Shown here one piece after another: positions 1-64,000 of a stretch of 64,000 bases of DNA. Position 1 is the first letter of the stretch, and every line of letters begins with the position of its first letter. Origin of the DNA: Hungatella hathewayi WAL-18680 (lineage in GTDB: Bacteria; Bacillota; Clostridia; Lachnospirales; Lachnospiraceae); assembly GCF_000235505.1 (NCBI RefSeq), contig NZ_JH379027.1, positions 3,121,456 to 3,185,455 of the forward strand, given 5' to 3'. The notes below the pieces were generated by a model, which saw only the letters and a list, made by a program, of their open reading frames with translations, was not told the origin of the DNA and did not search any database. The position numbers were made by a program, and so were the translations under genes.

Positions 1-2274
1 CGACCGTGTCCCATTCCTCATCGATGGGATAAAATCTCCTGGCTCGTATACCTGGATATCCATGGCATCGGCGCCATCGTTCTGCCAGTCTTCCTCCAGG
101 GTCCAGCCGGCAAATGTCTGGCTGAACAGGCTGATGCCGCTGGCGTCAGGGCTGGTAAGTTCCGATGGACATTCCGGGGCCGTCAGGGCGCCTTCTGTGA
201 TGGGAAGGGTCATGGATACGTCATCCAGGGAGACCTTTACCATCCGCTCCACACGCTTGTAGCCAGCGGCTTCCGTTGCTTCTATAAAGGTGATATTTTC
301 TTCACTGCACTGGTAAATGCCGTTCTGACCGATGTAGAAAATCTCTTCGCCGATTTCCTGCTCGGTGATGGTCTCTACCAGGTATTCTTCTGTTTCCTCT
401 GTTTCTTCGGTGGATAATTCCTCCGGCAGGGATTCGTCTGGGCCTGCGCCGTTGCCTGACAGACCGTCTCCCGCGCCATTGCCCGACAAACCGTCTCCTG
501 CGCCGGCTCCGCCGCCTTGCAGACTTTCGCTGTCTTGCATGCCTTCGCTGTCTTGGAGGCCCTCGCTGCCGTCCAGACCTTCGCTTCCTTGCAGTCCTTC
601 TTCGGTGGCAGATTCTCCGTTAGCATCTGTCGTATCCTCCATGCCTTCCAGTGAAGTTTCTCCGTCGACTCCATTGTTGGCACCGGAGGAGGCGCTGGTA
701 TCAGCATTATTGGCGTTGGTACTGTTATTGGGATTGGTACTGGTATTACCGTTGGTACTGCCGTTGCCGTTAGTCGTGTCATTGCCGTTAGCAGCGTTAT
801 TACCATTATCAGTTGTATGAGTGTTATTGGTGCTACCAGTGGTATCTGTGGTATCTGCTTTCGTTCCACCGTCTATCTTTTCCGTAGTATTGGATGCGGT
901 TCCGCTGTTTCCTGTTCCCGTACTTCCTGAGGAGTTATTTCCACCCGTATTCGCAGTACCACTGCCTGGTTTGGAAGTTCCGCCGGATGTCTGGGAAGAA
1001 TTGGTCTCTTTAGAGGTCGATGAACCGCCTCCCTGCGCTGTGTTTGATCCTTGGGAATCATGTGATTCAACGCCATCTGACAGTTTGGACGTCACCCAGA
1101 CATGGTCTCTGGCGCTGCGTCGCACCATGGCAGTTCCCTGCATGAGAATCGGTGCTATATCCGTTGTCTGATAGCCAAAAATCTGGATATTGTCCGGCAC
1201 CTGCTGATTGTCCTCTGCTGGTTGGTCAGACGCTCCATCACTGCCATTTCCAGAATTCCCGCCGGACTGGGAATCTCCCGCCGAGGCTTCCGGAACATGT
1301 GCATCCGAAGCAGGGGCTTCCGAAGCAGGTGCATCTGTCTGACTGCTGCCGGATTGGCTGTTATCGCCGACGTTCTGGTCACTTCCCTGTCCGTCATTGG
1401 ACTGATTGCCATTATCCTGACTTTCATTTCCACCATTATCAGAATGGCTTTCTTTATTTTGGTCGCCGGTTGCATTGGTACTGTCGCTTGGCTGAGTTTC
1501 AGCGGCATTTCCATGGTTTCCATTCGTTGGCTTTTCTTCTGTATTGGTATTCGGTTTACTATCTGATGTGCCGGAACCGCTCTGGTTTCCGTCAGCATTT
1601 CCACCAGTCTGACCAGCATTCTGTCCACCACTCTGGCTTCCACTCTGCCCCTTCTTATCTTCCTCCCCAGCTTCCGTCTCACCCGCCGAGTTCTCCCCCT
1701 CAGCGCCATCGCCGGCCGCATGTTCTCCACCTGTCAGGCCTTCTCCGCCCTCCGGACTTTCCACCGCCTCAGTCGTCTCCCCTTCCAGCCCTTCTCCCAG
1801 GCCATCCAGTTCCTCATCAAGAGGCGTCACAACCTCCGCTTTTGTGAATTTATTAACGATATCATGAAACTTCGGTGCATCCTCCTTGCTGTCGCCGCTG
1901 AACGCATAATCCCCTATCCGCACCAGCGTCCCCGGAAGCACCAGTTCTCCTGACAAATTGCCGCAGTTATACAGCAGGTAGTCACCGATAGAGGTTACCC
2001 CCGCTTTTATCTCCAACGACGTAATCTTCCCCACATAATCCGCAAACGGCACTGTTTCCTCCGTGTAATCCAGAGTTTCCCCGTGCCCGCTGATAGTCAG
2101 GTGTCCGTCGCTGGTCAGCACCGCCGTCACATTGTCCCCGTCGACGCCGATGTCCATCTTCATTTCCCTGCTGGTCGCAAACGTAAGAAAGAGGGGGCCT
2201 TTGATTACGGTTGTAATCAGGGCACATATCAATAATATGGAGATTGCCCTCCTCAAACGTCCTTTTGTCTTCAT
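1..2274 (-). CDS. Large secreted surface protein, BspA-like LRR then long low-complexity stalk (3' end outside window)
   Basis: An open frame of 758 codons runs without a stop from an ATG at 2274 to base 1, so the C-terminus is missing. The N-terminus (MKTKGRLRRAISILLIC) is a signal peptide. Residues about 75-135 contain a BspA-type leucine-rich segment (VTSIGDYLLYNCGNL, then LVRIGDYAFSG). Residues about 150-620 are an acidic and Gly/Ser/Asn/Thr-rich stretch with short degenerate repeats (GSEGLDGSEGLQDSEGMQDS; GDGLSGNGAGDGLSGNGAG). A folded segment resumes after about 630 and contains FAGWTLEED and YEPGDFIP, like an InlB-type B repeat. It is the last visible gene of the riboswitch-SipW operon, 12 bp after its neighbour. 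Inferred role: a cell-surface or matrix protein displayed on a long flexible stalk. The partner and anchor cannot be seen. Confidence 0.8.
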   Translation of the reverse strand, partial: MKTKGRLRRAISILLICALITTVIKGPLFLTFATSREMKMDIGVDGDNVTAVLTSDGHLTISGHGETLDYTEETVPFADYVGKITSLEIKAGVTSIGDYLLYNCGNLSGELVLPGTLVRIGDYAFSGDSKEDAPKFHDIVNKFTKAEVVTPLDEELDGLGEGLEGETTEAVESPEGGEGLTGGEHAAGDGAEGENSAGETEAGEEDKKGQSGSQSGGQNAGQTGGNADGNQSGSGTSDSKPNTNTEEKPTNGNHGNAAETQPSDSTNATGDQNKESHSDNGGNESQDNGNQSNDGQGSDQNVGDNSQSGSSQTDAPASEAPASDAHVPEASAGDSQSGGNSGNGSDGASDQPAEDNQQVPDNIQIFGYQTTDIAPILMQGTAMVRRSARDHVWVTSKLSDGVESHDSQGSNTAQGGGSSTSKETNSSQTSGGTSKPGSGTANTGGNNSSGSTGTGNSGTASNTTEKIDGGTKADTTDTTGSTNNTHTTDNGNNAANGNDTTNGNGSTNGNTSTNPNNSTNANNADTSASSGANNGVDGETSLEGMEDTTDANGESATEEGLQGSEGLDGSEGLQDSEGMQDSESLQGGGAGAGDGLSGNGAGDGLSGNGAGPDESLPEELSTEETEETEEYLVETITEQEIGEEIFYIGQNGIYQCSEENITFIEATEAAGYKRVERMVKVSLDDVSMTLPITEGALTAPECPSELTSPDASGISLFSQTFAGWTLEEDWQNDGADAMDIQVYEPGDFIPSMRNGTRS

Positions 2275-2286
2275 GCAGTCTTCCTC

Positions 2287-3183
2287 CTACCGCGGTATCA
2301 TAACCGTTTTCACCACGTTATCCGCAGTTACCGTAAATGCATCCGTATCCCCCAGCGCCCCCGTCATCAAAAATCTCAGGCGGCAGCTGTCTACTGTCTC
2401 AAACCCAATCCGGTAAGGCGGTGTCGTCGCCTCCGTCAGATAGGGGTTGGTATTGTCCGGCGTCAGCCCTGCGGGCCATTCGATGGAAACGCTTCCCGCC
2501 CCACTGACACCCAGCAGCAAATCCACATAGTCCGTGTGGTTCTCCGCCTCGCACTCCACATAGCTCTCCCCCTCCACCAGAAGGAACCGGAGGCTGATGG
2601 TCTTCACATATCCTTTTCCAGCCGCGTCCTGCACCGACTGAATCACCACGTTGAAGGCGGGATAAGCCGCGTTATCCGGCGTCCAGCCCGCGGGAACTGT
2701 TATGGCAATGGTCTGGTTCTCCGGGCTTCCATCCCCGCCAATCTTCCCATTCATATCGGAGTCCCCATGTATTTTATAAGTAAATGACGACGGCGTTTTC
2801 ACCTCATAGTAAATCGGCTCCTCCGTCACATGGTATGCGTCCGTATAGTTTTGCACCCCCACCAGGAAGGTGTACTCCTCCCCCGGCGTCCAGCCGTACA
2901 GCTCATGGACCGCACTGGCCGACCGGCTTCGGTAAAGACTCTGCTCCTGCTCCAGCTCGCTGGTGAAATAGAAGCTCTTGGCAATCCCGTTGCCGTTGCT
3001 GGTAAATTCCTTCCGGTACCTGGAAAATGTTCCCATCCCCACCATCATCAGCAGGCAGTAGATCGTGATAATCCACAGCCCGATTCCCATGGAAATGTGG
3101 TGACGTCTGGGTTTTCCGGAGGAACCATGCTCATTTTTTGCTCTGTCTGTCCTGTCATGGTGCAATCTTTTTCTTTTTTTCAA
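2287..3183 (-). CDS. Secreted protein with SipW-cognate-like N-terminus
   Basis: 298 residues. A basic N-terminus (about 30 residues, KR/H-rich) leads into one hydrophobic segment (about 34-52) and then FSRYRKEFTSNGNGIAKSF. This matches the ARYTSxVTGxGTA signature of the two TasA-like neighbours in spacing and several residues, so I infer processing by a SipW peptidase of the operon. The mature part looks beta-rich and has two related segments (VPAGWTPDN near residue 165 and WPAGLTPDN near 245). No catalytic motif is seen. It sits 16 bp downstream of the 3200-3805 gene and 12 bp upstream of the large stalk protein. A minor matrix subunit or adaptor is plausible; the exact role is unknown. Confidence 0.75.
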   Translation of the reverse strand: MKKRKRLHHDRTDRAKNEHGSSGKPRRHHISMGIGLWIITIYCLLMMVGMGTFSRYRKEFTSNGNGIAKSFYFTSELEQEQSLYRSRSASAVHELYGWTPGEEYTFLVGVQNYTDAYHVTEEPIYYEVKTPSSFTYKIHGDSDMNGKIGGDGSPENQTIAITVPAGWTPDNAAYPAFNVVIQSVQDAAGKGYVKTISLRFLLVEGESYVECEAENHTDYVDLLLGVSGAGSVSIEWPAGLTPDNTNPYLTEATTPPYRIGFETVDSCRLRFLMTGALGDTDAFTVTADNVVKTVMIPR

Positions 3184-3199
3184 TTGACCGCACCTCCTG

Positions 3200-3805
3200 T
3201 TATTCTGCCATACTTGGTTCCGTTTCTTTTATGGATGGGTCTGCCTGGGAAATGTCCACCTTCAAGGTGACTGCGTTGGTGGACGCCGCATAGACCGCAT
3301 CATTAGCCTCTTTCGGCCACGTAACTACCAATTTATAGGTATGAGTTGTCGGTACTCCCATGGGAAATGTCCCCTTCTCACTGTCAATAATGAGGTTTGT
3401 GGGGTCACCTACTCCTGCCTTTAAAACCACTCTCGTTCCATTTTTCTCCATATTCTCTGCCGTCATGTCTACCAGCGCAAATTCAAAGGGCACCTCCCCT
3501 ACAAATGCGACCTGAGTTGTGTATTCCAGTGCCACTTCGCTGACTTTCCCATCGGCATCTATATTAGACACCTGAAACTGTGTGGAGGCCGATTTACCGA
3601 CCTCAGTTGGCACCGCCACCGTCATTCTCTCATCTACATTGGAATTCACTGCAAATCTAGCCACCGTCGCCGTCCCAATTCCGGTCACCTGGGACGTATA
3701 CCTTGCATAGGTCGTCGCCCCGAAGATTCCTCCTATCAGAATCACATACACCAGATACATCCAGAGAGGTCTGCGCCCCCTGTTTCTCCTATGATTCTTC
3801 CTCAT
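3200..3805 (-). CDS. TasA/camelysin-like secreted protein, SipW-cognate class
   Basis: 201 residues from the ATG at 3805, two bases after the stop of the upstream sipW gene and served by the GAGGGGG inside that gene's 3' end. Longer in-frame versions would overlap sipW. Basic start (MRKNHRRNRGRRPLWMY), hydrophobic helix at about 15-31, then YARYTSQVTGIGTATVARF at about 34-51, the hallmark of SipW-processed TasA-like precursors. The mature part is a beta-rich single domain without Cys (VSEVALEYTTQVAF, THTYKLVVTWPKE). In Bacillus, TasA and TapA form amyloid-like biofilm fibres after SipW cleavage. By analogy this is probably a fibre or matrix subunit. Fibre formation is inference. Confidence 0.8.
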   Translation of the reverse strand: MRKNHRRNRGRRPLWMYLVYVILIGGIFGATTYARYTSQVTGIGTATVARFAVNSNVDERMTVAVPTEVGKSASTQFQVSNIDADGKVSEVALEYTTQVAFVGEVPFEFALVDMTAENMEKNGTRVVLKAGVGDPTNLIIDSEKGTFPMGVPTTHTYKLVVTWPKEANDAVYAASTNAVTLKVDISQADPSIKETEPSMAE

Positions 3806-3806
3806 T

Positions 3807-4307
3807 TCATGAATCCCCCTCTTTATCTCCAATCCAGTATGGCAGCTCCACCAGAACCACGCCGGCGAAGACCAGCACCACCAGGCCAACCGGTGTTCTC
3901 AAAAATGATATCAGCCAGCCCAGATAAGGAATCACAGCCACCTGTTTTCCCAGAATCTGCTCCTTCTCCACCGGGTCAATATCAGGCGTGTTGTTGGCGT
4001 CCCCCTGCAACAGGAACTGCCCGTCTTCCTCCCCGATAATCCGGTGGGTCACCGTCTGGCTCCCCATCTGGTAGGTCACTACATCGCCCACCTGGTATTC
4101 CGGCTTCTCCGTGATGAGAATCATATCCCCTGCTGAAAATGCCGGCTCCATACTGCCTGACAGCACATATACCGGGGTATATCCCAGAAATGACGGCATG
4201 GTCTCGTGAAACAGAAAGCGCTGGGCCATCAGCCACAGATTTACCACTACCAGAAATCCAAGCACCACGTACCCGGCTGCCTGTAATATTTTCACCACAC
4301 GTCTCAT
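3807..4307 (-). CDS. sipW: Signal peptidase I, SipW (ER-type)
   Basis: 166 residues. N-terminal membrane helix (about 8-28), catalytic box VLSGSMEPAF with Ser52, then QTVTHRI with His88 in place of the Lys of ordinary bacterial signal peptidases, and QGDANNTPD with the acidic residue. A second membrane helix follows near 128-155. Ser-His-Asp is the SipW/eukaryotic ER arrangement. It lies directly before the 3200-3805 TasA-like gene, which it probably processes. A second sipW begins the operon (6908-7555), so this copy may be specialised for the downstream substrates. Its TGA is followed after two bases by the next ATG, indicating translational coupling. Confidence 0.9.
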   Translation of the reverse strand: MRRVVKILQAAGYVVLGFLVVVNLWLMAQRFLFHETMPSFLGYTPVYVLSGSMEPAFSAGDMILITEKPEYQVGDVVTYQMGSQTVTHRIIGEEDGQFLLQGDANNTPDIDPVEKEQILGKQVAVIPYLGWLISFLRTPVGLVVLVFAGVVLVELPYWIGDKEGDS

Positions 4308-4337
4308 GTCCGTATCCCCTTTGTCATGTCTCTCGTC

Positions 4338-6023
4338 TTAATTGTCCTCTGTATAGATGCCCATATTCAGCAAATACGTCCGCTCCGCCACGGATTCCCG
4401 GCTGGCTACGGCAGTATCATTTTCATCATCCCCTGGAATTCCGGTCTCGTAGGGCCACACCCACTCGATTCGGTAATGGCTGGTGGTGTCCGCCCCTATC
4501 TGCTGTCCGTCCAGCAGCATCACGCTGTGCCCCCGTGTCATGGGGGTGGTCCAGTCGGTGATGACGTTCTCGCCGCTTTCCGAAATCTGGAGAAGCCGGA
4601 AACGCAGCGGCAGGTGAATAGTGTCCTCCGTCATGCGGATAAACATGGTGACGGAACGGTGATTGGTGTTCTGCACGTCGAAGGAATACCAGCCGGAGGA
4701 GCCGGGGCGAATCACAGGGATTTCCCCGTTCTCGGCAGTCTCGTTCTGGTGGTAAAACAAATCAATCTGCTGGTTTTCCACCCAGGCATTCCATTGGCCA
4801 TCCCGGTTTTCACCGGATATGGTGAGAGGGGCTTGGCTCTCCGGCTGGGTGGGGTTGTCATTGCCGCCATCGTCGCCGCCACTATTGTCTCCGCCATGAT
4901 TGCCACCGTTGTTGCCACTGCTACCGCCACTATTACCGCCACTGCTGCCACCGCTGGAGCTGTGGTTGGGATCATTTTTGTCGTTTCCATCTATGATGGT
5001 AACGTTGTCGTTGGTAAATCCATTGTCGGCGTTGGTTTCTCCGGGAAGCTGAATTGCTCCGGAGCCATTCTGGCCGTCGGATGATGGTGGGTTTCCGCCT
5101 TCCTGTCCGTTAGCGGGGTTGCCGGCGCCGTCCGTGTCGCCTGTGTTGCTCATGTTTCCGGAAGATGCCGCTCCCGCTGTGTCTTCCTGACCGGGCTGCC
5201 GCTCATCCGGCTTTATCACTTCTCCGCCAGACTTCACGGATGTGCCATCCGGCAAAGTTACTTCCTCTTTTGTAATAATGGTGCCATCGGGCAATGTCAT
5301 GCCCTCTTCCGGTATCCGCACCACCGTACTATCACTCTGAACCACAACGGGGTAGTGAATGACCTCGCTCTGCTGGTTGATAACGGTACCGGATGGAAGG
5401 ATGATAATGCCGCGGCTGACGTCAAGAGCGCCATCTGCGGTGTATACACTTCCCTCATGACTGGCCCCATAGCATAAATCCGGGTTCACTGTCAAAGTGC
5501 CGCTGCCGGTATCCAGTTTGATATTCATTTCGATATAAAAAACATCAGAGGACAGAGCAACATTGACTCTCCCGTCCTCCATATCTTTCACTTTGAAGCT
5601 ATTTCCCTCATTTTCAAGGCGTAAATCGAGAATCACAGACGCGATGGAATTGCCCTGGTCATCAACGGCAATCAGTTCGTGCCGTACCGGACTTGCGTGT
5701 TCAAATAAGAACCAGCCCTTCTCGTCGGTAACCGTCTCCTGGACCACGCTGTGAAGCTGGATTTTGTGATTGGGGATGGGCGTGCCGTCCGGATAGCTGA
5801 CAACACCTGCTATCTGAATAGGGGTGGCTTCCTCCCCCTCACTGCCTGCTACGATGACGCTGGATGGAGGAGTTTCGATGTTGTTTTTCGTATAACTTCC
5901 TATCAGGATGCTGGAGGCGAAGAGTAAGCACACCATAACCAGGCTTAACACCAGGAATATAGGCGTTAATATGTTTAGTCCGTCGTTATCTTCTTTTTTC
6001 CCGGTACTCTCCTGTTCTGTCAT
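4338..6023 (-). CDS. Membrane-anchored extracellular protein with Ig-like/CarboxypepD_reg-like domain and Gly/Asn linker
   Basis: 561 residues. Short cytoplasmic N-terminus, one membrane helix (about 20-45), then an Ig-like segment at about 72-115 (VSYPDGTPIPNHKIQLHS ... VTDEKGWFLFEH) typical of carboxypeptidase-regulatory-like or Cna-B-like folds. At about 205-265 it has three LPSGT/LPDGT motif repeats, then an SSGGNSGGSSGNNGG-type flexible linker (about 275-395). The C-terminal domain (VIRPGSSGWYSFDVQNTN ... FIRMTED) resembles the beta domain of TasA/CalY-type proteins. It lies between the two sipW genes, after a double hairpin that may set its dose relative to the 203-residue protein. Likely an envelope-tethered base or adaptor for the secreted subunits. 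That role is inferred from architecture and context. Confidence 0.7.
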   Translation of the reverse strand: MTEQESTGKKEDNDGLNILTPIFLVLSLVMVCLLFASSILIGSYTKNNIETPPSSVIVAGSEGEEATPIQIAGVVSYPDGTPIPNHKIQLHSVVQETVTDEKGWFLFEHASPVRHELIAVDDQGNSIASVILDLRLENEGNSFKVKDMEDGRVNVALSSDVFYIEMNIKLDTGSGTLTVNPDLCYGASHEGSVYTADGALDVSRGIIILPSGTVINQQSEVIHYPVVVQSDSTVVRIPEEGMTLPDGTIITKEEVTLPDGTSVKSGGEVIKPDERQPGQEDTAGAASSGNMSNTGDTDGAGNPANGQEGGNPPSSDGQNGSGAIQLPGETNADNGFTNDNVTIIDGNDKNDPNHSSSGGSSGGNSGGSSGNNGGNHGGDNSGGDDGGNDNPTQPESQAPLTISGENRDGQWNAWVENQQIDLFYHQNETAENGEIPVIRPGSSGWYSFDVQNTNHRSVTMFIRMTEDTIHLPLRFRLLQISESGENVITDWTTPMTRGHSVMLLDGQQIGADTTSHYRIEWVWPYETGIPGDDENDTAVASRESVAERTYLLNMGIYTEDN

Positions 6024-6068
6024 CCGCTGATTTCCTCTTTATCACAATCGTATCTGCCCATGTCAAAA

Positions 6069-6134
6069 CGTATAAGCCGGTATGTGGCTTATACGCTTTG
6101 ATATGGGCCGTGCCTGGCACAGGAGGCACGGTCC
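6069..6134 (-). terminator. Tandem hairpins between the TasA-like gene and the 561-residue gene
   Basis: Two consecutive stem-loops occupy the gap. One is a perfect 10-bp stem (6069-6078 with 6086-6095, 7-nt loop). The other is an 8-bp stem extended past a mismatch (6106-6115 with 6124-6134, 8-nt loop). In the transcribed direction the second base position is followed only by TTTTGACA, so termination would be partial. They probably also protect the upstream message 3' end, letting the 203-residue protein be made in excess over downstream genes. Confidence 0.55.
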
Positions 6135-6153
6135 GATTGATATGTTTCTGATA

Positions 6154-6765
6154 TTATGCTGCTGGTGCTGGTGCAAGGTCAATCTGAGTTGCTGTGCAGG
6201 TGATAGTAAAGGAAGCATCGGCAGCCGCTTTCACACCATCTGCTGTATCATCTGCATCACTACCATCCGCAGCCCATTTCCAATAAACAGTAGTCGGTTC
6301 CACAGTTCCACCAACTTTCACATTGCCTGAAGCAAGCTGACATATGCCACTTACTGAATCAAAATTCAGTTCATCACTTGGTTCACATTTCTCGGCAGAA
6401 TAAAATTTCAGATTTTTAGGCATATTTGTAATGGCAGAAATAGCAACTGTATAATCGAATGCCACCTCTGACCCCCCCTGCCCTACTTCGATTGCAAAAC
6501 TACCTTTAGTCCCTGGCGCTATTTTACCAGTAGCCAATTTTGTATTATCAGTTATAGTGCTATCACTTAAATTTACTTCAAAACTCTGCCCATCGGTTCC
6601 AGCAATACCGTTAAATGTTGGTGCCCACTTTGCAACTACTGCCGTACCGTTTCCAGTCACCTCGCTGGTATACTTCGCCAACGTACTACCAACCATACAA
6701 GCACTAACCAACGTCAATGCAACTGCCGCCATCCCCAAACTCTTAACTACTTTCCCTGCTTTCAT
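6154..6765 (-). CDS. TasA-like secreted matrix protein (putative major subunit)
   Basis: 203 residues, ATG at 6765 behind GGAGG. The N-terminus (MKAGKVVKSLGMAAVALTLV) is a signal peptide ending SACMVGSTLA, followed by KYTSEVTGNGTAVVAKW, the SipW-cognate signature. The mature protein is small, beta-rich and acidic, with a pair of Cys near 126 and 144 and another near 190. It ends in an Ala/Pro tail (LAPAPAA). It directly follows the first sipW gene and is followed by strong hairpins, an arrangement expected for an abundant structural subunit. I infer a role as fibre or matrix subunit like TasA. Sequence identity to TasA itself looks low, so a camelysin-like or novel member is possible. Confidence 0.8.
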   Translation of the reverse strand: MKAGKVVKSLGMAAVALTLVSACMVGSTLAKYTSEVTGNGTAVVAKWAPTFNGIAGTDGQSFEVNLSDSTITDNTKLATGKIAPGTKGSFAIEVGQGGSEVAFDYTVAISAITNMPKNLKFYSAEKCEPSDELNFDSVSGICQLASGNVKVGGTVEPTTVYWKWAADGSDADDTADGVKAAADASFTITCTATQIDLAPAPAA

Positions 6766-6907
6766 CTTTTAACATCCTCCTTCATTATCCTTCGCCGCCG
6801 ATTGTGCCGACCCTCTGGGTCCCCGGCCTTTGTTTCACATACATTGTTTGTACGTCTACTCTATGTAGTCAGCTTTCTTCATATTCCGAAGCTGGATACA
6901 CCTAATC

Positions 6908-7555
6908 TCAGGCATCTCCCGATGTCTTCTCCTTCTGGGCCGCCTTTAACGCTTCCAGTTCTGCTTCCAGCTCTTCCGCCCGTTTCTTCTCCTTGCTGCC
7001 ATTTTTTCTCCGCTTCAGCAAATCCCACAGAAGCAGCGCTGCCAGCGGACAGATAATCAACACCAGCATTCCCATACTGGTCTGGGCGAACATAAGCACA
7101 TTTCCAAGGGCCGGGATTCTGGTTCCGCTCCAGACGCCTTCTATCTGCTCCGGCTCCACGGCCAGTCTGTCCTCCACGTTGTTGTTGTCACCCTTGGTCA
7201 CATAGGATACCTTTCCTTCCGTCTCCAGCACCTGCACCACTCTATGGGTGGTTGCCTTCCCGGAATACTGGTAGCAGATGACATCTCCCACCTGCAGGGC
7301 GCTGGGGTTCTCCGTGTCCTTAATCAGAATCACGTCCCCCGGATAAAACGCCGGCTCCATGGAACCGGATAACACGATGGTAGGTCGATATCCCGCCACC
7401 CCCGGCAGATGCGACGGGTCCTTGAAATTGTTGACAATCAGGACCACATTTACCACAATCACCGGTATCAATATCACACACAGGACAATCCCAAGTATAT
7501 TCCAGACAATGCTGCCTGAACTGCCCTTTTTCTTCTGGCTGCGCCGTTTCCCCAT
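6908..7555 (-). CDS. sipW: Signal peptidase I, SipW (ER-type), first gene of riboswitch operon
   Basis: 215 residues from ATG 7555, chosen because GTGGAGG stands 7 bases upstream. A longer in-frame reading would start inside the riboswitch and run through its terminator. Basic N-terminus (GKRRSQKKK), membrane helix at about 17-42, VLSGSMEPAF with Ser65, TTHRVV with His104, KGDNNNVED with Asp123/Asp129, then a C-terminal helix (about 150-175) and a charged coiled-coil tail (EKKRAEELEAELEALKAAQ). The Ser/His/Asp set marks SipW rather than SipS/LepB peptidases. It is expected to cleave the TasA-like precursors of the same operon. The coiled-coil tail is absent from the second SipW here and could dock a partner. 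Confidence 0.9.
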   Translation of the reverse strand: MGKRRSQKKKGSSGSIVWNILGIVLCVILIPVIVVNVVLIVNNFKDPSHLPGVAGYRPTIVLSGSMEPAFYPGDVILIKDTENPSALQVGDVICYQYSGKATTHRVVQVLETEGKVSYVTKGDNNNVEDRLAVEPEQIEGVWSGTRIPALGNVLMFAQTSMGMLVLIICPLAALLLWDLLKRRKNGSKEKKRAEELEAELEALKAAQKEKTSGDA

Positions 7556-7588
7556 ATCAAAATCCTCCACTTTTCTCCGTTTTAAACA

Positions 7589-7612
7589 TAAAAAAAGGGC
7601 ATAAACATGCCC
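7589..7612 (-). terminator. Intrinsic terminator of the riboswitch expression platform
   Basis: Read leftward: GGGCAT, loop GTTT, ATGCCC, then TTTTTTTAT. It lies directly after the aptamer and about 35 bases before the sipW ribosome site, so it can abort transcription of the whole operon. Its position makes it the switchable element. Which ligand state favours termination cannot be read by eye. Confidence 0.85.
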
Positions 7613-7627
7613 TCCGCTAATAAATAT

Positions 7628-7722
7628 ATGTGCAACTGGCTGGCATACCATTCGTTTCCAAATGGGTTAGCCCCTAAAGTTTTGCGACTCTGCTTTTCAA
7701 CAGATGTGCCGAATATGTAATT
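7628..7722 (-). ncRNA. Cyclic-di-GMP-I (GEMM-I) riboswitch aptamer
   Basis: On the minus strand the leader shows the GEMM-I blocks in order: CGGCACATCTG, a GAAA-capped hairpin (TCTG TTGAAAAG CAGA), GTCGCAAAACTTTAGGGGCTAA, a second hairpin closed by CCATT/AATGG, then TATGCCAGCCAGTTGC. The last block closely matches the UAUGACAGCC-GGUUGC end of known class I aptamers, and CGCAAA ... GG-CUAA is the conserved core. It is followed by a terminator and the sipW/TasA-like operon, linking matrix gene expression to c-di-GMP. The CGGCA reading suggests G at the position separating c-di-GMP from cGAMP binders, but this needs a covariance alignment. The outer P1 helix is weak. Confidence 0.85.
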
Positions 7723-7763
7723 GTCATTGTATTGCTAGGACGAAAACTCATCTACGCACCTTT

Positions 7764-7792
7764 ATTATCGCTCATGTTGTCAGATTTTGCAA
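7764..7792 (-). promoter_or_regulatory. Promoter of the riboswitch-sipW operon
   Basis: TTGCAA (7787-7792) and GATAAT (7764-7769), reading leftward, are separated by exactly 17 bases. Transcription would begin near 7757, placing the aptamer about 35 nt into the message. The remaining AT-rich stretch 7793-7956 shows no gene or clear site. Confidence 0.65.
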
Positions 7793-7956
7793 GCGGAAAA
7801 TGAAGAAATATTAAGAATTTTATAAGAAATTGTGTTTTCTTCGCACTCCAGCCACAACTAGTTGGGCTTTCCGCTAATATTTTCATTTTTCTATGATTAA
7901 TTGTCTATTTTTTTCTCAAATAAGATTATTTTTTACGCAATTCTACCTTTTCGAAA

Positions 7957-7997
7957 GCAAAATTACGGCACCCGGAAGTATATTCCAGGCGCCATAA
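7957..7997 (-). terminator. Intrinsic terminator after the SDR/SnoaL-like pair
   Basis: A 15-pair stem with a few wobble pairs (7963-7977 with 7983-7997, loop GTATA) is followed leftward by AATTTTGC. It closes the two-gene unit at 8038-9179. Confidence 0.7.
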
Positions 7998-8037
7998 CTG
8001 TTGTAATTGCTGCATTTTTCGAAAATTATCTGAATAT

Positions 8038-8376
8038 TTATAGCGGATAAATGTTCAGCCGTTTGATTTTTCCCTTGTCATCCACCTCCGACAGAAATGC
8101 CGTTACCGGCACCACGTGGTCGTTGTAGGTGATGAAATACCAGACGGTGTTGTCCCCTTTGTAGCGGATGCCCTTGATGGGAAATGGACCGCCGTTGAAG
8201 CCGAATTTGTGGTGGAACATCATTTCCACGGCCATCTTCCCTTCCAGATGGATGGTGTCCATGCCGGCCTTCATCACAGAGGAGTCGTGAAGGACGCCGT
8301 ACTCGTTAAACAAATCCGCCAGCGCCACGGCATTGCCCTGCTGCATACAATCGATAAACTGTTCTAATATGGTCAT
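8038..8376 (-). CDS. SnoaL-like / NTF2-fold protein
   Basis: 112 residues, the length of a single NTF2-like (SnoaL/ketosteroid isomerase-type) domain. The N-terminal helix pattern (ILEQFIDCMQQGNAVALADLF) followed by YGVLHDSSV and HHKFGFNGGPFPIKGIRY fits that family, which includes ketosteroid isomerases, polyketide cyclases and dehydratases. The reaction cannot be assigned from sequence alone. It begins 23 bp after the SDR gene and shares its terminator, so the two probably act on the same small molecule. Because the SDR resembles hydroxysteroid dehydrogenases, a steroid-like or bile-acid-like substrate is possible but unproven. Confidence 0.7.
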   Translation of the reverse strand: MTILEQFIDCMQQGNAVALADLFNEYGVLHDSSVMKAGMDTIHLEGKMAVEMMFHHKFGFNGGPFPIKGIRYKGDNTVWYFITYNDHVVPVTAFLSEVDDKGKIKRLNIYPL

Positions 8377-8399
8377 GTCAAAACCTCCTTATCCTTTCC

Positions 8400-9179
8400 T
8401 TAAATCTGCTCGGAGCGGAGCAGCGCGTCGATGCCGCCGTCCACAAACAGAATCACACCGTTGATACCACTTGCCATAGGAGACGCCAGGAAAACGATTC
8501 CGTTGGCAATCTCCTCCGCATCCAGAAACTCCTTGCGGCCGTAGCGGGTGGGAATAGGAATCAGGAGAGCCGCGTCCATCTGCTCTGCTGTCATGCCCTG
8601 GGTCATAGGGGTTGTGGTGTTGCCGGGGGCTACGGAATTGATGCGCAGTCCGTCAACCGCCCAGGACGGGGAAATCCGGCGCACCCAGCGGGCCAGCGCC
8701 CGTTTGGAGGAGCTGTAACAGGATGGTGTCAGGTTCCGTGGAATGTCCTCCGCGAATTCCATGACTCTCTCCTCGTCCATCACGTTGGACAGCATATCCA
8801 CCCAGTCCGGGCGGACGGTCATGTTGGTGATGGAGTTGGAGGAAGTGATGACGCAGTTGCCGTGTTTCTTCTTCAGCAGCGGCCGCAGTCCCTCCGCCAG
8901 CTGCACGCTTGCGAAGAAGTTCAGCGCGAAGATGGTCTTGGGCGGCGCCGTCGGGCCGACGCCTGCATTGCAGATTAACACGTCGATTCCATCCGGGTAA
9001 CGGCGGAATACTTCATCAATGGCGCCCTGGCGTCCCTCCACGGTGGATAAGTCGGCCAGGTAATCGCCTCCCTTGTAATCAATATTAAATACCTCATGTC
9101 CCTGCCCCTGAAGCAATTTCCGAACGGCAGCTCCGATTCCGGTTGTCCCACCGGTAATTACATATGTACTCACATTCAT
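8400..9179 (-). CDS. Short-chain dehydrogenase/reductase, 3-alpha-hydroxysteroid dehydrogenase-like
   Basis: 259 residues from ATG 9179, behind GGAAAGGAAGG. Longer starts fall inside the promoter. Classical SDR features: TGGTTGIG cofactor loop near residue 8, NAG at about 70, a Ser in ITSSNS and YSSSK as the catalytic Tyr/Lys. The C-terminal FVDGGIDALLR and the early ADLSTVEGR resemble, from memory, the Comamonas-type 3-alpha-hydroxysteroid dehydrogenase/carbonyl reductase group more than the FabG group. It would oxidise or reduce a hydroxyl/keto group with NAD(P). The substrate is uncertain. Its only co-transcribed partner is the SnoaL-like gene. Expressed from a clear promoter at 9229-9257. 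Confidence 0.8.
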   Translation of the reverse strand: MNVSTYVITGGTTGIGAAVRKLLQGQGHEVFNIDYKGGDYLADLSTVEGRQGAIDEVFRRYPDGIDVLICNAGVGPTAPPKTIFALNFFASVQLAEGLRPLLKKKHGNCVITSSNSITNMTVRPDWVDMLSNVMDEERVMEFAEDIPRNLTPSCYSSSKRALARWVRRISPSWAVDGLRINSVAPGNTTTPMTQGMTAEQMDAALLIPIPTRYGRKEFLDAEEIANGIVFLASPMASGINGVILFVDGGIDALLRSEQI

Positions 9180-9228
9180 TCCTTCCTTTCCTGTTTCTAT
9201 TTTAATAATGATAACTTTTACTGTTTTA

Positions 9229-9257
9229 AGGATAACAGATTTGAAAATATTTGTCAA
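9229..9257 (-). promoter_or_regulatory. Promoter of the SDR/SnoaL-like pair
   Basis: TTGACA (9252-9257) and TATCCT (9229-9234), 17 bases apart, reading leftward. Start predicted near 9222. The stretch from here to the terminator at 9408 holds no convincing gene. An AATTCCGG-containing inverted repeat near 9320-9350 resembles an end of the cassette elements described below. Confidence 0.7.
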
Positions 9258-9407
9258 TTAAAATAAATATTTAACAATAATCAGTATTATGTGATATTAT
9301 TTTCACAATTGCCGGACGATTCTGAAATTCCGGCAGGACAACCGGAATCCTAATTTGATTCCTTTACCAATATATGCACCACTCTCCCCGGCAAGTCTTT
9401 CCCGCAC

Positions 9408-9439
9408 AAAAAAATAACCGCTTGCGCGGTCATTTTTTT
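9408..9439 (-). terminator. Bidirectional intrinsic terminator at the left end of the small AT-rich array
   Basis: The stem TGACCGC / GCGGTTA with a 4-nt loop is followed by TTTTTTT in the leftward direction, with an A/T run on the other side too. It ends the gene array that starts near 11.6 kb. Confidence 0.8.
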
Positions 9440-9469
9440 GAAACACCATTATTTCGGTAAAACGCCAAT

Positions 9470-10018
9470 TTAAGTTCTTTCTTGCAACCATTTATAATAG
9501 AGATTCGTATCATCTGATTCATTTGCCTTGAGCGTTGCATTGTATTCCTCTAAATCTCTACTGAGCGGAAAGGATTTTTTGAAACAATTTACAATATCCT
9601 CATCTTTACTTATAAACAAAGTTAAATAACCATCCCATGCAACGAGTTCTACTGAAGCAAGCGGATGTTGAATTGAAAGAGTTTCTTTCCAAAATCCACC
9701 ATAACCATCTGCATATGGTAATTCATACTTCAAAATATCATCTTTTGAACAGCTTTTATCAACCCCTGATAATACAGCCCACACCCATTGAAAATCATCT
9801 TTATTAATAATTCCGGTTAATTCCTCTCCACTTATCCATGCATATTTTCCATGCTTAGATTGGTGTATACGTTCTTCGTGCCCCCATTTTTCAGGGCATG
9901 CCTCACAATCTGTTATTAACCAATTATAGTCTTTTTGAAAATTGTTAAGAGCTTTGAATATCTTTTTGAAAGAAGTGTACCTATCTTCACCTTTATTAAT
10001 AATTGCCCCTTTAATCAT
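9470..10018 (-). CDS. Uncharacterised protein, possible DUF2691
   Basis: 182 residues from ATG 10018, chosen because GCGAGGTATTTCAG precedes it. The longer reading from 10054 takes in repeat-derived sequence without a ribosome site. The string YNWLITDCEACPE ... YAWISGEELTGII and the later VELVAWDGYLTLFISKDEDIV resemble the DUF2691 family from memory. No signal peptide or membrane helix. AT-rich, first of four genes of the small array, each behind its own ribosome site. Function unknown. Confidence 0.6.
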   Translation of the reverse strand: MIKGAIINKGEDRYTSFKKIFKALNNFQKDYNWLITDCEACPEKWGHEERIHQSKHGKYAWISGEELTGIINKDDFQWVWAVLSGVDKSCSKDDILKYELPYADGYGGFWKETLSIQHPLASVELVAWDGYLTLFISKDEDIVNCFKKSFPLSRDLEEYNATLKANESDDTNLYYKWLQERT

Positions 10019-10061
10019 CTGAAATACCTCGCATACCTTGAAAGCATTCATCAATGCAATG

Positions 10062-10080
10062 TTCCGATAAATGGGAAATT
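10062..10080 (-). repeat. Half copy of the cassette intergenic element
   Basis: TCCGATAAATGGGAAATT matches the CTCGATAAATGAGAATTT half element at 59067-59084 and the CGATAAAC end of the full copies. It ends next to the stop codon of the gene at 10082. Opposite end degenerate. Confidence 0.55.
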
Positions 10081-10081
10081 A

Positions 10082-10288
10082 TCAGTTTACCTTATTAAAA
10101 ATAACCATCTGCTCTTTCATGGATATTTTTCCAACTTCATATCCATATTCCGTAAGTTCTTTTTTGTATTTCAGAAAAGAGTGGTCGATTGGGATTCCAG
10201 CAATATTCTGTATTTCTGCAAATGTCATTTTGAATGATGAACTTCCGTTTTTCTGAATATATTTCCACAAAGAATTATATTTGCTCAT
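10082..10288 (-). CDS. Small uncharacterised protein, possibly DUF7662-like
   Basis: 68 residues from ATG 10288, with GGAGG ten bases upstream. An upstream in-frame ATG at 10363 lies within the intergenic element and lacks a ribosome site. The sequence (SLWKYIQKNG ... MTFAEIQNIAGIPIDHSFLKYKKEL) has the helix-rich form of the short DUF7662-type domain, inferred from pattern only. Soluble, no catalytic motif. Cassette-like gene flanked on both sides by element copies. Confidence 0.6.
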   Translation of the reverse strand: MSKYNSLWKYIQKNGSSSFKMTFAEIQNIAGIPIDHSFLKYKKELTEYGYEVGKISMKEQMVIFNKVN

Positions 10289-10302
10289 AATTATTCTTTC
10301 CT

Positions 10303-10400
10303 CCAAATACCGATTTGTCGTTCTGCACATTATCCGCCAAAAGCGCTCGTTGTCTTTATCCAATAAGGCGAAATTAAATCAGCACGACAAACTGGAATTT
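10303..10400 (-). repeat. Cassette intergenic element, long copy
   Basis: The ends CAAATACCGATTTGTCG (10303 on) and CGACAAACTGGAATTT (to 10400) are inverted repeats of each other and match the ends of copies at 58-62 kb. The middle carries a GC-rich arm region. It fills the space from the ribosome site of the left gene to three bases before the stop of the next gene. Confidence 0.8.
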
Positions 10401-10402
10401 GT

Positions 10403-10882
10403 CTAATTTAAATCGATAGCTTTTCGTCGAATGGCAAAGATAATATCAATCGTCGGTTGCTTTTCCTTGCTTCTTTCTGTGTGATACTCATATTCCAAAT
10501 TCAATGCTTCAAAGGAACTTTTAGGCAACCATTTTGTATAGAAATATTGTTTTGCCTCTCCAATAGAAGCCCCCCACAAAAATCCCAATTTAGGCTTTAC
10601 TGTGATTTTGGCATACTCGCCGGCTGAAAGGACGTAGCTTTCTAAACCGCTTTTGTCAATCGCACTGCCAATAAACAATTCAAAATCGCGACTTTGCTCA
10701 TTGTAATTTTGGGTCAGGACAAAATAGGGTAACACCTCTCCCCCCGGCATGGAAACCACGGCATAATACTGTTTAGACAGAGCATTTATATCTTTGGAAA
10801 TAGTTCTGTCATTTGACTTTTTCCACAATCCATATATTGTTTGTTGTTCGATGTATTCTATGTTCACTTCTAAACTTGACAT
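10403..10882 (-). CDS. GyrI-like / AraC effector-binding domain protein
   Basis: 159 residues from ATG 10882 behind GGAGGAAG. The extra 17 residues of the longest reading come from the element. The fold signature is that of stand-alone GyrI-like small-molecule binding proteins: an N-terminal strand (VNIEYIEQQTIYGLW), FELFIGSAI in the middle, AGEYAKITVKPKLG, then WLPKSSFEALNLEYEYHTERS. Such proteins bind hydrophobic or cationic drugs or inhibit gyrase in E. coli (SbmC/GyrI). Here there is no DNA-binding domain. Drug sequestration is an inference. Confidence 0.75.
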   Translation of the reverse strand: MSSLEVNIEYIEQQTIYGLWKKSNDRTISKDINALSKQYYAVVSMPGGEVLPYFVLTQNYNEQSRDFELFIGSAIDKSGLESYVLSAGEYAKITVKPKLGFLWGASIGEAKQYFYTKWLPKSSFEALNLEYEYHTERSKEKQPTIDIIFAIRRKAIDLN

Positions 10883-10897
10883 TACTATTTCTTCCTC

Positions 10898-10947
10898 CAA
10901 ATTAGAATTTGTTGAGTACGCCTTAGTCCTCAAAGGCGTACTATGTC
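10898..10947 (-). repeat. Short cassette element with perfect internal hairpin
   Basis: AAATTAGAATTTGTT (10899 on) keeps the paired ends in a collapsed form (AAATT-AG-AATTT). Next to it lies a perfect 10-bp inverted repeat AGTACGCCTT / AAGGCGTACT with a short loop. No T-run follows, so it is not a normal terminator. It separates the GyrI-like and HAD genes. Confidence 0.5.
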
Positions 10948-10953
10948 AAATGC

Positions 10954-11586
10954 TTATAATATATAGCTCAGAATATCCAAAAGATTATCGGTGTCAACAG
11001 AATGTGTTGACTTACTTTTCACTTTATCAGAAGCATTTAATGCAATAGATTTTCCGCAATACCTGAAAACAGGTATATCTGTTGAACCATCGCCTACTGC
11101 TATGCAGTCACAAGCAGCAATATTGTTTATCTGGCAAAAATCTTTTAAACAATCGACTTTATTTCCTGCTTTTATGTATTTAACTATTTTACCTGTGAAT
11201 TTTCCGCATACAACCTCATAATCGCTTCCGTAATATTTATCAAATCCGTATATAGATGCCACAACCTTTGCCACTTGCAAAGGTCCTACGGTAATTAATA
11301 AACATTTAATACCGTAGCTGTGCAGAGTATTAATTGTTTCGGAAATATTTTTTAAAGGCTTGGCTACTTCTAAAAATCGTTCTGCTATTACAGCCTCATC
11401 AAGTCCTAAAAGAAGCTCCGCTCTAAGGTGGTCAGCAGTTATGTAATCAAGTTCACCTGTTTCCTCCCTTTCTTGTATGACAGAGTGCTCTTTCTCTTTT
11501 CCGTTCAATATACAAGGCAGCATAACAGAATGAATTTCTCTGATTAGAGTATCGTCTAAATCAAAACAAACAGCTTTTGTTGTCAT
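10954..11586 (-). CDS. HAD-superfamily phosphatase, HAD-IB (phosphoserine phosphatase-like)
   Basis: 210 residues from ATG 11586, after GTGAGG. All HAD motifs are visible: DLDDTLIRE near residue 8 (nucleophile and acid/base Asp), LLITVGP near 115 (motif II Thr), the conserved Lys in AGNKVDCLKDF, and AVGDGSTDIPVF near 180 (motif IV). A helical cap of about 60 residues sits between motifs I and II, as in HAD-IB enzymes. It dephosphorylates a small molecule. The substrate is unknown and SerB-like activity is only one possibility. Rightmost gene of the AT-rich array. Nothing clear lies between it and 11788. Confidence 0.8.
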   Translation of the reverse strand: MTTKAVCFDLDDTLIREIHSVMLPCILNGKEKEHSVIQEREETGELDYITADHLRAELLLGLDEAVIAERFLEVAKPLKNISETINTLHSYGIKCLLITVGPLQVAKVVASIYGFDKYYGSDYEVVCGKFTGKIVKYIKAGNKVDCLKDFCQINNIAACDCIAVGDGSTDIPVFRYCGKSIALNASDKVKSKSTHSVDTDNLLDILSYIL

Positions 11587-11787
11587 AAAAAACCTCACAT
11601 AATTTATATAACCTGTGGTGCGCCTTCTCCAAGGCATTACTATCACTTGGGCACCAAACAAGGCACCATTTTCTCATCCACCCCATGACCTGCTTCTTAT
11701 AAACCCAGCACCCACGCGCATTTGCGGTTAAGCAGGCGTCCTTAAACAGCTGGTACAAACACTATTTTTTATCATCTTCCAATTCAA

Positions 11788-12114
11788 TTAAGTAAAATCA
11801 CGTCCACACCCCTTACATGTCAGAACGGACTTTCCGTTCAACTCCCCGCAGTCCGGGCAGTACCAGCGGCCATCCTCCATTGGGGATACCTTGACCAGGG
11901 TCCGGTGGACGGTCACTTCGCCCAGCTCCTCGGCCTGCTTTTCGACGGCCATGGCCCCCAGGGGCGCCATGGAGGTGCCTTTCTGTCCGGCTCCCGCCCA
12001 GGGCTTGGTATCGCCCCAGGCGAAGAGGGGCCTGTGGGCTTTCAGTTTCTTTCCGCAGCGCTGACAGTAGCGGGTTCCTTCCGCATTTTCAAATAAACAT
12101 GTCTCACATTTCAT
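11788..12114 (-). CDS. Double zinc-ribbon protein
   Basis: 108 residues from ATG 12114, with GGCAGGAC upstream. Two treble-clef/zinc-ribbon units are seen: CETCLFENAEGTRYCQRCG at the N-terminus and CPDCGELNGKSVLTCKGCG at the C-terminus, joined by a linker without predicted structure. Proteins of this type are small adaptors or regulators. No partner is evident. It is GC-rich like the following GH115 gene, 55 bp upstream, and unlike the AT-rich array to its left, so the array boundary lies between 11587 and 11788. Confidence 0.7.
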   Translation of the reverse strand: MKCETCLFENAEGTRYCQRCGKKLKAHRPLFAWGDTKPWAGAGQKGTSMAPLGAMAVEKQAEELGEVTVHRTLVKVSPMEDGRWYCPDCGELNGKSVLTCKGCGRDFT

Positions 12115-12169
12115 AGGGTGTCCTGCCTTTCGCAAAGTATCATTGTTTTCAGGGGAACGCGGGGAAATG

Positions 12170-14224
12170 TCACTGGGGCTCGGTTTCTTCCCTGCGGGTC
12201 TTCATGGCTTCGTACAGTTCGTCGTCTGTCATGTGATTCTCCTTGTTGGTAATCAGAATCGCATGGCTGTCCTCCGGCGCGTAGGATGCCTGGCGCTGCC
12301 AGAGGTAGAAATAGGGGCCGTCGCCCAGAATCCGGATGTAGGACATGACGCGGCGGAGCAGGTAGACGGTCTCTTTGACGTCGGTGAGACATTCATTTTC
12401 ATAAAAGCCCTTCCACTTGTCGTGGGAGCAATGATCCATGGCTTCCACGGCCGCGCGGTAGTAGTCCGCGGACTGGCCCAGGAGATAGAAACAGTTGTAA
12501 TACTCCTCTTTCCGGTACTCCTCAAAGGCCCGGCAGAATTCCACGGCTCCCTTCATGCAGTTGTAATAGATGCGGACCTGGAGCAGCAGGGAATCCTCCC
12601 ACAGCTGCCCGGCTTCCGCGGCCAGCTCCTCGCACTGCTCCAGCAGGCTGGCATAGCCAGGGATTCCGCCCTCGCAGAAGGTCCGGTACCACTGAATCTG
12701 GCCATCCAGGGTCTCTTCTTTGGTGCACCAGGATAAATTCCCACAGGGGGTCTTGCTGTCTTTCACCCAGCAGCAAGCCAGTTCCCTGGTGACGTAATTG
12801 TAGAACTGCTCTCCCGCATGTTCGTCCTCAAATTCCCCGTAAACAAGGGCCGCCTCGTGATATCCCCGGAAGCAGGCTTCCATCTTGTCCCGCAGGGTCG
12901 TGTCCTTGTTCGGTGTCACGCAGGCCGGGAAATATTCCTCCAGATAGCGTCTCAAATGCTCCTCCATGGACTCCCTGCTTCCGCTCCACTGGCTGGCAAT
13001 GAAATCCAGCATGAACACGTGGGGTTTGATGTTGGAGGAATCGATCAGCCACATATCACGGATGCCGTTGTCGTAGGCCTCCTGAAGCTCTTTTCCCACG
13101 AACTCCGTGGAACTTGGCAGCATGGTGATGTGGTTGGCGGCCTGAAGGTCGTAGTAGGACACCCGGTAGTTGGCGCCGTGGCCCAGAGCATCCATGGTCA
13201 TATCCGGCAGGGACGGGGTTCTGGGATTGTCGGCGCCCTGGCGTCTCGATACCATTTTCCCGTATCCGTTATCTGCCCATATGAGAACCACATTTTCAGG
13301 CAGGGTCAAAAGGCCCTGGCGGTACAGCTCCATGGTCTCGTCGTCGAAGCTGACGCTGAATACCGGTGAATCCACGTACTGCTTCACCAGATTGCTCTGC
13401 TGTTTCATGATGCTGCCCAGAATCTTTCCTCTCTTCTCCGGCGTGTCGAAGGAGGGGTCCTCCACCCATATGGGCACATCACCCTGGCCCCGGTAGCCGA
13501 TGTTCCAGATAACCTGTTTGTCCGCCTGGCGTTTGACCGCCTCCTCCCACAGCTTGTAGAAGGCCAGCGGGTGGTTCTTGTAGGAGGGTGTCTTGTCCGG
13601 GTACACTCTGCTAAACTGCTCCGCTCCCAATGGCTCCGAGTGATGGTGGGAAATCCACAGTCCCATGGCGGATGCCAGCTCTTCGTATTTTCTGGCGTTC
13701 TTATCCATCCCCGGTATCACCAGGTTGCCGCCGCACCGCAGCAGGGTCTCAAAGGCCATCTCCCACGGGTATTCACTATCCACGCCGCCGTTCCAGTGGT
13801 CGAGCAGCACCTCGTCGTTGATAAACCAGCCCCGGTATTTTACCGGAAATGGCTCCGATATGTAGATGGAATCGGTGACGCACACCGCCTGTTTCTTCTC
13901 AATCACCTGGTCATTCCAGAACCAGAAGGGCAGGATTCCCAGATATTTACGACTCAGGTAGCAAAAGCCATAAATAATTCCCAGGTTATTGCCGGCCTCT
14001 ATCACCAGCTCGTCCCGCTCCGAGATGCAGATGCGGAAATCGTCGTCCGGCAGCTTCCTGCGGCTGAGCCGAATCATCCCATAACTCCCCCGCTCCATTT
14101 TCCCAAGCGGCCGGAGCGCCATCTCCATATCCCGCCGAAACCGTTTCACCGCCCGAAGCACCGGCTCCTCCGGAAAATCCGTATTAATAATCACTGTCGC
14201 CAGGTTCAGTATAAAACTCACCAT
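12170..14224 (-). CDS. Glycoside hydrolase family 115 (xylan alpha-1,2-glucuronidase type)
   Basis: 684 residues from ATG 14224, behind AAAGGAGG. The core has the GH115 order: an N-terminal substrate-access domain ending GIIYGFCYLSRKYLGILPFWFW, then KYRGWFINDEVLLDHW at about 125-140, CGGNLVIPGM, the SHHHSEPLG stretch, SFDDETMELY near 300 and VLIWADNGYGKM. GH115 enzymes remove 4-O-methylglucuronic acid from xylan. At 684 residues it is shorter than usual and appears to lack the C-terminal accessory domain. No signal peptide, so intracellular action on imported oligosaccharides is likely. Works logically with the AraC regulator, esterases, GH31 and TRAP genes to the right. Confidence 0.85.
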   Translation of the reverse strand: MVSFILNLATVIINTDFPEEPVLRAVKRFRRDMEMALRPLGKMERGSYGMIRLSRRKLPDDDFRICISERDELVIEAGNNLGIIYGFCYLSRKYLGILPFWFWNDQVIEKKQAVCVTDSIYISEPFPVKYRGWFINDEVLLDHWNGGVDSEYPWEMAFETLLRCGGNLVIPGMDKNARKYEELASAMGLWISHHHSEPLGAEQFSRVYPDKTPSYKNHPLAFYKLWEEAVKRQADKQVIWNIGYRGQGDVPIWVEDPSFDTPEKRGKILGSIMKQQSNLVKQYVDSPVFSVSFDDETMELYRQGLLTLPENVVLIWADNGYGKMVSRRQGADNPRTPSLPDMTMDALGHGANYRVSYYDLQAANHITMLPSSTEFVGKELQEAYDNGIRDMWLIDSSNIKPHVFMLDFIASQWSGSRESMEEHLRRYLEEYFPACVTPNKDTTLRDKMEACFRGYHEAALVYGEFEDEHAGEQFYNYVTRELACCWVKDSKTPCGNLSWCTKEETLDGQIQWYRTFCEGGIPGYASLLEQCEELAAEAGQLWEDSLLLQVRIYYNCMKGAVEFCRAFEEYRKEEYYNCFYLLGQSADYYRAAVEAMDHCSHDKWKGFYENECLTDVKETVYLLRRVMSYIRILGDGPYFYLWQRQASYAPEDSHAILITNKENHMTDDELYEAMKTRREETEPQ

Positions 14225-14279
14225 AACTGTGGCCTCCTTTGTAACCTTCGCACTGGAACTAAATTCCATAATCGTATTT

Positions 14280-14309
14280 ATTATACCCCACTCTGCTCCT
14301 ACATGGCAA
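14280..14309 (-). promoter_or_regulatory. Promoter of the GH115 gene
   Basis: TTGCCA (14304-14309) and TATAAT (14280-14285), reading leftward with an 18-base spacer. Start predicted near 14273, about 50 nt before the ATG. Confidence 0.7.
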
Positions 14310-14331
14310 CAGTTATAATCTGATATATCTG

Positions 14332-14363
14332 AAAAACAGCAGTTGGCTCTTCTCCAACTGCTG
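14332..14363 (-). terminator. Terminator of the HEPN-MNT operon
   Basis: Perfect 10-bp stem CAGCAGTTGG / CCAACTGCTG with a 7-nt loop, followed leftward by TTTTTC. Confidence 0.85.
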
Positions 14364-14368
14364 CAAAT

Positions 14369-14803
14369 TTATCCCCTCTCACCAGGTTCTTCCTGTAAAT
14401 TCAAATCACAATACTGCTCCACCAGTTGAATCAATTCCAGTGCTGTTTCTAGCTGCTCTTTTGCCTCCTCCAAAGTCGCAATATAAAAATCATCATAGTC
14501 ACTGGCATGTCGGATTACTTCGGCGGCGGCAATTCTTCTTCCAATTGTTCTTGGAAAAATCTCTGTTTTAATATAATCTTTATTAAAATTGGCCAGCGCA
14601 TCTTTGTGTCTCTTGTAACTTCTTCCATCCAATGCATGAATAGCAGAAACAGCATGATAGATTGCATAATACGCCCTGTTGTTGGCTCCTCTGTATTCTT
14701 TTACATCCAACAGGACCTGTGCCGCTCTGCAATCACTTTTTGCGGTTTCTATCCTATATAATACCAAATCTTTTTTGGTTCCCTTCTCATTATGCTGCTC
14801 CAA
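14369..14803 (-). CDS. HEPN-domain protein (toxin-type partner of MNT)
   Basis: 144 residues, all helical. NNRAYYAIYHAVSAIHALDG at about 41-60 is the HEPN core, with Arg followed six residues later by His in the RAYYAIYH stretch, the RNase-type motif. SYKRHKDALANF follows. HEPN proteins paired with a minimal nucleotidyltransferase form type VII toxin-antitoxin modules in which the transferase modifies and silences the HEPN RNase. Its ATG lies 14 bases inside the end of the MNT gene, so the two are co-translated. Activity is inferred from family knowledge. Confidence 0.85.
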   Translation of the reverse strand: MEQHNEKGTKKDLVLYRIETAKSDCRAAQVLLDVKEYRGANNRAYYAIYHAVSAIHALDGRSYKRHKDALANFNKDYIKTEIFPRTIGRRIAAAEVIRHASDYDDFYIATLEEAKEQLETALELIQLVEQYCDLNLQEEPGERG

Positions 14804-15131
14804 ATAACCGCACCCCTTCCCTGGCTACATTTGTGTAAAACGGATATACATCCAGCCATTGCTCAAAATGACTTTTATTCTTTGCAATCGGCTTGATATC
14901 CAAATCATTATCCATATTAAAATCATAGGTCAGGTCAGATAATTGGTGCCGATACTTCTTAATGTCCATATCAGATAAATCCAGAAGAATCATAATGTCG
15001 ATATCTGAATCATCCCGGTAATCGCCTCTTGCATAGGAACCATACAATATGACTGCTTTCAGATGACTGCCATAAACTGTTTTCAAATTTTCCGTATACT
15101 GTTTTAATAATGTCTGCATGGATACTGGCAT
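14790..15131 (-). CDS. Minimal nucleotidyltransferase (MNT antitoxin)
   Basis: 113 residues from ATG 15131, after GGGAGGACATT. VILYGSYARGDYRDDSDIDIMIL at about 27-49 holds the polymerase-beta-type GSxxRG and paired Asp motif. Another acidic residue (DLDIKPI) completes the metal site near 78. Such MNT proteins AMPylate or otherwise modify their HEPN partner. First gene of the two-gene operon, expressed from the 15160-15188 promoter. ATCACA and TGTGAT flank that promoter as a spaced palindrome and could mediate autoregulation. Confidence 0.85.
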   Translation of the reverse strand: MPVSMQTLLKQYTENLKTVYGSHLKAVILYGSYARGDYRDDSDIDIMILLDLSDMDIKKYRHQLSDLTYDFNMDNDLDIKPIAKNKSHFEQWLDVYPFYTNVAREGVRLFGAA

Positions 15132-15159
15132 AATGTCCTCCCTTCTATTTCTTATCACA

Positions 15160-15188
15160 ATTATACCCTCCACACTGTGATTATTCAA
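15160..15188 (-). promoter_or_regulatory. Promoter of the MNT-HEPN operon with flanking palindrome
   Basis: TTGAAT (15183-15188) and TATAAT (15160-15165), 17-base spacer. ATCACA near the -35 side and TGTGAT just past the -10 form inverted arms around it, a possible operator. Confidence 0.65.
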
Positions 15189-15312
15189 GGAAAAGATATC
15201 TGATTATTTTCTGCAAAATGAGATTTGGGACTAGCCATCCCTCGAACAGCTTGGTACAATAATCTTAACGTTTACCAGCAGAGAATTCGAAGTTATTTCA
15301 GGAGGGATACGG

Positions 15313-16173
15313 ATGATTGACCAGGCGGGGCTTTTGATGGAGCAGGGGAATCAGATTGCTACGGAGAGGGTTCAGGGGATGAATGATAATATGGTGAAAT
15401 CTCATTATCATGAGTACTTTGAATTGTATTATCTGGAATCGGGGAAGCGGTTTCATATGGCGGGGGATGAATTGTACTGTATCAATCCGGGGGAGTTTAT
15501 TCTGTTTCCGCCTTATGTGATGCATTATTCTTATGGGGAGAGCGACAGCGCGTTTAAGAGGCTGGTACTGTATTTTACGAAGGAAATGATTGCGGTGCCG
15601 GGAGCGTTGGAGGCCCTTGGAGGGGCGGCCCACGTCTACCAGGCGGATGAGAAGAGGGAGATTCACGGGCTGATGTGCAATATTTTGAAGGAGCAGAAAC
15701 TGATGGATCATTACTCGGAGGAGGAAATGTATCTGCTGCTCAACCAGCTTCTGATTCAGCTGGTGCGCACGGTCTCCGATACGGCGCGGCCGGAACAGGA
15801 AAGCCGGATTACCGGGATTCTTCATTATTTGCAGGAGAATTATACGGAGACGGTGACATTGAATGAGATTGCTTCCCTCTTCTATCTGAGTCCCTACTAT
15901 CTGTGCAGGGAGTTTAAGAAGCATACGAACAGCACGATTATCCAGTATGTGAACAGTCTGCGCATCAGCCATGCGCAGCGGCTGTTTCATGAGACGGATA
16001 AGAGTGTGACGGAAATCAGCAAGATTGTGGGGTTTGCAAATGTGACCCACTTTAACCGGATTTTTAAGGCAGTGACCGGACAGTCGCCCTCCCAGCACCG
16101 GAAGCAGGCTCTGGAGAGGAAACAGGCAATTGAAAACAGCAGCTTTCCCATGGCGCCCATCAGTAAAAACTGA
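15313..16173 (+). CDS. AraC-family transcriptional regulator
   Basis: 286 residues, ATG after CAGGAGGGATACGG. The N-terminal cupin sensor domain (HYHEYFELYYLESGKRFHMAGDE ... NPGEFILFPP at 30-80) should bind a sugar or uronate. The C-terminal double helix-turn-helix occupies about 170-270 (LNEIASLFYLSPYYLCREFKKH and VTEISKIVGFANVTHFNRIFKAVTGQSPSQHR). One of only two plus-strand genes in the window. It lies between the GH115/HEPN-MNT side and the esterase-TRAP-GH31 operon, and probably activates both glycan units. A TGG-TACAAT extended -10 lies near 15263-15271. The stop codon is inside the terminator stem. Confidence 0.9.
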   Translation: MIDQAGLLMEQGNQIATERVQGMNDNMVKSHYHEYFELYYLESGKRFHMAGDELYCINPGEFILFPPYVMHYSYGESDSAFKRLVLYFTKEMIAVPGALEALGGAAHVYQADEKREIHGLMCNILKEQKLMDHYSEEEMYLLLNQLLIQLVRTVSDTARPEQESRITGILHYLQENYTETVTLNEIASLFYLSPYYLCREFKKHTNSTIIQYVNSLRISHAQRLFHETDKSVTEISKIVGFANVTHFNRIFKAVTGQSPSQHRKQALERKQAIENSSFPMAPISKN

Positions 16174-16179
16174 TGGGCG
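16154..16179. terminator. Convergent terminator between araC-type gene and esterase gene
   Basis: Perfect 10-bp stem CGCCCATCAG / CTGATGGGCG with loop TAAAAA. The TGA of the AraC gene lies within the right arm. Symmetry suggests it serves both converging genes, although the T-runs are poor. Confidence 0.6.
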
Positions 16180-16195
16180 TTACTGTTTGCAACGG

Positions 16196-17236
16196 CTATC
16201 TTCTCTGCATTTCCCAGAATCCGGCCGCTTCCTCCAGCCAGCCGTGCATCTGGGTGTGATTGCCTACGCCGAAGCTGTGGCCGCCGGTCTCGGCGATTCT
16301 GGATTGGTGGGGAATGTGGTGGTCTTCCAGGGCTTTTAACAGGACATAGCTGGATTCTATGGGCACCACCGGGTCGTCCTTGCATGCCAGCAGATAGACC
16401 GGCGGATAGCTGTCATCCATGTGATACTCAATGCTGTACTCTCTCAGGCTTTCTCTTGTGAAATCAGGACCTCCCACACGCTCCAGGTAGTTTCTGCCGG
16501 ATGCCATCTGGGCTTCACTGGCTCCGGCCGCTTTGGCCTGCTCCAGGGCATCGCAGAACACGTCGTTGGAGGCGCTTGGGTAGGCGAGGAACAGGGCGCC
16601 GGGTTTTGGAAGGCCGTAATGGCTCCAGCCGTGGTTGGTCGTCCCCCACTCCGCCGCCAGGTGGCCGCCCGCTGAAAATCCGGCTACGGCATAATTTCCC
16701 TTTTCCACCCGGAACTCTTCCGCCCGCTCTTCGATCATCCTGATGGCCGCCGCCAGATCGTCTATGGGCTTTGGCAGCAGCGGTTTCTGCGCCGTCCGGT
16801 AATACAGAATAAAGGCGGGATACCCCAGCCGGTTCCACACGGCTCCCACTGCGATGCCCTCAATCAGTCCCCACTGTCTGGCGTAGGCGCCACCGGGACA
16901 GACTACCACATAGGGCAGACTGCCATCCACTTTGTTATCCGCCTTGCCAACTGTCTTGCCATCCGCCTTGTTATCCGCATTTTCACCGATAGCTGGCATA
17001 TAGATAAGTTTGACCTCCTCGGCCCCCACATTATAAACCATGGGAATCTTCTCCGCAAGAATCGTTCTCACCCGCTCCAGGGCTTCCTCAAAGCCGCATT
17101 TCTCATATCCATAATGTTTCAACGGATTCTCCCACACATCCTCCGTCATGTTTGTGAAAAAATAGTCAGATACCGGGCGGTATTCCTCATACCCGCACAA
17201 CTCGCCAATGGTCGTATTCTCTGTTATCTGATGCAT
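16196..17236 (-). CDS. Alpha/beta-hydrolase esterase (acetyl/carbohydrate esterase-like)
   Basis: 346 residues. An N-terminal extension of about 95 residues precedes the hydrolase fold. VVCPGGAYARQWG (about 110-122) is the oxyanion loop, GFSAGGHLAAEWG (about 178-190) holds the nucleophile Ser, CKDDPVVPIES the Asp and GGHSFGVG the His. This is the BD-FAE/Aes type of esterase, often removing acetyl groups from sugars or xylan oligomers. Oddity: a short repeat (NADNKADGKTVGKADNKVDG) just before the fold, probably slipped-strand DNA expansion. No signal peptide. It follows the TRAP terminator and lies in the glycan locus, so deacetylation of imported xylo-oligomers is the likely role. Confidence 0.8.
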   Translation of the reverse strand: MHQITENTTIGELCGYEEYRPVSDYFFTNMTEDVWENPLKHYGYEKCGFEEALERVRTILAEKIPMVYNVGAEEVKLIYMPAIGENADNKADGKTVGKADNKVDGSLPYVVVCPGGAYARQWGLIEGIAVGAVWNRLGYPAFILYYRTAQKPLLPKPIDDLAAAIRMIEERAEEFRVEKGNYAVAGFSAGGHLAAEWGTTNHGWSHYGLPKPGALFLAYPSASNDVFCDALEQAKAAGASEAQMASGRNYLERVGGPDFTRESLREYSIEYHMDDSYPPVYLLACKDDPVVPIESSYVLLKALEDHHIPHQSRIAETGGHSFGVGNHTQMHGWLEEAAGFWEMQRR

Positions 17237-17300
17237 CTGCGCTCTCCTCCATTTCTATTTCCATCTGCACTTATAGTAATACTTTCCTCCCCATAATACA

Positions 17301-17328
17301 ATACTCCGGCACATTCGTGCCGGAGTAT
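17301..17328 (-). terminator. Terminator after dctM
   Basis: Perfect 12-bp stem ATACTCCGGCAC / GTGCCGGAGTAT with a 4-nt loop and weak T-rich tail (TGTATTAT). It ends the GH31-TRAP operon. Confidence 0.8.
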
Positions 17329-17337
17329 CCTCTCCTC

Positions 17338-18639
17338 TTAAACCAGTCCCATCAACCTCGGAAGCGTCAATGAAATCTCCGGTATATATGTCACTAACAG
17401 CAACACCAGCAGCAGCGCTCCCACATAAGGCAGCAGCGGCTTGACCACCTCCTCGATGGACACCTTGCTGATACCACAGGACACAAACAGCACGGAGCCA
17501 ACCGGCGGGGTCATGGTTCCCATACACATATTGAAGGTGAGAACCACGCCGAACTGTACCAAATCCATGCCCAGACTCTGCACAATCGGCAGGAATATCG
17601 GGGTGAAAATCAGGCAGGCCGGAGTGATATCGAGGAACATTCCCACCACCAGCAGCACCAGGTTCATCATCAGCAAAATCACATACTTATTGCTGGAAAT
17701 GGACATCATCGCGTTGCTGATAGCCTCCGGTATCCCGGTATATGCCATCACCCATGACATCGCCGAGGAGGCGGAAATCAGGAACAGGATAATCCCGCTG
17801 GTAGCCGCGCTCTTTAACAAAATATTCATAAAGCTCTTCCAGTTGATAGAGCGGTAAACCAGAGACAGAATCAGGCAGTACAGCACACAGATGCCCGCTC
17901 CCTCCGTCGCCGTGAAGATACCGCCCACAATTCCGCCGATGACAATCACAATCAGCAGCAGGCTTGGAAGCGCATCCAGAGTAATCTTCATGGCCTGGGA
18001 CGCGCTGACCTTCTCGCAGACCGGGTATTTATGTTTCTTCGCATAGAAGTAGGCAATCAGCATCGTCGCCACGCCCATCAGAATTCCAGGCACATAGCCG
18101 GCCATAAACAGGGCTGATATGGACACGCCGCCCGCCACCGTGGAGTACACGATAAACGCGCTGGTTGGCGGAATCAGAAGCCCGGTTGGCGCCGACGCAA
18201 TATTCACACAGGTGGAAAATGCGGGGTCGTAACCATTTTCCTTCTCCATCGGGTCCATGATACCGCCGATCGCGGAAGCCGCCGCCACAGCCGAGCCGGA
18301 AAGGGCCCCGAAAAACATGTTGGCCAGCACGTTGGTGTGGGCCAAGGAACCGGGAATCCGCCCGGACAGCAGCTGGGCAAAGTTAATCAGCCTTCTAGCA
18401 ATCCCGCCGTTGTTCATGATATTTCCGGCAAGGATAAATAAGGGCACCGCAAGCAGGGAGAAACTCTCCACACCGCTGTTCATCTTCTGCATCACGATGA
18501 ACGAGGTCTGGTCCCAGGGCAGGTTAATCAGCGTGGTTGCGATGGAGGATATGGCAATGCTTATGGATATCGGGCATCCCAGAATCAAAAGAATTGCAAA
18601 CACCCCAAACAGTACAAGAGCCGTAATAGCAATATTCAT
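17338..18639 (-). CDS. dctM: TRAP transporter large permease (DctM family)
   Basis: 433 residues with about 12 hydrophobic segments, the full length of a DctM subunit. Family motifs include the LAVPLFILAGNIMNNGGIARRL stretch near 60-85, GALSGSAVAAASAIG near 112, GLLIPPTSAFIVYS near 150 and DITPACLIFTPIFLP near 345. It is the Na+-coupled translocating subunit of a tripartite ATP-independent transporter. Last gene of dctPQM, two bases after dctQ. Together with GH115 next door the likely cargo is a uronate or other organic acid from hemicellulose. Confidence 0.9.
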   Translation of the reverse strand: MNIAITALVLFGVFAILLILGCPISISIAISSIATTLINLPWDQTSFIVMQKMNSGVESFSLLAVPLFILAGNIMNNGGIARRLINFAQLLSGRIPGSLAHTNVLANMFFGALSGSAVAAASAIGGIMDPMEKENGYDPAFSTCVNIASAPTGLLIPPTSAFIVYSTVAGGVSISALFMAGYVPGILMGVATMLIAYFYAKKHKYPVCEKVSASQAMKITLDALPSLLLIVIVIGGIVGGIFTATEGAGICVLYCLILSLVYRSINWKSFMNILLKSAATSGIILFLISASSAMSWVMAYTGIPEAISNAMMSISSNKYVILLMMNLVLLVVGMFLDITPACLIFTPIFLPIVQSLGMDLVQFGVVLTFNMCMGTMTPPVGSVLFVSCGISKVSIEEVVKPLLPYVGALLLVLLLVTYIPEISLTLPRLMGLV

Positions 18640-18641
18640 CC

Positions 18642-19139
18642 TTAAATCTCCTCCTTAATCGTAATTCCGGTCAAATCTTCCCAGATATTGATAATCTGCG
18701 CCGCCATGATAAACACACCGGAGACCGGCGCCATGCTGTACACAAGGCTTCGTGAAATTCCAAGAAGTGACGAAAATTCCTTCCGCGCGCTGAAGGCCAG
18801 CTTTGCGCCACCAACCGTAAGCACCGCCAGGGCAAACACGAACACCAGAGCATCGATGAAGCACATCAGATATTTTCTCCGCTCTGGCGCCAGCTTGTTG
18901 TGGACAATCAACAGCGCCATATGCTGGCGTGTGCTAAAGCCGTAGGCCGCGCCGATAAAGCCGGTCCATATCAGTAAATATCTCACGATTTCCTCGGTAA
19001 AGTCGCTGGGACTGTTGAGGACATAGCGGGTAAATACCTGGTAAATCACCAGAACACTCATGGTAATCAGCAGCGCCGCCGCAATCCAGGCTAATAAACG
19101 GTTCATCCCGTGTTTAAACTTTGTAAAAAACTGTTCCAT
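18642..19139 (-). CDS. dctQ: TRAP transporter small permease (DctQ family)
   Basis: 165 residues with four membrane helices (about 15-38, 50-68, 88-108, 128-150). SPSDFTEEIVRYLLIWTGFIGAAYGFSTRQHM matches the conserved DctQ segment, including Trp and Arg residues. It bridges the binding protein and DctM. It sits between dctP (10 bp upstream) and dctM (2 bp downstream). Confidence 0.9.
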   Translation of the reverse strand: MEQFFTKFKHGMNRLLAWIAAALLITMSVLVIYQVFTRYVLNSPSDFTEEIVRYLLIWTGFIGAAYGFSTRQHMALLIVHNKLAPERRKYLMCFIDALVFVFALAVLTVGGAKLAFSARKEFSSLLGISRSLVYSMAPVSGVFIMAAQIINIWEDLTGITIKEEI

Positions 19140-19149
19140 AATCCCCCTC

Positions 19150-20175
19150 CTATTCTACGGAATCAATGATATCCAGCACGGTTCCCACCTTCGGATACTG
19201 TTCCCGGTACTCGCCAATCATGCCGGCCGTCGCCTGGCGGAAGGCTTCTTTGTCCACGTCCTCCACAATGGTGACACCCATCTCTGTCTTGGCCGTCTCA
19301 AGGGCGTCATTGACAGCCGCCTCCCATTCCAGAATATGGTTGTCCGTGGAGTTTCTCGCCGCGTCCAGCAGTATCTGGCGGTCCTCCTCCGACAGACTGT
19401 TCCAGGTGTCCGTCGCAATCACCAGTACATCCGGAATCATGGTGTGCTGGTCGACAGAAAAGTATTTACAGATTTCGCCGTGCATGCCGGTGGTGAGAAC
19501 GGTCTCGTTGTTCTCACTGCCGTCGATAATGCCGGTCTGAAGGGCCGTGTAGACATCGCCCATAGCCATGGCAACCGGGGTTCCTCCCAGGGCCTTCATC
19601 ATGTCGGTCTGGGATTTCATATCCTGCACCCGCATTTTCAGCCCCTTCAAATCCTCCGGCTTGCGGATGGGTTTGTCTATGGTGTAGAAGGAGCGGGAAC
19701 CGGAGGTGTAGTAGGTCAGCGTCACGAAGCCGTCCGCCTCACTGGAGCGGAAGAATTCTCCCATGGCGTCCGAGCCCATCACCTTGTAGTAGTTCTCATT
19801 GTCATCAAAGATGTAGGGAAGGCCAAATGCATGGTAGCCCTCGTTGTAGGTGGCCAGTCCCGGAGCCGACACACGGGTCATATCCACCACTCCCGCCATC
19901 AGCTGCTCCAGCACCTCGGTCTCGGAACCGAGCGTGCCGTTGGGGAATATCCTGATTTGCAGGCGTCCCCCGCTTTTTTCATTTACCTCATCCGCAAACT
20001 GCTGGAGCGCGATGGAGGTGATATGGCTCTCCGCCAGATTGTGGGCCAGATTCAGCACCATGGGATTCTCCGCCGTCGCCTGCGCGCTGTTCGCCGCGCC
20101 CGAATCCGCGCAGCCGGACAGCATGGACACCGCCAGCGCAGCCGACACGAATAACCCTGCCAATTTTTTCTTCAT
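19150..20175 (-). CDS. dctP: TRAP transporter substrate-binding lipoprotein (DctP family)
   Basis: 341 residues. Signal peptide with lipobox LSGCAD (Cys at about 21). DctP features: LNLAHNLAESHITSIALQQFADEVNEKSGGRLQIRIFPNGTLG, GLKMRVQD with the substrate-binding Arg near 180, and MGDVYTALQTGIIDGSEN. The extracellular protein delivers a carboxylated ligand to DctQM. Family members bind C4-dicarboxylates, sialic acid or uronates; the GH115 and GH31 context favours a uronate. 65 bp downstream of the GH31 gene and in the same transcription unit. Confidence 0.9.
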   Translation of the reverse strand: MKKKLAGLFVSAALAVSMLSGCADSGAANSAQATAENPMVLNLAHNLAESHITSIALQQFADEVNEKSGGRLQIRIFPNGTLGSETEVLEQLMAGVVDMTRVSAPGLATYNEGYHAFGLPYIFDDNENYYKVMGSDAMGEFFRSSEADGFVTLTYYTSGSRSFYTIDKPIRKPEDLKGLKMRVQDMKSQTDMMKALGGTPVAMAMGDVYTALQTGIIDGSENNETVLTTGMHGEICKYFSVDQHTMIPDVLVIATDTWNSLSEEDRQILLDAARNSTDNHILEWEAAVNDALETAKTEMGVTIVEDVDKEAFRQATAGMIGEYREQYPKVGTVLDIIDSVE

Positions 20176-20240
20176 AACCGTTCTCCTTTTCCTAATCTAT
20201 GTATTTTCAAACACTCGTCATTGACTCATCTATCACTCTC

Positions 20241-22742
20241 TTACATCCCAATCATGTCAAACATTTCAAAGGACACCACCAGTTCATAATCCTTCTTCGG
20301 GTTTGGATATTTGATCTGAACGGACTTCAGTGTCTGGCTGTAATACCAGCCCTGCTCCGCCGCCTCGAACTTCTTCCTGTGAAGGAAATGCGGCAGCTCC
20401 TGACCGTCCACCAGCACGCCAAACGGCGCTTTCTCCCGGTGAATCATGTCCACATACATATCCTCCACCGTGGTCTCGTAGGTTCCCTCATGGGTAAAGG
20501 CCAGCGTGGTCTTCACTCCCGCGTTCATGGTGATTCTGGTCTTTAAGTAAATGCCATTCTCATACTCCCTGGTGCATCCGTCATCCTCATACAGCGTAAA
20601 GGTATTGTCCTTGTCTGGCGCACACACAAGATGAATGCCGGTCTCCTTCTCCGTCGCCAGGTTGTTGAGCTGATTCAGCGCCAGCGGGATAATGCCGCCA
20701 CCCCGGACGAACATGGGGATACTGCCAAGGGTCACCGGATACTCCATCGTCTGGCCGCCCTCATAGCGCTCTCTGGTGTTAAAGTCGTAGAATATCTCTC
20801 CCTCCGGCAAATAGATGCTTCTCACGGAAGCCCCCTTCTCCACCACATTGGCAACCAGAAGGGAATCGCCTATCATGAAGTCCACACCCTCGTCGTAGCA
20901 CTTTGCATCCTGCTGGAAAGCGCTGCACATGGGCTCCATAATTGGAAGTCCTGTCTCGTGGGCCCGCTCCATCAGAGAATAATAATATGGTATCATGCGG
21001 TAGCGCAGCTTCATGGCCTCCCGGATATATTCCGTGCAGTTTCCATACATCCACGGCTCCGTCACCGTGTTGTCCGTATTGACGGAATGCACCGAAAATC
21101 TTGGCTGGAAGATACCGTTCTGCACCCAGCGCACAAACAGCTCCGCCTCCGGCGACGGCCCGTAGAAGCCGCCGATATCGGCTCCCTGGTTTGCCACGCC
21201 GGACAGACTCATGCCGAGAATGGTCGCAATGTTGTATTTCAATGCCTCCCAGCAGGTCAGGTTGTCGCCCGCCCAGGTCTGTGCATACCGCTGGATTCCG
21301 GCATGGCCGGAGCGGCACACGATAAAGGGTCTCTCCTGCTCAAAAGTCTCCTCAATGGCCTCCGCCGTCACATGGCACATCAGGTTGGACATGGTGGCCT
21401 TAATCTGGCCGATGGTGATGCCCTTTCCGTCAAAGTCACACCGGCAGTCCTTGTCCGCCAGGCTGTCGTACTCGCAGTTGTCGTTCCACACGGAGCTGGT
21501 TCCCATTTCCAGAACCGCCTCCTTTAACATCTGCTTCCACTCAGCCCTCGCTTTCGGATTGGTGAAATCTACAAACACGCCAGGGCCGCCCCACCAGGTT
21601 CCGACGCCGTCTTCCCCGCTTTCGCTGTCCTTCACCAGAATCCCCTTCGCCTTGATCTTCTCGATGTCCGGATGGGCCAGCAGAATGCCCGGTTTCACAT
21701 TGGGGGACACGGTGATGCCCCGTTTTTTCATCTCCGCAAAGAACTGTTTCGGGTCCTTAAACCGTTTCTTGTTCCAGGTGAACACGCAGCGTCTGAGTCC
21801 GTCCTTCGTCTCCTGCTGGGTGTAGCCGGAGGAGAGCTGGAACCCGTCCACCGGGATGTCCTCCTCTTTGGTGGTGTCGATAAATTCCAGTATCGCGTCA
21901 TCGCAGTTTTCATCCAGCTCCGGGTAATACATGGAGGAGCCAAGATATCCGAGAGCCGTCCTCGGCAGCATGGCGGACTTTCCGGTCAAATCCGTGTACC
22001 GCTCCACCACCTGTCGCACCGTCGGCCCGGCGATGAAGAACAGGTCGATATCTCCCGCGTCCGCCCGGTAACTGCTGTGCATCTTCCAGTAATTGCTCTT
22101 TGCCCGGCCCATATCAAAATCACATTCCGCCGTGTTGTGGTAGAAATAACCGGCCGCCTTCCTCGTCTCCCGGTTCAGCTTGATGTAAAATGGAATATGT
22201 TTGTAGAGGGAATCCGTCTCCTTCGGGTCGTAGCCCATGCAGTCCGCCGGACTCATGGTCATGTACTTCTGCGCCTTGTTCCACTCGCCGCTCTTCTCCC
22301 CAAATCCGTAGAAACAGTCGGAGGGCGATATCTCGCTGGTGTGGATTCTCCGGTGGTTGGAATCCTCCCGGTAGCCAAGCTCCACAATGTCTTTGTGAAT
22401 CGGGGTGCCGTCCTCATCATAGATATTGATAGCAAACGGTTCCTTCTCGATGACAACCTTTAAGAGACGCCCCTGAATCACCGCTTCTCTCTCGCCGTCC
22501 ACCAGTGTTGTCTTCGCCGGCTCCACCCGCTTTCTGTACGATTTCAGCAGGTCATCCATGCGGTCCTCCCACGCTGTCATCACCAGATTGTAGGATTCCT
22601 CCGCAAAATCCCCGTCGAATCCCGCCCGGATTCTGACGATGGAATCTGTCAAAAACCACAGCCTGATTTCCACACAGTTTGTCATAATGGAATAATAGCT
22701 GTCACACGGTTTAACAGATAGTGCCTTTTTACATAGCTTCAT
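20241..22742 (-). CDS. Glycoside hydrolase family 31 (alpha-glucosidase/alpha-xylosidase type)
   Basis: 833 residues. GH31 order is clear: N-terminal beta domain with GFGEKSGEWNKAQKY at about 140, the barrel with LGYLGSSMYYPE and WWGGPGVFVDF, SVWNDNCEYD near 405 carrying the catalytic nucleophile region, and CRSGHAGIQRYAQTWAGDN near 475-493 with the acid/base Asp. C-terminal beta domains contain PMFVRGGGIIPL and FTLYEDDGCTREY. No signal peptide, so it acts on imported oligosaccharides. Family members cleave alpha-glucosides, alpha-xylosides or alpha-galactosides; the substrate is not decided by sequence. First gene of the GH31-dctPQM operon. Confidence 0.9.
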   Translation of the reverse strand: MKLCKKALSVKPCDSYYSIMTNCVEIRLWFLTDSIVRIRAGFDGDFAEESYNLVMTAWEDRMDDLLKSYRKRVEPAKTTLVDGEREAVIQGRLLKVVIEKEPFAINIYDEDGTPIHKDIVELGYREDSNHRRIHTSEISPSDCFYGFGEKSGEWNKAQKYMTMSPADCMGYDPKETDSLYKHIPFYIKLNRETRKAAGYFYHNTAECDFDMGRAKSNYWKMHSSYRADAGDIDLFFIAGPTVRQVVERYTDLTGKSAMLPRTALGYLGSSMYYPELDENCDDAILEFIDTTKEEDIPVDGFQLSSGYTQQETKDGLRRCVFTWNKKRFKDPKQFFAEMKKRGITVSPNVKPGILLAHPDIEKIKAKGILVKDSESGEDGVGTWWGGPGVFVDFTNPKARAEWKQMLKEAVLEMGTSSVWNDNCEYDSLADKDCRCDFDGKGITIGQIKATMSNLMCHVTAEAIEETFEQERPFIVCRSGHAGIQRYAQTWAGDNLTCWEALKYNIATILGMSLSGVANQGADIGGFYGPSPEAELFVRWVQNGIFQPRFSVHSVNTDNTVTEPWMYGNCTEYIREAMKLRYRMIPYYYSLMERAHETGLPIMEPMCSAFQQDAKCYDEGVDFMIGDSLLVANVVEKGASVRSIYLPEGEIFYDFNTRERYEGGQTMEYPVTLGSIPMFVRGGGIIPLALNQLNNLATEKETGIHLVCAPDKDNTFTLYEDDGCTREYENGIYLKTRITMNAGVKTTLAFTHEGTYETTVEDMYVDMIHREKAPFGVLVDGQELPHFLHRKKFEAAEQGWYYSQTLKSVQIKYPNPKKDYELVVSFEMFDMIGM

Positions 22743-23047
22743 AATTCCCTCTCCTTTTCCCTGATTAAAAGCTCGTTGATTCGCTGCTTTTATCTTACGA
22801 AAATCCGGGTGTAAAAACTAGACAGATTTTGCATTTTTTATCTCTATTCTTTACCTATCTTGCTATTTTGTGTTTTAGAGTGTTTCTCTCGTATGATTGC
22901 TTTTTCTTTAGTTTCAACTATCTTTTCCTTATTTAATATCAAATTATCCCTCTTTTCTTCTCTGTTCTCCACGTTCAAAACGCAAAATAAGTAAATTTAC
23001 AGGCTAAATACAGCAAGATGCGTCTGGTTTTTCATTTTGCATTCCGC

Positions 23048-23053
23048 TATAAT
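23048..23053 (+). promoter_or_regulatory. Possible -10 of the plus-strand esterase gene
   Basis: A perfect TATAAT in the divergent 22743-23244 gap, with only a poor -35 match 17 bases upstream. Transcription would begin near 23060, so the whole fold-back element becomes the 5' leader. Nothing else definite was seen in 22743-23047, which is AT-rich. Confidence 0.45.
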
Positions 23054-23068
23054 ATTGGTTAATTTCAA

Positions 23069-23219
23069 GTAACAGTTCAGACGGCGGAGATATCGGTAGA
23101 AGAATTCGTGTCAAGCTTGCTTGAAAGCGGATTTTTCTATCGATATCCCCATCGGATGGACATCCGATGCTTCTTGACCAGCTTTTTCGGTCAAGAAGAT
23201 GAGCCGTCTGAACTGTTAC
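23069..23219 (+). other. 151-nt fold-back element: 17-bp terminal inverted repeats enclosing three stems
   Basis: The 17-base ends (23069-23085 and 23203-23219, GTAACAGTTCAGACGGC and its exact complement) are perfect inverted repeats. Inside are a stem of about 15 pairs with G-U wobbles (GATATCGGTAGAAGA from 23088 with TCTATCGATATC ending near 23148), a hairpin CATCGGATG / CATCCGATG near 23150-23169, and a perfect 10-bp hairpin CTTCTTGACC / GGTCAAGAAG at 23170-23199. The result is a closed multi-branch structure. It ends 12 bases before the GGAGG of the esterase gene. It could be a structured leader RNA or a small non-autonomous mobile element. No clear target duplication flanks it and I recognise no known riboswitch class. 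Confidence 0.8.
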
Positions 23220-23244
23220 AATTTATTTCAGGAGGTAATTTCAA

Positions 23245-24048
23245 ATGGCTTGTATGACCTGTCATTATTATAGTTCCGTTCTGGGAAGCAACATTGCAGT
23301 CAACGTCATTATCCCGACGCCCAGCGGAAACGAGCAGATTGTAGATAAGAAAATTCAGAAACAGTACGGCTACGAATCCGGCCTTCCCGTGGTCTACCTG
23401 CTCCACGGCGCCTACGGGGATTTCAGTTCCTGGCTCCGGTTCAGCAACATCGAGCGCTACGCCCAGGAGCGGTGCTGCGCCGTAGTCATGGCATCCGCCG
23501 GCAACAATTTCTATCAGGATATGTACCGGGGCCTTAAATACCGCACCTTCTTCACCGAGGAGCTGCCGGCCTTCATCACCAACGTATTCCCGGTCTCCAA
23601 AAAGCGGGAGGACACCTTCATCGCCGGTTTCTCCATGGGCGGCTACGGCGCCTGGTATCTAGCACTCTCCACGCCAACGCTGTACGCCAAATCCGCCAGC
23701 ATGTCCGGCGCCCTGGATATCGCCGCCCTCTATGAGCAGGCCATGAACGGCTCCGTGGACAGCCCATTCCCATGGGATGACATTTACGAGGACCCGAAAA
23801 AACTGGCAGGCAGTGATAAAGATTTGTTTGAATTATATTCCGGATGTCAGAAAAACGGACTGGTACCGGAACTCTACCAGACCTGCGGAACCGAGGATTT
23901 TCTCTATGATCTCAATGTCTCCGTGAAGAACCGGATGGAGCAGATGAATGCCAGTCTCGTCTACCGGGAAGGCCCCGGCGGGCATAACTGGGATTTCTGG
24001 GATGTTGAGATTCGTGATATTCTGGACTGGATGCTGAAGGGGCGATAG
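23245..24048 (+). CDS. Esterase of the S-formylglutathione hydrolase/CE1-like family
   Basis: 267 residues, ATG behind CAGGAGGTAATTTCAA. Alpha/beta-hydrolase with VVYLLHGAYGDFSSW at about 48-62 (oxyanion), AGFSMGGYGAWYLAL at about 128-142 (nucleophile Ser), an Asp in GTEDFLYDLN near 215 and a His in GGHNWDFWD near 250. This esterase-D-like group includes feruloyl and acetylxylan esterases as well as formylglutathione hydrolases. Intracellular (no signal peptide). Divergent from the GH31 operon, so removal of acyl groups from xylan fragments is the most likely job. The strongly structured leader hints at post-transcriptional control. Confidence 0.85.
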   Translation: MACMTCHYYSSVLGSNIAVNVIIPTPSGNEQIVDKKIQKQYGYESGLPVVYLLHGAYGDFSSWLRFSNIERYAQERCCAVVMASAGNNFYQDMYRGLKYRTFFTEELPAFITNVFPVSKKREDTFIAGFSMGGYGAWYLALSTPTLYAKSASMSGALDIAALYEQAMNGSVDSPFPWDDIYEDPKKLAGSDKDLFELYSGCQKNGLVPELYQTCGTEDFLYDLNVSVKNRMEQMNASLVYREGPGGHNWDFWDVEIRDILDWMLKGR

Positions 24049-24075
24049 CTCGCCCTCCCAAAAATAGAGCGCAAA

Positions 24076-24128
24076 AAAAGAGGATGATGCCAAACCGTAT
24101 TTTCACCGGTCAAACATCATCCTCTTTT
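24076..24128. terminator. Bidirectional terminator between esterase and deoC
   Basis: Perfect 14-bp stem AAAAGAGGATGATG / CATCATCCTCTTTT around a 25-nt loop, with A-run and T-run on opposite flanks so that both converging transcripts end here. Confidence 0.85.
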
Positions 24129-24154
24129 GTTAAGCTCCTGCCCCAATCAGTCAC

Positions 24155-24802
24155 TTATTCTTTCATAATCTTCACTAATCTGCTGGTCCCCAAACGGTCC
24201 GCCCCAAGCTCCACAAACCGCTCCGCGTCCGCAAAGTCTTTGATACCGCCGGCGGCCTTCACCATCTTGTCGGCCCCGGTGTATTTTCTCATCAGCTCCA
24301 CGTCCTCGAAAGTCGCGCCGCCCGTGGAGAAACCGGTGGAGGTCTTGATATACTCCGCGTCGGACTCCGTAACCACCCGGCACAGTTCCTTCTTCTCCGC
24401 CTCCGTCAGCAGGCAGGTCTCGATAATCACCTTCAAAAGCCGGCCGTCGCAGGCTTTCTTAATCTGCTGAATCTCGTCCTTCACCAAATCATACCTGCCT
24501 TCCTTCACCCAGCCGAGGTTCACCACCATGTCAATCTCTTTGGCCCCTCCGGCCACCGCGTCCGCCGTCTCAAAGCATTTCACCCCCGTGGTATTGTATC
24601 CGTTGGGGAAACCAATGACCGTGCAGACCGGCATCCGCTCTCCTAAATATTCCGCCGCCTGTCTCACATAGGAAGGAGGAATGCACACGGAAGCAGTATT
24701 ATAAGTCACCGCGTCATCACAAATCTCCTTAATCTCCTGCCAGGTAGCTGTCTGAGCCAGCAGGGTATGGTCTACCCGTTTCAGAATTTCCTGTCTGTCC
24801 AT
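24155..24802 (-). CDS. deoC: Deoxyribose-phosphate aldolase
   Basis: 215 residues, normal for the family. Cleaves 2-deoxyribose-5-phosphate to glyceraldehyde-3-phosphate and acetaldehyde. [11 protein letters not shown] at the start, [14 protein letters not shown] near 65-78, [10 protein letters not shown] near 120 and [18 protein letters not shown] near 150 holding the Schiff-base Lys are all visible. Expected last step of deoxynucleoside breakdown begun by udp and cdd immediately upstream. 18 bp separate it from udp. Phosphopentomutase (deoB), needed between the phosphorylase and this enzyme, is not in the window. Confidence 0.95.
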
Positions 24803-24820
24803 ATCGACTCCTCTTTTCCG

Positions 24821-25594
24821 TTATTTCGCCTTATCTTCCTGAATCAGAATTCTCAGCGCCTCCACAGCCACCTTGATGGCCGCATCCGTATCATGAACCA
24901 CCGGATTGTCAAGACCGGCCTTCTCTCTCTCCTGGTTTGCCACCACCAGGAAGTTGGAGCCGCAGCGCACTCTCAGATAATTGGCAACCACAAACAACGC
25001 TGCCGATTCCATCTCCGAGGCCTTGCAGCCAAGTCTCAGCCATGCCTCCCACTTATTCATCAGCTCGTAGCTGACCGGCTTCGTCTCCGGCTCGTGCTGG
25101 CCGTAAAAGGCGTCCTTGCACTCCACCACGCCCGCATGGTAGGTCTGGCCCAGCCGTTTCGCCGCTTCCACTAACGCGTGGCTGACTTCAAAATCGGCAA
25201 CCGCCGGATACTCGATAGGCGCGTACTCCTTGCTGGTGCCCTCCATCCGGATTGCCCCGGTGGACACCACAATGTCGCCGCCCTTCACATCCAAATCCAT
25301 GCCGCCGCAGGTTCCCACCCGGATAAAGGTGTCAGCCCCGCTCTTCACCAGCTCTTCCATGGCGATGGAGGCGGATGGACCGCCGATACCGGTGGAGGTC
25401 ACGCTGACCTTCTCCCCATCCAGGTAGCCGGTATAAGTCACATACTCCCTGCTGTCCGCCACCAGAACCGCATCGTCAAAGTAGGCGGCGATTTTCTCGC
25501 AGCGCTTCGGGTCTCCGGGCAGCAACACATATCTGCCCACATCCCCTTTTCTGATATTTAAATGATACTGAACTCCCTCTTCTGAATAATTCAT
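24821..25594 (-). CDS. udp: Uridine phosphorylase
   Basis: 257 residues. Nucleoside phosphorylase I family: [28 protein letters not shown] at the start (phosphate-binding region), [15 protein letters not shown] near 70 and [11 protein letters not shown] near 95. The segment around [14 protein letters not shown] and [21 protein letters not shown] places it with uridine rather than purine phosphorylases. Splits uridine (and probably deoxyuridine) into uracil and (deoxy)ribose-1-phosphate. Lies between cdd and deoC, giving the sequence cytidine to uridine to sugar phosphate. Confidence 0.92.
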
Positions 25595-25635
25595 CTCTAT
25601 TTCCCCTTTCCTGGAACCGCTCTGTCAGGCCGGTG

Positions 25636-26070
25636 TCAGACGTTTGGATTAAATCTCTGAAATGCCATGGGAAGCAACTCCCCCAGCGTGCATTCCTTCC
25701 AATCCGTCTCGTCCACCGCCATAATAATCTTAAATGTATCCAGACTGCAAAACTGTGCCATCAGCTGGCGGCAGACACCGCAGGGCGGACAGTAATCCGC
25801 CAGCGGCTTCCCCTTCGGTCCCCCGACAATGGCAATGGCCCGGAACTTTAAGCAGCCCTCGCTGACCGCCTTGAAAAATGCCGTCCGCTCCGCACAGTTG
25901 CTGGGTGTCAGCCCCGCGCACTCAATGTTGCATCCGCGATAAATCGTCCCATCCTCTCCCAGCAGCGCAGCCCCCACCGCAAAACCGGAGATCGGGCTGA
26001 ACGAATACTCCCTGGCTCTCAGCGCTTCCCGAATCAATGTCACCCGCATGGAATCTGTCATATCCGCCAT
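25636..26070 (-). CDS. cdd: Cytidine deaminase
   Basis: 144 residues from ATG 26070, which follows the sulfatase TAA by one base and has GAGG seven bases upstream. A longer start at 26094 would overlap the sulfatase. Zinc site intact: CAERTAFFKAV (catalytic Cys-Ala-Glu) and CPPCGVCRQLM (two Cys). FSPISGFAVGAALL and CNIEC are the substrate loop. Deaminates cytidine and deoxycytidine to the uridine forms used by the next gene. Confidence 0.93.
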   Translation of the reverse strand: MADMTDSMRVTLIREALRAREYSFSPISGFAVGAALLGEDGTIYRGCNIECAGLTPSNCAERTAFFKAVSEGCLKFRAIAIVGGPKGKPLADYCPPCGVCRQLMAQFCSLDTFKIIMAVDETDWKECTLGELLPMAFQRFNPNV

Positions 26071-26071
26071 A

Positions 26072-27565
26072 TTACAGCACCTCGACAGGGTCATCGGTCC
26101 GCACCTGCCATGCCCGCAGACGTTTGATCAAATCTTCTTTTATCTCCTTGTACTCCTCGTCGTCAATCCGGTTGTGCAGCTCATATGGGTCTTCCCTTAA
26201 GTTGTAAAGCTCCGCCTTCTGTCCCTTGGTCACCACCAGCTTATACTCGTCGTGAACCACCAGACGGCAGTCGATATCGTCCCCATAGCCGTGACCGAAG
26301 GTCTCCGACATCACATCGTCATCCCACTCCGTGGACTTCCCTGTCACCAGAGGAAGCAGACTGCGCCCGTGAACTTTGTTCTTCGTGAACTTCGTGCCTG
26401 CCGCGTCCAGAATCGTCACCGGATAATCCACGGTGTTGATGTACTCATGGCGCACCTGGCCCGCCGGAATCACATCCTTCCACTTGATTGCAAACGGAAT
26501 TCTCATCACTTCCTCAGATAAGAAAGAGCCCTTATCAAAATGTCCGCCGTGGCTGGCCAGCGCATCGCCGTGGTCGGTGGTCCAGATAATCATGGTATTC
26601 TCATCCAGTCCCAGTTCTTTTAACTTATTGAGAATCATTCCGCCTGCCGCGTCTATCATCGTGATGTGGGCGAAGCAGTGGCGGATAATCTCTTTCCACT
26701 CGTCCCATGACACCGGACTTGGAATAATCAGCTCGTTGTCCTTGCCAAACGGCGTACTTCTCTCCCGGAAATAGGTCTCCGGCTTTCCTTCCAGCTGGGA
26801 GCGGAAGTTTCCGTACTCTGGCAAATCAAAGCTCTCCGCCGGATACATATCCAGGAATTCCTGTGTCGGGAAATGCGGCTGGTGAGGTCCCCAGAAATCC
26901 ACTCTCAGGGAAAATGGCTTGTCGCTCTTCTCCTTCGCCAGCTTCTCCAACTGCTCGCAGGCCAGGGTCGCCAGGAAGAAGGACTCGTGGGTCTCCTTCG
27001 GCGTCTTGGTGATGCCTACGGCGTGCTCGCCACACCAGTTGGCCTTGCACTGATAGTCCACGTCATCGGCACACTCCGCCCAATCGCCGCGGATACTGAT
27101 TTCCGGAATGTCAAAGTACCGGTCGATGTGATGTACTGCCTGAGGCAGATTGTAACGCTCCAGATACGCCTTGTACTCCGGCTGGATGTAGGGGTTGCTG
27201 TAATCCGTTCTGGAAAAACCGCTACAGTGATGCTCGTTGGCCGCCCCGGGACCTGCATGCCATTTGCCGAAATAATAGTTGTCATAACCGGCCTCCGCCA
27301 GCGTATCCAGATATACCTCATGGTTGTATGGCGGGTCCGTGTAGTTGTGGTGCTGTCCATGGGTATGGGCATAGAGGCCGGTCAGCATGGTTCTTCTGGT
27401 TGGTCCGCACAGCGGTGTGGAACAGTAGGCATGGTCAAACATGGCCCCCTCTTTTGCAAGCTGGTCAAAGTTGGGACGCATAGGTTTTGGCCCGTCGTTC
27501 CACTGCCAGCGATAAAACGCCTGATGGTCATTTTGGATAAAAATGATGTTCGGTTTTTGTGACAT
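26072..27565 (-). CDS. Type I sulfatase (Cys-type, formylglycine-dependent)
   Basis: 497 residues. N-terminal PNIIFIQNDHQ metal site, YCSTPLCGPTRRTMLTG near 47-63 with the C-x-P-x-R maturation motif whose Cys becomes formylglycine, HTHGQ, and IIWTTDHGDALASHGGHFDKG near 315-335 for the second part of the metal site. No signal peptide, so a cytoplasmic enzyme. Hydrolyses a sulfate or phosphate ester; substrate unknown. Unusual in being wedged, with tight spacing, between a nucleoside ABC transporter and nucleoside catabolic genes. No maturase (anSME) is in the window. A sulfated or phosphonate-type nucleoside or ribose derivative is a speculative substrate. Confidence 0.88.
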   Translation of the reverse strand: MSQKPNIIFIQNDHQAFYRWQWNDGPKPMRPNFDQLAKEGAMFDHAYCSTPLCGPTRRTMLTGLYAHTHGQHHNYTDPPYNHEVYLDTLAEAGYDNYYFGKWHAGPGAANEHHCSGFSRTDYSNPYIQPEYKAYLERYNLPQAVHHIDRYFDIPEISIRGDWAECADDVDYQCKANWCGEHAVGITKTPKETHESFFLATLACEQLEKLAKEKSDKPFSLRVDFWGPHQPHFPTQEFLDMYPAESFDLPEYGNFRSQLEGKPETYFRERSTPFGKDNELIIPSPVSWDEWKEIIRHCFAHITMIDAAGGMILNKLKELGLDENTMIIWTTDHGDALASHGGHFDKGSFLSEEVMRIPFAIKWKDVIPAGQVRHEYINTVDYPVTILDAAGTKFTKNKVHGRSLLPLVTGKSTEWDDDVMSETFGHGYGDDIDCRLVVHDEYKLVVTKGQKAELYNLREDPYELHNRIDDEEYKEIKEDLIKRLRAWQVRTDDPVEVL

Positions 27566-27604
27566 TTTTCTAGTTCCTCCTTTATTTTTGCTTCTTCAGC
27601 GTAT

Positions 27605-27643
27605 AAAAAACACGCGGTCAGCGGTTTTCACACAGACCGCGCG
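27605..27643 (-). terminator. Terminator after the nucleoside ABC transporter genes
   Basis: CGCGCGGTC / GACCGCGTG stem (one mismatch-type pair) with a 15-nt loop and TTTTTT at 27605-27610 in the leftward direction. It lies only 40 bases before the sulfatase ATG and no promoter is visible between, so it probably attenuates rather than stops transcription into sulfatase-cdd-udp-deoC. Confidence 0.8.
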
Positions 27644-27665
27644 ATATTGAAAACTTCTTAACCTA

Positions 27666-28607
27666 TCATCGCTGTTGTACAAATTTCGTATAGGGCTTTC
27701 CGCTTGCGGCAATGCCAACCTGCCCGCCCTTATTCTTCTTAAGGCTGAGTGCCAGCACCACCAGACTTGCCAGATAAGGTATCATCTGGATAAACTCACT
27801 TGGTACCGGGTTGTTCGGAATAGTCTGCACATAGAGCTGAATGGCGCTGAACAATCCGAAGAACATGGCCGACGCGAATGCTCCGATAGGAGTCCACCGT
27901 CCCATGGTAACCGCTCCGAGAGCCAGGTATCCACGGCCTGCCACCATTCCTTCCTGGAACAGGTTCATCTGTCCAAGGGATAAGAAGGCGCCGCCAAGAC
28001 CGCCAAGCACACCGGATAAAATCACGGAAAAATAACGAATCTTATGAACCGAAAGTCCGGCTGTCTCCGCCGCTCTCGGGTTCTCACCGACGGTGATAAT
28101 CCGAAGTCCCAGCGGGGTGTATTTAAACAGACAGTGAACCAGCGCCAGCACGATAAACGCAATGTACACAAAGGGCGATAAATCGGCCAGGAACCCGCCA
28201 ATCACGGGGATTCCCGATAAGATCGGTGTATGCTCCAGACTTGCCACCTGTGGAGAACTTCCCTGCTGTCCGAATATGGATTTCAGTCCCACACCGGAAA
28301 ATCCGGTTGCCAGAAGCACCAGCGCCATGGAGCTGACCGACTGGTTGCCGCCCCAGGTGATGGAAATCACCGAGTGGATGGCGGATATCAGCACGCCCAC
28401 CAGGATGGCAAACAGCACGCCGATCCAGGGATTGCCGGTCAGATAGCTTCCAATGACTGCGCCAAAGGCGCTGGCCAGCATGATGCCCTCCAAACCGATG
28501 TTAACCACGCCGGAACGCTCGGAAGCCAGACCGCCCATAGCCGTAAGCGCAATCGGCGTCCCCATACGCAGAGTAGAAGCCAGCATGAATATTAAAAAAT
28601 TAGCCAT
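27666..28607 (-). CDS. Nucleoside ABC transporter permease 2
   Basis: 313 residues, about nine hydrophobic segments, BPD_transp_2 family. Family stretches: LRMGTPIALTAMGGLASERSGVVNIGLEGIML near the start, GVLISAIHSVISITWGGNQ and VGENPRAAETAGLSVHKIRYFSVILSG near 195-220. With its neighbour it forms the channel of a BMP-type importer of purine/pyrimidine nucleosides (as in YufQ or BmpF). Its ATG lies 1 bp after the upstream permease stop. Confidence 0.88.
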   Translation of the reverse strand: MANFLIFMLASTLRMGTPIALTAMGGLASERSGVVNIGLEGIMLASAFGAVIGSYLTGNPWIGVLFAILVGVLISAIHSVISITWGGNQSVSSMALVLLATGFSGVGLKSIFGQQGSSPQVASLEHTPILSGIPVIGGFLADLSPFVYIAFIVLALVHCLFKYTPLGLRIITVGENPRAAETAGLSVHKIRYFSVILSGVLGGLGGAFLSLGQMNLFQEGMVAGRGYLALGAVTMGRWTPIGAFASAMFFGLFSAIQLYVQTIPNNPVPSEFIQMIPYLASLVVLALSLKKNKGGQVGIAASGKPYTKFVQQR

Positions 28608-28608
28608 T

Positions 28609-29682
28609 CTATTTTCCTCCTCTACGTTTCTTGATATAGTAACGAATCACATTTTCCGCACACAGGAAGACGATGACCAGTCCCTGTATGATATCCACCA
28701 TGTTCTTGGAAACGCCCACGCTGGACTGCATCATCAGCGAGCCGCTGCGCATGCTTCCCATCAAAAACGCGGTGATAATGATGGCAAATGGATTGTTGCG
28801 GGCCATCAGGGCTACCGGGATTCCACTGAATCCGTAGTTGGCCGAGAAGCCGTTGATTACCTTGCCCATAGTTCCGGTTACTTCAATTCCGCCTGCCAGA
28901 CCGGCAAGTGCGCCGCTCATCAACAGGGCCAGGAACATGTTGCGCTCCACATTGATCCCGTTGGTATAAGCCGCATTCTTGTTCAGTCCCACCGCGCACA
29001 TCTCATAACCGAGAGAAGTCCGGTTTAACAGGATGTAGACCAGAACCGCCGCTGCCAGCGCAATCACAATTCCCAGATTCAACACGAAGGGTGATGGAAG
29101 CAGCTTCGGAAGTCTTGCCGTCTCCGCAATCGCTTTTGTGGCGGAGGCCGCTCCCTCCTCCTTGAACGGGCCCAGAATCAGGTACTGCACCAGATACTGC
29201 CCCACATAGTTAAACATAATAGTACTGATAACCACATTGACGTCCGCTTTCTGTTTCAACACGGCCGGGAAGAACGCCCACACCATACCTGCCAGCATGG
29301 AAGCCGCCAGTACGATGGGAATGTTTAAAATCGCCGGCAGATGAAGGGCATGCCCCACAATTCCTGCTGTGATGGCTCCCACAAGCAGCTGTCCCTCAGC
29401 ACCGATATTGAACACCGTACATTTGTATGCCAGCGCCACGGCAAGACCGGTCAGTAACAGCGGCACCGACTTGGTCAGAGACTGGGTAAATGCCATCGGC
29501 GTTCCGAAGGCTCCTTTCACCAGTGCGCCGTAAGCCTGAAACGGATTGTTGCCAAACAGGGCGATGATGATTCCGCCTGTGACAATTGCCAGTACAAGGG
29601 CAATCGCCGATATTAAAAAGTTCAGTGCCAGCTCTTCGAACTTATGCTGGCCCGCCTTCTGTACTTTAGCCTGCTGTGCCAA
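28609..29682 (-). CDS. Nucleoside ABC transporter permease 1
   Basis: 357 residues from a TTG at 29682. GGAGG sits eight bases before it, whereas the GTG at 29691 is too close to that site. BPD_transp_2 family with about ten hydrophobic segments. LALAYKCTVFNIGAEGQLLVGAI-type motif near 90, RNPFQAYGAL-like loop near 50 and GINVERNMFLALLMSGALAGLAGGIEVTG near 245. Overlaps the end of the ATPase gene by 17 bases, consistent with coupled translation. Homologous to YufP-type subunits. Confidence 0.87.
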   Translation of the reverse strand: MAQQAKVQKAGQHKFEELALNFLISAIALVLAIVTGGIIIALFGNNPFQAYGALVKGAFGTPMAFTQSLTKSVPLLLTGLAVALAYKCTVFNIGAEGQLLVGAITAGIVGHALHLPAILNIPIVLAASMLAGMVWAFFPAVLKQKADVNVVISTIMFNYVGQYLVQYLILGPFKEEGAASATKAIAETARLPKLLPSPFVLNLGIVIALAAAVLVYILLNRTSLGYEMCAVGLNKNAAYTNGINVERNMFLALLMSGALAGLAGGIEVTGTMGKVINGFSANYGFSGIPVALMARNNPFAIIITAFLMGSMRSGSLMMQSSVGVSKNMVDIIQGLVIVFLCAENVIRYYIKKRRGGK

Positions 29683-31213
29683 CTGCCGCACCTCCTTTTC
29701 CTTTGGAGGACCCCAGCATCATCATACCCAGTTCCTGTCTGGTGACACTCTCCGCGTCCACAATGTCGATGATTTCCCCCTTGAATATGACTGCAATTCT
29801 GTCGCTGACAGATAAAATCTCATCCAGCTCCAGGGAGAATAACAGGACTCCTTTTCCCTGGTCCCGCTGCTCAAGCAGCGTCTTCTGTACAAATTCCATG
29901 GCTCCCACGTCCAGTCCACGGGTGGGCTGCACTGCCACCAGCACGTCGGGATTGCGGTACGCCTCCCTGGCGATGATAATCTTCTGCTGGTTGCCGCCTG
30001 ACAAGGTTCCGGCGTTGACGTCCACATTGGCGCAGCGGATATCGAAGCGCTCTTTTAAGGTCTCTGCCGTCTCATGAATCTTCTTGAAATCAAGCCACAC
30101 ATTCTTTTTGGCGTATGGCTCCTGGTACTGGCAGCCCAGTATCAGATTGTTGGCGATGCTGTACTCCAGCACCAGGCCGTCTCTGTGGCGGTCCTCCGGA
30201 ATCAGGCCCAGGCCGTTATCCTTTCTGGTGCGGATTTTCTCGCGGGTGATGTCCTGTCCATTCATGATGACGGAGCCGCTGTCCGGTTTGATTTTCCCGC
30301 AGATGACATTGACCAGTTCTTCCTGACCGTTGCCGTCCACGCCGGCGATGCCTAACACCTCGCCTTTTCTCAGTTCCAGATTGATATGGTTTAACTTCTT
30401 CACCGTCTTATCGACCGTGTAGCTCACATCCTTCACTTCCAGGATGTTCTCAATCTTCTCCGCCTGTTTCCGCTCTCTTCTTCCCAGGTTGACATCACGG
30501 CCTACCATCATTTTCGTCAGGCCCTCCGGGTTGGTCTCGCTCTTGTCCACGGTGCCAACCACCCTGCCCAGACGGATGACGGTGATTCTGTCGGAGATTT
30601 TCATGACCTCCGCCAGCTTGTGGCTGATGAAGATGATGGTCTTTCCCTTCTCCTTCAGCTTCAGCAAAATGTCACAGAACTCCTCAATCTCTTGAGGCGT
30701 CAGAACTGCTGTCGGCTCGTCAAAAATCAGGATTTCCGCTTCCCGGTAGAGAACCTTCAAAATCTCCACTCTCTGCTGCTCAGTGACGGAAAGCTCGCTC
30801 ACCTTTTTGTCCGGGTCAATCTTCAATCCGTACTGTTCTGACAGCGCCTTGATTTTCTGGCTGGCTCCGGCCCTGTCCACTTTGAGGGCCGTGCCGACTT
30901 CCTGGCCGACGATAATATTTTCCGTCACGGTCAGTTTGGGAATCAACATGAAATGCTGATGCACCATACCAATTTTGTGATGAATGGAATCCCTGGAGCT
31001 TGTAAAATGCACCGGCTCCCCCCGGATGAGAAGCTCGCCCTCATCCGGCTGGTAGAGTCCGTAGAGAATATTCATCAATGTTGATTTGCCTGCCCCGTTT
31101 TCCCCGGCAAGCGTATGTATTTCGCCTTCCTCAATATCGATTGAGATATGGTCGTTGGCTACAATACCCGGAAACCGTTTCGTGATTTCCTTTAACTGAA
31201 TAATGCTGCCCAT
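29666..31213 (-). CDS. Nucleoside ABC transporter ATP-binding protein (two ABC domains)
   Basis: 515 residues with fused ABC domains, the size of YufO/MglA-type subunits. First domain: GENGAGKST near 36, LSVTEQQRVEILKVL and IFDEPTAVL. Second domain: degenerate Walker A GVDGNGQEEL near 295, LSGGNQQKIIIAREA and VAVQPTRGLD, where the usual Glu is Gln, typical of the second half of this family. Drives uptake by the two permeases and the BMP lipoprotein encoded either side. 30 bp downstream of the binding-protein gene. Confidence 0.92.
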   Translation of the reverse strand: MGSIIQLKEITKRFPGIVANDHISIDIEEGEIHTLAGENGAGKSTLMNILYGLYQPDEGELLIRGEPVHFTSSRDSIHHKIGMVHQHFMLIPKLTVTENIIVGQEVGTALKVDRAGASQKIKALSEQYGLKIDPDKKVSELSVTEQQRVEILKVLYREAEILIFDEPTAVLTPQEIEEFCDILLKLKEKGKTIIFISHKLAEVMKISDRITVIRLGRVVGTVDKSETNPEGLTKMMVGRDVNLGRRERKQAEKIENILEVKDVSYTVDKTVKKLNHINLELRKGEVLGIAGVDGNGQEELVNVICGKIKPDSGSVIMNGQDITREKIRTRKDNGLGLIPEDRHRDGLVLEYSIANNLILGCQYQEPYAKKNVWLDFKKIHETAETLKERFDIRCANVDVNAGTLSGGNQQKIIIAREAYRNPDVLVAVQPTRGLDVGAMEFVQKTLLEQRDQGKGVLLFSLELDEILSVSDRIAVIFKGEIIDIVDAESVTRQELGMMMLGSSKGKGGAAVGTAG

Positions 31214-31243
31214 GGTGGTGCCACCTCCGTCTATGGTAGTCGC

Positions 31244-32329
31244 TTATTTCGTGTAGGAATAAGTGAAACTGTTAAATTCGCTCTCATCTGCCGGAACCTT
31301 GATCTCACCGGACTCCACCTTTGCTGTCAAATCTTCGATGGCGCTCATCACATCCTCAGGAACTGTCTTTAACAGCTCGTCATTGTTGGTAAATAACAGC
31401 TTCACGCCGCCTTCTTTCAGGCCCAGTGACATGGGTTTGCTGGTGTCAAATTCGCCGGTCTCCATGTAGCCCTTGATGATGGAAAGAATCGCCTGGTCTG
31501 CCGGTTTTACAACGGATGCCACAATCTTGTCTGGCATCTTGTCAAACTGTCCGTTTGCCGCGCCAAGACAGTATTTTCCGTCTCCAGCGTCCTTTGCCGC
31601 GTTGAAAACGCCAAGGTTGCAGGCGCCTGCGTAAGTTCCGATGAAATCAGCGCCCTTGTTGTACATGATTTTGGCAACCTCGCTGCCCTGTCCCACATCG
31701 GTGTAGCTGTTTGTAAATGCTGACTGAATCTCACAGTCCGGATTCACAGCCTTCACACCGGCGGAGAAACCAAACTGATAGCGGTACTGAAGGGTCTCAC
31801 CGACTGCCATCACCGCACCTACGTTGTTGGTCTTTGTCATCATACCTGCTAAAGCGCCGCCAAGGAAGGCCGCCTCGTTCTCACGGTATGCAACGGACAT
31901 AATGTTATCCACGCCGTCAATGGCCTCTGCCAGATACAGGAATTTCACATCCGGGTTCTCTGCCGCTACTTCCAGCATGCCGTCCTTGTACTCGGAAGAC
32001 GGTACCATGATGAAGGTGGCTCCCTGGCTGATTAAGGTACGGATACTGTTGGCGGAGTCTGAAATCTCCGGAACCTCCAGCGGAATCCCCTTGATTCCCA
32101 GCTCCTGCTCTGCCAGCTCCAGACCGGCCAGCACGTCATCGTTGTAGCTCTGGGTGCCGAATGCATTTGCAATCATGCCCACGGTTAAATCAGCGGTCTT
32201 GCCAGAGTCCGTGGCAGCCTTGGATTCTGCCTTTGTGTCTGCGGCCGGTGTGGAGGAACTGCTTCCACATCCTGTCAGTAAACCGATTGCCATTGTTGCT
32301 GCCATACCTAATGCGATTAATTTCTTCAT
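31244..32329 (-). CDS. bmpA: BMP-family nucleoside-binding lipoprotein
   Basis: 361 residues. Signal peptide with LLTGCGSS lipobox (Cys near 21). The BMP (PnrA-like) domain follows: VGMIANAFGTQSYNDDVLAGLELAEQ, TLISQGATFIMVPSSEYKDGM, SVAYRENEAAFLGGALAGMMTKT, and GADFIGTYAGACNLGVFNAAKD. Members bind purine and pyrimidine nucleosides outside the membrane. It is the first transporter gene and directly follows the Crp/Fnr regulator, so nucleoside import is probably controlled by that protein. Confidence 0.9.
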   Translation of the reverse strand: MKKLIALGMAATMAIGLLTGCGSSSSTPAADTKAESKAATDSGKTADLTVGMIANAFGTQSYNDDVLAGLELAEQELGIKGIPLEVPEISDSANSIRTLISQGATFIMVPSSEYKDGMLEVAAENPDVKFLYLAEAIDGVDNIMSVAYRENEAAFLGGALAGMMTKTNNVGAVMAVGETLQYRYQFGFSAGVKAVNPDCEIQSAFTNSYTDVGQGSEVAKIMYNKGADFIGTYAGACNLGVFNAAKDAGDGKYCLGAANGQFDKMPDKIVASVVKPADQAILSIIKGYMETGEFDTSKPMSLGLKEGGVKLLFTNNDELLKTVPEDVMSAIEDLTAKVESGEIKVPADESEFNSFTYSYTK

Positions 32330-32389
32330 AATTTCCCCATCCTTTTTCTTTGATGTTATTTCTTTGATGCTTTTTTGAAAATGTTTCAG

Positions 32390-33118
32390 TTACATATTCT
32401 CATGTCTGCGTCTGATTACCTCCAGCTGTTCGGGGGTGAACATCATGACTCCGCCATTCATGACGGTGATGAGATTTTCTTCTTTCAACTTGTTGATTGC
32501 CCGGTACAGGGTTCTGACACTGACCCCCATATCGGTCGCGATAACGCCGTGCTTCTCTTTGATGTAGAGCGGCTTATCGCTGAATTGTCCCTGCTCCAGC
32601 CATTTCCGGCAGATGTAGGCCAGAAGGTTGTCCGTGGAGCTTAGGAACATCATTCTGTCCATCCTGGCGCGGTTTCGCTCGATGATTCTTGACAGGCTGT
32701 CAATCACCACCATGGCTGCATCCCCGTCCGCTTTAATCTCCTGTAAAAAGTATTTGCAGTCGATGTCCAGCATCAGGCACTTCTCTGCCGCCAGTATCTG
32801 GGAATAGAAATTCTTGTCATCGGAAAACAGCTGGGTGATCCCGATAAACATGGGAGCCGCTGTCGCCGCCAGCATATTCATGTCCCCCCTGGGGGAAACA
32901 CGGATAAAATAGGCTTTTCCATTGACAATGAGGTTGATGGAACGGAGAGTATCCATCGGCCGTATGATATCCTCTCCCTTTTCCACCGTGCGCAGCGTGA
33001 TGTAGGAATTTAAATAGGGGGCCAGCTCTTCTCTGGTGAACTGTCTGCCCTTGTTGTTTAAGTATGTAAATTCAAACAGTTCTCTCAGACTTCGTTTTCC
33101 ATGTTCCTTTGCCTGCAT
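32390..33118 (-). CDS. Crp/Fnr-family transcriptional regulator
   Basis: 242 residues. N-terminal cyclic-nucleotide-binding-like cupin (YITLRTVEKGEDIIRPMDTLRSINLIVNGKAYFIRVSPRGDMNMLA, about 50-95), a dimer helix (AMVVIDSLSRIIERNRARMDRM), and a C-terminal winged HTH (HGVIATDMGVSVRTLYRAINKLKEENLITVMNGG, about 190-223). The Arg/Ser cAMP-binding signature of Crp is absent and there is no N-terminal Cys cluster of Fnr, so the effector is unknown, possibly a nucleoside or phosphate metabolite. Directly upstream of bmpA. Confidence 0.88.
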   Translation of the reverse strand: MQAKEHGKRSLRELFEFTYLNNKGRQFTREELAPYLNSYITLRTVEKGEDIIRPMDTLRSINLIVNGKAYFIRVSPRGDMNMLAATAAPMFIGITQLFSDDKNFYSQILAAEKCLMLDIDCKYFLQEIKADGDAAMVVIDSLSRIIERNRARMDRMMFLSSTDNLLAYICRKWLEQGQFSDKPLYIKEKHGVIATDMGVSVRTLYRAINKLKEENLITVMNGGVMMFTPEQLEVIRRRHENM

Positions 33119-33207
33119 GAGCGTCCTCCTTATTCCGTGTGCTGCCTGTTGACAGATACTGGTTCCTCACAAGAAACCTGCTTTTTTCCCTTCTTTTTTT
33201 GTCTATA

Positions 33208-33253
33208 ATCATGATAACGTCTTTGAGGGAATCAAACTATGTCACGTGTCACA
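33208..33253 (-). promoter_or_regulatory. Promoter and candidate operator of the Crp/Fnr gene
   Basis: TTGATT (33230-33235) and CATGAT (33208-33213) with a 16-base spacer. Immediately upstream, TGTGACACGTGACA (33240-33253) is an imperfect palindrome (10 of 14 positions symmetric) centred near -45, the usual place for a Crp-type activator site. Suggests autoregulation. Confidence 0.45.
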
Positions 33254-33306
33254 CCTTGCTAATTTTTATATATTTACTATATTTTCTGTCGATATTTGTG
33301 CATATT

Positions 33307-33747
33307 TCACAAATGATTGATTTTATCTACCCGAACCTGGTGTTTCCCTCCCAGGAAGGAGGCGCCAAGGTAGCTTTTCACAATTTCCCAGGCCAGCTCC
33401 ACCCCTACGGTTCTCGCACCCAGGGTGATAATGTTGGCGTCGTTGTGCTCTCCTGCCATTCTGGCGGAGAAGCAGTCGCTGCACAGGGCCGCCCGGATTC
33501 CAGGCACCTTGTTGGCGGCAATGCTGACGCCGATTCCCGTGCCGCAGATGAGAATTGCGCAGTCGTACTCTCCCGCCGTCACGCCGGACGCCACCGCCAC
33601 GGCGATATCCGGGTAATCCACCTCGTGGAGTGTCTCAATTCCCTTGTCCGTCACCTCGTAGCCGTCCGCCAGGAGGCGCCGTTTCAGCTCCTCCTTCAGC
33701 TCAAACCCGCCGTGGTCACAGCCGATTCCTATGGTTCTATCTTTCAT
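33307..33747 (-). CDS. rpiB: Ribose-5-phosphate isomerase B
   Basis: 146 residues from ATG 33747 behind ACAGGAG; longer readings enter the lacI-type gene. IGCDHGGFELKE at the N-terminus, VDYPDIAVAVASGV, ILICGTGIGVSIAANKVPGIRAALCSD (catalytic Cys near 68-73 region and Thr/Gly loop), and EHNDANIITLGARTVG are RpiB/LacAB hallmarks. Interconverts ribose-5-P and ribulose-5-P. Allose-6-P isomerase activity is an alternative in this family, but the neighbours (rpe, transketolase, nucleoside hydrolase) favour pentose metabolism. Confidence 0.92.
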   Translation of the reverse strand: MKDRTIGIGCDHGGFELKEELKRRLLADGYEVTDKGIETLHEVDYPDIAVAVASGVTAGEYDCAILICGTGIGVSIAANKVPGIRAALCSDCFSARMAGEHNDANIITLGARTVGVELAWEIVKSYLGASFLGGKHQVRVDKINHL

Positions 33748-33752
33748 ATCAT

Positions 33753-34793
33753 TTACTCCTGTCCTTTTGTTTTTGCAGGCGGCTTGATGGTATCCCCCTG
33801 GCACACCGTGCAGGCAAACACCATATCCTCCATGAGCGCTTCCCGCTCCTCCCCCTCCGTCTCAATCAGGGCGATTAACCGCTCGGTTCCCTCAAAGCCG
33901 TACTCATAACGGCGGGTGTCCACCGTGGCTATCTCCGGGGAGAAATATTTCAGGCACTCAATTCCATCAATGCCGAAGATGGAAAATTCCTCCGGCACCT
34001 TCCGGCCCATATCGGTGACGCCCTTTAAGCACCCGATGGCCAGCGTGTCATTGACGCACATCATGGCCGTAATCTGGGGATAACGCTCCAGCAGCTGTCT
34101 GGCCGCCGCTCTTCCGTCCTCAATCAGGAAGCCGCCATTTACCACATATTCCGGATGATACAGTCCATACTGCTCCAGAATGCTCTTAAAATAGGCTTCC
34201 CGTCTCGTGGAAACCCACGCCTCCGGATAGCCGGAAATGCAGCCGATATGCTTATGTCCAAAAGCCGCCAGCTTGCTGAGCAGCATATCCACGCACTCTC
34301 CCTCCTCCGTCACGATGAGGGGAAATTCCCCCCAGTCCATAAACCGGTTGCAGGATACGATTTGGATTCCGGACTGCAAAAGCGCCAGAATCTTCTCCTT
34401 CATACCCTGGGAAATGCTGTTGGTCCCAGTGATGAAGATTCCGTCCACCCGCTGGCTGGCCGCCCGCTCTATCTGGATTTCCATGTCCTTCTCATCCCTT
34501 GACAAGTCATGGATGATCACGCTGTAATTGTGGAGTCTTGCCGCCGCCTCCACGCCTTTTATAATCTCCGGGAAAAAGGGATTGCTGATATCCCCGGCAA
34601 ACAGAGCCAGAATGTGGCTGCGGTTGGTCTTCAGAGTCTTGGCCGCGATGCTCGGAATATAGTTCAGTTCCTTCGCCGCCCTCAAAACACGTTCCTTCGT
34701 CTTCTGTGTGATACACTCTTTTCCATTGAGTACCATAGATACCGTCGCTATCGAAACATTTGCCGCCTTTGCCACATCTTTTATGGTTGCCAT
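33753..34793 (-). CDS. LacI-family transcriptional repressor
   Basis: 346 residues. N-terminal HTH (TIKDVAKAANVSIATVSMVLNGKECITQKTKERVLRAAKELNYIPS) with hinge helix, then a periplasmic-binding-protein-like sensor (ILALFAGDISNPFFPEIIKGVEAA, GIQIVSCNRFMDWG, ITAMMCVNDTLAIGCLKGV, FSIFGIDGIE). Likely represses the pentose operon in response to a ribose-type ligand. A candidate operator TTTATACGTTTAAA lies in the transketolase promoter (38469-38482) and a perfect TTAAACGTTTAA in the first third of that gene (38130-38141). Confidence 0.92.
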   Translation of the reverse strand: MATIKDVAKAANVSIATVSMVLNGKECITQKTKERVLRAAKELNYIPSIAAKTLKTNRSHILALFAGDISNPFFPEIIKGVEAAARLHNYSVIIHDLSRDEKDMEIQIERAASQRVDGIFITGTNSISQGMKEKILALLQSGIQIVSCNRFMDWGEFPLIVTEEGECVDMLLSKLAAFGHKHIGCISGYPEAWVSTRREAYFKSILEQYGLYHPEYVVNGGFLIEDGRAAARQLLERYPQITAMMCVNDTLAIGCLKGVTDMGRKVPEEFSIFGIDGIECLKYFSPEIATVDTRRYEYGFEGTERLIALIETEGEEREALMEDMVFACTVCQGDTIKPPAKTKGQE

Positions 34794-34814
34794 CTTTTCC
34801 CTCTCCTTATCCCC

Positions 34815-35510
34815 TTATGGTGTCCCGTCCTCCAGTGCAGCCATGATATGCTGGCGGAAGGCCAGGTAGTCCTGTTCCAGTCCGTCTCTGTTCCGAAAGA
34901 CACCGAACGCGCCTGACACCAGGATATCGGCTCCGCGGCGGATGCAGACAATGCTGTTGTCATCGTCTATTCCGCCGTCCACCTCGATGAGGAAATGGTA
35001 TCCCTCTTCCTCCCGGATCCGGCTCAATTCGCTGATTTTGTCTATGGTACCCGGGATAAAGCTCTGTCCGGAAAAGCCCGGCTCCACGCCCATCAGCAGA
35101 ATATAATCCGCGAAGGGAAGTGTCTCTTTTAACAGAGATACCGGCTGGGAAGGATTTAACACCACTCCCGCCTTCATTCCCGCCGACCGTATCTGGTTTA
35201 TCAGACGGATGGCGAAGGACGTGGCGTCCAGATGGAAGCTTAAATAGGCAGCTCCCGCCTGTCTTAAAGGTTCGATATAATCCTCCGGATTGGTGACCAT
35301 CAGATGGACATCCGGCAGAAACGGATAGTTCCGGCTGATGAGCCGTATCTGGTCCAGGGTAAAACATAGATTCGGAACGTAATGACCATCCATCACATCT
35401 AGGTGCAGGATGGTATTACCGACTTTCTCTAATATATCTAAATTCTCCTGATAGTTCAAGAAATTTCCACAAGCCAGGGTCGGATTGATCAAAAGCTCCC
35501 GATTCTTCAT
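34815..35510 (-). CDS. rpe: Ribulose-phosphate 3-epimerase family protein
   Basis: 231 residues from ATG 35510; AGGCGGG about nine bases upstream is a weak site, and the longer reading lacks any. TIM-barrel motifs: INPTLACGNFLNYQENLDIL, HLDVMDGHYVPNLCFTLDQI near 42-60 (metal ligands), PDVHLMVTNPEDYI, YILLMGVEPGFSGQSFI and IEVDGGIDDDN. Interconverts ribulose-5-P and xylulose-5-P, feeding transketolase. An allulose-6-phosphate epimerase (AlsE-like) is an alternative, since INPTLACGN deviates from the usual IAPSLLSAD start. Sits between lacI and the nucleoside hydrolase. Confidence 0.87.
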   Translation of the reverse strand: MKNRELLINPTLACGNFLNYQENLDILEKVGNTILHLDVMDGHYVPNLCFTLDQIRLISRNYPFLPDVHLMVTNPEDYIEPLRQAGAAYLSFHLDATSFAIRLINQIRSAGMKAGVVLNPSQPVSLLKETLPFADYILLMGVEPGFSGQSFIPGTIDKISELSRIREEEGYHFLIEVDGGIDDDNSIVCIRRGADILVSGAFGVFRNRDGLEQDYLAFRQHIMAALEDGTP

Positions 35511-35542
35511 AGTGTCAGTTCCCGCCTTTTTTTGTGAAGGTT

Positions 35543-36490
35543 TCAAGGGCATCGAAAAAAGACTTTCATGTAGCCGTCCCGGTCCACGGAATTGATGAAG
35601 ACAATGTTCTTCTCCTCCTCCGGTTTTCTAAGGATATCTTCATAGTCTATCATGGTGAAACCGGTCGTCAATTCGCCCTTTGTCTCCACATCGCCGTAAT
35701 AGGTGACGGTCTCAAACAGCTCCGGGTTGGTGACGTAGGCCACCGTGCACAGGTCGTGGATGCACAGGCCCTTGAACCGCTTCTGGGCGTTGTTGCCCTT
35801 CTCCACCGTGTCGTTGTAGAATTTGCAGATGGAGTGGGCCATGGCCGCAACCGGGCTGTCCATCTGTCCCATCCGCTCGATTTCCTCGTCGGTGGTGTAG
35901 GCGTGTCTGGTGGTGTCCAATGGACACATGTGGAAGGGAACGCCGCTCTTTAACACATATTTGGCCGCCTCCGGGTCAACCAGCACATTGAAGGTGGAGA
36001 CCGGGGTTGGGTTGCCGGTGCGGATGGAGCCGCCCATGAAGACGATGCGCTCGATGTTGGGCTTGCATTCCGGGTAGTTCTCTAACAGCAGGGCCAGGTT
36101 GGTCAGTGGCGCCAGGGCCAGAATGGTCACCGGCTCTTTGGCTTCCATCAGGGTTTTGTGCATAAATGCCGCCGCGTCTAAGTCTTCCACCTGCTTGTCA
36201 GTGGGGTTCTCGAAAACGTAGTTGCCAAGGCCGGAGGCTCCGTGGATGTAGCCCGCGTCTCTTAATGGGCGTTCCAAGGGCTTGGAGGCGCCTTTGGCTA
36301 CGGGGATTTCCTCTCTGCCCATGAGGGCTAAGGCGTTTAAGGTGTTGTAGGTGGTCAGCTCCAGCTTCTGGTTGCCTGCCACGGTGGTGATGCCGAGAAT
36401 GTCCAGTTTCTCGGAGGACAATGCCAGGATGAAGGACAGCATATCGTCGATTCCTGTGTCACAATCAATGAGGACCGGTATTTTCTTCAT
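35543..36490 (-). CDS. Inosine-uridine preferring nucleoside hydrolase family protein
   Basis: 315 residues. LIDCDTGIDDMLSFILAL at the N-terminus is the Ca-binding DTGxDD motif. GITTVAGNQKLELTTYNTL, KGASKPLERPL, VFMGGSIRTGN and the late HDLCTVAYVTNPELF (His/Asp) complete the family pattern. Hydrolyses ribonucleosides to free ribose and base, complementing the phosphorylase route. No ribokinase is in the window to use the ribose. Same operon as transketolase (88 bp gap) and rpe (32 bp). Confidence 0.92.
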   Translation of the reverse strand: MKKIPVLIDCDTGIDDMLSFILALSSEKLDILGITTVAGNQKLELTTYNTLNALALMGREEIPVAKGASKPLERPLRDAGYIHGASGLGNYVFENPTDKQVEDLDAAAFMHKTLMEAKEPVTILALAPLTNLALLLENYPECKPNIERIVFMGGSIRTGNPTPVSTFNVLVDPEAAKYVLKSGVPFHMCPLDTTRHAYTTDEEIERMGQMDSPVAAMAHSICKFYNDTVEKGNNAQKRFKGLCIHDLCTVAYVTNPELFETVTYYGDVETKGELTTGFTMIDYEDILRKPEEEKNIVFINSVDRDGYMKVFFRCP

Positions 36491-36578
36491 GGTTATTTCT
36501 CCTGTTCTTTTTTATATTTGTTATGCTTGTTTTTGTTATGCCTGTTTTGTTATACCTGTTTTTTTGCCGTGCCGGGTT

Positions 36579-37511
36579 TTACCGTCCTGTCAGCTGGATG
36601 ACGCGGCTGACGATGTGGCTGGCGGTTAACTCGTAGGCATTCATCAGTTCCTGCAAATCGCCGGACTGGCCGAACTTATCCTGGATTCCCATCCGGGATA
36701 CCCGGCAGCCCAGGCCGGAGCCGGCTGTCACCTCGCAGATGGCGGAGCCAAGGCCGCCAATGACGGAGTGCTCTTCCACCGTGACCATGAGAGGACATTT
36801 CCCCGCATAGCGGAGGATGGTTTCGCTGTCCAGCGGCTTGATGGTATGTACGTTTAAGACCGCGGCGTCAATTCCCTTTTCTTTCAGCTGCTCGGCGGCG
36901 CTGCACGCCTCGGCCACCATGATGCCGGTGGCGGCGATACAGACATCCGCTCCGTCTCTCAGCACGTCGATGACGCCGATTTGCAGCAGGGCGTCCGGTT
37001 TCGTCACGGTTGGCACCGGGTGCCTGGAAAGGCGGATATAGGAAGGCGTTTTAATGTCCTTCATCTGCTTAATCATGGTCTTCGCCTGGTTGTAGTCACA
37101 GGGACTTAAGACCGTCATTCCCGGAAGGACACGCATCAGGGCGATATCCTCGATGGTCTCGTGGCTTCCGCCGTCGGCGTTGGGGGAGAGACCCGCGTGG
37201 GTTGCCACAATCCGCACACCCTCTTTCGCATAGCAGATGGCGTTGCGCACCTGCTCAAAGGCTCTTCCCGCCGCGAACATGGCGAAGGTGGAGACGTAGG
37301 GCTTTAAGCCGCTGACGGCCATTCCCGCCGCGGTTCCCATCAGGTTCTGCTCGGAGATGCCCATGTCAAAGAAGCGCTCCGGGTAGTTCTTCGCAAAATT
37401 TATGGAAGATGTGGCTTTCGCCAGGTCCGCGTCCAGTACCACCACGGTCTCATCATCCGCCAGCTCCAGTAAGGCATCTCCGTATGCCTCTCTCATGGAT
37501 TTATCGGCCAT
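36579..37511 (-). CDS. Transketolase, C-terminal subunit
   Basis: 310 residues from ATG 37511, GGAGG eight bases upstream. Pyrimidine-binding and C-terminal transketolase domains: MREAYGDALLELADDETVVVLDADLAKAT, FDMGISEQNLMGTAAGMAVSGL near 50-70 (catalytic Glu), THAGLSPNADGGSHETIEDIALMRVLPGM and the last domain (VTVEEHSVIGGLGSAI). With the N-terminal subunit immediately upstream it forms the split transketolase common in Firmicutes. The start codon overlaps the partner's terminal ATGTGAC. The DNA just before (37515-37580) is an imperfect repeat of CAAGCAAARCAA units. Confidence 0.92.
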   Translation of the reverse strand: MADKSMREAYGDALLELADDETVVVLDADLAKATSSINFAKNYPERFFDMGISEQNLMGTAAGMAVSGLKPYVSTFAMFAAGRAFEQVRNAICYAKEGVRIVATHAGLSPNADGGSHETIEDIALMRVLPGMTVLSPCDYNQAKTMIKQMKDIKTPSYIRLSRHPVPTVTKPDALLQIGVIDVLRDGADVCIAATGIMVAEACSAAEQLKEKGIDAAVLNVHTIKPLDSETILRYAGKCPLMVTVEEHSVIGGLGSAICEVTAGSGLGCRVSRMGIQDKFGQSGDLQELMNAYELTASHIVSRVIQLTGR

Positions 37512-37512
37512 G

Positions 37513-38394
37513 TCACATTCCTCCTTTTTTGCTTGATTGTTCTGCTTGGTTCGGTTGCTTTGCTTGGTCCAGCTGCCCGGCCATGCCATGCTGCTCTGCC
37601 TCGTCCAGTTCCTTCATGGCGGCCTCATACTCTTCCTGAGTGATGGCCTTGCCGTGCCACTCCGCTTTTCCCTCCATGAAGGAGATGCCTTTGCCTTTTG
37701 TGGTTCTGGCTATCACGCAGATCGGCTTTCCGTTTGGCGCTTCCTTCCAGATTCGGTCAAGGGCTTCCATATCGTGGCCGTCGACTTCCTTCACCTCAAA
37801 GCCGAAAGCCCGCATCTTGCCGGGCAGATCGCCGAGTGACATGACGGAATCGGTGGCGCCGTCAATCTGGAGACCGTTGCAGTCGATAATCATGGTTAAG
37901 TTGTCCAGCTTGTAGTGGGCCGCCGCCAGAGCGGCTTCCCAGACGATTCCCTCCTGAAGCTCCCCGTCTCCCAGGATGGCGTACACGTGGTAATCCTTCT
38001 TTAACACTCTGGCCGCCAGCGCCATTCCGATAGATGTGGAAAATCCCTGGCCCAGCGAACCGCTGCACGCGTCAATACCAGGCGTCTTGTTCATATCCGG
38101 GTGTCCCTGGAGTTTTCCTCCCAGTTTCCTTAAACGTTTAAACTCATCCTTTAAAAAATATCCATGCTCCGCCAGAACTGCATATATCGCAGGCGCCGCA
38201 TGGCCTTTGCTGATAACCACTCTGTCTCTGTCTTCCCAGTCCGGCTCATCGGGGCGGACGGAAATGTGATGATACAGGGATACCAGTATCTCTGTGATTG
38301 ATAAGGAACCTCCCGGATGGCCGGAACCTGCGCTGTGGAGCATGGTTACAATGTCACGGCGCACCAGAAGGGCCTCTGCCTCTTTTTTATTCAA
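37513..38394 (-). CDS. Transketolase, N-terminal (TPP-binding) subunit
   Basis: 293 residues from a TTG at 38394. This start is chosen because GGAAAGGAG lies upstream and because the longer ATG reading (38469) begins inside the promoter. TPP domain: LHSAGSGHPGGSLS near 20, VVISKGHAAPAIYAVL, GSLGQGFSTSIGMALAARVL and GDGELQEGIVWEAALAAAHYKLDNLTMIIDCNG near 140-172 with the GDG...N metal site. The C-terminus ends in a Gln/Asn/Lys-rich tail (LDQAKQPNQAEQSSKKGGM) derived from the DNA repeat noted for the partner gene. First gene of the pentose operon. Confidence 0.92.
   Translation of the reverse strand: MNKKEAEALLVRRDIVTMLHSAGSGHPGGSLSITEILVSLYHHISVRPDEPDWEDRDRVVISKGHAAPAIYAVLAEHGYFLKDEFKRLRKLGGKLQGHPDMNKTPGIDACSGSLGQGFSTSIGMALAARVLKKDYHVYAILGDGELQEGIVWEAALAAAHYKLDNLTMIIDCNGLQIDGATDSVMSLGDLPGKMRAFGFEVKEVDGHDMEALDRIWKEAPNGKPICVIARTTKGKGISFMEGKAEWHGKAITQEEYEAAMKELDEAEQHGMAGQLDQAKQPNQAEQSSKKGGM
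38130..38141. promoter_or_regulatory. Candidate auxiliary LacI-type operator inside the transketolase gene
   Basis: TTAAACGTTTAA is a perfect 12-base palindrome with the central CG typical of LacI-family operators. It lies about 340 bases from the promoter operator, a distance suited to repression by looping. Confidence 0.4.
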
Positions 38395-38457
38395 TGTTTT
38401 CCTGACTCCTTTCCTGAACTTATTCTCTTGTCTATTGCCTGATTTTTGTGTGGTTTT

Positions 38458-38486
38458 ATCATAGTTCATTTATACGTTTAAATCAA
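38458..38486 (-). promoter_or_regulatory. Promoter and LacI-type operator of the pentose operon
   Basis: TTGATT (38481-38486) and TATGAT (38458-38463) are 17 bases apart. Between them lies TTTATACGTTTAAA (38469-38482), a near-perfect palindrome (six of seven pairs) with central CG. A repressor bound here would block polymerase. The region 38487-38561 shows nothing else. Confidence 0.65.
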
Positions 38487-38561
38487 TAGGGAATTCACAG
38501 AATTTTCTCATTTTGTTAATTTTGTATGTTTTTTTGTGGGATGTATTGTGCAGTTATCACA

Positions 38562-38622
38562 AAGAGAAAAAGAGCAGGACCTTCCGCGGCCAGGTAGGCG
38601 CCTGGCCGGGAGGTTCTGCTCT
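38562..38622 (-). terminator. Terminator after yjjI-yjjW
   Basis: Long stem AGAGCAGAACCTCCCGGCCAGG (minus strand, from 38622) paired with CCTGGCCG-GGAAGGTCCTGCTCT with small mismatches, 6-nt loop, then TTTTCTCTTT. Very stable. Confidence 0.85.
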
Positions 38623-38705
38623 TGTGGTTATATTTGTATTTGTGTTTGTGCTTCTATACGTTAGCTTTTATTTTATCTCGCTTTTGTTACTGTTCATCCT
38701 TCCGC

Positions 38706-39539
38706 TTATGTAATGATGATATCACAAAAGCCACAGGTTCTGGCCAGCGCGGCAAGCTCTTCCATATATTCCTGAGATGGCGGCTCCATGTTCTGCATCC
38801 AGCCTTTGACACCGTATGGCCGGAAGGCAATCAGCTTCAGACGGAAATCCAGTTTTCCCCGCAGCCGCTCCGCGATACCCTGAATGGCAGACTCCGCATC
38901 TACGACGTCCGGTTTGCAGACAATTCTCACTTCCGCAAGCAATCCTTTCTCCGCCAACAAATCTAGGTTTTGCAGTACCACCTGGTTGTCTCCCCCGGTC
39001 AGCTTCCGGTAGACATCCGGGTTCCAGCTCTTTACATCCAGCATGACTCCGTCGCAGACATTTAAAAGCTCAGGATATTCCGATAAATCCACCATCCCAT
39101 TGCTGTCCATCAGGCAGGTGAGTCCCGTTTCCCTGGCAAGGCCAAACAGCTCCGTCAAAAATTCCGGATACAGGCTGCACTCCCCTCCCGATACGGTGAT
39201 TCCCCGGATGAACGGCCGGTTCCTCTCAATCTCCCGGAATACCGCCTCCGCACTCATTTCCTTCACCTTCGGCGACGCCCGGTGAGGACAGACATGAATG
39301 CAGGTATCACAGCCGGTGCACAACTCTTCCTCCCAGCGTATGCCCTTCTCCGTCATGGACAGCGCGCCAGCCGGGCACTCCGCCACACAGAGGCCGCAGC
39401 CGCAGCAAAGCTTCTGGGTCTCCGGGTTATGGCAGTAGGCACAGGCGATATTGCACCCCTGGAGGAAGACGGCTGTCCGGCTTCCCGGTCCGTCCACCAC
39501 GCTCATGGGAATGATTCTGTTTACAGGCGCCGTCTTCAT
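38706..39539 (-). CDS. yjjW: YjjW-family glycyl radical enzyme activase (radical SAM)
   Basis: 277 residues. QGCNIACAYCHNPET near 28-42 binds the radical SAM [4Fe-4S] cluster through CxxxCxxC. CCGCGLCVAECPAGA and CTGCDTCIHVCPH add two ferredoxin-type clusters, as in activases of this subclass. GITVSGGECSLYPEFLTELF and MLDVKSWNPDVYRKLTG are typical downstream motifs. It abstracts a hydrogen from the glycyl residue of the partner YjjI. Start ATG overlaps the YjjI stop (TGATG). In E. coli yjjI and yjjW lie beside deoCABD; here too they lie near nucleoside catabolic genes. Confidence 0.92.
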   Translation of the reverse strand: MKTAPVNRIIPMSVVDGPGSRTAVFLQGCNIACAYCHNPETQKLCCGCGLCVAECPAGALSMTEKGIRWEEELCTGCDTCIHVCPHRASPKVKEMSAEAVFREIERNRPFIRGITVSGGECSLYPEFLTELFGLARETGLTCLMDSNGMVDLSEYPELLNVCDGVMLDVKSWNPDVYRKLTGGDNQVVLQNLDLLAEKGLLAEVRIVCKPDVVDAESAIQGIAERLRGKLDFRLKLIAFRPYGVKGWMQNMEPPSQEYMEELAALARTCGFCDIIIT

Positions 39540-41035
39540 CAGGAACGCACCTTCCTCTTGGCCAGCTGGTTGGTGTCATAGTTCTTGCTTCCCAGAACAG
39601 TGGTATTTTGAAGCACCACATCGTTATTCCGGTATTTCTCCATCTCACTGCGTTTCACCAGGAAGCCGGTGATACGCACCAAATCGCTGTCCGACGCGTA
39701 GAAGCTGATGTATTTGACCCCCAGTTCAAAAGCGCCTTTCACCACATCCAGCACCGCCGCCGGATTCTTTCTGGCCGTCACCTCGAACGGGAAGATATCG
39801 CCCACTCCTGTCGGGAAATAGTGGTGGAATCTGGCGCTGTGGCGCAGATGGTCAAACAGTTCCTCCGGCTCATCTCCCACCGGAATCCGCACGCCGGATG
39901 TGATGCCCTTGTCACTGTCCAGTCCCACCTGGGCATGAAGCTTGAAGTGGCCGTCTCCCATCTCGGAATAGACCGCCGGGAACTCCGCCACAAAGGCCTC
40001 GATGATGTCCATGATCTGCACACCCAGGTCATCGGCCTCCTTGCTGTGGCCGTACTTTAAGCCCTTCGGCGCCATCAGGTGATTGACGCACTCCGCCAGA
40101 CCGGTGACTCCGAACATTCCCACAAACTTATCTCTCTGAATCAATCCCTCCCGTACCAGGAAGGAGGACTCGAAAAAGCCGGACTGCTCCACCAGGAAGG
40201 TCACACGCGCATTCATGTAGTCGCCAACGGCCTTTAGGCATTCCGGAAGAAGCACATTCAGGAAATGCTCAATGGACTCCGCGCTTTTTACCAGTTCTGT
40301 CAACGTGATACGTGACAGGGTGTAAGCGCCTCCGCCGATGGGCAGAATGTTGTAGCAGCTGGAAATTCCGTACTCGCAGGGGTAGGCATCTCGGTTCAAT
40401 ACATCATTGCAGATGGCGGGGTTGGCACAGAACAGGGATGTGTAGATGGCAAGCTGCGCATACTCGTCCGTGGTCACCTCCGGGTCATATTTCAATGTCA
40501 GATTTGGAACCGCGTTCTGCAAATCCTTCTCCAATTCCAGAATCAGTCTCCCCGCTCTGGTAGGCTTTGAGCCTAAGTTAGCATGACAGAAGCTGTCCGT
40601 AATCGTCCTGTCCAGGAAAATCAGGAACAGGCGCAGTTTCTCCTTAATCTCCTCGTCCGTCATTTCCTCACTCAAAAATGGCTCTATCATGGTATCCAGC
40701 TCCCCCAGATAAACCGGAAATCCCGTGATAGATGGGACATGGTGATAGAGCACCTGCAACGATGACAGCAGCTCATCCAGCGTCTTCGGCGGGTCCAGCC
40801 GCAGAAACTCACTCCCCTGCTCCACAAACTTTTTGTAATCCGGCATAATATAACGCGGCCGATAAGGCGCATGCCCCTCAAACAAATCATTCAACGCCCC
40901 TGTCTCAAAAAATTCCTTCGTCCTGGCAGGAATCGGAAGCACATCCAGGCTGTCTTCCGCTTCTTTCGCCAACGAAAACACTTTCTGCTCATACGTCAAT
41001 GTCTTCGACGTGAGCACATCCAATACATGTTCCAT
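39539..41035 (-). CDS. yjjI: YjjI-family glycine radical enzyme (DUF3029)
   Basis: 498 residues, close to the E. coli YjjI length. The C-terminal YASDSDLVRITGFLVKR (about 455-471) holds the RITGF-type glycyl radical loop. CEYGISSCYNILPIGGGAYTLSR near 232-254 carries the Cys cluster expected to form the thiyl radical. The compact barrel is shorter than pyruvate formate-lyase. The reaction of this family is unknown. Genomic neighbours (deoC, udp, nucleoside hydrolase, pentose isomerases) suggest a sugar-phosphate or nucleoside-derived substrate. Oxygen-sensitive enzyme, fitting an obligate anaerobe. Promoter with extended -10 at 41077-41085. Confidence 0.92.
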   Translation of the reverse strand: MEHVLDVLTSKTLTYEQKVFSLAKEAEDSLDVLPIPARTKEFFETGALNDLFEGHAPYRPRYIMPDYKKFVEQGSEFLRLDPPKTLDELLSSLQVLYHHVPSITGFPVYLGELDTMIEPFLSEEMTDEEIKEKLRLFLIFLDRTITDSFCHANLGSKPTRAGRLILELEKDLQNAVPNLTLKYDPEVTTDEYAQLAIYTSLFCANPAICNDVLNRDAYPCEYGISSCYNILPIGGGAYTLSRITLTELVKSAESIEHFLNVLLPECLKAVGDYMNARVTFLVEQSGFFESSFLVREGLIQRDKFVGMFGVTGLAECVNHLMAPKGLKYGHSKEADDLGVQIMDIIEAFVAEFPAVYSEMGDGHFKLHAQVGLDSDKGITSGVRIPVGDEPEELFDHLRHSARFHHYFPTGVGDIFPFEVTARKNPAAVLDVVKGAFELGVKYISFYASDSDLVRITGFLVKRSEMEKYRNNDVVLQNTTVLGSKNYDTNQLAKRKVRS

Positions 41036-41076
41036 AATGTTCCGTCCTTTCCTTTGTCTGTTAATAGATTAGCTTC

Positions 41077-41085
41077 ATTATAGCA
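41077..41085 (-). promoter_or_regulatory. Extended -10 promoter of yjjI-yjjW
   Basis: Leftward TGCTATAAT (TG-n-TATAAT). The -35 match is poor (TATTAC at 17 bases), as common with an extended -10. Start predicted near 41070. Confidence 0.6.
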
Positions 41086-41127
41086 TTGAATTCAGGGCAG
41101 TAATATGACAGGTGGCACAGCGGGGAT

Positions 41128-41167
41128 AATAAAAATACCGCTGGTTTCCAAATACATGGGCCAGCGG
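41128..41167 (-). terminator. Terminator of the DUF2089 operon
   Basis: CCGCTGG / CCAGCGG stem with a 16-nt loop followed leftward by TATTTTTATT. Confidence 0.7.
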
Positions 41168-41175
41168 CTGTTCTG

Positions 41176-41439
41176 CTATAATTTTATGGATATAAACGTG
41201 CCATCCCGGGCTTCCACATGGACAATCTCGAGACCTTTATTCTCCGCCAGAATGTCCTGGCATTCGCTCAGTATCATGCTGATATTGGCTTTGGTCACCA
41301 GGCAGTCGTAGGGCTCCGGGGTCTGCTCTCTCAGCTTTTCGAAAATGCTGTCCGGCAGCAGTCTGGTGACAAAGCCAATCATGGTGACTGGGACGGGCAT
41401 GGCAAAGTGGACATCTTTTGTCCTGATTTTTACCTTCAT
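41176..41439 (-). CDS. Uncharacterised small protein of the DUF2089 operon
   Basis: 87 residues, soluble, without recognised domain. It starts with KVKIRTKDVHFAMPVPVTM and ends with EIVHVEARDGTFISIKL. The first and last strands resemble the C-terminal segment of the upstream neighbour (VNVDAMDGTTVRIFVDK), so the two may be related and interact. 11 bp downstream of that gene. Function unknown. Confidence 0.65.
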   Translation of the reverse strand: MKVKIRTKDVHFAMPVPVTMIGFVTRLLPDSIFEKLREQTPEPYDCLVTKANISMILSECQDILAENKGLEIVHVEARDGTFISIKL

Positions 41440-41450
41440 GCAGTTATCCT

Positions 41451-41837
41451 CTATTTGTCAACAAAAATCCGGACCGTGGTTCCGTCCATGGCATCCACGT
41501 TGACAAAATCCCCTTCTATCTCCGCGTCCAGGCACTCGGAGACAGCGTCCATCATGCTGGCGATATCCACACCCTCCAGGTTTTTCTCCGAGATGGGAAG
41601 TTTCCCGGTTACCTTCAGAATCTTCTTGATGGCGCCCACCGGGAACTGGATATTGACCTTGTCTCCACCCGTGCTGTCCACAATGATACGGAACATCTTT
41701 TTGTCATAGTTTGTCTTTTCCATCGCTGTCTCCACTTCCGGCGCTTCCACGTTCATGGCCGCCATCAGTTCCGCGGCCTGCTCCGCCGTGATGGTTCCCT
41801 CTTCCACCATTTTTAAAATTCTCAATTTCTCATCCAT
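41451..41837 (-). CDS. SHOCT-like domain protein (YvlB/DUF4097-type N-terminus)
   Basis: 128 residues from the second of two adjacent ATGs (41837), seven bases after GGAG. The N-terminal helix pair LRILKMVEEGTITAEQAAELMAAM is the SHOCT-like motif seen at the front of many DUF4097 proteins. The rest has MFRIIVDSTGGDKVNIQFPVGAIKKIL and an acidic middle. Probably an envelope-stress-linked or oligomerising protein; role unproven. The same EGTITAEQA motif recurs in the upstream DUF2089 protein (ENGEITAEQAIAQL), supporting a functional link. Confidence 0.7.
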   Translation of the reverse strand: MDEKLRILKMVEEGTITAEQAAELMAAMNVEAPEVETAMEKTNYDKKMFRIIVDSTGGDKVNIQFPVGAIKKILKVTGKLPISEKNLEGVDIASMMDAVSECLDAEIEGDFVNVDAMDGTTVRIFVDK

Positions 41838-41896
41838 CATTTATCTCCTTTTTCCTATCCGTTGTTCCCGCTCCTATCTGTTGTTCCGGCTTGAAT

Positions 41897-42256
41897 CTAC
41901 TTCAACTGGGCAATCGCCTGCTCCGCGGTTATCTCTCCATTTTCCAGCGCTTTCAGGATTTCTTCCCGCTTCATCGCCTGCTCATCCGGCCCGGCGTCGT
42001 ATCCCAGCTTTTTGATAATCCCATCCAATTTGGCACGGACCGTCGGATAAGATATTCCAAGCTCCTTCTCCACCTCCTTGATATTCCCCCTGCACCGGAT
42101 AAATGTCTCCGTAAAGTACAGTTCCTCATCGGAGAGATAGTCGAACTTGCTGAGACTGAAATTATTTTCAATCACCGTCTCACAGGAATCACACCTCAAT
42201 CGTGTCACGGTCAATTCCCTGTTGCACACCGGACAGCGGCTGATGACTTTTTTCAT
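41897..42256 (-). CDS. DUF2089 family zinc-ribbon/HTH regulator
   Basis: 119 residues. N-terminal zinc ribbon CPVCNRELTVTRLRCDSC, central HTH-like segment (FIRCRGNIKEVEKELGISYPTVRAKLDGIIKKLGY, about 52-86) and a C-terminal SHOCT-like tail. DUF2089 proteins are small putative regulators. As first gene behind a strong promoter it may regulate the operon of three. Confidence 0.85.
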   Translation of the reverse strand: MKKVISRCPVCNRELTVTRLRCDSCETVIENNFSLSKFDYLSDEELYFTETFIRCRGNIKEVEKELGISYPTVRAKLDGIIKKLGYDAGPDEQAMKREEILKALENGEITAEQAIAQLK

Positions 42257-42299
42257 GGACTCACTTCCCTTCTGTTATGATTTCTTGTAACTTATCATT

Positions 42300-42328
42300 A
42301 CTATAAACCTTAATATCATAAATGTCAA
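42300..42328 (-). promoter_or_regulatory. Promoter of the DUF2089 operon
   Basis: Consensus TTGACA (42323-42328), 17-base spacer, TATAGT (42300-42305). Strong-looking, preceded by a very AT-rich palindrome. Confidence 0.8.
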
Positions 42329-42330
42329 CT

Positions 42331-42368
42331 ATAATATTAATATTTTTAATCTTTATATTAATATTATT
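42331..42368. repeat. AT-only inverted repeat upstream of the DUF2089 promoter
   Basis: AATATTAATAT and ATATTAATATT flank an 11-base centre, adjacent to the -35 box. May act as an UP element or regulator site. It also follows the end of the ABC ATPase gene. Confidence 0.5.
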
Positions 42369-42402
42369 AATTTTATTCTTGATTATTTGTTTTTTTATTT
42401 AT

Positions 42403-43074
42403 TCATCCGCGAAACCGCTTCTTCATCTCCTCACCGGATAAAACCCCCAGTTCTCCATCCTCTATGGCATAGATGTGGGTGCAAAGCGTTTCTAAATCGT
42501 CATAATTGTGGGAGGTCATCAGGATTGTCCGGCCTTCTGCCTGGAGGACGCGGATAATCTCTTTTGTGTCATTGTAGGTCTTATAGTCGAGGGCATTGAA
42601 CGGCTCGTCCAAAATCAGGATATCCTGATTTTCCATGATGGCCTGGGCGATGCCCAGCTTTTGTTTCATGCCAAGGGAGTAATGCTCCACCTTTGTTTTA
42701 TCCTCCGGGTCAAGTCCTGTCTTCTGCATAGCCAGGCGAATTTCCTTCTCGCCGGCCACACCGCGAATGCCGGCCAGATACCGCAGATTCTGAAGTCCTG
42801 TATTGAGACCAATAAAGCCGGGGGAATTTATCAACACTCCTACGTTTTCTGGGAAATCCCGTCCTTTGCCCAGGACCTGTCCTCTCACACGGACCTGACC
42901 GCTGTCAGGGACCAGAAAGCCACAGATGATGTTGAACAGCACCGACTTTCCGCTTCCGTTCGAACCGACGATGCCAACGGTGCTTCCCTTTTCGATATTC
43001 AGAGAGATATCGGACAGAACACGCCGTCCGGAAAAACTCTTGCTTACTTGATTTAATGAAATAATAGGTTCCAT
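42403..43074 (-). CDS. ABC transporter ATP-binding protein
   Basis: 223 residues from ATG 43074 (AAGGAGG upstream). Walker A GSNGSGKSVLF near 38, signature HYSLGMKQKLGIAQAIMENQDILILDEPFNAL near 133-164 including Walker B, and switch His in TSHNYDDLE. Small single-domain ATPase of the type found with antibiotic-peptide or bacteriocin-immunity exporters. Its partners are the two membrane proteins immediately upstream. Confidence 0.9.
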   Translation of the reverse strand: MEPIISLNQVSKSFSGRRVLSDISLNIEKGSTVGIVGSNGSGKSVLFNIICGFLVPDSGQVRVRGQVLGKGRDFPENVGVLINSPGFIGLNTGLQNLRYLAGIRGVAGEKEIRLAMQKTGLDPEDKTKVEHYSLGMKQKLGIAQAIMENQDILILDEPFNALDYKTYNDTKEIIRVLQAEGRTILMTSHNYDDLETLCTHIYAIEDGELGVLSGEEMKKRFRG

Positions 43075-43088
43075 AGATTGATTCCTCC

Positions 43089-44588
43089 TTAATGATTGAA
43101 TAGCAGTTTGATTCCCCACTTATAAAGCCAGAGAATCAGAGTCAAGGAAAGAGCTGACAATAGCATGGCTGCGGCCGCAGCCGATATGGTTCCTCCCGTC
43201 TGCGGAAGGTTCATCTGCGGAAAGTTCAGCCGTGCCAGACTGGAAAGTCCTGCCGGGAGCCATGAAATAGGCAGTATGCAAAGAAAATGTAACAACAGAA
43301 CAGCCACAAATCCGGCCGTCGCCTGTCCCGTCACGCAGAGAGCGGACAGAATTATCAGGAATTGAAACGCCACATCCAGAAGTTTTAATCCCACTGCGGC
43401 TGCAGTCAAACCTAAATCCAGAGAAAAGTCTAACAGCAATGGCGGCACGATGGCCGCAAGGAGCAATAGGCAGCCATATAGAAGTATCCAGAGAAGCCCC
43501 ATATTAAGGAGCGCCCCCAGCAGTTCTCTTCGCCTCCGCAGCCGGACGGTCAAAAAAGCGGACCGCTCTCCGACTGCCTGGGTACAGAATACCCCCAGCG
43601 GCCACAGAGGGAGTACCTCGATAACCAGCAGTGTCAAAAGGCCCATCGGGTAAAAATATCCGGTGCCGTGTCCCGCAAACAGGCGAATCAGCCAATCCGT
43701 GCTATCCTCCGGCGCTCCCCCGGAAATCCAGGTCCAGGCCGTCACAAGAAGAATCAGCCCGGACAGTATCAACCCATTATTTCCGGTAAACAGGATGCGG
43801 CGGTAACAGGAGGCCAGTCCCTGCCCGCCGCGTCTGGGTAAGGAAATCCTCCACTGCCATCTTCGGGCAGCCAGCCACACCATCATGGCCACAGGAATTG
43901 CCGTAGTCACCACAGTCAATGGCAGGCGCCATGGCTCCGCCAGATTGTGAAGCAGAAACACCCAATGATTCAGTCCGGTCAAATACACCAGAGGCGGCCG
44001 TGACATAACCGGCAGTTTAATCCAGAGTGCCGCGAATAAATAAAGGGCCATGAGCAGCTTGACCGCCATAGAACGGCTGCAAAAATGGCCCAGGAAAAGA
44101 CTTGTCAGCACAATCAGACAGTACCCCAGAAGCATTTGCCCGGCACATCCGAGGATAGCGGCCCACATTGATGGAAAATGCCTTTCCAACAGCAGAAACA
44201 CTTCCTGCCACTGGCTCCCCGCCGCTTCCGTCCAGCTTCCGGCGATAGGAAGACCTATGCCGGAGAGCAGGAGCGCCGCCATCTGCCCAAGCCAGAACAG
44301 CGTCGCAACGCTTGACAGCGCCAGCCATTTGTGAAAAAAGTACCGCCCATACGTCCCATAACGCACCAGCACCAACGGCGTGTCGTCCTCCATCTCGCCG
44401 GCGCAGAGAAACAGAATCACAGGCAGCACGGCAAATGTGACGTAATACTGGTCGTTTAAGACAGTCAGCAAATGCGTCGGGAGCGAAATCTGCGCCCCCA
44501 TCCTTTCCCCCAGTCCAAACAGGAGGGTCAGCCCAAAAAGCAGGAAAAATTTCCCCAGTCCAGCCTTCCCCCATACCCGGCTCATCAT
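43089..44588 (-). CDS. Polytopic membrane protein, probable ABC exporter permease
   Basis: 499 residues with about 12 hydrophobic helices and a basic, Trp-rich loop midway (LAARRWQWRISLPRRGGQG). No catalytic motif. Twelve helices suggests a fused or duplicated six-helix permease. Its position between the 253-residue membrane protein and the ATPase, on the same strand with small gaps, indicates a transporter subunit. Cargo unknown. Confidence 0.75.
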   Translation of the reverse strand: MMSRVWGKAGLGKFFLLFGLTLLFGLGERMGAQISLPTHLLTVLNDQYYVTFAVLPVILFLCAGEMEDDTPLVLVRYGTYGRYFFHKWLALSSVATLFWLGQMAALLLSGIGLPIAGSWTEAAGSQWQEVFLLLERHFPSMWAAILGCAGQMLLGYCLIVLTSLFLGHFCSRSMAVKLLMALYLFAALWIKLPVMSRPPLVYLTGLNHWVFLLHNLAEPWRLPLTVVTTAIPVAMMVWLAARRWQWRISLPRRGGQGLASCYRRILFTGNNGLILSGLILLVTAWTWISGGAPEDSTDWLIRLFAGHGTGYFYPMGLLTLLVIEVLPLWPLGVFCTQAVGERSAFLTVRLRRRRELLGALLNMGLLWILLYGCLLLLAAIVPPLLLDFSLDLGLTAAAVGLKLLDVAFQFLIILSALCVTGQATAGFVAVLLLHFLCILPISWLPAGLSSLARLNFPQMNLPQTGGTISAAAAAMLLSALSLTLILWLYKWGIKLLFNH

Positions 44589-44592
44589 ACAA

Positions 44593-45354
44593 TCACACCT
44601 GGTAAATGGAGCGTTTCTTCACTTTTTGAAAATAAAGCGCCACCAATCCCATCACAACACACATCAAAACCGGCCCCGCTACAAATGATGTGGCATGAAC
44701 TGCCGGAGCGCTCATGCTGGTAGGCTCAAAGGCCGTCACAAAGCGCAGTCCCGGTGCTCCAAGGATTGCCCAAAAGAAATTCTCCAAAATGACATAGATA
44801 AACGGTCCTGTCAGAATTACAAATATATTTCTGCCGTAAAGTGCCAGCACAAAGCCAAACGTCATGGTCAGCACGCCCATCAGCCCCTTCCACAGAGAAA
44901 GCAGGAATGCATAGAGAACCGGCTTATTGGCATAAAGCTTCAGAAAAACATGGTCATAGCCTGTGGGAAGCGGCCAAAGTTCCTGCGGCTCCCTGACGTA
45001 CAGCGCAAACAGAGCGGAGATAAAATAAGGTACCATGATAATGATAAATGCGGCCGCCGCACACGCGCCCCACTTTGTAAACAGGTAACGCCGCCCTCCA
45101 AGCCGTGGCAGGGTGTAGGTCAGAAAACGGTCCCGGCGCTCATAGTAAAGCTGCCAGCAAATCGGGATGGTGACAAACAGGGGAAACAACAGGCTTAAAA
45201 ACTCCGTGCCAATCTCCCATGGGTCAAGTTCAAAATGGAGGGTATAATTCCGATACAGGGTGCAGGAAAGAATACAGGTCAGCAGCGTAAGGAGACACGT
45301 TGTGACGAGAACCGGCCTGGCTATTTTCTTCCCCTCTAATATAAAATTTCGCAT
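44593..45354 (-). CDS. Membrane protein, probable ABC exporter permease
   Basis: 253 residues, about six membrane helices, ABC-2-like layout: helix near 15-35, large loop with Tyr/Arg-rich segment (YERRDRFLTYTLPRLGGRRYLFTKWG), then helices from about 95 onward. Ends in a basic cytoplasmic tail (KKRSIYQV). First of the three transporter genes and 150 bp after the sensor kinase. Likely induced by the LytTR regulator. Confidence 0.75.
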   Translation of the reverse strand: MRNFILEGKKIARPVLVTTCLLTLLTCILSCTLYRNYTLHFELDPWEIGTEFLSLLFPLFVTIPICWQLYYERRDRFLTYTLPRLGGRRYLFTKWGACAAAAFIIIMVPYFISALFALYVREPQELWPLPTGYDHVFLKLYANKPVLYAFLLSLWKGLMGVLTMTFGFVLALYGRNIFVILTGPFIYVILENFFWAILGAPGLRFVTAFEPTSMSAPAVHATSFVAGPVLMCVVMGLVALYFQKVKKRSIYQV

Positions 45355-45434
45355 GTCTGCACTTCCTTTCAGTTGAATTTTATCGTTTGCATCTCTATCT
45401 TATCATCCCCGGCCGTAAAGGCAAGACTCTGGGA

Positions 45435-45481
45435 ACAAACAAGGGTTTTATGGGAACGAAACGGTCCGCCCCATAAAACCC
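45435..45481 (-). terminator. Terminator after the sensor kinase
   Basis: Perfect 12-bp stem GGGTTTTATGGG / CCCATAAAACCC (45443-45454 with 45470-45481), 15-nt loop, then TTGTTTGTT leftward. A weak promoter (TTGCCT, 16-17 bases, TAAGAT-type -10 near 45400) for the transporter genes lies just beyond it. Confidence 0.7.
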
Positions 45482-45503
45482 CTGCTATTATTTGTCTCCA
45501 TTT

Positions 45504-46796
45504 TCATGAAACCAATACCCCTATGGTGATATAGGGGATTCCATCCAGCCTGTCATTGCCAGTAATAATCTTCCCTCCATGGCGTTCCACAATGTGGCGG
45601 ACATTATACAGGCCGTAACCGTGCCCGGCCTCCTCTTTCGTTGACCAGCCGCGCCGGAACATCTGAACAAACTCCATATTGGATAACGCCATATGTGGAT
45701 TCGAAACGGAAAACCGGAGGCCCTCCGTTTCCTCTATCGCTCTGACATAGAGCACATCTCCGGGCGAAGCCGCCTCGATGGCATTGTCCAGCAAAATGGC
45801 AATCAGCTCCACCCAGTCGGCCTCCGATAATGCGCGGCCGAGAAACCCGCCCGCTATGGTCACTTCCACGCGGACCTGTTTTAACTCCGCCTGCTTCATT
45901 TTCCCAAACAGAAGACCGCTTATCACCTTACTGTCGCATTTTAGCAACTCCTTATCCATGCCGTCCAGCCTTACATGTTGAAGCAGTGAGGTCACCGCCT
46001 CCTGGGCTTCCTGTAAATCATGGGCGGTGGAAACTGCGGCCGCAACCGCCATCATCTGGTTGTTATAGTCATGCTGGCGGGCACGCACCTGTTCAATCAG
46101 TTCCTCCACCAGAGGAAGATACTGCTCCAGCATCGCGGTACGCCGCCTGGCCTGTATCCGGTGCTGGCGAAGAAGCATGACCGTGACGTCGCAGACTGCC
46201 AATAAACCTACCGCTCCCGCCGTCACTGGGAGCCAGCGGAGCATGGCGGAGAGGTCGAACTGAACCAGAATGAGGAGCAGTAAAAGCAGCAGCGCCGTGT
46301 TGCTGCACACGATACAGATGACGAGGTCCCCGTCCGCCAGCTTCTCCCTCAGCCACCGAAGGGCTCCCGTGCTCCAAAGGACCAGCCACAGGCAGAGGGA
46401 AAGAACCCGGCCCACATAGAGATACCACACGGGCTCCTTCAGGCCACACAGGGCCAGGAACAACAGGCAGGCCTCTCTCAGCAGAAGATACAGCGCAAAT
46501 GCAGCCGCCGTGCCGAAGAGCGTATGTCCCTCACTCTTTTGAAACCACAGGCTGTTTAATAACAGAACGCCGAGGAACAGAAACAAAAACGCCACGATAT
46601 CGTCCACCGGAAGCACGGCATATGCCATTTCGGCTTCCTGCTCCCCAAGTCCCAGACGGGTAAGCAAACAGATGCCGGCGAGCAACAGTGGCAACAGCCG
46701 CTCCATTTTCCCCCTTGACCGGCCAAGAAGACCGAGACTGGAGAGAGACAGAAGAAGCCCGTCCAGTGCGCTCTGAAAAATGATGGAAATTGTCAT
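45504..46796 (-). CDS. Sensor histidine kinase, GHKL (AgrC-like)
   Basis: 430 residues. Six or so N-terminal membrane helices (to about 225) form the sensor. RARQHDYNNQMMAVAAAV near 238-255 holds the phosphorylated His, ELIAILLDNAIEAA near 340 is the N box and GHGYGLYNVRHIVERHGG near 393 the G box. This is the AgrC/ComD class that senses peptides. No precursor peptide gene was found beside it. Its start overlaps the response regulator stop. Confidence 0.9.
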   Translation of the reverse strand: MTISIIFQSALDGLLLSLSSLGLLGRSRGKMERLLPLLLAGICLLTRLGLGEQEAEMAYAVLPVDDIVAFLFLFLGVLLLNSLWFQKSEGHTLFGTAAAFALYLLLREACLLFLALCGLKEPVWYLYVGRVLSLCLWLVLWSTGALRWLREKLADGDLVICIVCSNTALLLLLLLILVQFDLSAMLRWLPVTAGAVGLLAVCDVTVMLLRQHRIQARRRTAMLEQYLPLVEELIEQVRARQHDYNNQMMAVAAAVSTAHDLQEAQEAVTSLLQHVRLDGMDKELLKCDSKVISGLLFGKMKQAELKQVRVEVTIAGGFLGRALSEADWVELIAILLDNAIEAASPGDVLYVRAIEETEGLRFSVSNPHMALSNMEFVQMFRRGWSTKEEAGHGYGLYNVRHIVERHGGKIITGNDRLDGIPYITIGVLVS

Positions 46797-47518
46797 GGCA
46801 GTTCACGCTCAAACACTGCTTTCTGATATTTCTCACCAATCGGGACAGCTGTCTTGCATCCCTTCAGGTAAAGCAGGCGGTTTGCCTTGTCTATTTTATA
46901 AATATAAACCGGATTGACCAGAAAACTCTTATGACATTGCAACAAACGGTTCTGCGGCGCCATGTTCAGCAGCCGCGACAGGCTGTAACCGGAAATCTGG
47001 TCTGTCACTTCGCTTCCACCGTCCTGGGCGGTGTGGATAAAAACCTTTTTCCCAAAAGATTCCATATACAGGATATTTCCGATTTCGTATTCAAACAGAA
47101 ACTGTTTCTGCTCAATCCGAAGGATTTCCGGAGCCGCCTGCATCTGCTCTCCCATCTCAAGAGCCGCCTTTAGCGTTTTTTGAAATTCATCCTCCGTGAA
47201 TGGTTTCACCAGAAAATCGTAGCATTTAATTTCCCGGTAAGCCGACAATTCCTCCCCGGCCAGCTCCGTGGTAAACAGGATGGGTGTAAACCGGTATTCC
47301 GGCATGGAGCGCAACTGTCTCGCCAATTCCGTCCCCCGGTAATCCAGAAGCTGAATATCCAAAATGAATAAATTTACCTTGTTTTTCTCCGCATAGGAAA
47401 GAGCCTCTGCTGCCTTTGCAAAAGCTACGAGCTTGTGCTCAAACGGACTATTCTCCATATACCGCCGCATGAGCGCCACCGCCCCCGGCTCGTCTTCCAC
47501 TAATACAATCAGTCCCAT
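46793..47518 (-). CDS. LytTR-family response regulator
   Basis: 241 residues from ATG 47518 (GGGAGG eight bases upstream). Receiver domain with VLVEDEPGAVALMRR, phosphorylatable Asp in LFILDIQLLDYRGTELA near 55, and KPFTEDEFQ near 105. C-terminal LytTR DNA-binding domain (IGNILYMESFGKKVFIHT ... YSLSRLLNMAPQNRLLQCHKSFLVNPVYIYKI). Pairs with the AgrC-like kinase and probably switches on the downstream ABC exporter. Confidence 0.93.
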   Translation of the reverse strand: MGLIVLVEDEPGAVALMRRYMENSPFEHKLVAFAKAAEALSYAEKNKVNLFILDIQLLDYRGTELARQLRSMPEYRFTPILFTTELAGEELSAYREIKCYDFLVKPFTEDEFQKTLKAALEMGEQMQAAPEILRIEQKQFLFEYEIGNILYMESFGKKVFIHTAQDGGSEVTDQISGYSLSRLLNMAPQNRLLQCHKSFLVNPVYIYKIDKANRLLYLKGCKTAVPIGEKYQKAVFERELP

Positions 47519-47545
47519 AAACGGGGCCTCCCTCCACATTCTTAT

Positions 47546-48103
47546 CTAGTCCTTTTTGTATGTGTATACATCAACAGTTACCATTTCTTGGCCGCCCCAA
47601 TTCTTTTCTTGCACCGTAAAATCCTCTTTTACAAAGCCATTGTTTAATAGCACTTTTGATGAATATATATTTTCTGGCATAACAAATGCTTGAAGTGTTG
47701 CAATATGAACTTCATTTACTAAATAATCAACCATCAATTTCAAAACATTTGTTGCAATTTTCTTATTCCAATAATCCTCATTTAGACGATAACCCACAGT
47801 TATTTTATTTTCTCTCTTTTTATAGTCAAACATTTCTGCCAAACCTACAAGCCTATCAGGATTATCTTTTAAATAAACTCCTGCAATGATATACTTTTTC
47901 TTTTCAAAATCTTTTCCACCAAGATTTTTGATTGCAGTCTCTAAGGCTTTGTTACTTTTCTTATATAAAAACGGCGGTATATACTTATAAATATGATCGT
48001 TGCTGCTTATCTCTGACAACGCTGCAACGTCATTTGATTCCATTTTTCTTATCACAATTTTTTCGTTTTCTAAATATGGAAATACACCAAATAATTCTGC
48101 CAT
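47546..48103 (-). CDS. GNAT acetyltransferase (RimJ/RimL-like)
   Basis: 185 residues from the second of two adjacent ATGs, five bases after GGAGG. IVIRKMESNDVAALSEISSNDHIYKY is the usual N-terminal motif, KITVGYRLNEDYWNKKIATNVLKLMVDYL the acetyl-CoA loop (GYxLxxxxxxKxxA variant) and VMPENIYSSKVLLNNGFVKED the C-terminal motif. Acetylates an amine of a protein N-terminus, drug or metabolite; target unknown. AT-rich start of the large cassette-like array, abutting the GC-rich LytTR gene. Confidence 0.85.
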   Translation of the reverse strand: MAELFGVFPYLENEKIVIRKMESNDVAALSEISSNDHIYKYIPPFLYKKSNKALETAIKNLGGKDFEKKKYIIAGVYLKDNPDRLVGLAEMFDYKKRENKITVGYRLNEDYWNKKIATNVLKLMVDYLVNEVHIATLQAFVMPENIYSSKVLLNNGFVKEDFTVQEKNWGGQEMVTVDVYTYKKD

Positions 48104-48114
48104 CATGACCTCCG

Positions 48115-48192
48115 CTAATTTCGATTTATCATTTTTCTATAAAATAAATCATTGTACTGCTCAATCGCATTGTCAAACTCTTGATAATCCAT
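48115..48192 (-). pseudogene. Gene fragment or micro-ORF truncated by a cassette element
   Basis: ATG at 48192, preceded by GGAGCAAATGCG, encodes MDYQEFDNAIEQYNDLFYRK plus five residues and stops at 48115, where the AAATCGAAATTAGCGGAGG element tail begins. It looks like the first part of a gene cut off at the element rather than a natural small protein. Confidence 0.45.
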
Positions 48193-48212
48193 CGCATTTG
48201 CTCCATAGCTTT

Positions 48213-48974
48213 TTATAACCATATTCCCCAGTCACCATAATTAAATGTACCACTGCCATGATGAAGCTTCCCTTCTGCTTTCAATTGCTTCAATGCTTCC
48301 CGCATACGAATTAAAATTTCCGGCTGTATCTCCAACGAATGATGTGCAGGAAATACTTTTTTTACAAGCAATGCGGAAACCTTTTCCAGTGAGGCAAGGT
48401 ATGCTTCCGGGTCGGTAGATGGATAATAGGCAAATAATATATCTTTATAAACCAAATCGCCAGTAAATAAATACCCTTTTTCTTCTTCCCAAAAACATAA
48501 GTGTCCAGGTGCATGTCCGGGCGTATGTAATACCTCAATTTTTCTTCCACCAATGTCTATTACATCATGGTCAGTTAATACTTTTGTCGGCTTTCCCTGG
48601 AAAAGCTCATAATCGTTTACGTCAAAACCATTCGGTATATCGCAGCGGTCAACAACCATTTCTCTAATTGTTTTCAGGGACAATGGAAATTTACCGTTCA
48701 GCCACTCTAATTCCTCCGCATGCGCATAAAAATCCGGAAAATAACTGTGCCCTCCAATATGGTCCCAGTGAATGTGAGTTGCAGCTGCCGTAATGGGCTT
48801 ATCCGTAAGTCTTATTACTTCATCATATATATTTGAAATGCCAAGTCCGGTGTCAATAAGCAGACTTCGCTGACTTCCGTTCAGCAAATAGCAATGCGTT
48901 TCCTCCCAATGCCGATATTCACTGATCATGTAAGTTTGGGCGTCTATTTTATCTATTGTAAACCAGTTATCCAT
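48213..48974 (-). CDS. Metallo-beta-lactamase-fold hydrolase
   Basis: 253 residues. THIHWDHIGGH near 77-87 is the HxHxDH zinc motif, HTPGHAPGHLCF near 148 and LFTGDLVYKDI supply the other metal ligands, and FPAHHS near 205 the last His. The N-terminal CYLLNGSQRSLLIDTGLG is standard. Glyoxalase II or lactonase-like activity is typical; the substrate is unknown. Single-gene unit within the array. Confidence 0.88.
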   Translation of the reverse strand: MDNWFTIDKIDAQTYMISEYRHWEETHCYLLNGSQRSLLIDTGLGISNIYDEVIRLTDKPITAAATHIHWDHIGGHSYFPDFYAHAEELEWLNGKFPLSLKTIREMVVDRCDIPNGFDVNDYELFQGKPTKVLTDHDVIDIGGRKIEVLHTPGHAPGHLCFWEEEKGYLFTGDLVYKDILFAYYPSTDPEAYLASLEKVSALLVKKVFPAHHSLEIQPEILIRMREALKQLKAEGKLHHGSGTFNYGDWGIWL

Positions 48975-49000
48975 TTACTTTCTCCCTTCTCATGTTATAG

Positions 49001-49471
49001 CTATTCCTCAGCAAGTTTTTTCAGCGTATCTCCGGCAATTCGGTATACCGTCCAATCCGACATCGGTTCCGCTTCCAGCGACAGATAAAAGTCAATGCTG
49101 GGCTTGTTCCAGTCAAGGCACCACCATTCCAGTCTTCCACATCCTCGTTCCACCGCAATAGCCGCCAGCTTTTTCAAAATGGCTTTCCCATAGCCCTTCC
49201 CCCGGTATTCCGGCCGTACATATAAATCTTCAAGGTAAATACCTGCCCGTCCAAGAAACGTTGAGAAATTATGAAAGAACAACGCAAAACCAACTTCTTT
49301 GCCATCTTCCAGCAAAAAAATCACTTCCGCTTTCTGTTTATCAAACATCCATTCCTCCAGCATCTTCTCATCTGCCACAACTTCATCCAGCATCTTTTCA
49401 TAATCAGCCAGTTCTTTTATAAATTGTAAAATCAATGAGGTATCTTTTCTCTCTGCAAATCTAAATTCCAT
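49001..49471 (-). CDS. GNAT acetyltransferase, spermidine/diamine N-acetyltransferase-like
   Basis: 156 residues from ATG 49471, after ACGGAGAAAAAGCAC. A start at 49513 would add 14 residues (NRTQKSEFTEKKH) encoded by the intergenic element and is rejected. LYVRPEYRGKGYGKAILKKLAAIAVERGCGRLEWWCLDWNKPSIDFY is the acetyl-CoA region, and this exact style (RLEWWCLDWN) is that of the SSAT-type diamine acetyltransferases. Probably acetylates a polyamine or similar small amine. Confidence 0.88.
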   Translation of the reverse strand: MEFRFAERKDTSLILQFIKELADYEKMLDEVVADEKMLEEWMFDKQKAEVIFLLEDGKEVGFALFFHNFSTFLGRAGIYLEDLYVRPEYRGKGYGKAILKKLAAIAVERGCGRLEWWCLDWNKPSIDFYLSLEAEPMSDWTVYRIAGDTLKKLAEE

Positions 49472-49482
49472 GTGCTTTTTCT

Positions 49483-49525
49483 CCGTAAATTCTGATTTTT
49501 GCGTTCTGTTCATTTCTCTGTTTTT
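49483..49525 (-). repeat. Cassette intergenic element, partial copy
   Basis: GTAAATTCTGATTTTTGCGTTC on the plus strand matches the left end of the copies at 60057 and 62118 with few changes. The opposite end is degenerate. It includes the ribosome site of the gene at 49001-49471. Confidence 0.65.
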
Positions 49526-49533
49526 AACTGTTT

Positions 49534-50061
49534 TTATAATATGTTTATTTGCTCTACAATTAATATTACATTTTCCTCAACGGACCTTGTTCCATCCACT
49601 CGTATAATAGGGCAGCTTAACGATTGCAGCCATTCTTCCACATCCTCTTCCTTTCTGGATTCGACAAAATGGAAAAATTCTTCCTCCTGCTCATGTAAAT
49701 CTCCTCCCGGCAGCATTCTGTTACCAAATTTTTGATAGGAACGATTTTTAACTCGTTGTAACCGAATATCTTTCGGAACATCGATCAAAACGGCGTACTG
49801 GAAAAAGGGATGGATGAACTCTCCATAATCTCCTTTTACGGAAGCAAAAACAAAGTTTTTATGTAGTGTAATCTCATGGAGCAGGAGCTTTTCAGCTTCT
49901 TTGCGGGTACGCGGAAACGCATAGTTGTAACAAGAGTCTGTCACAGGAAAATATAAGTTTTCACTATCAATAAAATAAAAATCCAATTTTTCTGCCAGGA
50001 CTTTTCCCAGTGTACTCTTTCCCGTGCCATTTAAACCACATATAATAATTCCGGTTCCCAT
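49534..50061 (-). CDS. P-loop kinase-like NTPase (AAA family)
   Basis: 175 residues from ATG 50061, with TGGAGAAAAAATTT upstream. GIIICGLNGTGKSTLGKVLAEKL is the Walker A motif and FYFIDSENLYFP plus YAVLIDVPKDIRLQRVKNRSYQKFGNRM resemble adenylate kinase or shikimate kinase-like nucleotide/metabolite kinases. Phosphate acceptor unknown. No membrane or DNA-binding features. Confidence 0.8.
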   Translation of the reverse strand: MGTGIIICGLNGTGKSTLGKVLAEKLDFYFIDSENLYFPVTDSCYNYAFPRTRKEAEKLLLHEITLHKNFVFASVKGDYGEFIHPFFQYAVLIDVPKDIRLQRVKNRSYQKFGNRMLPGGDLHEQEEEFFHFVESRKEEDVEEWLQSLSCPIIRVDGTRSVEENVILIVEQINIL

Positions 50062-50122
50062 AAATTTTTTCTCCATTAAACATACATTTTACACTCTGAA
50101 CAACGGTCCAGCCAATGAGAAT

Positions 50123-50590
50123 TTAATTGCTTGGCAGCTCCATTTCATCATTCATTTTCACAAACCCGAATTTTTCGTACAACGGCCGTCCCATGTCTGT
50201 TGCTTCGAGAGAAATGTGAGTAATTCCTTTTTTTCTCGCATCATCTACCAGTAATTTCAACGTCTTATACGCTATCCCTTTTCTCCTATAATTTGGATTT
50301 GTGTACATGTTCATGATATAGGCTTTGTTTCCGCTGACATTGTGGTATGTGGGCATTACCCTGTAATAGCTGATGCCTCCGGCGCCTGCAACTATATCGC
50401 CATCATATATCAGATATGCGGTGTGGGTTCCATCTGCAAGACTTTTCTTATAATAGTCATAGGATTGTTTCTTTACTTCCGACATATCAACATCCTCTGA
50501 TAATTGATTGGCGGCCCTCAATACCTCTATCCTTGTGTCCGTTAATATTTCTATATCATCTATCGTCGCTCTTTTATATATTAAATTCAA
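50123..50590 (-). CDS. GNAT acetyltransferase with TTG start
   Basis: 155 residues starting at TTG 50590, with GGAGGTCTGAAG directly upstream; no ATG alternative has such a site. IYKRATIDDIEILTDTRIEVLRAANQL opens the fold. YIMNMYTNPNYRRKGIAYKTLKLLVDDARKKGITHISLEATDMGRPLYEKFGFVKMNDEM is the acetyl-CoA loop and C-terminal motif. Substrate unknown. Its stop lies close to the P-loop gene and its start abuts an ATAAATTCACTCTTTCGTTC element remnant. Confidence 0.87.
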   Translation of the reverse strand: MNLIYKRATIDDIEILTDTRIEVLRAANQLSEDVDMSEVKKQSYDYYKKSLADGTHTAYLIYDGDIVAGAGGISYYRVMPTYHNVSGNKAYIMNMYTNPNYRRKGIAYKTLKLLVDDARKKGITHISLEATDMGRPLYEKFGFVKMNDEMELPSN

Positions 50591-50592
50591 CT

Positions 50593-51069
50593 TCAGACCT
50601 CCATAAATTCACTCTTTCGTTCCGCGTATATCTCTGCATTTATCTGCCATTCACCGTCATCTTTTACCGTAACATTTTGCCAATGAAATTGATTGTCACC
50701 AATCTCGACAAAAACCCACTTTCTCTTCTCATCACTGGTGAATGTAAGAACGATCATTTCCCCCTGTTTTCTCGCTACCAGTTGTATTATTTTCCCCGTA
50801 TAGCCGTAAGCCACATCCCACGCGTGTGTATCAGGATTGAAGATACGAAGTGACGTCCCATATTCATAATCCGGCAAGATAATAACATCCTGTATTGCCA
50901 TTCCCTCCAGAACCCAGGAAAAATGCCATTCGCCCTGGATTACACGGTCATTGTCACCCTCAACATAGTGAATCTGCCAGCTTCCAATCAGTTTTCCAAA
51001 ATAATTATACTCTTCCGGCAGTGTCGTACTTTTCCTTTCGCTCTTCAGCGCTTCCATAAAATCTTTCAT
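50593..51069 (-). CDS. DUF1579-like uncharacterised protein
   Basis: 158 residues from ATG 51069 (AGGAGGAAGCATTAT upstream); the longer reading is not supported. FGKLIGSWQIHYVEGDNDRVIQGEWHFSWVLEGMAIQDVII resembles the beta-barrel DUF1579 family, with further strands SLRIFNPDTHAWDVAYG and FHWQNVTVKDDGEW. Lipocalin-like, soluble, function unknown. Confidence 0.7.
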   Translation of the reverse strand: MKDFMEALKSERKSTTLPEEYNYFGKLIGSWQIHYVEGDNDRVIQGEWHFSWVLEGMAIQDVIILPDYEYGTSLRIFNPDTHAWDVAYGYTGKIIQLVARKQGEMIVLTFTSDEKRKWVFVEIGDNQFHWQNVTVKDDGEWQINAEIYAERKSEFMEV

Positions 51070-51125
51070 ATAATGCTTCCTCCTGCTGCGTACAATACGC
51101 TTCTCCCTCAGAAATGCTTCTGATT

Positions 51126-51719
51126 TTATAGTCCATAACCGTTTCCTATACCGATATAGCGGCATACCCTTTTCTTATATTGCAGATATTCATCCCCAAA
51201 TGTGGCAAGCAAAAACGCTTCCTCCACATAAACGATTTGTAAATGGTACATGAGAATGGCAAATACGGACGCTGCGCACAACCCCCAGTTGAAAAACATC
51301 AGCAATATGCCTATGTACAAAAGGTCAAATCCTAAAAAAGCAGGATTGCGGCTGAATTGATAGATACCGTTTGTCACAAGTTCGGTTTTATCCGTTGGAG
51401 ACACGCCAGCCCGCCAACTGTCACGCATTGTCAAAACTGCGGTAATAAATACGGCTGTGCCTGCAGCGCTCACTACAGCACCTATGATCCGAATTGAAAT
51501 AGGGCCGTTACTCGCATCAAGAACAATACTGATAATCCCTGCCCCCAGGACAAGAAAGGCAGAAATCTTCATGGTGACTTCAATCAACTTTACAAAGCCA
51601 GCCTTTCCTTTTCCAATTTGATCTGTTTGTATTCCTTTCTTTTTCTGACAAATCATTTTTACAACATAACAGCCATAAAAAGCAGCCAAGACCGCCATGG
51701 CAATCAACTGAATTCCCAT
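51126..51719 (-). CDS. Isoprenylcysteine carboxyl methyltransferase-like membrane protein
   Basis: 197 residues from ATG 51719 with GAAAGGAG upstream. About five membrane helices. The C-terminal region has ELVTNGIYQFSRNPAFLGFDLLYIGILLMF and FGDEYLQYKKRVCRYIG, the signature of ICMT/PEMT-type methyltransferases that use SAM at the membrane face. Bacterial homologues have unknown or lipid substrates. An overlap with the end of the next gene's frame is avoided with this start. Confidence 0.85.
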   Translation of the reverse strand: MGIQLIAMAVLAAFYGCYVVKMICQKKKGIQTDQIGKGKAGFVKLIEVTMKISAFLVLGAGIISIVLDASNGPISIRIIGAVVSAAGTAVFITAVLTMRDSWRAGVSPTDKTELVTNGIYQFSRNPAFLGFDLLYIGILLMFFNWGLCAASVFAILMYHLQIVYVEEAFLLATFGDEYLQYKKRVCRYIGIGNGYGL

Positions 51720-51781
51720 GATTTTTCTCCTTTCAATACCGAATTTCTTCCCTATGATGCGCTCCAACCACATGAAAGTTG

Positions 51782-52234
51782 TCAACATGACCAGACAAAA
51801 CGAGGTCCTTCCGCACCCATACATCCGGTTGCAATAAATCCACATTTTTCAAGCACTCTTTGAGACGCCGCATTTTCAAAATCTGTTTCAGCTTCTATGC
51901 GGGTTACACCTGGCTGCTGAATGGCCCAGTGCACAATCGCGGAAACCGCTTCCGTGGCATAGCCATTTCCTCTATATTCTGTCGAAATCCCATAGCCAAT
52001 CTCTACTACACCATCCAAGCCCATACCTTTAAAAGACAATTCCCCAATGTGGACTCCGTCCTTTAATTCAATCATCCAAATCGCATACCATTCCCATTGC
52101 TCCGGATACTTAAGGACCCCCTCCAACATTTCCATATAAGCCGCTTTCAGTTCTTCAACTGTCTGTTTCTCAATAAAGTCTTCCATAACATCGCGAGACG
52201 CGGCATATATGTTTAACCGATTTGTTTCAATCAT
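51782..52234 (-). CDS. GNAT acetyltransferase (RimJ/RimL-like)
   Basis: 150 residues from ATG 52234 behind GGAAAGAGG. ETNRLNIYAASRDVMEDFIE begins the fold. IGYGISTEYRGNGYATEAVSAIVHWAIQQPGVTRIEAETDFENAASQRVLEKCGFIATG carries the acetyl-CoA loop and closing motif. Substrate unknown. 16 bp after the previous gene; the spacing leaves no room for a promoter, so array genes may be co-transcribed in runs. Confidence 0.87.
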   Translation of the reverse strand: MIETNRLNIYAASRDVMEDFIEKQTVEELKAAYMEMLEGVLKYPEQWEWYAIWMIELKDGVHIGELSFKGMGLDGVVEIGYGISTEYRGNGYATEAVSAIVHWAIQQPGVTRIEAETDFENAASQRVLEKCGFIATGCMGAEGPRFVWSC

Positions 52235-52250
52235 AAATACCTCTTTCCAA

Positions 52251-52646
52251 TCATTTTTCATCATCCAATAATTGAATCTTTACCACATCCAATATACGCG
52301 CTGGAGAAGTTTCTTGAATCTCACCGGAATAAGTGATTGACACAGAATCTCCGATATGAAACTCTGAGATGGTCATCTCTGTTCCTCTCCACACAAGTTT
52401 TGTCTCATCACTAACTTCAAAATCAAACGCGCCTCTGTAATTGATATCATTGACACGCATACCTTCCACAGAAAAATTGTTATCCCTGATATCCGTGATT
52501 GTTGCATAAAATGTTTCTGTCTGAACATTAGGCTGCGCTTTTTCTAATCGGTTATATGCAGTCCTATATCCTGTAACATAGCCGCCTATTCCTGCTAAAA
52601 TTAATACTATAATGCATAAAATCACTTTTATGGTCTTATTCTTCAT
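52251..52646 (-). CDS. Membrane-anchored extracytoplasmic protein with small beta domain
   Basis: 131 residues: one N-terminal membrane helix (about 7-28), then a beta-rich domain (FYATITDIRDNNFSVEGMRVNDINYRGAFDFEV ... GDSVSITYSGEIQETSPARI) that looks like a DUF3221-type OB-like fold. Probably exposed on the outer face. No Cys lipobox. Function unknown. Confidence 0.7.
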   Translation of the reverse strand: MKNKTIKVILCIIVLILAGIGGYVTGYRTAYNRLEKAQPNVQTETFYATITDIRDNNFSVEGMRVNDINYRGAFDFEVSDETKLVWRGTEMTISEFHIGDSVSITYSGEIQETSPARILDVVKIQLLDDEK

Positions 52647-52724
52647 ATAAATTTCCTTCCTGCTCCATCAAATAATAACTCCTTCTTAATCCCTATTTCT
52701 TCAGCCCGGCATATTTAGTGGAGT

Positions 52725-53636
52725 TTATGAAAGCAAATCACACAGCAACTTATTAAACCTGTCACTCTCACTCCATTGTGGAAAGTGACAGGATTGCTCA
52801 AACCAGTAAAACTGCTTTTCCGTTTCAATCCGGTCAAAATATTCTTTAGCCAGAGCAGAGGATACATGGCTGTCATATCTGCCCTCAATTAATATGATTG
52901 GAGCCCCATATTGTGTTTGCGCTTCAAAGTCTGTCTGCATGACTTCCTGCCACAGGTATTGTATGGATTGCAGACTGCCCTTTTGGCGCCGAATCAAATC
53001 GGGGAGTGTGTAATATGTTGAGAACAAAAAGGGTAGAACCAAATCATTATAGTTCCTTCTCCCATATAGGGAACCCTTATGTTTTACGACCTGCCTTGTG
53101 ACAAAAAGCAGGTCATCCAGCCAACGGTCCGCTTGATAGGAGCAATCTATCTCCTTCAATTTTTTCAAGCTCTTTTTATCAGCGTGCGCCAGTGCATAAT
53201 CATAAGCTATTTTGCTGGATTTTTTCATATTAACGACTTGTCCACAGCCTATATATGTACGAACCAATTCCGGATATTCCTTGACAAAACGAAGCCCCAG
53301 AATGCTTCCCCACGAATGTCCCAGCAAGTACAATGAACTTTGGTGAAACCGGGATAGCAGGTAATCCACAAGGGTGTGGATATCATTCAGAAACATGTCA
53401 ATCGTTATTGTGTCATCAAATTTATAATAGGATTTTCCCGCGCCACGCTGCTCCCATACAACAACCGTGAACTGCTGTTCCAGCATTTTATTGTATTTCA
53501 TAACTAAAGGAAGTGCCGCATCACCAGGGCCTCCATGCAGGTAGAGCAGCAAAGGAGAATTTTCTTTTTCCGCTCGTATGGAAATAAACTGCGGCACACC
53601 GTTTAAATACATTTTCGATTGTTCATCCAGATACAT
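52725..53636 (-). CDS. Alpha/beta-hydrolase, proline iminopeptidase-like
   Basis: 303 residues, ATG after GGGGGCAAAACAG. LYLHGGPGDAALP near 33-45 is the oxyanion HGGPG motif typical of peptidase S33, LLGHSWGSILGLRF near 105 the nucleophile, LIEGRYDSHVSS near 245 the Asp and SCHFPQWSE near 280 the His. Cleaves N-terminal prolyl or related esters/amides. Could instead hydrolyse an antibiotic or lactone. No signal peptide. Confidence 0.87.
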   Translation of the reverse strand: MYLDEQSKMYLNGVPQFISIRAEKENSPLLLYLHGGPGDAALPLVMKYNKMLEQQFTVVVWEQRGAGKSYYKFDDTITIDMFLNDIHTLVDYLLSRFHQSSLYLLGHSWGSILGLRFVKEYPELVRTYIGCGQVVNMKKSSKIAYDYALAHADKKSLKKLKEIDCSYQADRWLDDLLFVTRQVVKHKGSLYGRRNYNDLVLPFLFSTYYTLPDLIRRQKGSLQSIQYLWQEVMQTDFEAQTQYGAPIILIEGRYDSHVSSALAKEYFDRIETEKQFYWFEQSCHFPQWSESDRFNKLLCDLLS

Positions 53637-53695
53637 CTGTTTTGCCCCCTATCTGTTCATCCAATAAAGCGTACCACAAATACTTATTTGATGTA

Positions 53696-54130
53696 TCAGT
53701 ATTTTTTACTTAACCATTTGTAAATGATTTGCATTATTACAACGGAAATCAGCCAATAAGCAGCCACTCCCAGGACAATATATCTTGAAATTCCTTTTGC
53801 GATTATCTCAAATTGACTTAGCAATGATATGGTAACTATAAAAATCGACAGGATACCCCAATTCACCAGAGTTGATACCCTCAGTGCTTTGCCCCTAATC
53901 ATTTCTTTTCTCTCATCGTACAATTCTATGTTTTCATTTTCGATTTTTTCATCATATTCCTCTGGTCTTTTTCTCCAGTATAAATATTTATAAAGCATCA
54001 TGATTGCAGGTCCAAAGCAGCCGCCAACAAAGCCTGCAAATATACTGATATCTGGAAAAGCAAACGCTAATATCAGAAAAACGATACCGAAACAGAAAAA
54101 CAGAATGCTAGATTTTAGTTGTTTTTTCAT
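53696..54130 (-). CDS. Membrane protein partner of an XRE regulator
   Basis: 144 residues from ATG 54130 (AGGAGGTATAGCC upstream). Four membrane helices arranged in two pairs (about 7-28, 30-45, 85-103, 115-137) with a charged loop (YLYWRKRPEEYDEKIENENIELYDERKEMIRGK). Overlaps the 3' end of the regulator gene. Such regulator/membrane pairs are common in Firmicutes arrays; function unknown. Confidence 0.75.
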   Translation of the reverse strand: MKKQLKSSILFFCFGIVFLILAFAFPDISIFAGFVGGCFGPAIMMLYKYLYWRKRPEEYDEKIENENIELYDERKEMIRGKALRVSTLVNWGILSIFIVTISLLSQFEIIAKGISRYIVLGVAAYWLISVVIMQIIYKWLSKKY

Positions 54131-54332
54131 GGCTATACCTCCTATCATAAGTGAAAATCTCTTCAATGCTCATTCCAAAATAATCTGCAATTGCAAAAGC
54201 AAGCTCTAGTGAGGGATTATATTTTCCATTTTCAATGGAACTTATTGTCTGCCTTGAAACTCTCATCTCTTTTGCAAATGATTCTTGACTAATTCCATTT
54301 TGCTTTCTTAATAATTCAACTTTATTTTCCAA
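54108..54332 (-). CDS. XRE-family helix-turn-helix regulator
   Basis: 74 residues from a TTG at 54332, eight bases after GAGGAGG; upstream readings have no ribosome site. A compact Cro/C1 type HTH (LRKQNGISQESFAKEMRVSRQTISSIENGKYNPSLELAFAIADYFG). It probably represses its own operon by binding the two identical 21-bp sites in the promoter region (54350-54416). The membrane gene overlaps its end. Confidence 0.88.
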   Translation of the reverse strand: MENKVELLRKQNGISQESFAKEMRVSRQTISSIENGKYNPSLELAFAIADYFGMSIEEIFTYDRRYSHEKTTKI

Positions 54333-54349
54333 TAGCAAAACCTCCTCTG

Positions 54350-54416
54350 TTGTCAAGTTTCCTTTACAACTCAATCATATCATGCTGCATTAGTCTTGTC
54401 AAGTTTCCTTTACAAC
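54350..54416 (-). promoter_or_regulatory. XRE operon promoter with two identical 21-bp operators
   Basis: Two perfect 21-base direct repeats (54350-54370 and 54396-54416), each an imperfect palindrome of TTGTaAAG / CTTgACAA type. The right one contains the -35 TTGACA (54397-54402). TATGAT (54374-54379) follows after 17 bases, and the second operator lies just past the start point. Occupancy of both would block initiation. Confidence 0.8.
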
Positions 54417-54421
54417 ATATT

Positions 54422-54454
54422 GAAAAAGAAAAGCAGACTCGATTCAAGTCTGCT
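54422..54454 (-). terminator. Terminator after the 54561-54935 lipoprotein gene
   Basis: AGCAGACT / AGTCTGCT stem with a 7-nt loop, followed leftward by TTTCTTTTTC. The gap 54455-54560 shows nothing else. Confidence 0.75.
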
Positions 54455-54560
54455 AAAAGATATGTCCAAACCGGATTAGTTGATTATATACTCATGTTTC
54501 TGTATCTCCTTCATCCATAAGGCAGGGAGAATGCCGCCTCTCACGTCATTAAAACATTGA

Positions 54561-54935
54561 CTATTGATTAGTGACTACTGTAAAACTAACACTCCCTTTT
54601 GCTTTTTTTCCTGTTATCGTAACTACATATGTTCCACTTTCTTCAATTTCAACATCAACTTCATCGGATAAGGAGACATCCTTACTTTCATAAATAGGGG
54701 CCTCATTATCTTTCTGAATCTTAAATGATAAGCTGCCGCCCTCGACGATAATAGATGCATGGATAGTGTCCCCCTCTTCAACGATTAAGTCTTGAGAGTC
54801 GGTAGTATTAAATATCTTATAGTCCATCACAAACTCATTATCATTTCCCATTCGTCTGCCATCAAAATCTGCTCCACAGGCCGTTAATGATAAAGCTAAT
54901 ATTAAAAAACACAAGATACTCAAATATTTTTTCAT
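54561..54935 (-). CDS. Lipoprotein, short paralogue
   Basis: 124 residues from ATG 54935 (GAAGGAGGG upstream). Signal peptide and lipobox ALSLTACGADFDG (Cys near 20). The remainder is one beta-rich domain (IHASIIVEGGSLSFKIQKDNEAPIYE ... GTYVVTITGKKAKGSVSFTV). It is a clear paralogue of the N-terminal half of the 250-residue lipoprotein at 60730-61482 (NTTDSQDL, KIQKD, TITGKKA, GSVSF shared). Function unknown. Confidence 0.78.
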   Translation of the reverse strand: MKKYLSILCFLILALSLTACGADFDGRRMGNDNEFVMDYKIFNTTDSQDLIVEEGDTIHASIIVEGGSLSFKIQKDNEAPIYESKDVSLSDEVDVEIEESGTYVVTITGKKAKGSVSFTVVTNQ

Positions 54936-54978
54936 AATCTTCCCTCCTTCTGAATTTCCAATTTGTCCTTCCAAGGAA

Positions 54979-56058
54979 CTATACTTGTTTCAATTCCTTA
55001 CACCGCTCCAATACTCCCCGCCAGTCTTCTTCGTCGATTTCTTCAGGTTTCTTCATCCCTGCGGGTCCATCAAAATCAATCTTTCTGCCAATATATGCTG
55101 CTGCCCGCAAAGCCGCCTGCTGCAATGTCTCATCTGCTTCAGATGTCTGGGATGGAATATTTTTATCCTTTGAAAATGCATGGTCGTGGTCCATCAGTGG
55201 ATATAAGCCCCGAAGTTTCCCAGTATGGTTGTCCATAAAAAATCCAAAATTAGCGCCATGGCGGTCCTCATTTCCAAGAATATAATCTGCCACCTGCATG
55301 CTATAGTAATTGTCTGGGTCCTCTTTTTGTATCCATTCATATTCATTGACATCATTCCAGCCGCAGTAAATCTGGAAATCTTCCCATGGCACAATGGCTG
55401 TCTCTTCCGAAGAAATAATTTTGCACTTTACGATTTTTTCACCATTGTCGTGTATCCTGTCAAGATATGACTGGGCGGCAATCTGCAAAAGGCGCTCTGC
55501 TTCACTCTCCTCATAGACGACATGAGAAATTCCAAGCGCATCCAGAATCCGGCTGGCCGCCAGTTCTTTTTTCCCCACTTTGTACAGGTACAGGCCGTCT
55601 TCTTCCCGTATCCACGCTTTCGCCGCCATCCCCTGAGCTGTAAGTTCCGGCGTATGAATCCGCTCTACCATTGGGCGGAAATGATTGCTGGCTCCTAAAA
55701 GGGCCGTTGCTGACACCGCTTTTTCCAACGGATTTTGAAAGAGGCTCACCTGATTCCAAGTAAGATTCTCCCCCTCCTCCTTCAGCCAGTAACAGTCCGA
55801 CAGTGACGCAAAATGAAACAGCCGGGCAATCATATAAGGATTACTCTGACTGATGCGAAAGCCCGCAAGCAATTTCTTGGCATTCGTTTTCCCAATATTC
55901 ATGGTCCGGTTTTCTGTCCATCCATGCATAATATCATCATAGGTTACACCTGAATAACGCAGAGAAATGGGGAGTAATTCAAAGTTTAAAATCCGGCAAG
56001 CATAATTTTCTATCTCCAGGACTGGTGTGTCCTTCAGCATAATATACGTTTTTTCCAT
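54979..56058 (-). CDS. HipA-like kinase domain protein
   Basis: 359 residues from ATG 56058 with GAGGTGC upstream. The catalytic region QVADYILGNEDRHGANFGFFM (about 265-286) followed by LYPLMDHDHAFSKD gives the HipA-type DRHxxN and Asp motifs. The first 250 residues lack the usual HipA N-subdomain-1 and no HipB partner gene is adjacent. Family members phosphorylate proteins such as GltX. Standing alone, it may be a regulator or phage-defence kinase. Confidence 0.75.
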   Translation of the reverse strand: MEKTYIMLKDTPVLEIENYACRILNFELLPISLRYSGVTYDDIMHGWTENRTMNIGKTNAKKLLAGFRISQSNPYMIARLFHFASLSDCYWLKEEGENLTWNQVSLFQNPLEKAVSATALLGASNHFRPMVERIHTPELTAQGMAAKAWIREEDGLYLYKVGKKELAASRILDALGISHVVYEESEAERLLQIAAQSYLDRIHDNGEKIVKCKIISSEETAIVPWEDFQIYCGWNDVNEYEWIQKEDPDNYYSMQVADYILGNEDRHGANFGFFMDNHTGKLRGLYPLMDHDHAFSKDKNIPSQTSEADETLQQAALRAAAYIGRKIDFDGPAGMKKPEEIDEEDWRGVLERCKELKQV

Positions 56059-56150
56059 GGAAAAGCACCTCACACTCTCATGATAATCTAATCATTTTTT
56101 CAATATAAATACCGCTTAAATCCCGATTGAACCGTCCGAAAAACCAGATA

Positions 56151-56489
56151 TTATTTTTTCAAATATTTTTCAAATGCCTTATGGGCATCCAAATGGACAT
56201 CCTTAAAAAATAGAATCAGCCAAATGATGTATGCCGCGACAGCTGCATATGGAGTTAATGTGTAAGATAAAATAGCGCCAATGAACAGAACAAAAGCCCA
56301 TATAAAACATGAATTTCTCATATCTCTTGCGATATATGCTTTGTCATACAGTTTCTGTTCTTCTTTTGGTAAAAAATTAAATCCGGAAACAAATTTTGCT
56401 GATTTTTCTTTCATTATGGCAAATAAGAAACCAACACTAGCAAAAATAGGTACTAAAATAATGCATGCCCAAAATCCTTCAACATTCAT
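56151..56489 (-). CDS. DUF3784 family small membrane protein
   Basis: 112 residues from ATG 56489, with GGAG eight bases upstream. Three membrane helices (about 8-27, 65-80, 82-100) and the family core FVSGFNFLPKEEQKLYDKAYIARDMRN between the first two. Function unknown. Single-gene cassette-like unit. Confidence 0.78.
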   Translation of the reverse strand: MNVEGFWACIILVPIFASVGFLFAIMKEKSAKFVSGFNFLPKEEQKLYDKAYIARDMRNSCFIWAFVLFIGAILSYTLTPYAAVAAYIIWLILFFKDVHLDAHKAFEKYLKK

Positions 56490-56595
56490 AACCATCTCTC
56501 CTTTAAAATCACGATTGATAAATCCCCTTTACGAAACACGTCGCCTCCTATGCCATCTGGTAAGATTCGTTTGGAATATAGAGTTTGAAAAATAA

Positions 56596-57135
56596 TTACA
56601 TACGAACTATTTTTCTGACAGTATTCGCTGTTCTTATGGTCAGCTTGGCGCTGATGTCTGCACTTGCTGTCTTCGACCACCAATTTGTTTTCTGATAATC
56701 TTTCCGGCTAAAAGACCAGAATATCACTTCTTTATAATCCTTTATTTTTTCTAAGTCTTTTTTCGGTTCTCCAATCTCATGATATACATCGGAAAATTTA
56801 ACTGGCGGCATCATGAAAATTAGATTATCATAGATTTCTTTGTCGTCATTGCCCCACCAGTCAGGTGCATTGTGCAAAATATCCTCAAGTGTTTCTCTTG
56901 ATATCACTAAAACAGGAATCTCTAAACCAAACTGATTTTTTATCATTCCCTCAATTTCGGTTGTAAACTTTTTTGTATCATCTTCATCGCTGGAAAAAAT
57001 CACATTACCGCTATTTAAATATGTCTTGACTTCTTCAAACGCAAGGTTTTCAAAGCCTTTTTTTAATTCTGCCATTGGCACTTTATTTTTTCCGCTTATA
57101 TTGATTCCTCTTAACAATGCAATATATCTTTTCAT
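56596..57135 (-). CDS. DUF1697 family protein
   Basis: 179 residues from ATG 57135. The N-terminal KRYIALLRGINISGKNKVPMAELKKGFENLAFEEVKTYLNSGNVIFSS is diagnostic for DUF1697 (ALLRGINVGG ... TYLQSGNVVF). The C-terminal WWSKTASADISAKLTIRTANTVRKI fits the family end. Soluble alpha/beta protein of unknown function, frequent in mobile accessory clusters. Confidence 0.88.
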   Translation of the reverse strand: MKRYIALLRGINISGKNKVPMAELKKGFENLAFEEVKTYLNSGNVIFSSDEDDTKKFTTEIEGMIKNQFGLEIPVLVISRETLEDILHNAPDWWGNDDKEIYDNLIFMMPPVKFSDVYHEIGEPKKDLEKIKDYKEVIFWSFSRKDYQKTNWWSKTASADISAKLTIRTANTVRKIVRM

Positions 57136-57181
57136 ATCCGTAAATACCTCTGCCACTTCTAATTTATCTCTTGAATCTGCT

Positions 57182-57370
57182 TCATTTCTTCTCTTTCAAT
57201 TTTTTGATGATAATTCCTACGCCTCCCCCGGCAATCATTCCAAAAACAAGGCCAAAGCACATTGATGTTCCTAATTCACCTTGAATAATCCCTATGACAC
57301 AGCCAATGGCCAGGCCTAGTAACATCCCTATAAACATCCATATAGAAGTAAACGGATTATCCTTATTCAT
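57182..57370 (-). CDS. Small glycine-zipper membrane protein
   Basis: 62 residues from ATG 57370, after AAAGGGG. Two hydrophobic helices rich in Gly (FIGMLLGLAIGCVIGIIQG and LVFGMIAGGGVGIIIKKL), ending in a Lys-rich tail. Could oligomerise in the membrane. Related in style to the 57-residue protein at 61515-61688. Function unknown. Confidence 0.65.
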   Translation of the reverse strand: MNKDNPFTSIWMFIGMLLGLAIGCVIGIIQGELGTSMCFGLVFGMIAGGGVGIIIKKLKEKK

Positions 57371-57414
57371 AAATGCCCCTTTCATAAATCCTGATTTACA
57401 AAGTATGCTGCCTT

Positions 57415-57768
57415 CTATGCCATTCGTTCCAAAATACCATATATCCACCCCGAAATCAACATAGCAATTATCCCAAGAATGCAGTAAATCCCTGCATATA
57501 TGAGAAAGGCGGTCTCGCCCATATCAAAAAACATCCAGGCGCCAGATAAGAATAAAATTGCTGAAATAAGCGGTAATCCCCATAGATTCCTAATACATTT
57601 TCCTGCAATGATTCCTATGAAAATAAAGTATACCGGATTGATTGCAAAAAACAGTAATAAACAAGCTGCCATTCCGGCATCACCCTTTACAAAAGTGATG
57701 ATAAGCCAGGGAAAGGTCAGCATAACAACCGTAGAAATTGCCACCCAAAAGATGAATTTATTTTTCAT
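57415..57768 (-). CDS. Uncharacterised membrane protein, four helices
   Basis: 117 residues from ATG 57768; a TTG at 57792 is possible but lacks a better ribosome site. Helices at about 5-24, 28-50, 57-72 and 85-108, with GKCIRNLWGLPLIS between. No conserved catalytic residue. Function unknown. Confidence 0.65.
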   Translation of the reverse strand: MKNKFIFWVAISTVVMLTFPWLIITFVKGDAGMAACLLLFFAINPVYFIFIGIIAGKCIRNLWGLPLISAILFLSGAWMFFDMGETAFLIYAGIYCILGIIAMLISGWIYGILERMA

Positions 57769-57835
57769 AAAAGCTATGAATACCTCCGACAAAACCGACT
57801 TCTCGTTTCATTCAATTTCCCACATAAATTAGAAT

Positions 57836-58348
57836 TTACAATTCTGTTTTTAGTAGTGAGTACATCTTCATGTCGATAACTTTACCGTTCTTAACAGCAT
57901 TGTTCCTCAATGTACCCTCATATTGAAATCCCGCTTTCTCTAGCACTCTGCAAGATGCGGCATTATAAGCAAACGGCTCTGCATAGATACGGATAATATC
58001 ACTTTTACTAAAAACATATTCACAAATTTGTTTTACTGCTTCGGTCATAATTCCTCTGCCCCAATATTCTTCTGCGATGTAATATCCCAATTCGGCGGTT
58101 TGTCTGTGAATATTTCCTTGACGAAAAATACCAATACTGCCAATCACTTTGCTATCTGCTATAATAGCAAAAGCAAATGTTTCATTTTCATCTGCGGAAA
58201 GCATAGCAGAAATATAATCAGCCCCGTCCTGCTCTGTGTAAGGATATGGCAATCCATCTCGAAGATTATCTTGTATTTTTGTGTTGGAAAGAGCAAGTGC
58301 TAGATCTCTTGCGTCCGACAATTCCCATTTTCTAATTTTATAAGTCAT
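57836..58348 (-). CDS. GNAT acetyltransferase (RimJ/RimL-like)
   Basis: 170 residues, ATG behind GAAGGTAGAAA. YKIRKWELSDARDLALALSNTKIQDNLRDGLPYPYTEQD is the N-terminal motif. LGYYIAEEYWGRGIMTEAVKQICEYVF the acetyl-CoA loop, and AEPFAYNAASCRVLEKAGFQYEGTLRNNAVKNGK the C-terminal motif typical of ribosomal N-acetyltransferases. Substrate unknown. An intergenic element sits at its start (58363-58443). Confidence 0.88.
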   Translation of the reverse strand: MTYKIRKWELSDARDLALALSNTKIQDNLRDGLPYPYTEQDGADYISAMLSADENETFAFAIIADSKVIGSIGIFRQGNIHRQTAELGYYIAEEYWGRGIMTEAVKQICEYVFSKSDIIRIYAEPFAYNAASCRVLEKAGFQYEGTLRNNAVKNGKVIDMKMYSLLKTEL

Positions 58349-58362
58349 TTTCTACCTTCTCC

Positions 58363-58443
58363 ATAAATTCCGATTTTCCAGTTTGACAATCTGGAATACT
58401 TTCCACTTTGCGCACAATTCAACACCCCTACAAACCGGAATTC
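58363..58443 (-). repeat. Cassette intergenic element, composite copy
   Basis: ATAAATTCCGATTTTCC starts the left end; after an internal stem (CCAGTTTG ... AATCTGG) a second block (58398-58442) matches 61775-61819 at 40 of 45 positions. The element runs from the ribosome site of the GNAT gene to the stop codon of the gene at 58442. Confidence 0.85.
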
Positions 58444-59026
58444 ACTTATTTTCTCTTACTGCTCGACAAGGATTTCCATATGCTATTACATTATCAGGAA
58501 TATCTTTTGTGACAACACTTCCTGCTCCGATTACGACATTATTTCCTATCGTAACACCTGGCATAATGATAGCTCCACCGCCAATCCATACATTGTTGCC
58601 TATGATCACTGGTGCCGTTTGTGTTTTGCAAAATTCAAATGAACCATCTTCTTTCGGCTCTCCAAAACGGTCAATTGCATTGGTTGGATGAAATGCTGTA
58701 TATATTTGTACATTTGGTGCAATTAAAGCATTATCTCCGATACGAATCATATTATCGTCTAAAAAAATGCAATTCATATTTACTTCACAGTTATTTCCAA
58801 AATAAATATTATTACCATAATCAACATAAAAAGGTGCTGTTATCCATAGGTTTTTACCTTTTCCCCCTAGCAATTCACTTAAAATTCTTTCTTTTTCTCC
58901 GACATCAGCAGAGTTCGTTTGATTATAATCTCTTGCTAAATCTTTAGCCTTATGCCATTGGGTTAATAATTCGGCATCCCCACAATCATAAAGTTGTCCT
59001 GCCAGCATTTTTTCTCTTTCTGTCAT
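58442..59026 (-). CDS. Sugar O-acetyltransferase, maltose/galactoside acetyltransferase family
   Basis: 194 residues. TEREKMLAGQLYDCGDAELLTQWHKAKDLARDYN is the N-terminal Mac domain. Left-handed beta-helix repeats follow, including FYVDYGNNIYFGNNCEVNMNCIFLDDN, YTAFHPTNAIDRF (catalytic His), APVIIGNNVWIGGGAIIMPGVTIGNNVVIGAGSVVTKDIP. Acetylates sugars from acetyl-CoA. Full length, likely active. Placed in the array next to unrelated genes. Confidence 0.92.
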   Translation of the reverse strand: MTEREKMLAGQLYDCGDAELLTQWHKAKDLARDYNQTNSADVGEKERILSELLGGKGKNLWITAPFYVDYGNNIYFGNNCEVNMNCIFLDDNMIRIGDNALIAPNVQIYTAFHPTNAIDRFGEPKEDGSFEFCKTQTAPVIIGNNVWIGGGAIIMPGVTIGNNVVIGAGSVVTKDIPDNVIAYGNPCRAVRENK

Positions 59027-59064
59027 ACGTCTACCTCTACCATTCTTATTTCTCTCTGTTTAAT

Positions 59065-59086
59065 GTCTCGATAAATGAGAATTTTA
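59065..59086 (-). repeat. Cassette element half copy
   Basis: GTCTCGATAAATGAGAATTTTA carries the CGATAAA..GAATTT end and stops just before the stop codon of the gene at 59087. The other end is not recognisable. Confidence 0.55.
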
Positions 59087-59548
59087 TCATATATAAGCAT
59101 GTTTTACATGTATCGTGTCCACAAGTGAAAAATCTTCAATTTCCATAAAATTGTGTTTTAGAATTTCTCTAACATGCTTTGGTAACAGCTCATATTTCAG
59201 TGGATTTTGAGGAGCGGAGTGCTTTGTATAATATTCGTGAAATGTGCAAACTCCTAATTTTGTACCATCATCTGCGTCAAAATAATACAACCCTTTGTCG
59301 GAAAAGTCCCTTGCGATTTGTTCCGCCCGCCCTATTTTGGTTTTAGGAAAAATTATTATGCTGCTTGTGATTTTTTCGAATTTATCAAAATGCGCAATTA
59401 GTTCATCAGCTCTTTCTTCGTTTTCACAAACGAATTCCGGCAGATTTCCTTCTCCTCCGCTACAAAACACAGCGATATTACCTTGCCTATCAACACCATA
59501 CCATTCCATATCCATGTGCTTACATTCATCAGCACTTATTCTTGACAT
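59087..59548 (-). CDS. Uncharacterised soluble protein
   Basis: 153 residues from ATG 59548; an ATG at 59560 lies inside the ribosome site. No recognised domain. Sequence begins SRISADECKHMDMEWYGVDRQGNIAVFCSGGEG, with later IIIFPKTKIGRAEQIARDF and GLYYFDADDG. Its form resembles small immunity-type proteins of polymorphic toxin systems, but no toxin is present and this is a guess. Flanked by element copies on both sides. Confidence 0.6.
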   Translation of the reverse strand: MSRISADECKHMDMEWYGVDRQGNIAVFCSGGEGNLPEFVCENEERADELIAHFDKFEKITSSIIIFPKTKIGRAEQIARDFSDKGLYYFDADDGTKLGVCTFHEYYTKHSAPQNPLKYELLPKHVREILKHNFMEIEDFSLVDTIHVKHAYI

Positions 59549-59565
59549 AAATATTTCCATCTCCT

Positions 59566-59615
59566 ATAAATTTCGATTTTGCTGCACTTTTCAGCTTCCC
59601 GATAAACTGGAATTT
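59566..59615 (-). repeat. Cassette intergenic element
   Basis: ATAAATTTCGATTTTGCTGC and its opposite end CCGATAAACTGGAATTT are inverted ends. The space between gene 59087-59548 and 59630-60040 is almost wholly this element. Confidence 0.85.
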
Positions 59616-59629
59616 GTAAAGTTTCTAGC

Positions 59630-60040
59630 TTATGTTTCACTCGTACTTCCAATTTCAAGCAAATTCCCCTCTGGGTCAGCTACATAAAAATTGCGGATAC
59701 CGAAAGGATAAGTGATGGGTTCTCCTGTGGGAAACTGCACACCCAGCTTTGACAGACGCTCATACTCCAAATCTACCTCAGCAAAATTGGATAGCCAAAG
59801 GGCGATTTCAAATGTCTGATTGATACCCTTTGGAAGTACATAGTCTTCTCCTATTGCCTTAACAAATTCTTTCCTGCTATACATAAATAAGGATAGTTCT
59901 CCACTTGCAGTTTCAAAATCCGCAAAAGGTCCACCACTCCATTGAGTTTGAAAGCCTAGTGTATCTCTATAAAATCGAACCATATTTTCTATGTCACCAA
60001 CCAGTAGACTCACACCAATACGTACATCTTTTCCATTCAT
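59630..60040 (-). CDS. VOC-family protein (glyoxalase/bleomycin-resistance-like)
   Basis: 136 residues from ATG 60040, with GAGGAGG upstream; the longer start would translate the element (MEFVEEVLI). RIGVSLLVGDIENMVRFYRDTLGFQTQW and LGVQFPTGEPITYPFGIRNFYVADPEGNLLEIGS are the two paired beta-alpha-beta-beta-beta modules. His/Glu metal ligands are only partly present. May bind a drug or metabolise an aldehyde; substrate unknown. Confidence 0.87.
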   Translation of the reverse strand: MNGKDVRIGVSLLVGDIENMVRFYRDTLGFQTQWSGGPFADFETASGELSLFMYSRKEFVKAIGEDYVLPKGINQTFEIALWLSNFAEVDLEYERLSKLGVQFPTGEPITYPFGIRNFYVADPEGNLLEIGSTSET

Positions 60041-60056
60041 TATCAATACCTCCTCT

Positions 60057-60104
60057 ACAAATTCCAATTTTGCGTTCTACTTAGCACCTCGATAAACATG
60101 AATT
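60057..60104 (-). repeat. Cassette intergenic element (reference copy)
   Basis: 48 bases, identical at 45 positions to 62118-62165. Left end ACAAATTCCAATTTTGCG, right end CTCGATAAACATGAATT. It meets the stop codon of the gene at 60104 and ends next to the GAGGAGG of the VOC gene. Confidence 0.9.
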
Positions 60105-60622
60105 TATTTAATGGGTTTCCAACCTAATTCTATACATATTTTTTTAATTTCATTCTGCACTACTGAGCCGAACACCCAAACTTCTTGTCTCCACGGATGA
60201 CCTAAATACCCGTTTTCAAATTTTTCGTCGATAAAAAAATAGTAATCCCCATCCGGATAAAATGATGGGAAAAAGGCATTATATCCGCCTCCTGAATATC
60301 TCTCACCATCAACCCATGTATCTTGTTGTTCTTGAATATTATATGGACTGAATACAAACGCACTGTGGTGCCAGTCTAACGCATACCATTTTCTATCATC
60401 TGATGTGCAACAAATCAGACATTTTCTGATCAAATCGTCCATTTGGTCAATTTGACCCTCATTCATATTTTCTATTGCATAAATTGAGTATGAAGAGGCT
60501 ATTTCAAATGGCAATGTGCCTCCTAAAGAATGGCCTCTATATTCACAAGACGGCTTAAAATTCAACTTATCATAGACCTTATTCCAAATAGCGTTATACT
60601 CGGCATTATCGCTAATTAGCAC
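60104..60622 (-). CDS. DUF2716 family protein
   Basis: 172 residues. W-K ... then the C-terminal FFPSFYPDGDYYFFIDEKFENGYLGHPWRQEVWVFG is a close match to the FYPDGDYYxFxxxDFxxGxLGHPWxxxxxVFG core of DUF2716. The N-terminal ISDNAEYNAIWNKVYDKLNFKPS is also usual. Soluble, function unknown, often in accessory islands of Bacillus and Clostridia. ATG follows an A-rich, weakly matched ribosome site (AAGAAGG). Confidence 0.85.
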   Translation of the reverse strand: MLISDNAEYNAIWNKVYDKLNFKPSCEYRGHSLGGTLPFEIASSYSIYAIENMNEGQIDQMDDLIRKCLICCTSDDRKWYALDWHHSAFVFSPYNIQEQQDTWVDGERYSGGGYNAFFPSFYPDGDYYFFIDEKFENGYLGHPWRQEVWVFGSVVQNEIKKICIELGWKPIK

Positions 60623-60644
60623 TTTCTTTCACCGCCTTCTTTGT

Positions 60645-60680
60645 ACAAATTCCGATTTACTTACCCGCTAAACTGGAATT
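60645..60680 (-). repeat. Cassette intergenic element, short copy
   Basis: ACAAATTCCGATTTACTTAC with right end CGCTAAACTGGAATT, 36 bases. A second CCCCAGTTATTGGGAATT motif follows at 60698-60716, apparently another half end before the next stop codon. Confidence 0.8.
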
Positions 60681-60729
60681 GTCACTCCGCGTAACTCCCC
60701 AGTTATTGGGAATTGTTTCTTTTGACTCT

Positions 60730-61482
60730 TTAATCAAAAATATCTTTTACAGTATATTTTATCTCGTCATTTTCTTTTGAAAAACTAACTTCACATGTAT
60801 ATATGGTTCCGTCAACTGTCAGTAATTTCAGAGAAACAACTCCATTTCCTATATACGCAAATTCTGGTTCTGATGCAAGTTCAGCAGAGATACCCATCTT
60901 TTGAAAATATCCCTCGCTGTCCATAAATGCCACTTCAACAGTTCCCATATCTATATCTTTCAACAAAACAGCACCAACCCGCTCAAATGCATAATCGGAA
61001 ATAACTTCATAGTCCACTATTTCTAAATGAGCATCTTGATTAAACCGAGCAGAAAATTTATTCTTTATGTTTTCTTCCGTCCATACTTTGTTCTCATTAC
61101 TTTCAGAAAATGTAACTTTCTCTGCTATGAAGCTGACACTTCCACTTGCTTTTTTCCCAGTTACCGTAACCGTGTATGTCCCGCTTTTTTCGATTTTTAT
61201 AGTAAACTCTTCCGATCCAGAAATAACATCATTTACATAAAGAGGCTCTTCTTTATCTTTCTGTATTTTAACTGATAAATTTCCTCTACTGATATCAATT
61301 TTCGCTTTTATAAAATTTCCAGTTTCTAAAACCAAGTCCTGTGAATCCGTTGTGTTCAGTGTAGAGAACTCCATAATCAACTGATTTTCATTTCCTGTTC
61401 GGCTTCCGTTAAAATCGGGAGTACACCCCATCAGTGAGAAAATAATTATCATAACGCTTAAAATGCTAAATAATTTTTTCAT
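60730..61482 (-). CDS. Lipoprotein, long paralogue
   Basis: 250 residues. Lipobox FSLMGCTPDFNG (Cys near 20). Residues 20-115 are homologous to the whole short lipoprotein at 54561-54935 (NTTDSQDL, LSVKIQKD, TVTGKKASGSVSF). The additional C-terminal half (ENIKNKFSARFNQDAHLEIVDYEVISDYAFERVG ... EVSFSKENDEIKYTVKDIF) has no relative there, so the pair arose by duplication plus gain or loss of a domain. Extracytoplasmic binding role is possible. Confidence 0.78.
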   Translation of the reverse strand: MKKLFSILSVMIIIFSLMGCTPDFNGSRTGNENQLIMEFSTLNTTDSQDLVLETGNFIKAKIDISRGNLSVKIQKDKEEPLYVNDVISGSEEFTIKIEKSGTYTVTVTGKKASGSVSFIAEKVTFSESNENKVWTEENIKNKFSARFNQDAHLEIVDYEVISDYAFERVGAVLLKDIDMGTVEVAFMDSEGYFQKMGISAELASEPEFAYIGNGVVSLKLLTVDGTIYTCEVSFSKENDEIKYTVKDIFD

Positions 61483-61514
61483 AGTCCCCTTCCCATCAAC
61501 TTCAAATCAAAAGT

Positions 61515-61688
61515 TTACTTTTTCGATATTCGTTTGTCAATTTGATAAAAAACTTCACCCAGCATCAAACAGGCAATACCAAATACGCCCATTTTTAACG
61601 GTTCAAAATCTGGTAACAACATATATCCTAATCCGCCGCCGACAACCATAGCGATAACAAGTAATAGTAATCTTCCAAAATGTTTCAT
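61515..61688 (-). CDS. Small two-helix membrane protein
   Basis: 57 residues from ATG 61688, GGAGG upstream. Helix 1 FGRLLLLVIAMVVGGGLGYMLL and helix 2 MGVFGIACLMLGEVFYQI, ending KRISKK. Function unknown. One gene between two elements, like a single-gene cassette. Confidence 0.7.
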   Translation of the reverse strand: MKHFGRLLLLVIAMVVGGGLGYMLLPDFEPLKMGVFGIACLMLGEVFYQIDKRISKK

Positions 61689-61731
61689 AGCTTTGCCTCC
61701 ATTTTCCAACTTCCACTTGAACAGCCTGATA

Positions 61732-61819
61732 AACTGATATACAGCATCTTTTTTATGCTGTATCCTCCCCTACGACTTTCTATTTTGCGCACTATTCAAC
61801 ACCCCTGCAAACTGGAATT
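61732..61819 (-). repeat. Cassette intergenic element with internal hairpin
   Basis: The left part CTGATAAACTG precedes a perfect 7-bp hairpin (ACAGCAT / ATGCTGT, 61741-61762). The right block (61775-61819) matches 58398-58442 at 40 of 45 positions and ends in CAAACTGGAATT, meeting the stop codon of the next gene. Confidence 0.85.
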
Positions 61820-61823
61820 GTTT

Positions 61824-62102
61824 TTATTGTAAATCACCTTTAGAAACTGCCATCGAAGGATAATGAGAAAGTTCTGTCAAATTAACATTTAGTGGCACAC
61901 TATAAACCATGTAATAATTATTGGGATTGGCTGCTGTCAATTCATTCACTTTTTGTTCTGCTAAATCTTTATCGTTTGTTGCATATACAACTGATACTAC
62001 ACCTACTTTTTCACTCTCTGTATCTTGTATATTTCCACATAGTATTAGTTTTAATGGAGCTTCTCCACTCAGCCCTTGCTTGATATAGTCCTCATATTCC
62101 AT
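61824..62102 (-). CDS. Uncharacterised small soluble protein
   Basis: 92 residues, ATG after GGAGGAG (element RBS). Sequence LKLILCGNIQDTESEKVGVVSVVYATNDKDLAEQKVNELTAANPNNYYMVYSVPLNV has no recognised domain. Clean flanking by two element copies makes it the best single-gene cassette example in the window. Confidence 0.7.
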   Translation of the reverse strand: MEYEDYIKQGLSGEAPLKLILCGNIQDTESEKVGVVSVVYATNDKDLAEQKVNELTAANPNNYYMVYSVPLNVNLTELSHYPSMAVSKGDLQ

Positions 62103-62117
62103 AGTACATTCTCCTCC

Positions 62118-62165
62118 ACAAATTCCGATTTTGCGTTCTACTTAGTTCCTCGATAAACATGAATT
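62118..62165 (-). repeat. Cassette intergenic element (reference copy)
   Basis: 48 bases, 45 identical to 60057-60104. ACAAATTCCGATTTTGCG at one end, CGATAAACATGAATT at the other. It is followed by a truncated gene end rather than a full gene. Confidence 0.9.
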
Positions 62166-62179
62166 GACCGAGTTGATAG

Positions 62180-62293
62180 TTACCGCCTTCTAACACTCCA
62201 TTCATCATCTTGAGCTTTTCTTTCAGCATAGTAACCGCAGGGCATGTCCTTTAGAATACCAACAGAATTATCTAAGTCGAATACTGATTTTAA
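62180..62293 (-). pseudogene. C-terminal gene remnant
   Basis: A 37-codon open stretch ending in TAA at 62180 encodes LKSVFDLDNSVGILKDMPCG and then YYAERKAQDDEWSVRRR, protein-like sequence without an upstream start or ribosome site (an in-frame TAG precedes it). It appears to be the tail of a lost gene sitting directly before an element. The rest of the 62294-62384 gap is AT-rich with nothing seen. Confidence 0.5.
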
Positions 62294-62384
62294 CTAATAA
62301 AAAGATAATCATATGTAAATTTTTTCATTTTTAACTTTGGATTTTTTTCTCACCGTGCTGCCTAATTGCTCGACAGACTAGAAG

Positions 62385-63041
62385 TTAGTCAAAATATTCT
62401 TCAAGGGCAGTACGAATCGGTTCTCTGATGTCAATATTATTTATATCGTACATTTTTTCCTCAAAGAAATGGACTTTATTTGACACTCCCCAAAAGTTTT
62501 GATTAAGCCATTCTTCCTGATCCACACCATATCTGATAAGCAAATCAAGGACTTCAAATAATCTCTTTTTAGTTATTTCTTGTATATCAGGGTAAGCTTT
62601 TTTTCTCTCCAAAATCATTTCTGCTCTATTTACTGCCGTACCTATTGGAAGTGTGTCTGATGATGTTTTTCGATTAGGATTGGCCCCATTCTCAAGTAAT
62701 TTTTCAATCAAATAGATATACTTTTCGGAATGACCATACTGTTTATAGCATAGTGAAGAAAATACGCCGATGATAGCATCATGCAGGACAGACATACAAA
62801 CGCTATGAGGCGGAACAAGTGCAGGGTCTTCCATGAAATCGGAGTCAGCTCCATTTTCAAGCAAAAGCTCTATGATCTCAAATTCTCCGCATTTGACCGC
62901 TACTTGTAATGGCGATTGCCCAATATCCTTTTTAGGTGCTTTTGCATTATAAACCTCATTTACAACGGAGATATTTTTCAATATTGCTGCCTGCACTGCT
63001 TCAATATCACTGTGCCTTATATCTTTAAATAATTTATTCAT
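62385..63041 (-). CDS. Ankyrin-repeat protein
   Basis: 218 residues from ATG 63041; the longer reading takes in intergenic sequence. Ankyrin units are visible at about 40-72 (QSPLQVAVKCGEFEIIELLLENGAD) and about 85-125 (CMSVLHDAIIG ... YIYLIEKLLENGANPN), with weaker ones following (LFEVLDLLIRYGVD). Mediates protein binding. No signal peptide or catalytic domain. Its stop lies in a CTCGACAGACTAGAAGTTAG element-end remnant. Confidence 0.85.
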   Translation of the reverse strand: MNKLFKDIRHSDIEAVQAAILKNISVVNEVYNAKAPKKDIGQSPLQVAVKCGEFEIIELLLENGADSDFMEDPALVPPHSVCMSVLHDAIIGVFSSLCYKQYGHSEKYIYLIEKLLENGANPNRKTSSDTLPIGTAVNRAEMILERKKAYPDIQEITKKRLFEVLDLLIRYGVDQEEWLNQNFWGVSNKVHFFEEKMYDINNIDIREPIRTALEEYFD

Positions 63042-63069
63042 TCCAATCCTCACAACTTCTGATTTATCA

Positions 63070-63555
63070 CTAGGAAACTGATTTACGCACAGCAACCTCT
63101 GCACAGACCAGCGCGGCTATATGCTCTGCTGTTTCCGGGGTCAGCGGGAAGAACATTCCGTCATTGCGGCATTTTTTATGTATATTGCCATTCAGGGTAT
63201 AAATAAAACCTTTCACGCAGGTATCGCTGCAGGCATTTGGGTCGATAAGGCGTTTGCAATCGCGGGAAGCAGTCATTTTCTTTTGCATGTCAGCAGGCAA
63301 AGACGCGATGACATCCTCATATTTGCCAGCATTATCCCCGTAAATCCTTGCCAGGATACCTGACTTGCGGAATACCCAGTTCATGACTGTTTTCTTATTG
63401 AACTGGTATATGGCAACGTAGCCGCTTTTTGCCTCCTTGATTACAAGGTCACAGCCCTGCTCTATCAGTCTGTTATTCAGTTCCTCCACAAATGCCCGGT
63501 CCTCTGACGCAACTCCCTCTAGAAAATCATTAAATGATGCCTTTTCTTTTGCCAT
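63070..63555 (-). CDS. Uncharacterised protein with Cys cluster
   Basis: 161 residues from ATG 63555. Conserved-looking parts are SFNDFLEGVASEDRAFVEELNNRLIEQGC, AKSGYVAIYQFNKKTVMNWVFRKSGILARIYGDNAG and a Cys-rich segment DCKRLIDPNACSDTCVKG followed by KKCRNDG, which could bind metal. I recall similar unnamed proteins in other Clostridia. Function unknown. Confidence 0.68.
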   Translation of the reverse strand: MAKEKASFNDFLEGVASEDRAFVEELNNRLIEQGCDLVIKEAKSGYVAIYQFNKKTVMNWVFRKSGILARIYGDNAGKYEDVIASLPADMQKKMTASRDCKRLIDPNACSDTCVKGFIYTLNGNIHKKCRNDGMFFPLTPETAEHIAALVCAEVAVRKSVS

Positions 63556-63606
63556 TATTTTTTCCTCTCTCAACTTTAGACTTCGATAATATCTCTTATC
63601 ACTGTC

Positions 63607-64000
63607 TCATTTTACTTTTTCCATAACAAAATTTATAAGAAAAATCCCCTGTCTCTCTACCTTCTGCTCTTTTACAACCTGATACCCTCTTTTTTCAAAA
63701 AATGGTCTTGCCGTAATGGAGGCATGGGTGCGAATTTTCCCCTGAACGGATTCCTCTAACTGGTTGCAAATAGCAGTGGCAATCCCTTTTCTTTGATAAT
63801 CCGCATGAACATACAGACGGTCAAGATAACCAGTTTTATCGATATCTCCAAAACCTGTAATGATATCGCCATCAACTGCAACAACACTCACATGATCTTG
63901 AAACGATTGGTTCCACTTATCCAAATCTATCTTCCCGGTCGCCCATGCATCTAACTGCTCATCTGTATAATCTCCTGCATTGATAGTGTGAACCGTATGA
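63607..64000 (-). CDS. GNAT acetyltransferase, YafP-like (5' end outside window)
   Basis: The frame is open to the right edge; translation of 63925-63999 gives AGDYTDEQLDAWATGKIDL, a typical N-terminal segment of YafP-type GNATs, so the gene starts beyond 64000. LDRLYVHADYQRKGIATAICNQLEESVQGKIRTHASITARPFFEKRGYQVVKEQKVERQG is the acetyl-CoA loop and C-terminal motif. Substrate unknown. A TTG at 63924 is not the true start. Confidence 0.88.
   Translation of the reverse strand, partial: HTVHTINAGDYTDEQLDAWATGKIDLDKWNQSFQDHVSVVAVDGDIITGFGDIDKTGYLDRLYVHADYQRKGIATAICNQLEESVQGKIRTHASITARPFFEKRGYQVVKEQKVERQGIFLINFVMEKVK

Follow-up and report, generated by a model that had tools for sequence, protein, structure and literature searches.

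A c-di-GMP-I riboswitch at the head of a SipW-type surface-protein operon in Hungatella hathewayi, predicted to act as an OFF switch

A c-di-GMP-I aptamer with an intrinsic terminator stands at the head of a run of genes for two SipW-type signal peptidases and several secreted proteins in Hungatella hathewayi WAL-18680, and the arrangement recurs across genera. We consider it fairly probable that this riboswitch controls the surface-protein operon, about 15 kb in length, through transcription termination, and that the operon is off at high c-di-GMP. At low c-di-GMP, the 3' strand of the aptamer would pair with the 5' arm of the terminator to form an antiterminator, and polymerase would enter the genes; when c-di-GMP is high, the aptamer would be locked, the terminator would form and the operon would be switched off. 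P2, P5 and P6 would be matured by SipW1 and SipW2. Outside the cell, P2 would be the principal subunit; P3 would serve as a base anchored in the membrane, and the giant protein would act as a partner at the surface. The SipW-fibre operons known so far are under protein regulators, SinR in Bacillus and BsaRS in C. perfringens.

The aptamer and the operon behind it

The gene order is aptamer, terminator, SipW1, P2, P3, SipW2, P5, P6 and giant gene (Table 1). The same-strand run continues past position 3200 into P6 and the giant gene, ending about 7.3 kb outside the window (the whole stretch of DNA that was analysed, 64,000 nucleotides), and is presumably a single transcript. From the promoter-like site listed in the table, transcription is predicted to start near 7757.

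Table 1. Features of the riboswitch-headed gene run, in window positions
Feature	Position	Strand	Evidence
Promoter-like site TTGCAA-17-GATAAT	7764..7792	(-)	Consensus scan, 9/12; weak, as shuffles yield about as many
c-di-GMP-I riboswitch aptamer	7628..7720	(-)	RF01051 64.1 bits, E 3.1e-10; conserved motifs in alignments
Intrinsic terminator, expression platform	7594..7615	(-)	Terminator scan and folding
SipW1, ER-type signal peptidase	6908..7555	(-)	TIGR02228 110.7 bits; invariant columns; SEC11 match in PDB
P2, secreted protein of 203 aa, presumed major subunit	6154..6765	(-)	Conservation after SipW1; homology to P3 C-domain
Stable stem in P2-P3 gap	6024..6153	(-)	-53 kcal/mol
P3, membrane anchor, CarboxypepD_reg-like domain, linker and P2-like C-domain	4338..6023	(-)	PF13620, alignment, hhalign
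SipW2, second ER-type signal peptidase	3807..4307	(-)	TIGR02228 93.8 bits
P5, secreted protein, SipW-type N-terminus by eye	3200..3805	(-)	Sequence; homologue in G157, 33% identity
P6, secreted protein, SipW-type N-terminus by eye	2287..3183	(-)	Sequence; homologues in G157 and G1051
Giant secreted gene (start), BspA-type LRR_5 stretch	1..2274	(-)	Open frame; continuation in L002; PF13306

A preliminary description of this DNA had proposed a GEMM-I aptamer, and the covariance-model check bears this out: RF01051 (c-di-GMP-I) is matched over its full length, 1-87, at 64.1 bits, well above the gathering score of 35. The equivalents of G20, A47 and C92 (Vc2 numbers), which have ligand-contacting roles (PMC11218506), are kept in the motif alignment at 7709, 7682 and 7632. 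Judged by its sequence, the RNA is a genuine c-di-GMP-I class riboswitch, with c-di-GMP as its presumed ligand. It is the only riboswitch of this class found in the genome, where c-di-GMP enzymes are represented by about 20 GGDEF and 5 EAL domains. The c-di-GMP-II model (RF01786) had no match in the genome, but it picked up nothing in the controls either, so that this result does not establish absence.

The same description was correct in calling two SipW peptidases, as both products exceed the TIGR02228 cut-off of 51.85 bits. SipW1 starts at an ATG at 7555, preceded by GGAGG, and carries a Ser-His dyad (motifs SGSMEP and THR) in which S65 and H104 are invariant in the alignment. Both score under the 190-bit cut-off of the Bacillus SipW equivalog NF046067 (SipW1 124.5, SipW2 86 bits), and their sequences identify them as ER-type SipW relatives. 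In the gap between P2 and P3, stems comparable to that of the window are found in seven of eight relatives; this stem may be an attenuator, or a 3' stabiliser of a short RNA.

The secreted proteins and the question of a fibre

P2, P5 and P6 each show a SipW-type motif by eye, in partial agreement with the earlier claim of three secreted proteins with a SipW-cognate signature between 3200 and 7792; P6, however, lies outside that interval, where the third protein is P3, and model searches with TIGR04088, TIGR04090, NF046066 and PF12389 left P2, P5 and P6 unmatched. Nor did the TasA/camelysin models (PF12389, NF046066) match any of four homologues of these proteins, although camelysin-like controls from other Clostridia do match, and the L063 homologue reaches only 15.1 bits with TIGR04090, for which the cut-off is 60. 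P2 itself stands behind SipW1 in all homologous operons. It was considered as a TasA homologue and dropped, since a strong hhalign match to camelysin-like profiles (E 6e-7) collapsed to 0.023 on removal of the signal peptide. Foldseek gave nothing at E <= 0.001 for either of two AlphaFold2 models of P2, one covering 203 aa and the other the 175 aa left when most of the signal peptide is omitted; the best 50 structure rows do include the TasA fibre 8aur (E 0.03, TM-score 0.26) and the bundling pilus 7ueg, below significance. A search of the P2 profile against PDB sequences returned nothing relevant. The description of these proteins as TasA-like is thus not established, there being no matching family model, no significant structure match and a marginal profile match without the signal peptide; TasA-likeness of P2, P5 and P6 is weakly indicated.

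P3 combines an N-terminal membrane anchor with a C-terminal domain homologous to P2 (hhalign 6e-13) and a CarboxypepD_reg-like domain (PF13620, E 1.9e-6, 28.6 bits, under the 32.3 cut-off), and a class-level search gave partial matches only, beyond its own genome; it is possibly the base of a fibre. The giant protein, by far the largest product of the operon, matches PF13306 at 28.2 bits (cut-off 27.7), and homologous giant genes are present in G157, G1051 and G1074.

The B. subtilis tapA-sipW-tasA operon resembles this one in that an ER-like SipW-type peptidase adjoins secreted substrates, but it is under SinR control, its TasA models miss P2, P5 and P6, and SipW1 falls short of the Bacillus score. 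The C. perfringens sipW-bsaABCRSD operon (PMC7395162) is alike in that a gene for a small secreted protein comes after SipW, other secreted proteins are encoded in the operon, and a hairpin lies downstream of the first of these secreted-protein genes; it differs in needing the BsaRS two-component system and temperature, in having one SipW and no reported riboswitch, and in its BsaA model, TIGR04090, leaving P2 unmatched. It is possible, if rather doubtful, that the window operon forms no TasA-like fibre, and that SipW1 and SipW2 instead process a non-fibrous surface complex with the giant BspA-like protein at its centre, serving adhesion or some role at low c-di-GMP. The failure of all TasA, camelysin, BsaA and SipW-cognate models, the size of the giant protein, and an OFF sign, which suits a function of the low-c-di-GMP state, are consistent with such a complex. 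Against it, filaments made by SipW and a small secreted protein are established in C. perfringens (PMC7395162), and 8aur and 7ueg do appear among the best structures, though below significance.

The sign of the switch

An intrinsic terminator behind the aptamer, as first described, is present: its arms, GGAGGGCATG-TTTATGCCC, are followed by a T run, and folded alone it reaches -11.6 kcal/mol (z -2.7 against shuffles). It has no base in common with the aptamer. Pairing of its 5' arm, GGCAUG, with UAUGCC of the aptamer could give an antiterminator; ligand-free folds that free the aptamer 3' strand are better by 2-4 kcal/mol at 113-123 nt, and from 127 nt aptamer and terminator coexist at little cost. 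Because the separate aptamer and terminator, their coexistence and the early-favoured antiterminator match the arrangement of Cd1, an OFF riboswitch of the c-di-GMP-I class controlling the C. difficile flgB operon (PMC9262584, PMC6366702), the window riboswitch should be an OFF switch, and high c-di-GMP is predicted to repress the operon. The two share the aptamer class, the separate terminator and, as predicted for the window, an antiterminator formed from the aptamer 3' strand and a terminator arm; Cd1, however, controls flagella and not a SipW surface operon, and OFF is proven for Cd1 and predicted for the window. The class I riboswitches of C. difficile are all OFF (PMC6366702).

Several points count against this model. 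P2 is not recognised by TasA, camelysin or BsaA models, and its modelled fold lacks a significant match. The antiterminator duplex is equalled or bettered in a quarter of shuffled aptamers, and so is not exceptional. The usual role of c-di-GMP is, moreover, opposite to repressing a fibre operon. The original suggestion that c-di-GMP is linked to matrix output in one RNA holds in so far as the riboswitch heads a SipW operon, which the comparative data strengthen; an output raised by c-di-GMP does not fit a leader with a separate terminator and an antiterminator drawn from the aptamer 3' strand.

An ON switch, in which c-di-GMP would block termination and turn the surface operon on in a matrix-promoting manner, is unlikely for the window, where aptamer and terminator form together at little cost without a common base; the terminators in the G157 and G276 leaders are likewise separate from the aptamer. 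Class I ON switches such as Bc2 do exist (PMC6366702), and in the leaders of the homologous operons of L063 and L064 and of a further SipW cluster in G234, the aptamer 3' strand doubles as the 5' arm of the terminator, with 14-27 bases in common, which by sequence is an ON architecture (PMC9262584). The Geobacter pilM ON riboswitch, which senses cGAMP and controls pilus genes (PMC9262584), likewise uses an aptamer strand as a terminator arm, the opposite of the window leader.

Recurrence across genera

The whole operon type was found in seven genomes, and the aptamer precedes it in five: the window's own, G276, G157, L063 and L064, with gene order changed in one. c-di-GMP-I RNAs also lie upstream of two other SipW clusters (G164, G234), which rules out a riboswitch limited to the operon type of the window. 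Around some 42 SipW loci, three aptamers were observed within 1 kb where 0.006 were expected, and five within 8 kb against 0.045 expected. Sequence comparison thus indicates that the riboswitch-SipW operon link recurs across genera, and we found no earlier report of it in the open-access literature searched. The operons of G1051 and G1074 are free of the aptamer, and a permissive Rfam search upstream of their SipW1 genes found no decayed one; a riboswitch in every near relative of SipW1 is ruled out by these two genomes, and we count them against the main model.

That the leader binds its ligand and barely regulates, or that the aptamer is decaying, with other regulators setting expression as in relatives with two-component genes, seems to us distinctly unlikely. 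The two aptamer-free operons are complete, and in G1074 a two-component pair stands just upstream; in B. thuringiensis, Bc1 has no net effect although it binds c-di-GMP (PMC11218506); and the window and G157 aptamers have GGCACA and GUCGC where the near-invariant consensus is GGCAAA and GACGC. These two off-consensus positions in the window aptamer are also counted against the main model. A 64-bit match with the pocket bases kept, an intact terminator and recurrence with different platforms all argue against this reading.

The paired change is absent from all 53 other cores compared, and the G157 aptamer has a U at the C92 equivalent; it is nevertheless quite improbable that the window and G157 aptamers form a c-di-GMP-I sub-variant, reading another cyclic dinucleotide or a mixed one, such as cGAMP, through coordinated changes of two bases next to the pocket (together with the U in G157), while the standard aptamer is retained, with an ON platform, in homologous operons elsewhere. 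If true, one surface operon would be wired to cyclic dinucleotides with both ligand and sign evolving.

A second-messenger RNA in the leader of a SipW operon, recurring across genera, opens c-di-GMP control of SipW-dependent surface proteins to direct testing. There is an apparent split of sign among homologous operons, with three genomes of the window's family being OFF-type and two Eubacteriales MAGs ON-type; this would show cleanly how a single signal can have opposite outputs on the same type of operon. It also cautions that a c-di-GMP riboswitch next to a matrix gene need not mean activation.

The riboswitch and the operon it precedes

The preliminary description placed a GEMM-I aptamer and an intrinsic terminator ahead of a SipW operon, and both elements are borne out: a full-length match to the Rfam model is followed by a hairpin with a U tract. 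The equivalents of Vc2 G20, A47 and C92, positions of predicted importance for ligand binding in the c-di-GMP-I class (PMC11218506), are all kept in the alignment. This is the only RF01051 match in the genome, which also holds 20 GGDEF domains over cut-off and five EAL domains.

Features of the window and of compared sequences
Feature	Position	Strand	Basis or remark
c-di-GMP-I aptamer	7720-7628	-	RF01051, full length, 64.1 bits, E 3.1e-10
Terminator hairpin and U tract	7615-7594	-	3' of aptamer
SipW1, first gene	ATG 7555	-	sequence; GGAGG upstream
P2, low-GC3 gene	6154-6765	-	GC3 comparison
Run of N in giant gene	L002 15965-16456		L002 continues the giant gene
S26 peptidase and GLUG/M26-like protein	L002 1121-6096		past the operon
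G157 aptamer	L110 10821-10913		shares core changes with window
G157 HU-like gene	L110 10388-10828		between riboswitch and SipW1
G164 tandem c-di-GMP-I aptamers	L183 2466-2793		ahead of 1551-aa protein
G234 aptamer	L184 17005-17083		RF03167; ON-type terminator overlap

SipW1 is followed on the same strand by P2 (a secreted protein), P3 (a membrane anchor, a CarboxypepD_reg-like domain and a P2-like C-terminal domain), SipW2, P5, P6 and a giant gene with a BspA-type stretch that runs out of the window, with successive gaps of 142, 130, 30, about 1, 16 and 12 bases. From strand and spacing, we infer that the whole run is one transcript. Ns interrupt the giant gene in the available sequence; its length is approximate and its frame presumably continuous. 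Past the operon, and past a gene that by eye is citrate-synthase-like, there may be a second secretion cluster, made up of a signal peptidase of a third S26 type and a GLUG/M26-like surface protein of 1406 aa.

Ligand and direction of switching

The aptamers of the window and of G157, a genome of the same family, have GGCACA/GUCGC instead of GGCAAA..GACGC, a coordinated pair of changes at near-invariant positions that occurs in 0 of 53 other cores. In G157 the C92 equivalent is, in addition, U, a difference that could shift ligand preference. The change known to confer cGAMP binding on aptamers of this class is G20A (PMC6274999); the G20 equivalent is unaltered in the window aptamer, whose likeliest ligand would be c-di-GMP.

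In the OFF switch Cd1 of the C. difficile flgB operon, aptamer and terminator coexist and an antiterminator competes with them, whereas in the Geobacter ON switch pilM aptamer and terminator are mutually exclusive (PMC9262584). In the leaders of the window, G157 and G276 (also of this family) terminator and aptamer lie apart, as in Cd1: the window and G276 have zero bases common to terminator and aptamer, and the G157 hairpin, overlooked by the automatic scan, is also separate. In contrast, the leaders of G234 and of the Eubacteriales MAG contigs L063 and L064 resemble pilM, with overlaps of 14-27 bases. Neither type is rare, since a crude scan of 56 other RF01051 leaders gave 30 separate, nine overlapping and 17 without a terminator. 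In computed folding of the window transcript, folds freeing the aptamer 3' strand beat the aptamer by 2-4 kcal/mol at 113-123 nt, the fold of lowest energy at 125 nt is the UAUGCC/GGCAUG antiterminator, and once the transcript reaches 127 nt the aptamer together with the terminator almost equals the terminator alone in energy. Given these energies and the separate terminator, c-di-GMP binding would be expected to favour termination (OFF). The weak point of this model is that roughly one shuffled aptamer in four yields an antiterminator duplex of equal quality.

Recurrence among relatives

Of 299 genomes searched within the family, 38 contained a SipW1 match; scanning named genomes yielded 46 loci. 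All four nearest relatives in these two scans (41-44% identity; G276, G157, L063 and L064) have a c-di-GMP-I aptamer nearby. In L064 it lies between the preceding large gene and SipW1; in L063 gene order is altered, P5-like and giant genes lead, and the aptamer stands at the front of that run. In G157 an HU-like DNA-binding protein gene intervenes, and from this position may share the c-di-GMP control. A search with P3 gave two further full operons of this type, in genomes G1051 and G1074, where the aptamer is absent above or below cut-off; it is thus present in five of seven full operons, window included.

RF01051 occurs about 240 times in the 299 genomes (our sum). Upstream of about 42 SipW loci (our count), three aptamers were seen within 1 kb against 0.006 expected by chance, and five within 8 kb against 0.045. 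These chance values come from a rough Poisson calculation that assumes genomes of 3 Mb and leaves relatedness out of account. The wider limit of 8 kb brings in G164, where tandem aptamers are followed by a 1551-aa secreted protein (putatively transglutaminase-like) and then by SipW1, which may or may not belong to the same transcript, and G234, where the related model RF03167 precedes a different SipW-type secretion cluster. Searches of open-access literature on c-di-GMP riboswitches with SipW or with TasA/camelysin, on GEMM with signal peptidases and on c-di-GMP riboswitches of Lachnospiraceae brought up no account of this linkage.

Regulators vary among the relatives' operons: a histidine kinase and response regulator lie immediately upstream of SipW1 in G1074, LytTR response-regulator genes adjoin the SipW operons of genomes G250 and G233, and a response-regulator gene precedes the G276 aptamer. 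The C. perfringens sipW-bsaA operon requires the BsaRS two-component system (PMC7395162).

Products of the operon

SipW1 and SipW2 are ER-type SipW relatives by model matches, SipW1 also by alignment columns and a SEC11 match in the PDB. The proposed TasA-like, SipW-cognate identity is weakly supported for the 203-aa P2: searches with TasA, camelysin, BsaA and SipW-cognate models gave no match; a profile match to camelysin-like proteins fell from E 6e-7 with the signal peptide to 0.023 without it. Structure models of P2 are beta-rich and of middling confidence (mean pLDDT 76-78), with no significant match in the PDB; a TasA fibre (8aur) appeared at E 0.03 and an archaeal bundling pilus (7ueg) at E 0.06. 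P2 is homologous to the P3 C-terminal domain (hhalign 6e-13), and its gene comes after SipW1 in homologous operons. Its GC3 is 0.31 against 0.53-0.69 in the other operon genes, the AT-rich stretch being the mature part, which looks as if it had been exchanged or were under different codon selection. Seven of the eight relatives examined have, like the window, a stable stem between P2 and P3. It recalls the C. perfringens terminator that gives rise to two RNAs, a short sipW-bsaA transcript and one formed by read-through (PMC7395162). By analogy rather than by demonstrated homology, the operon's likeliest product would be a filament with P2 as its main subunit.
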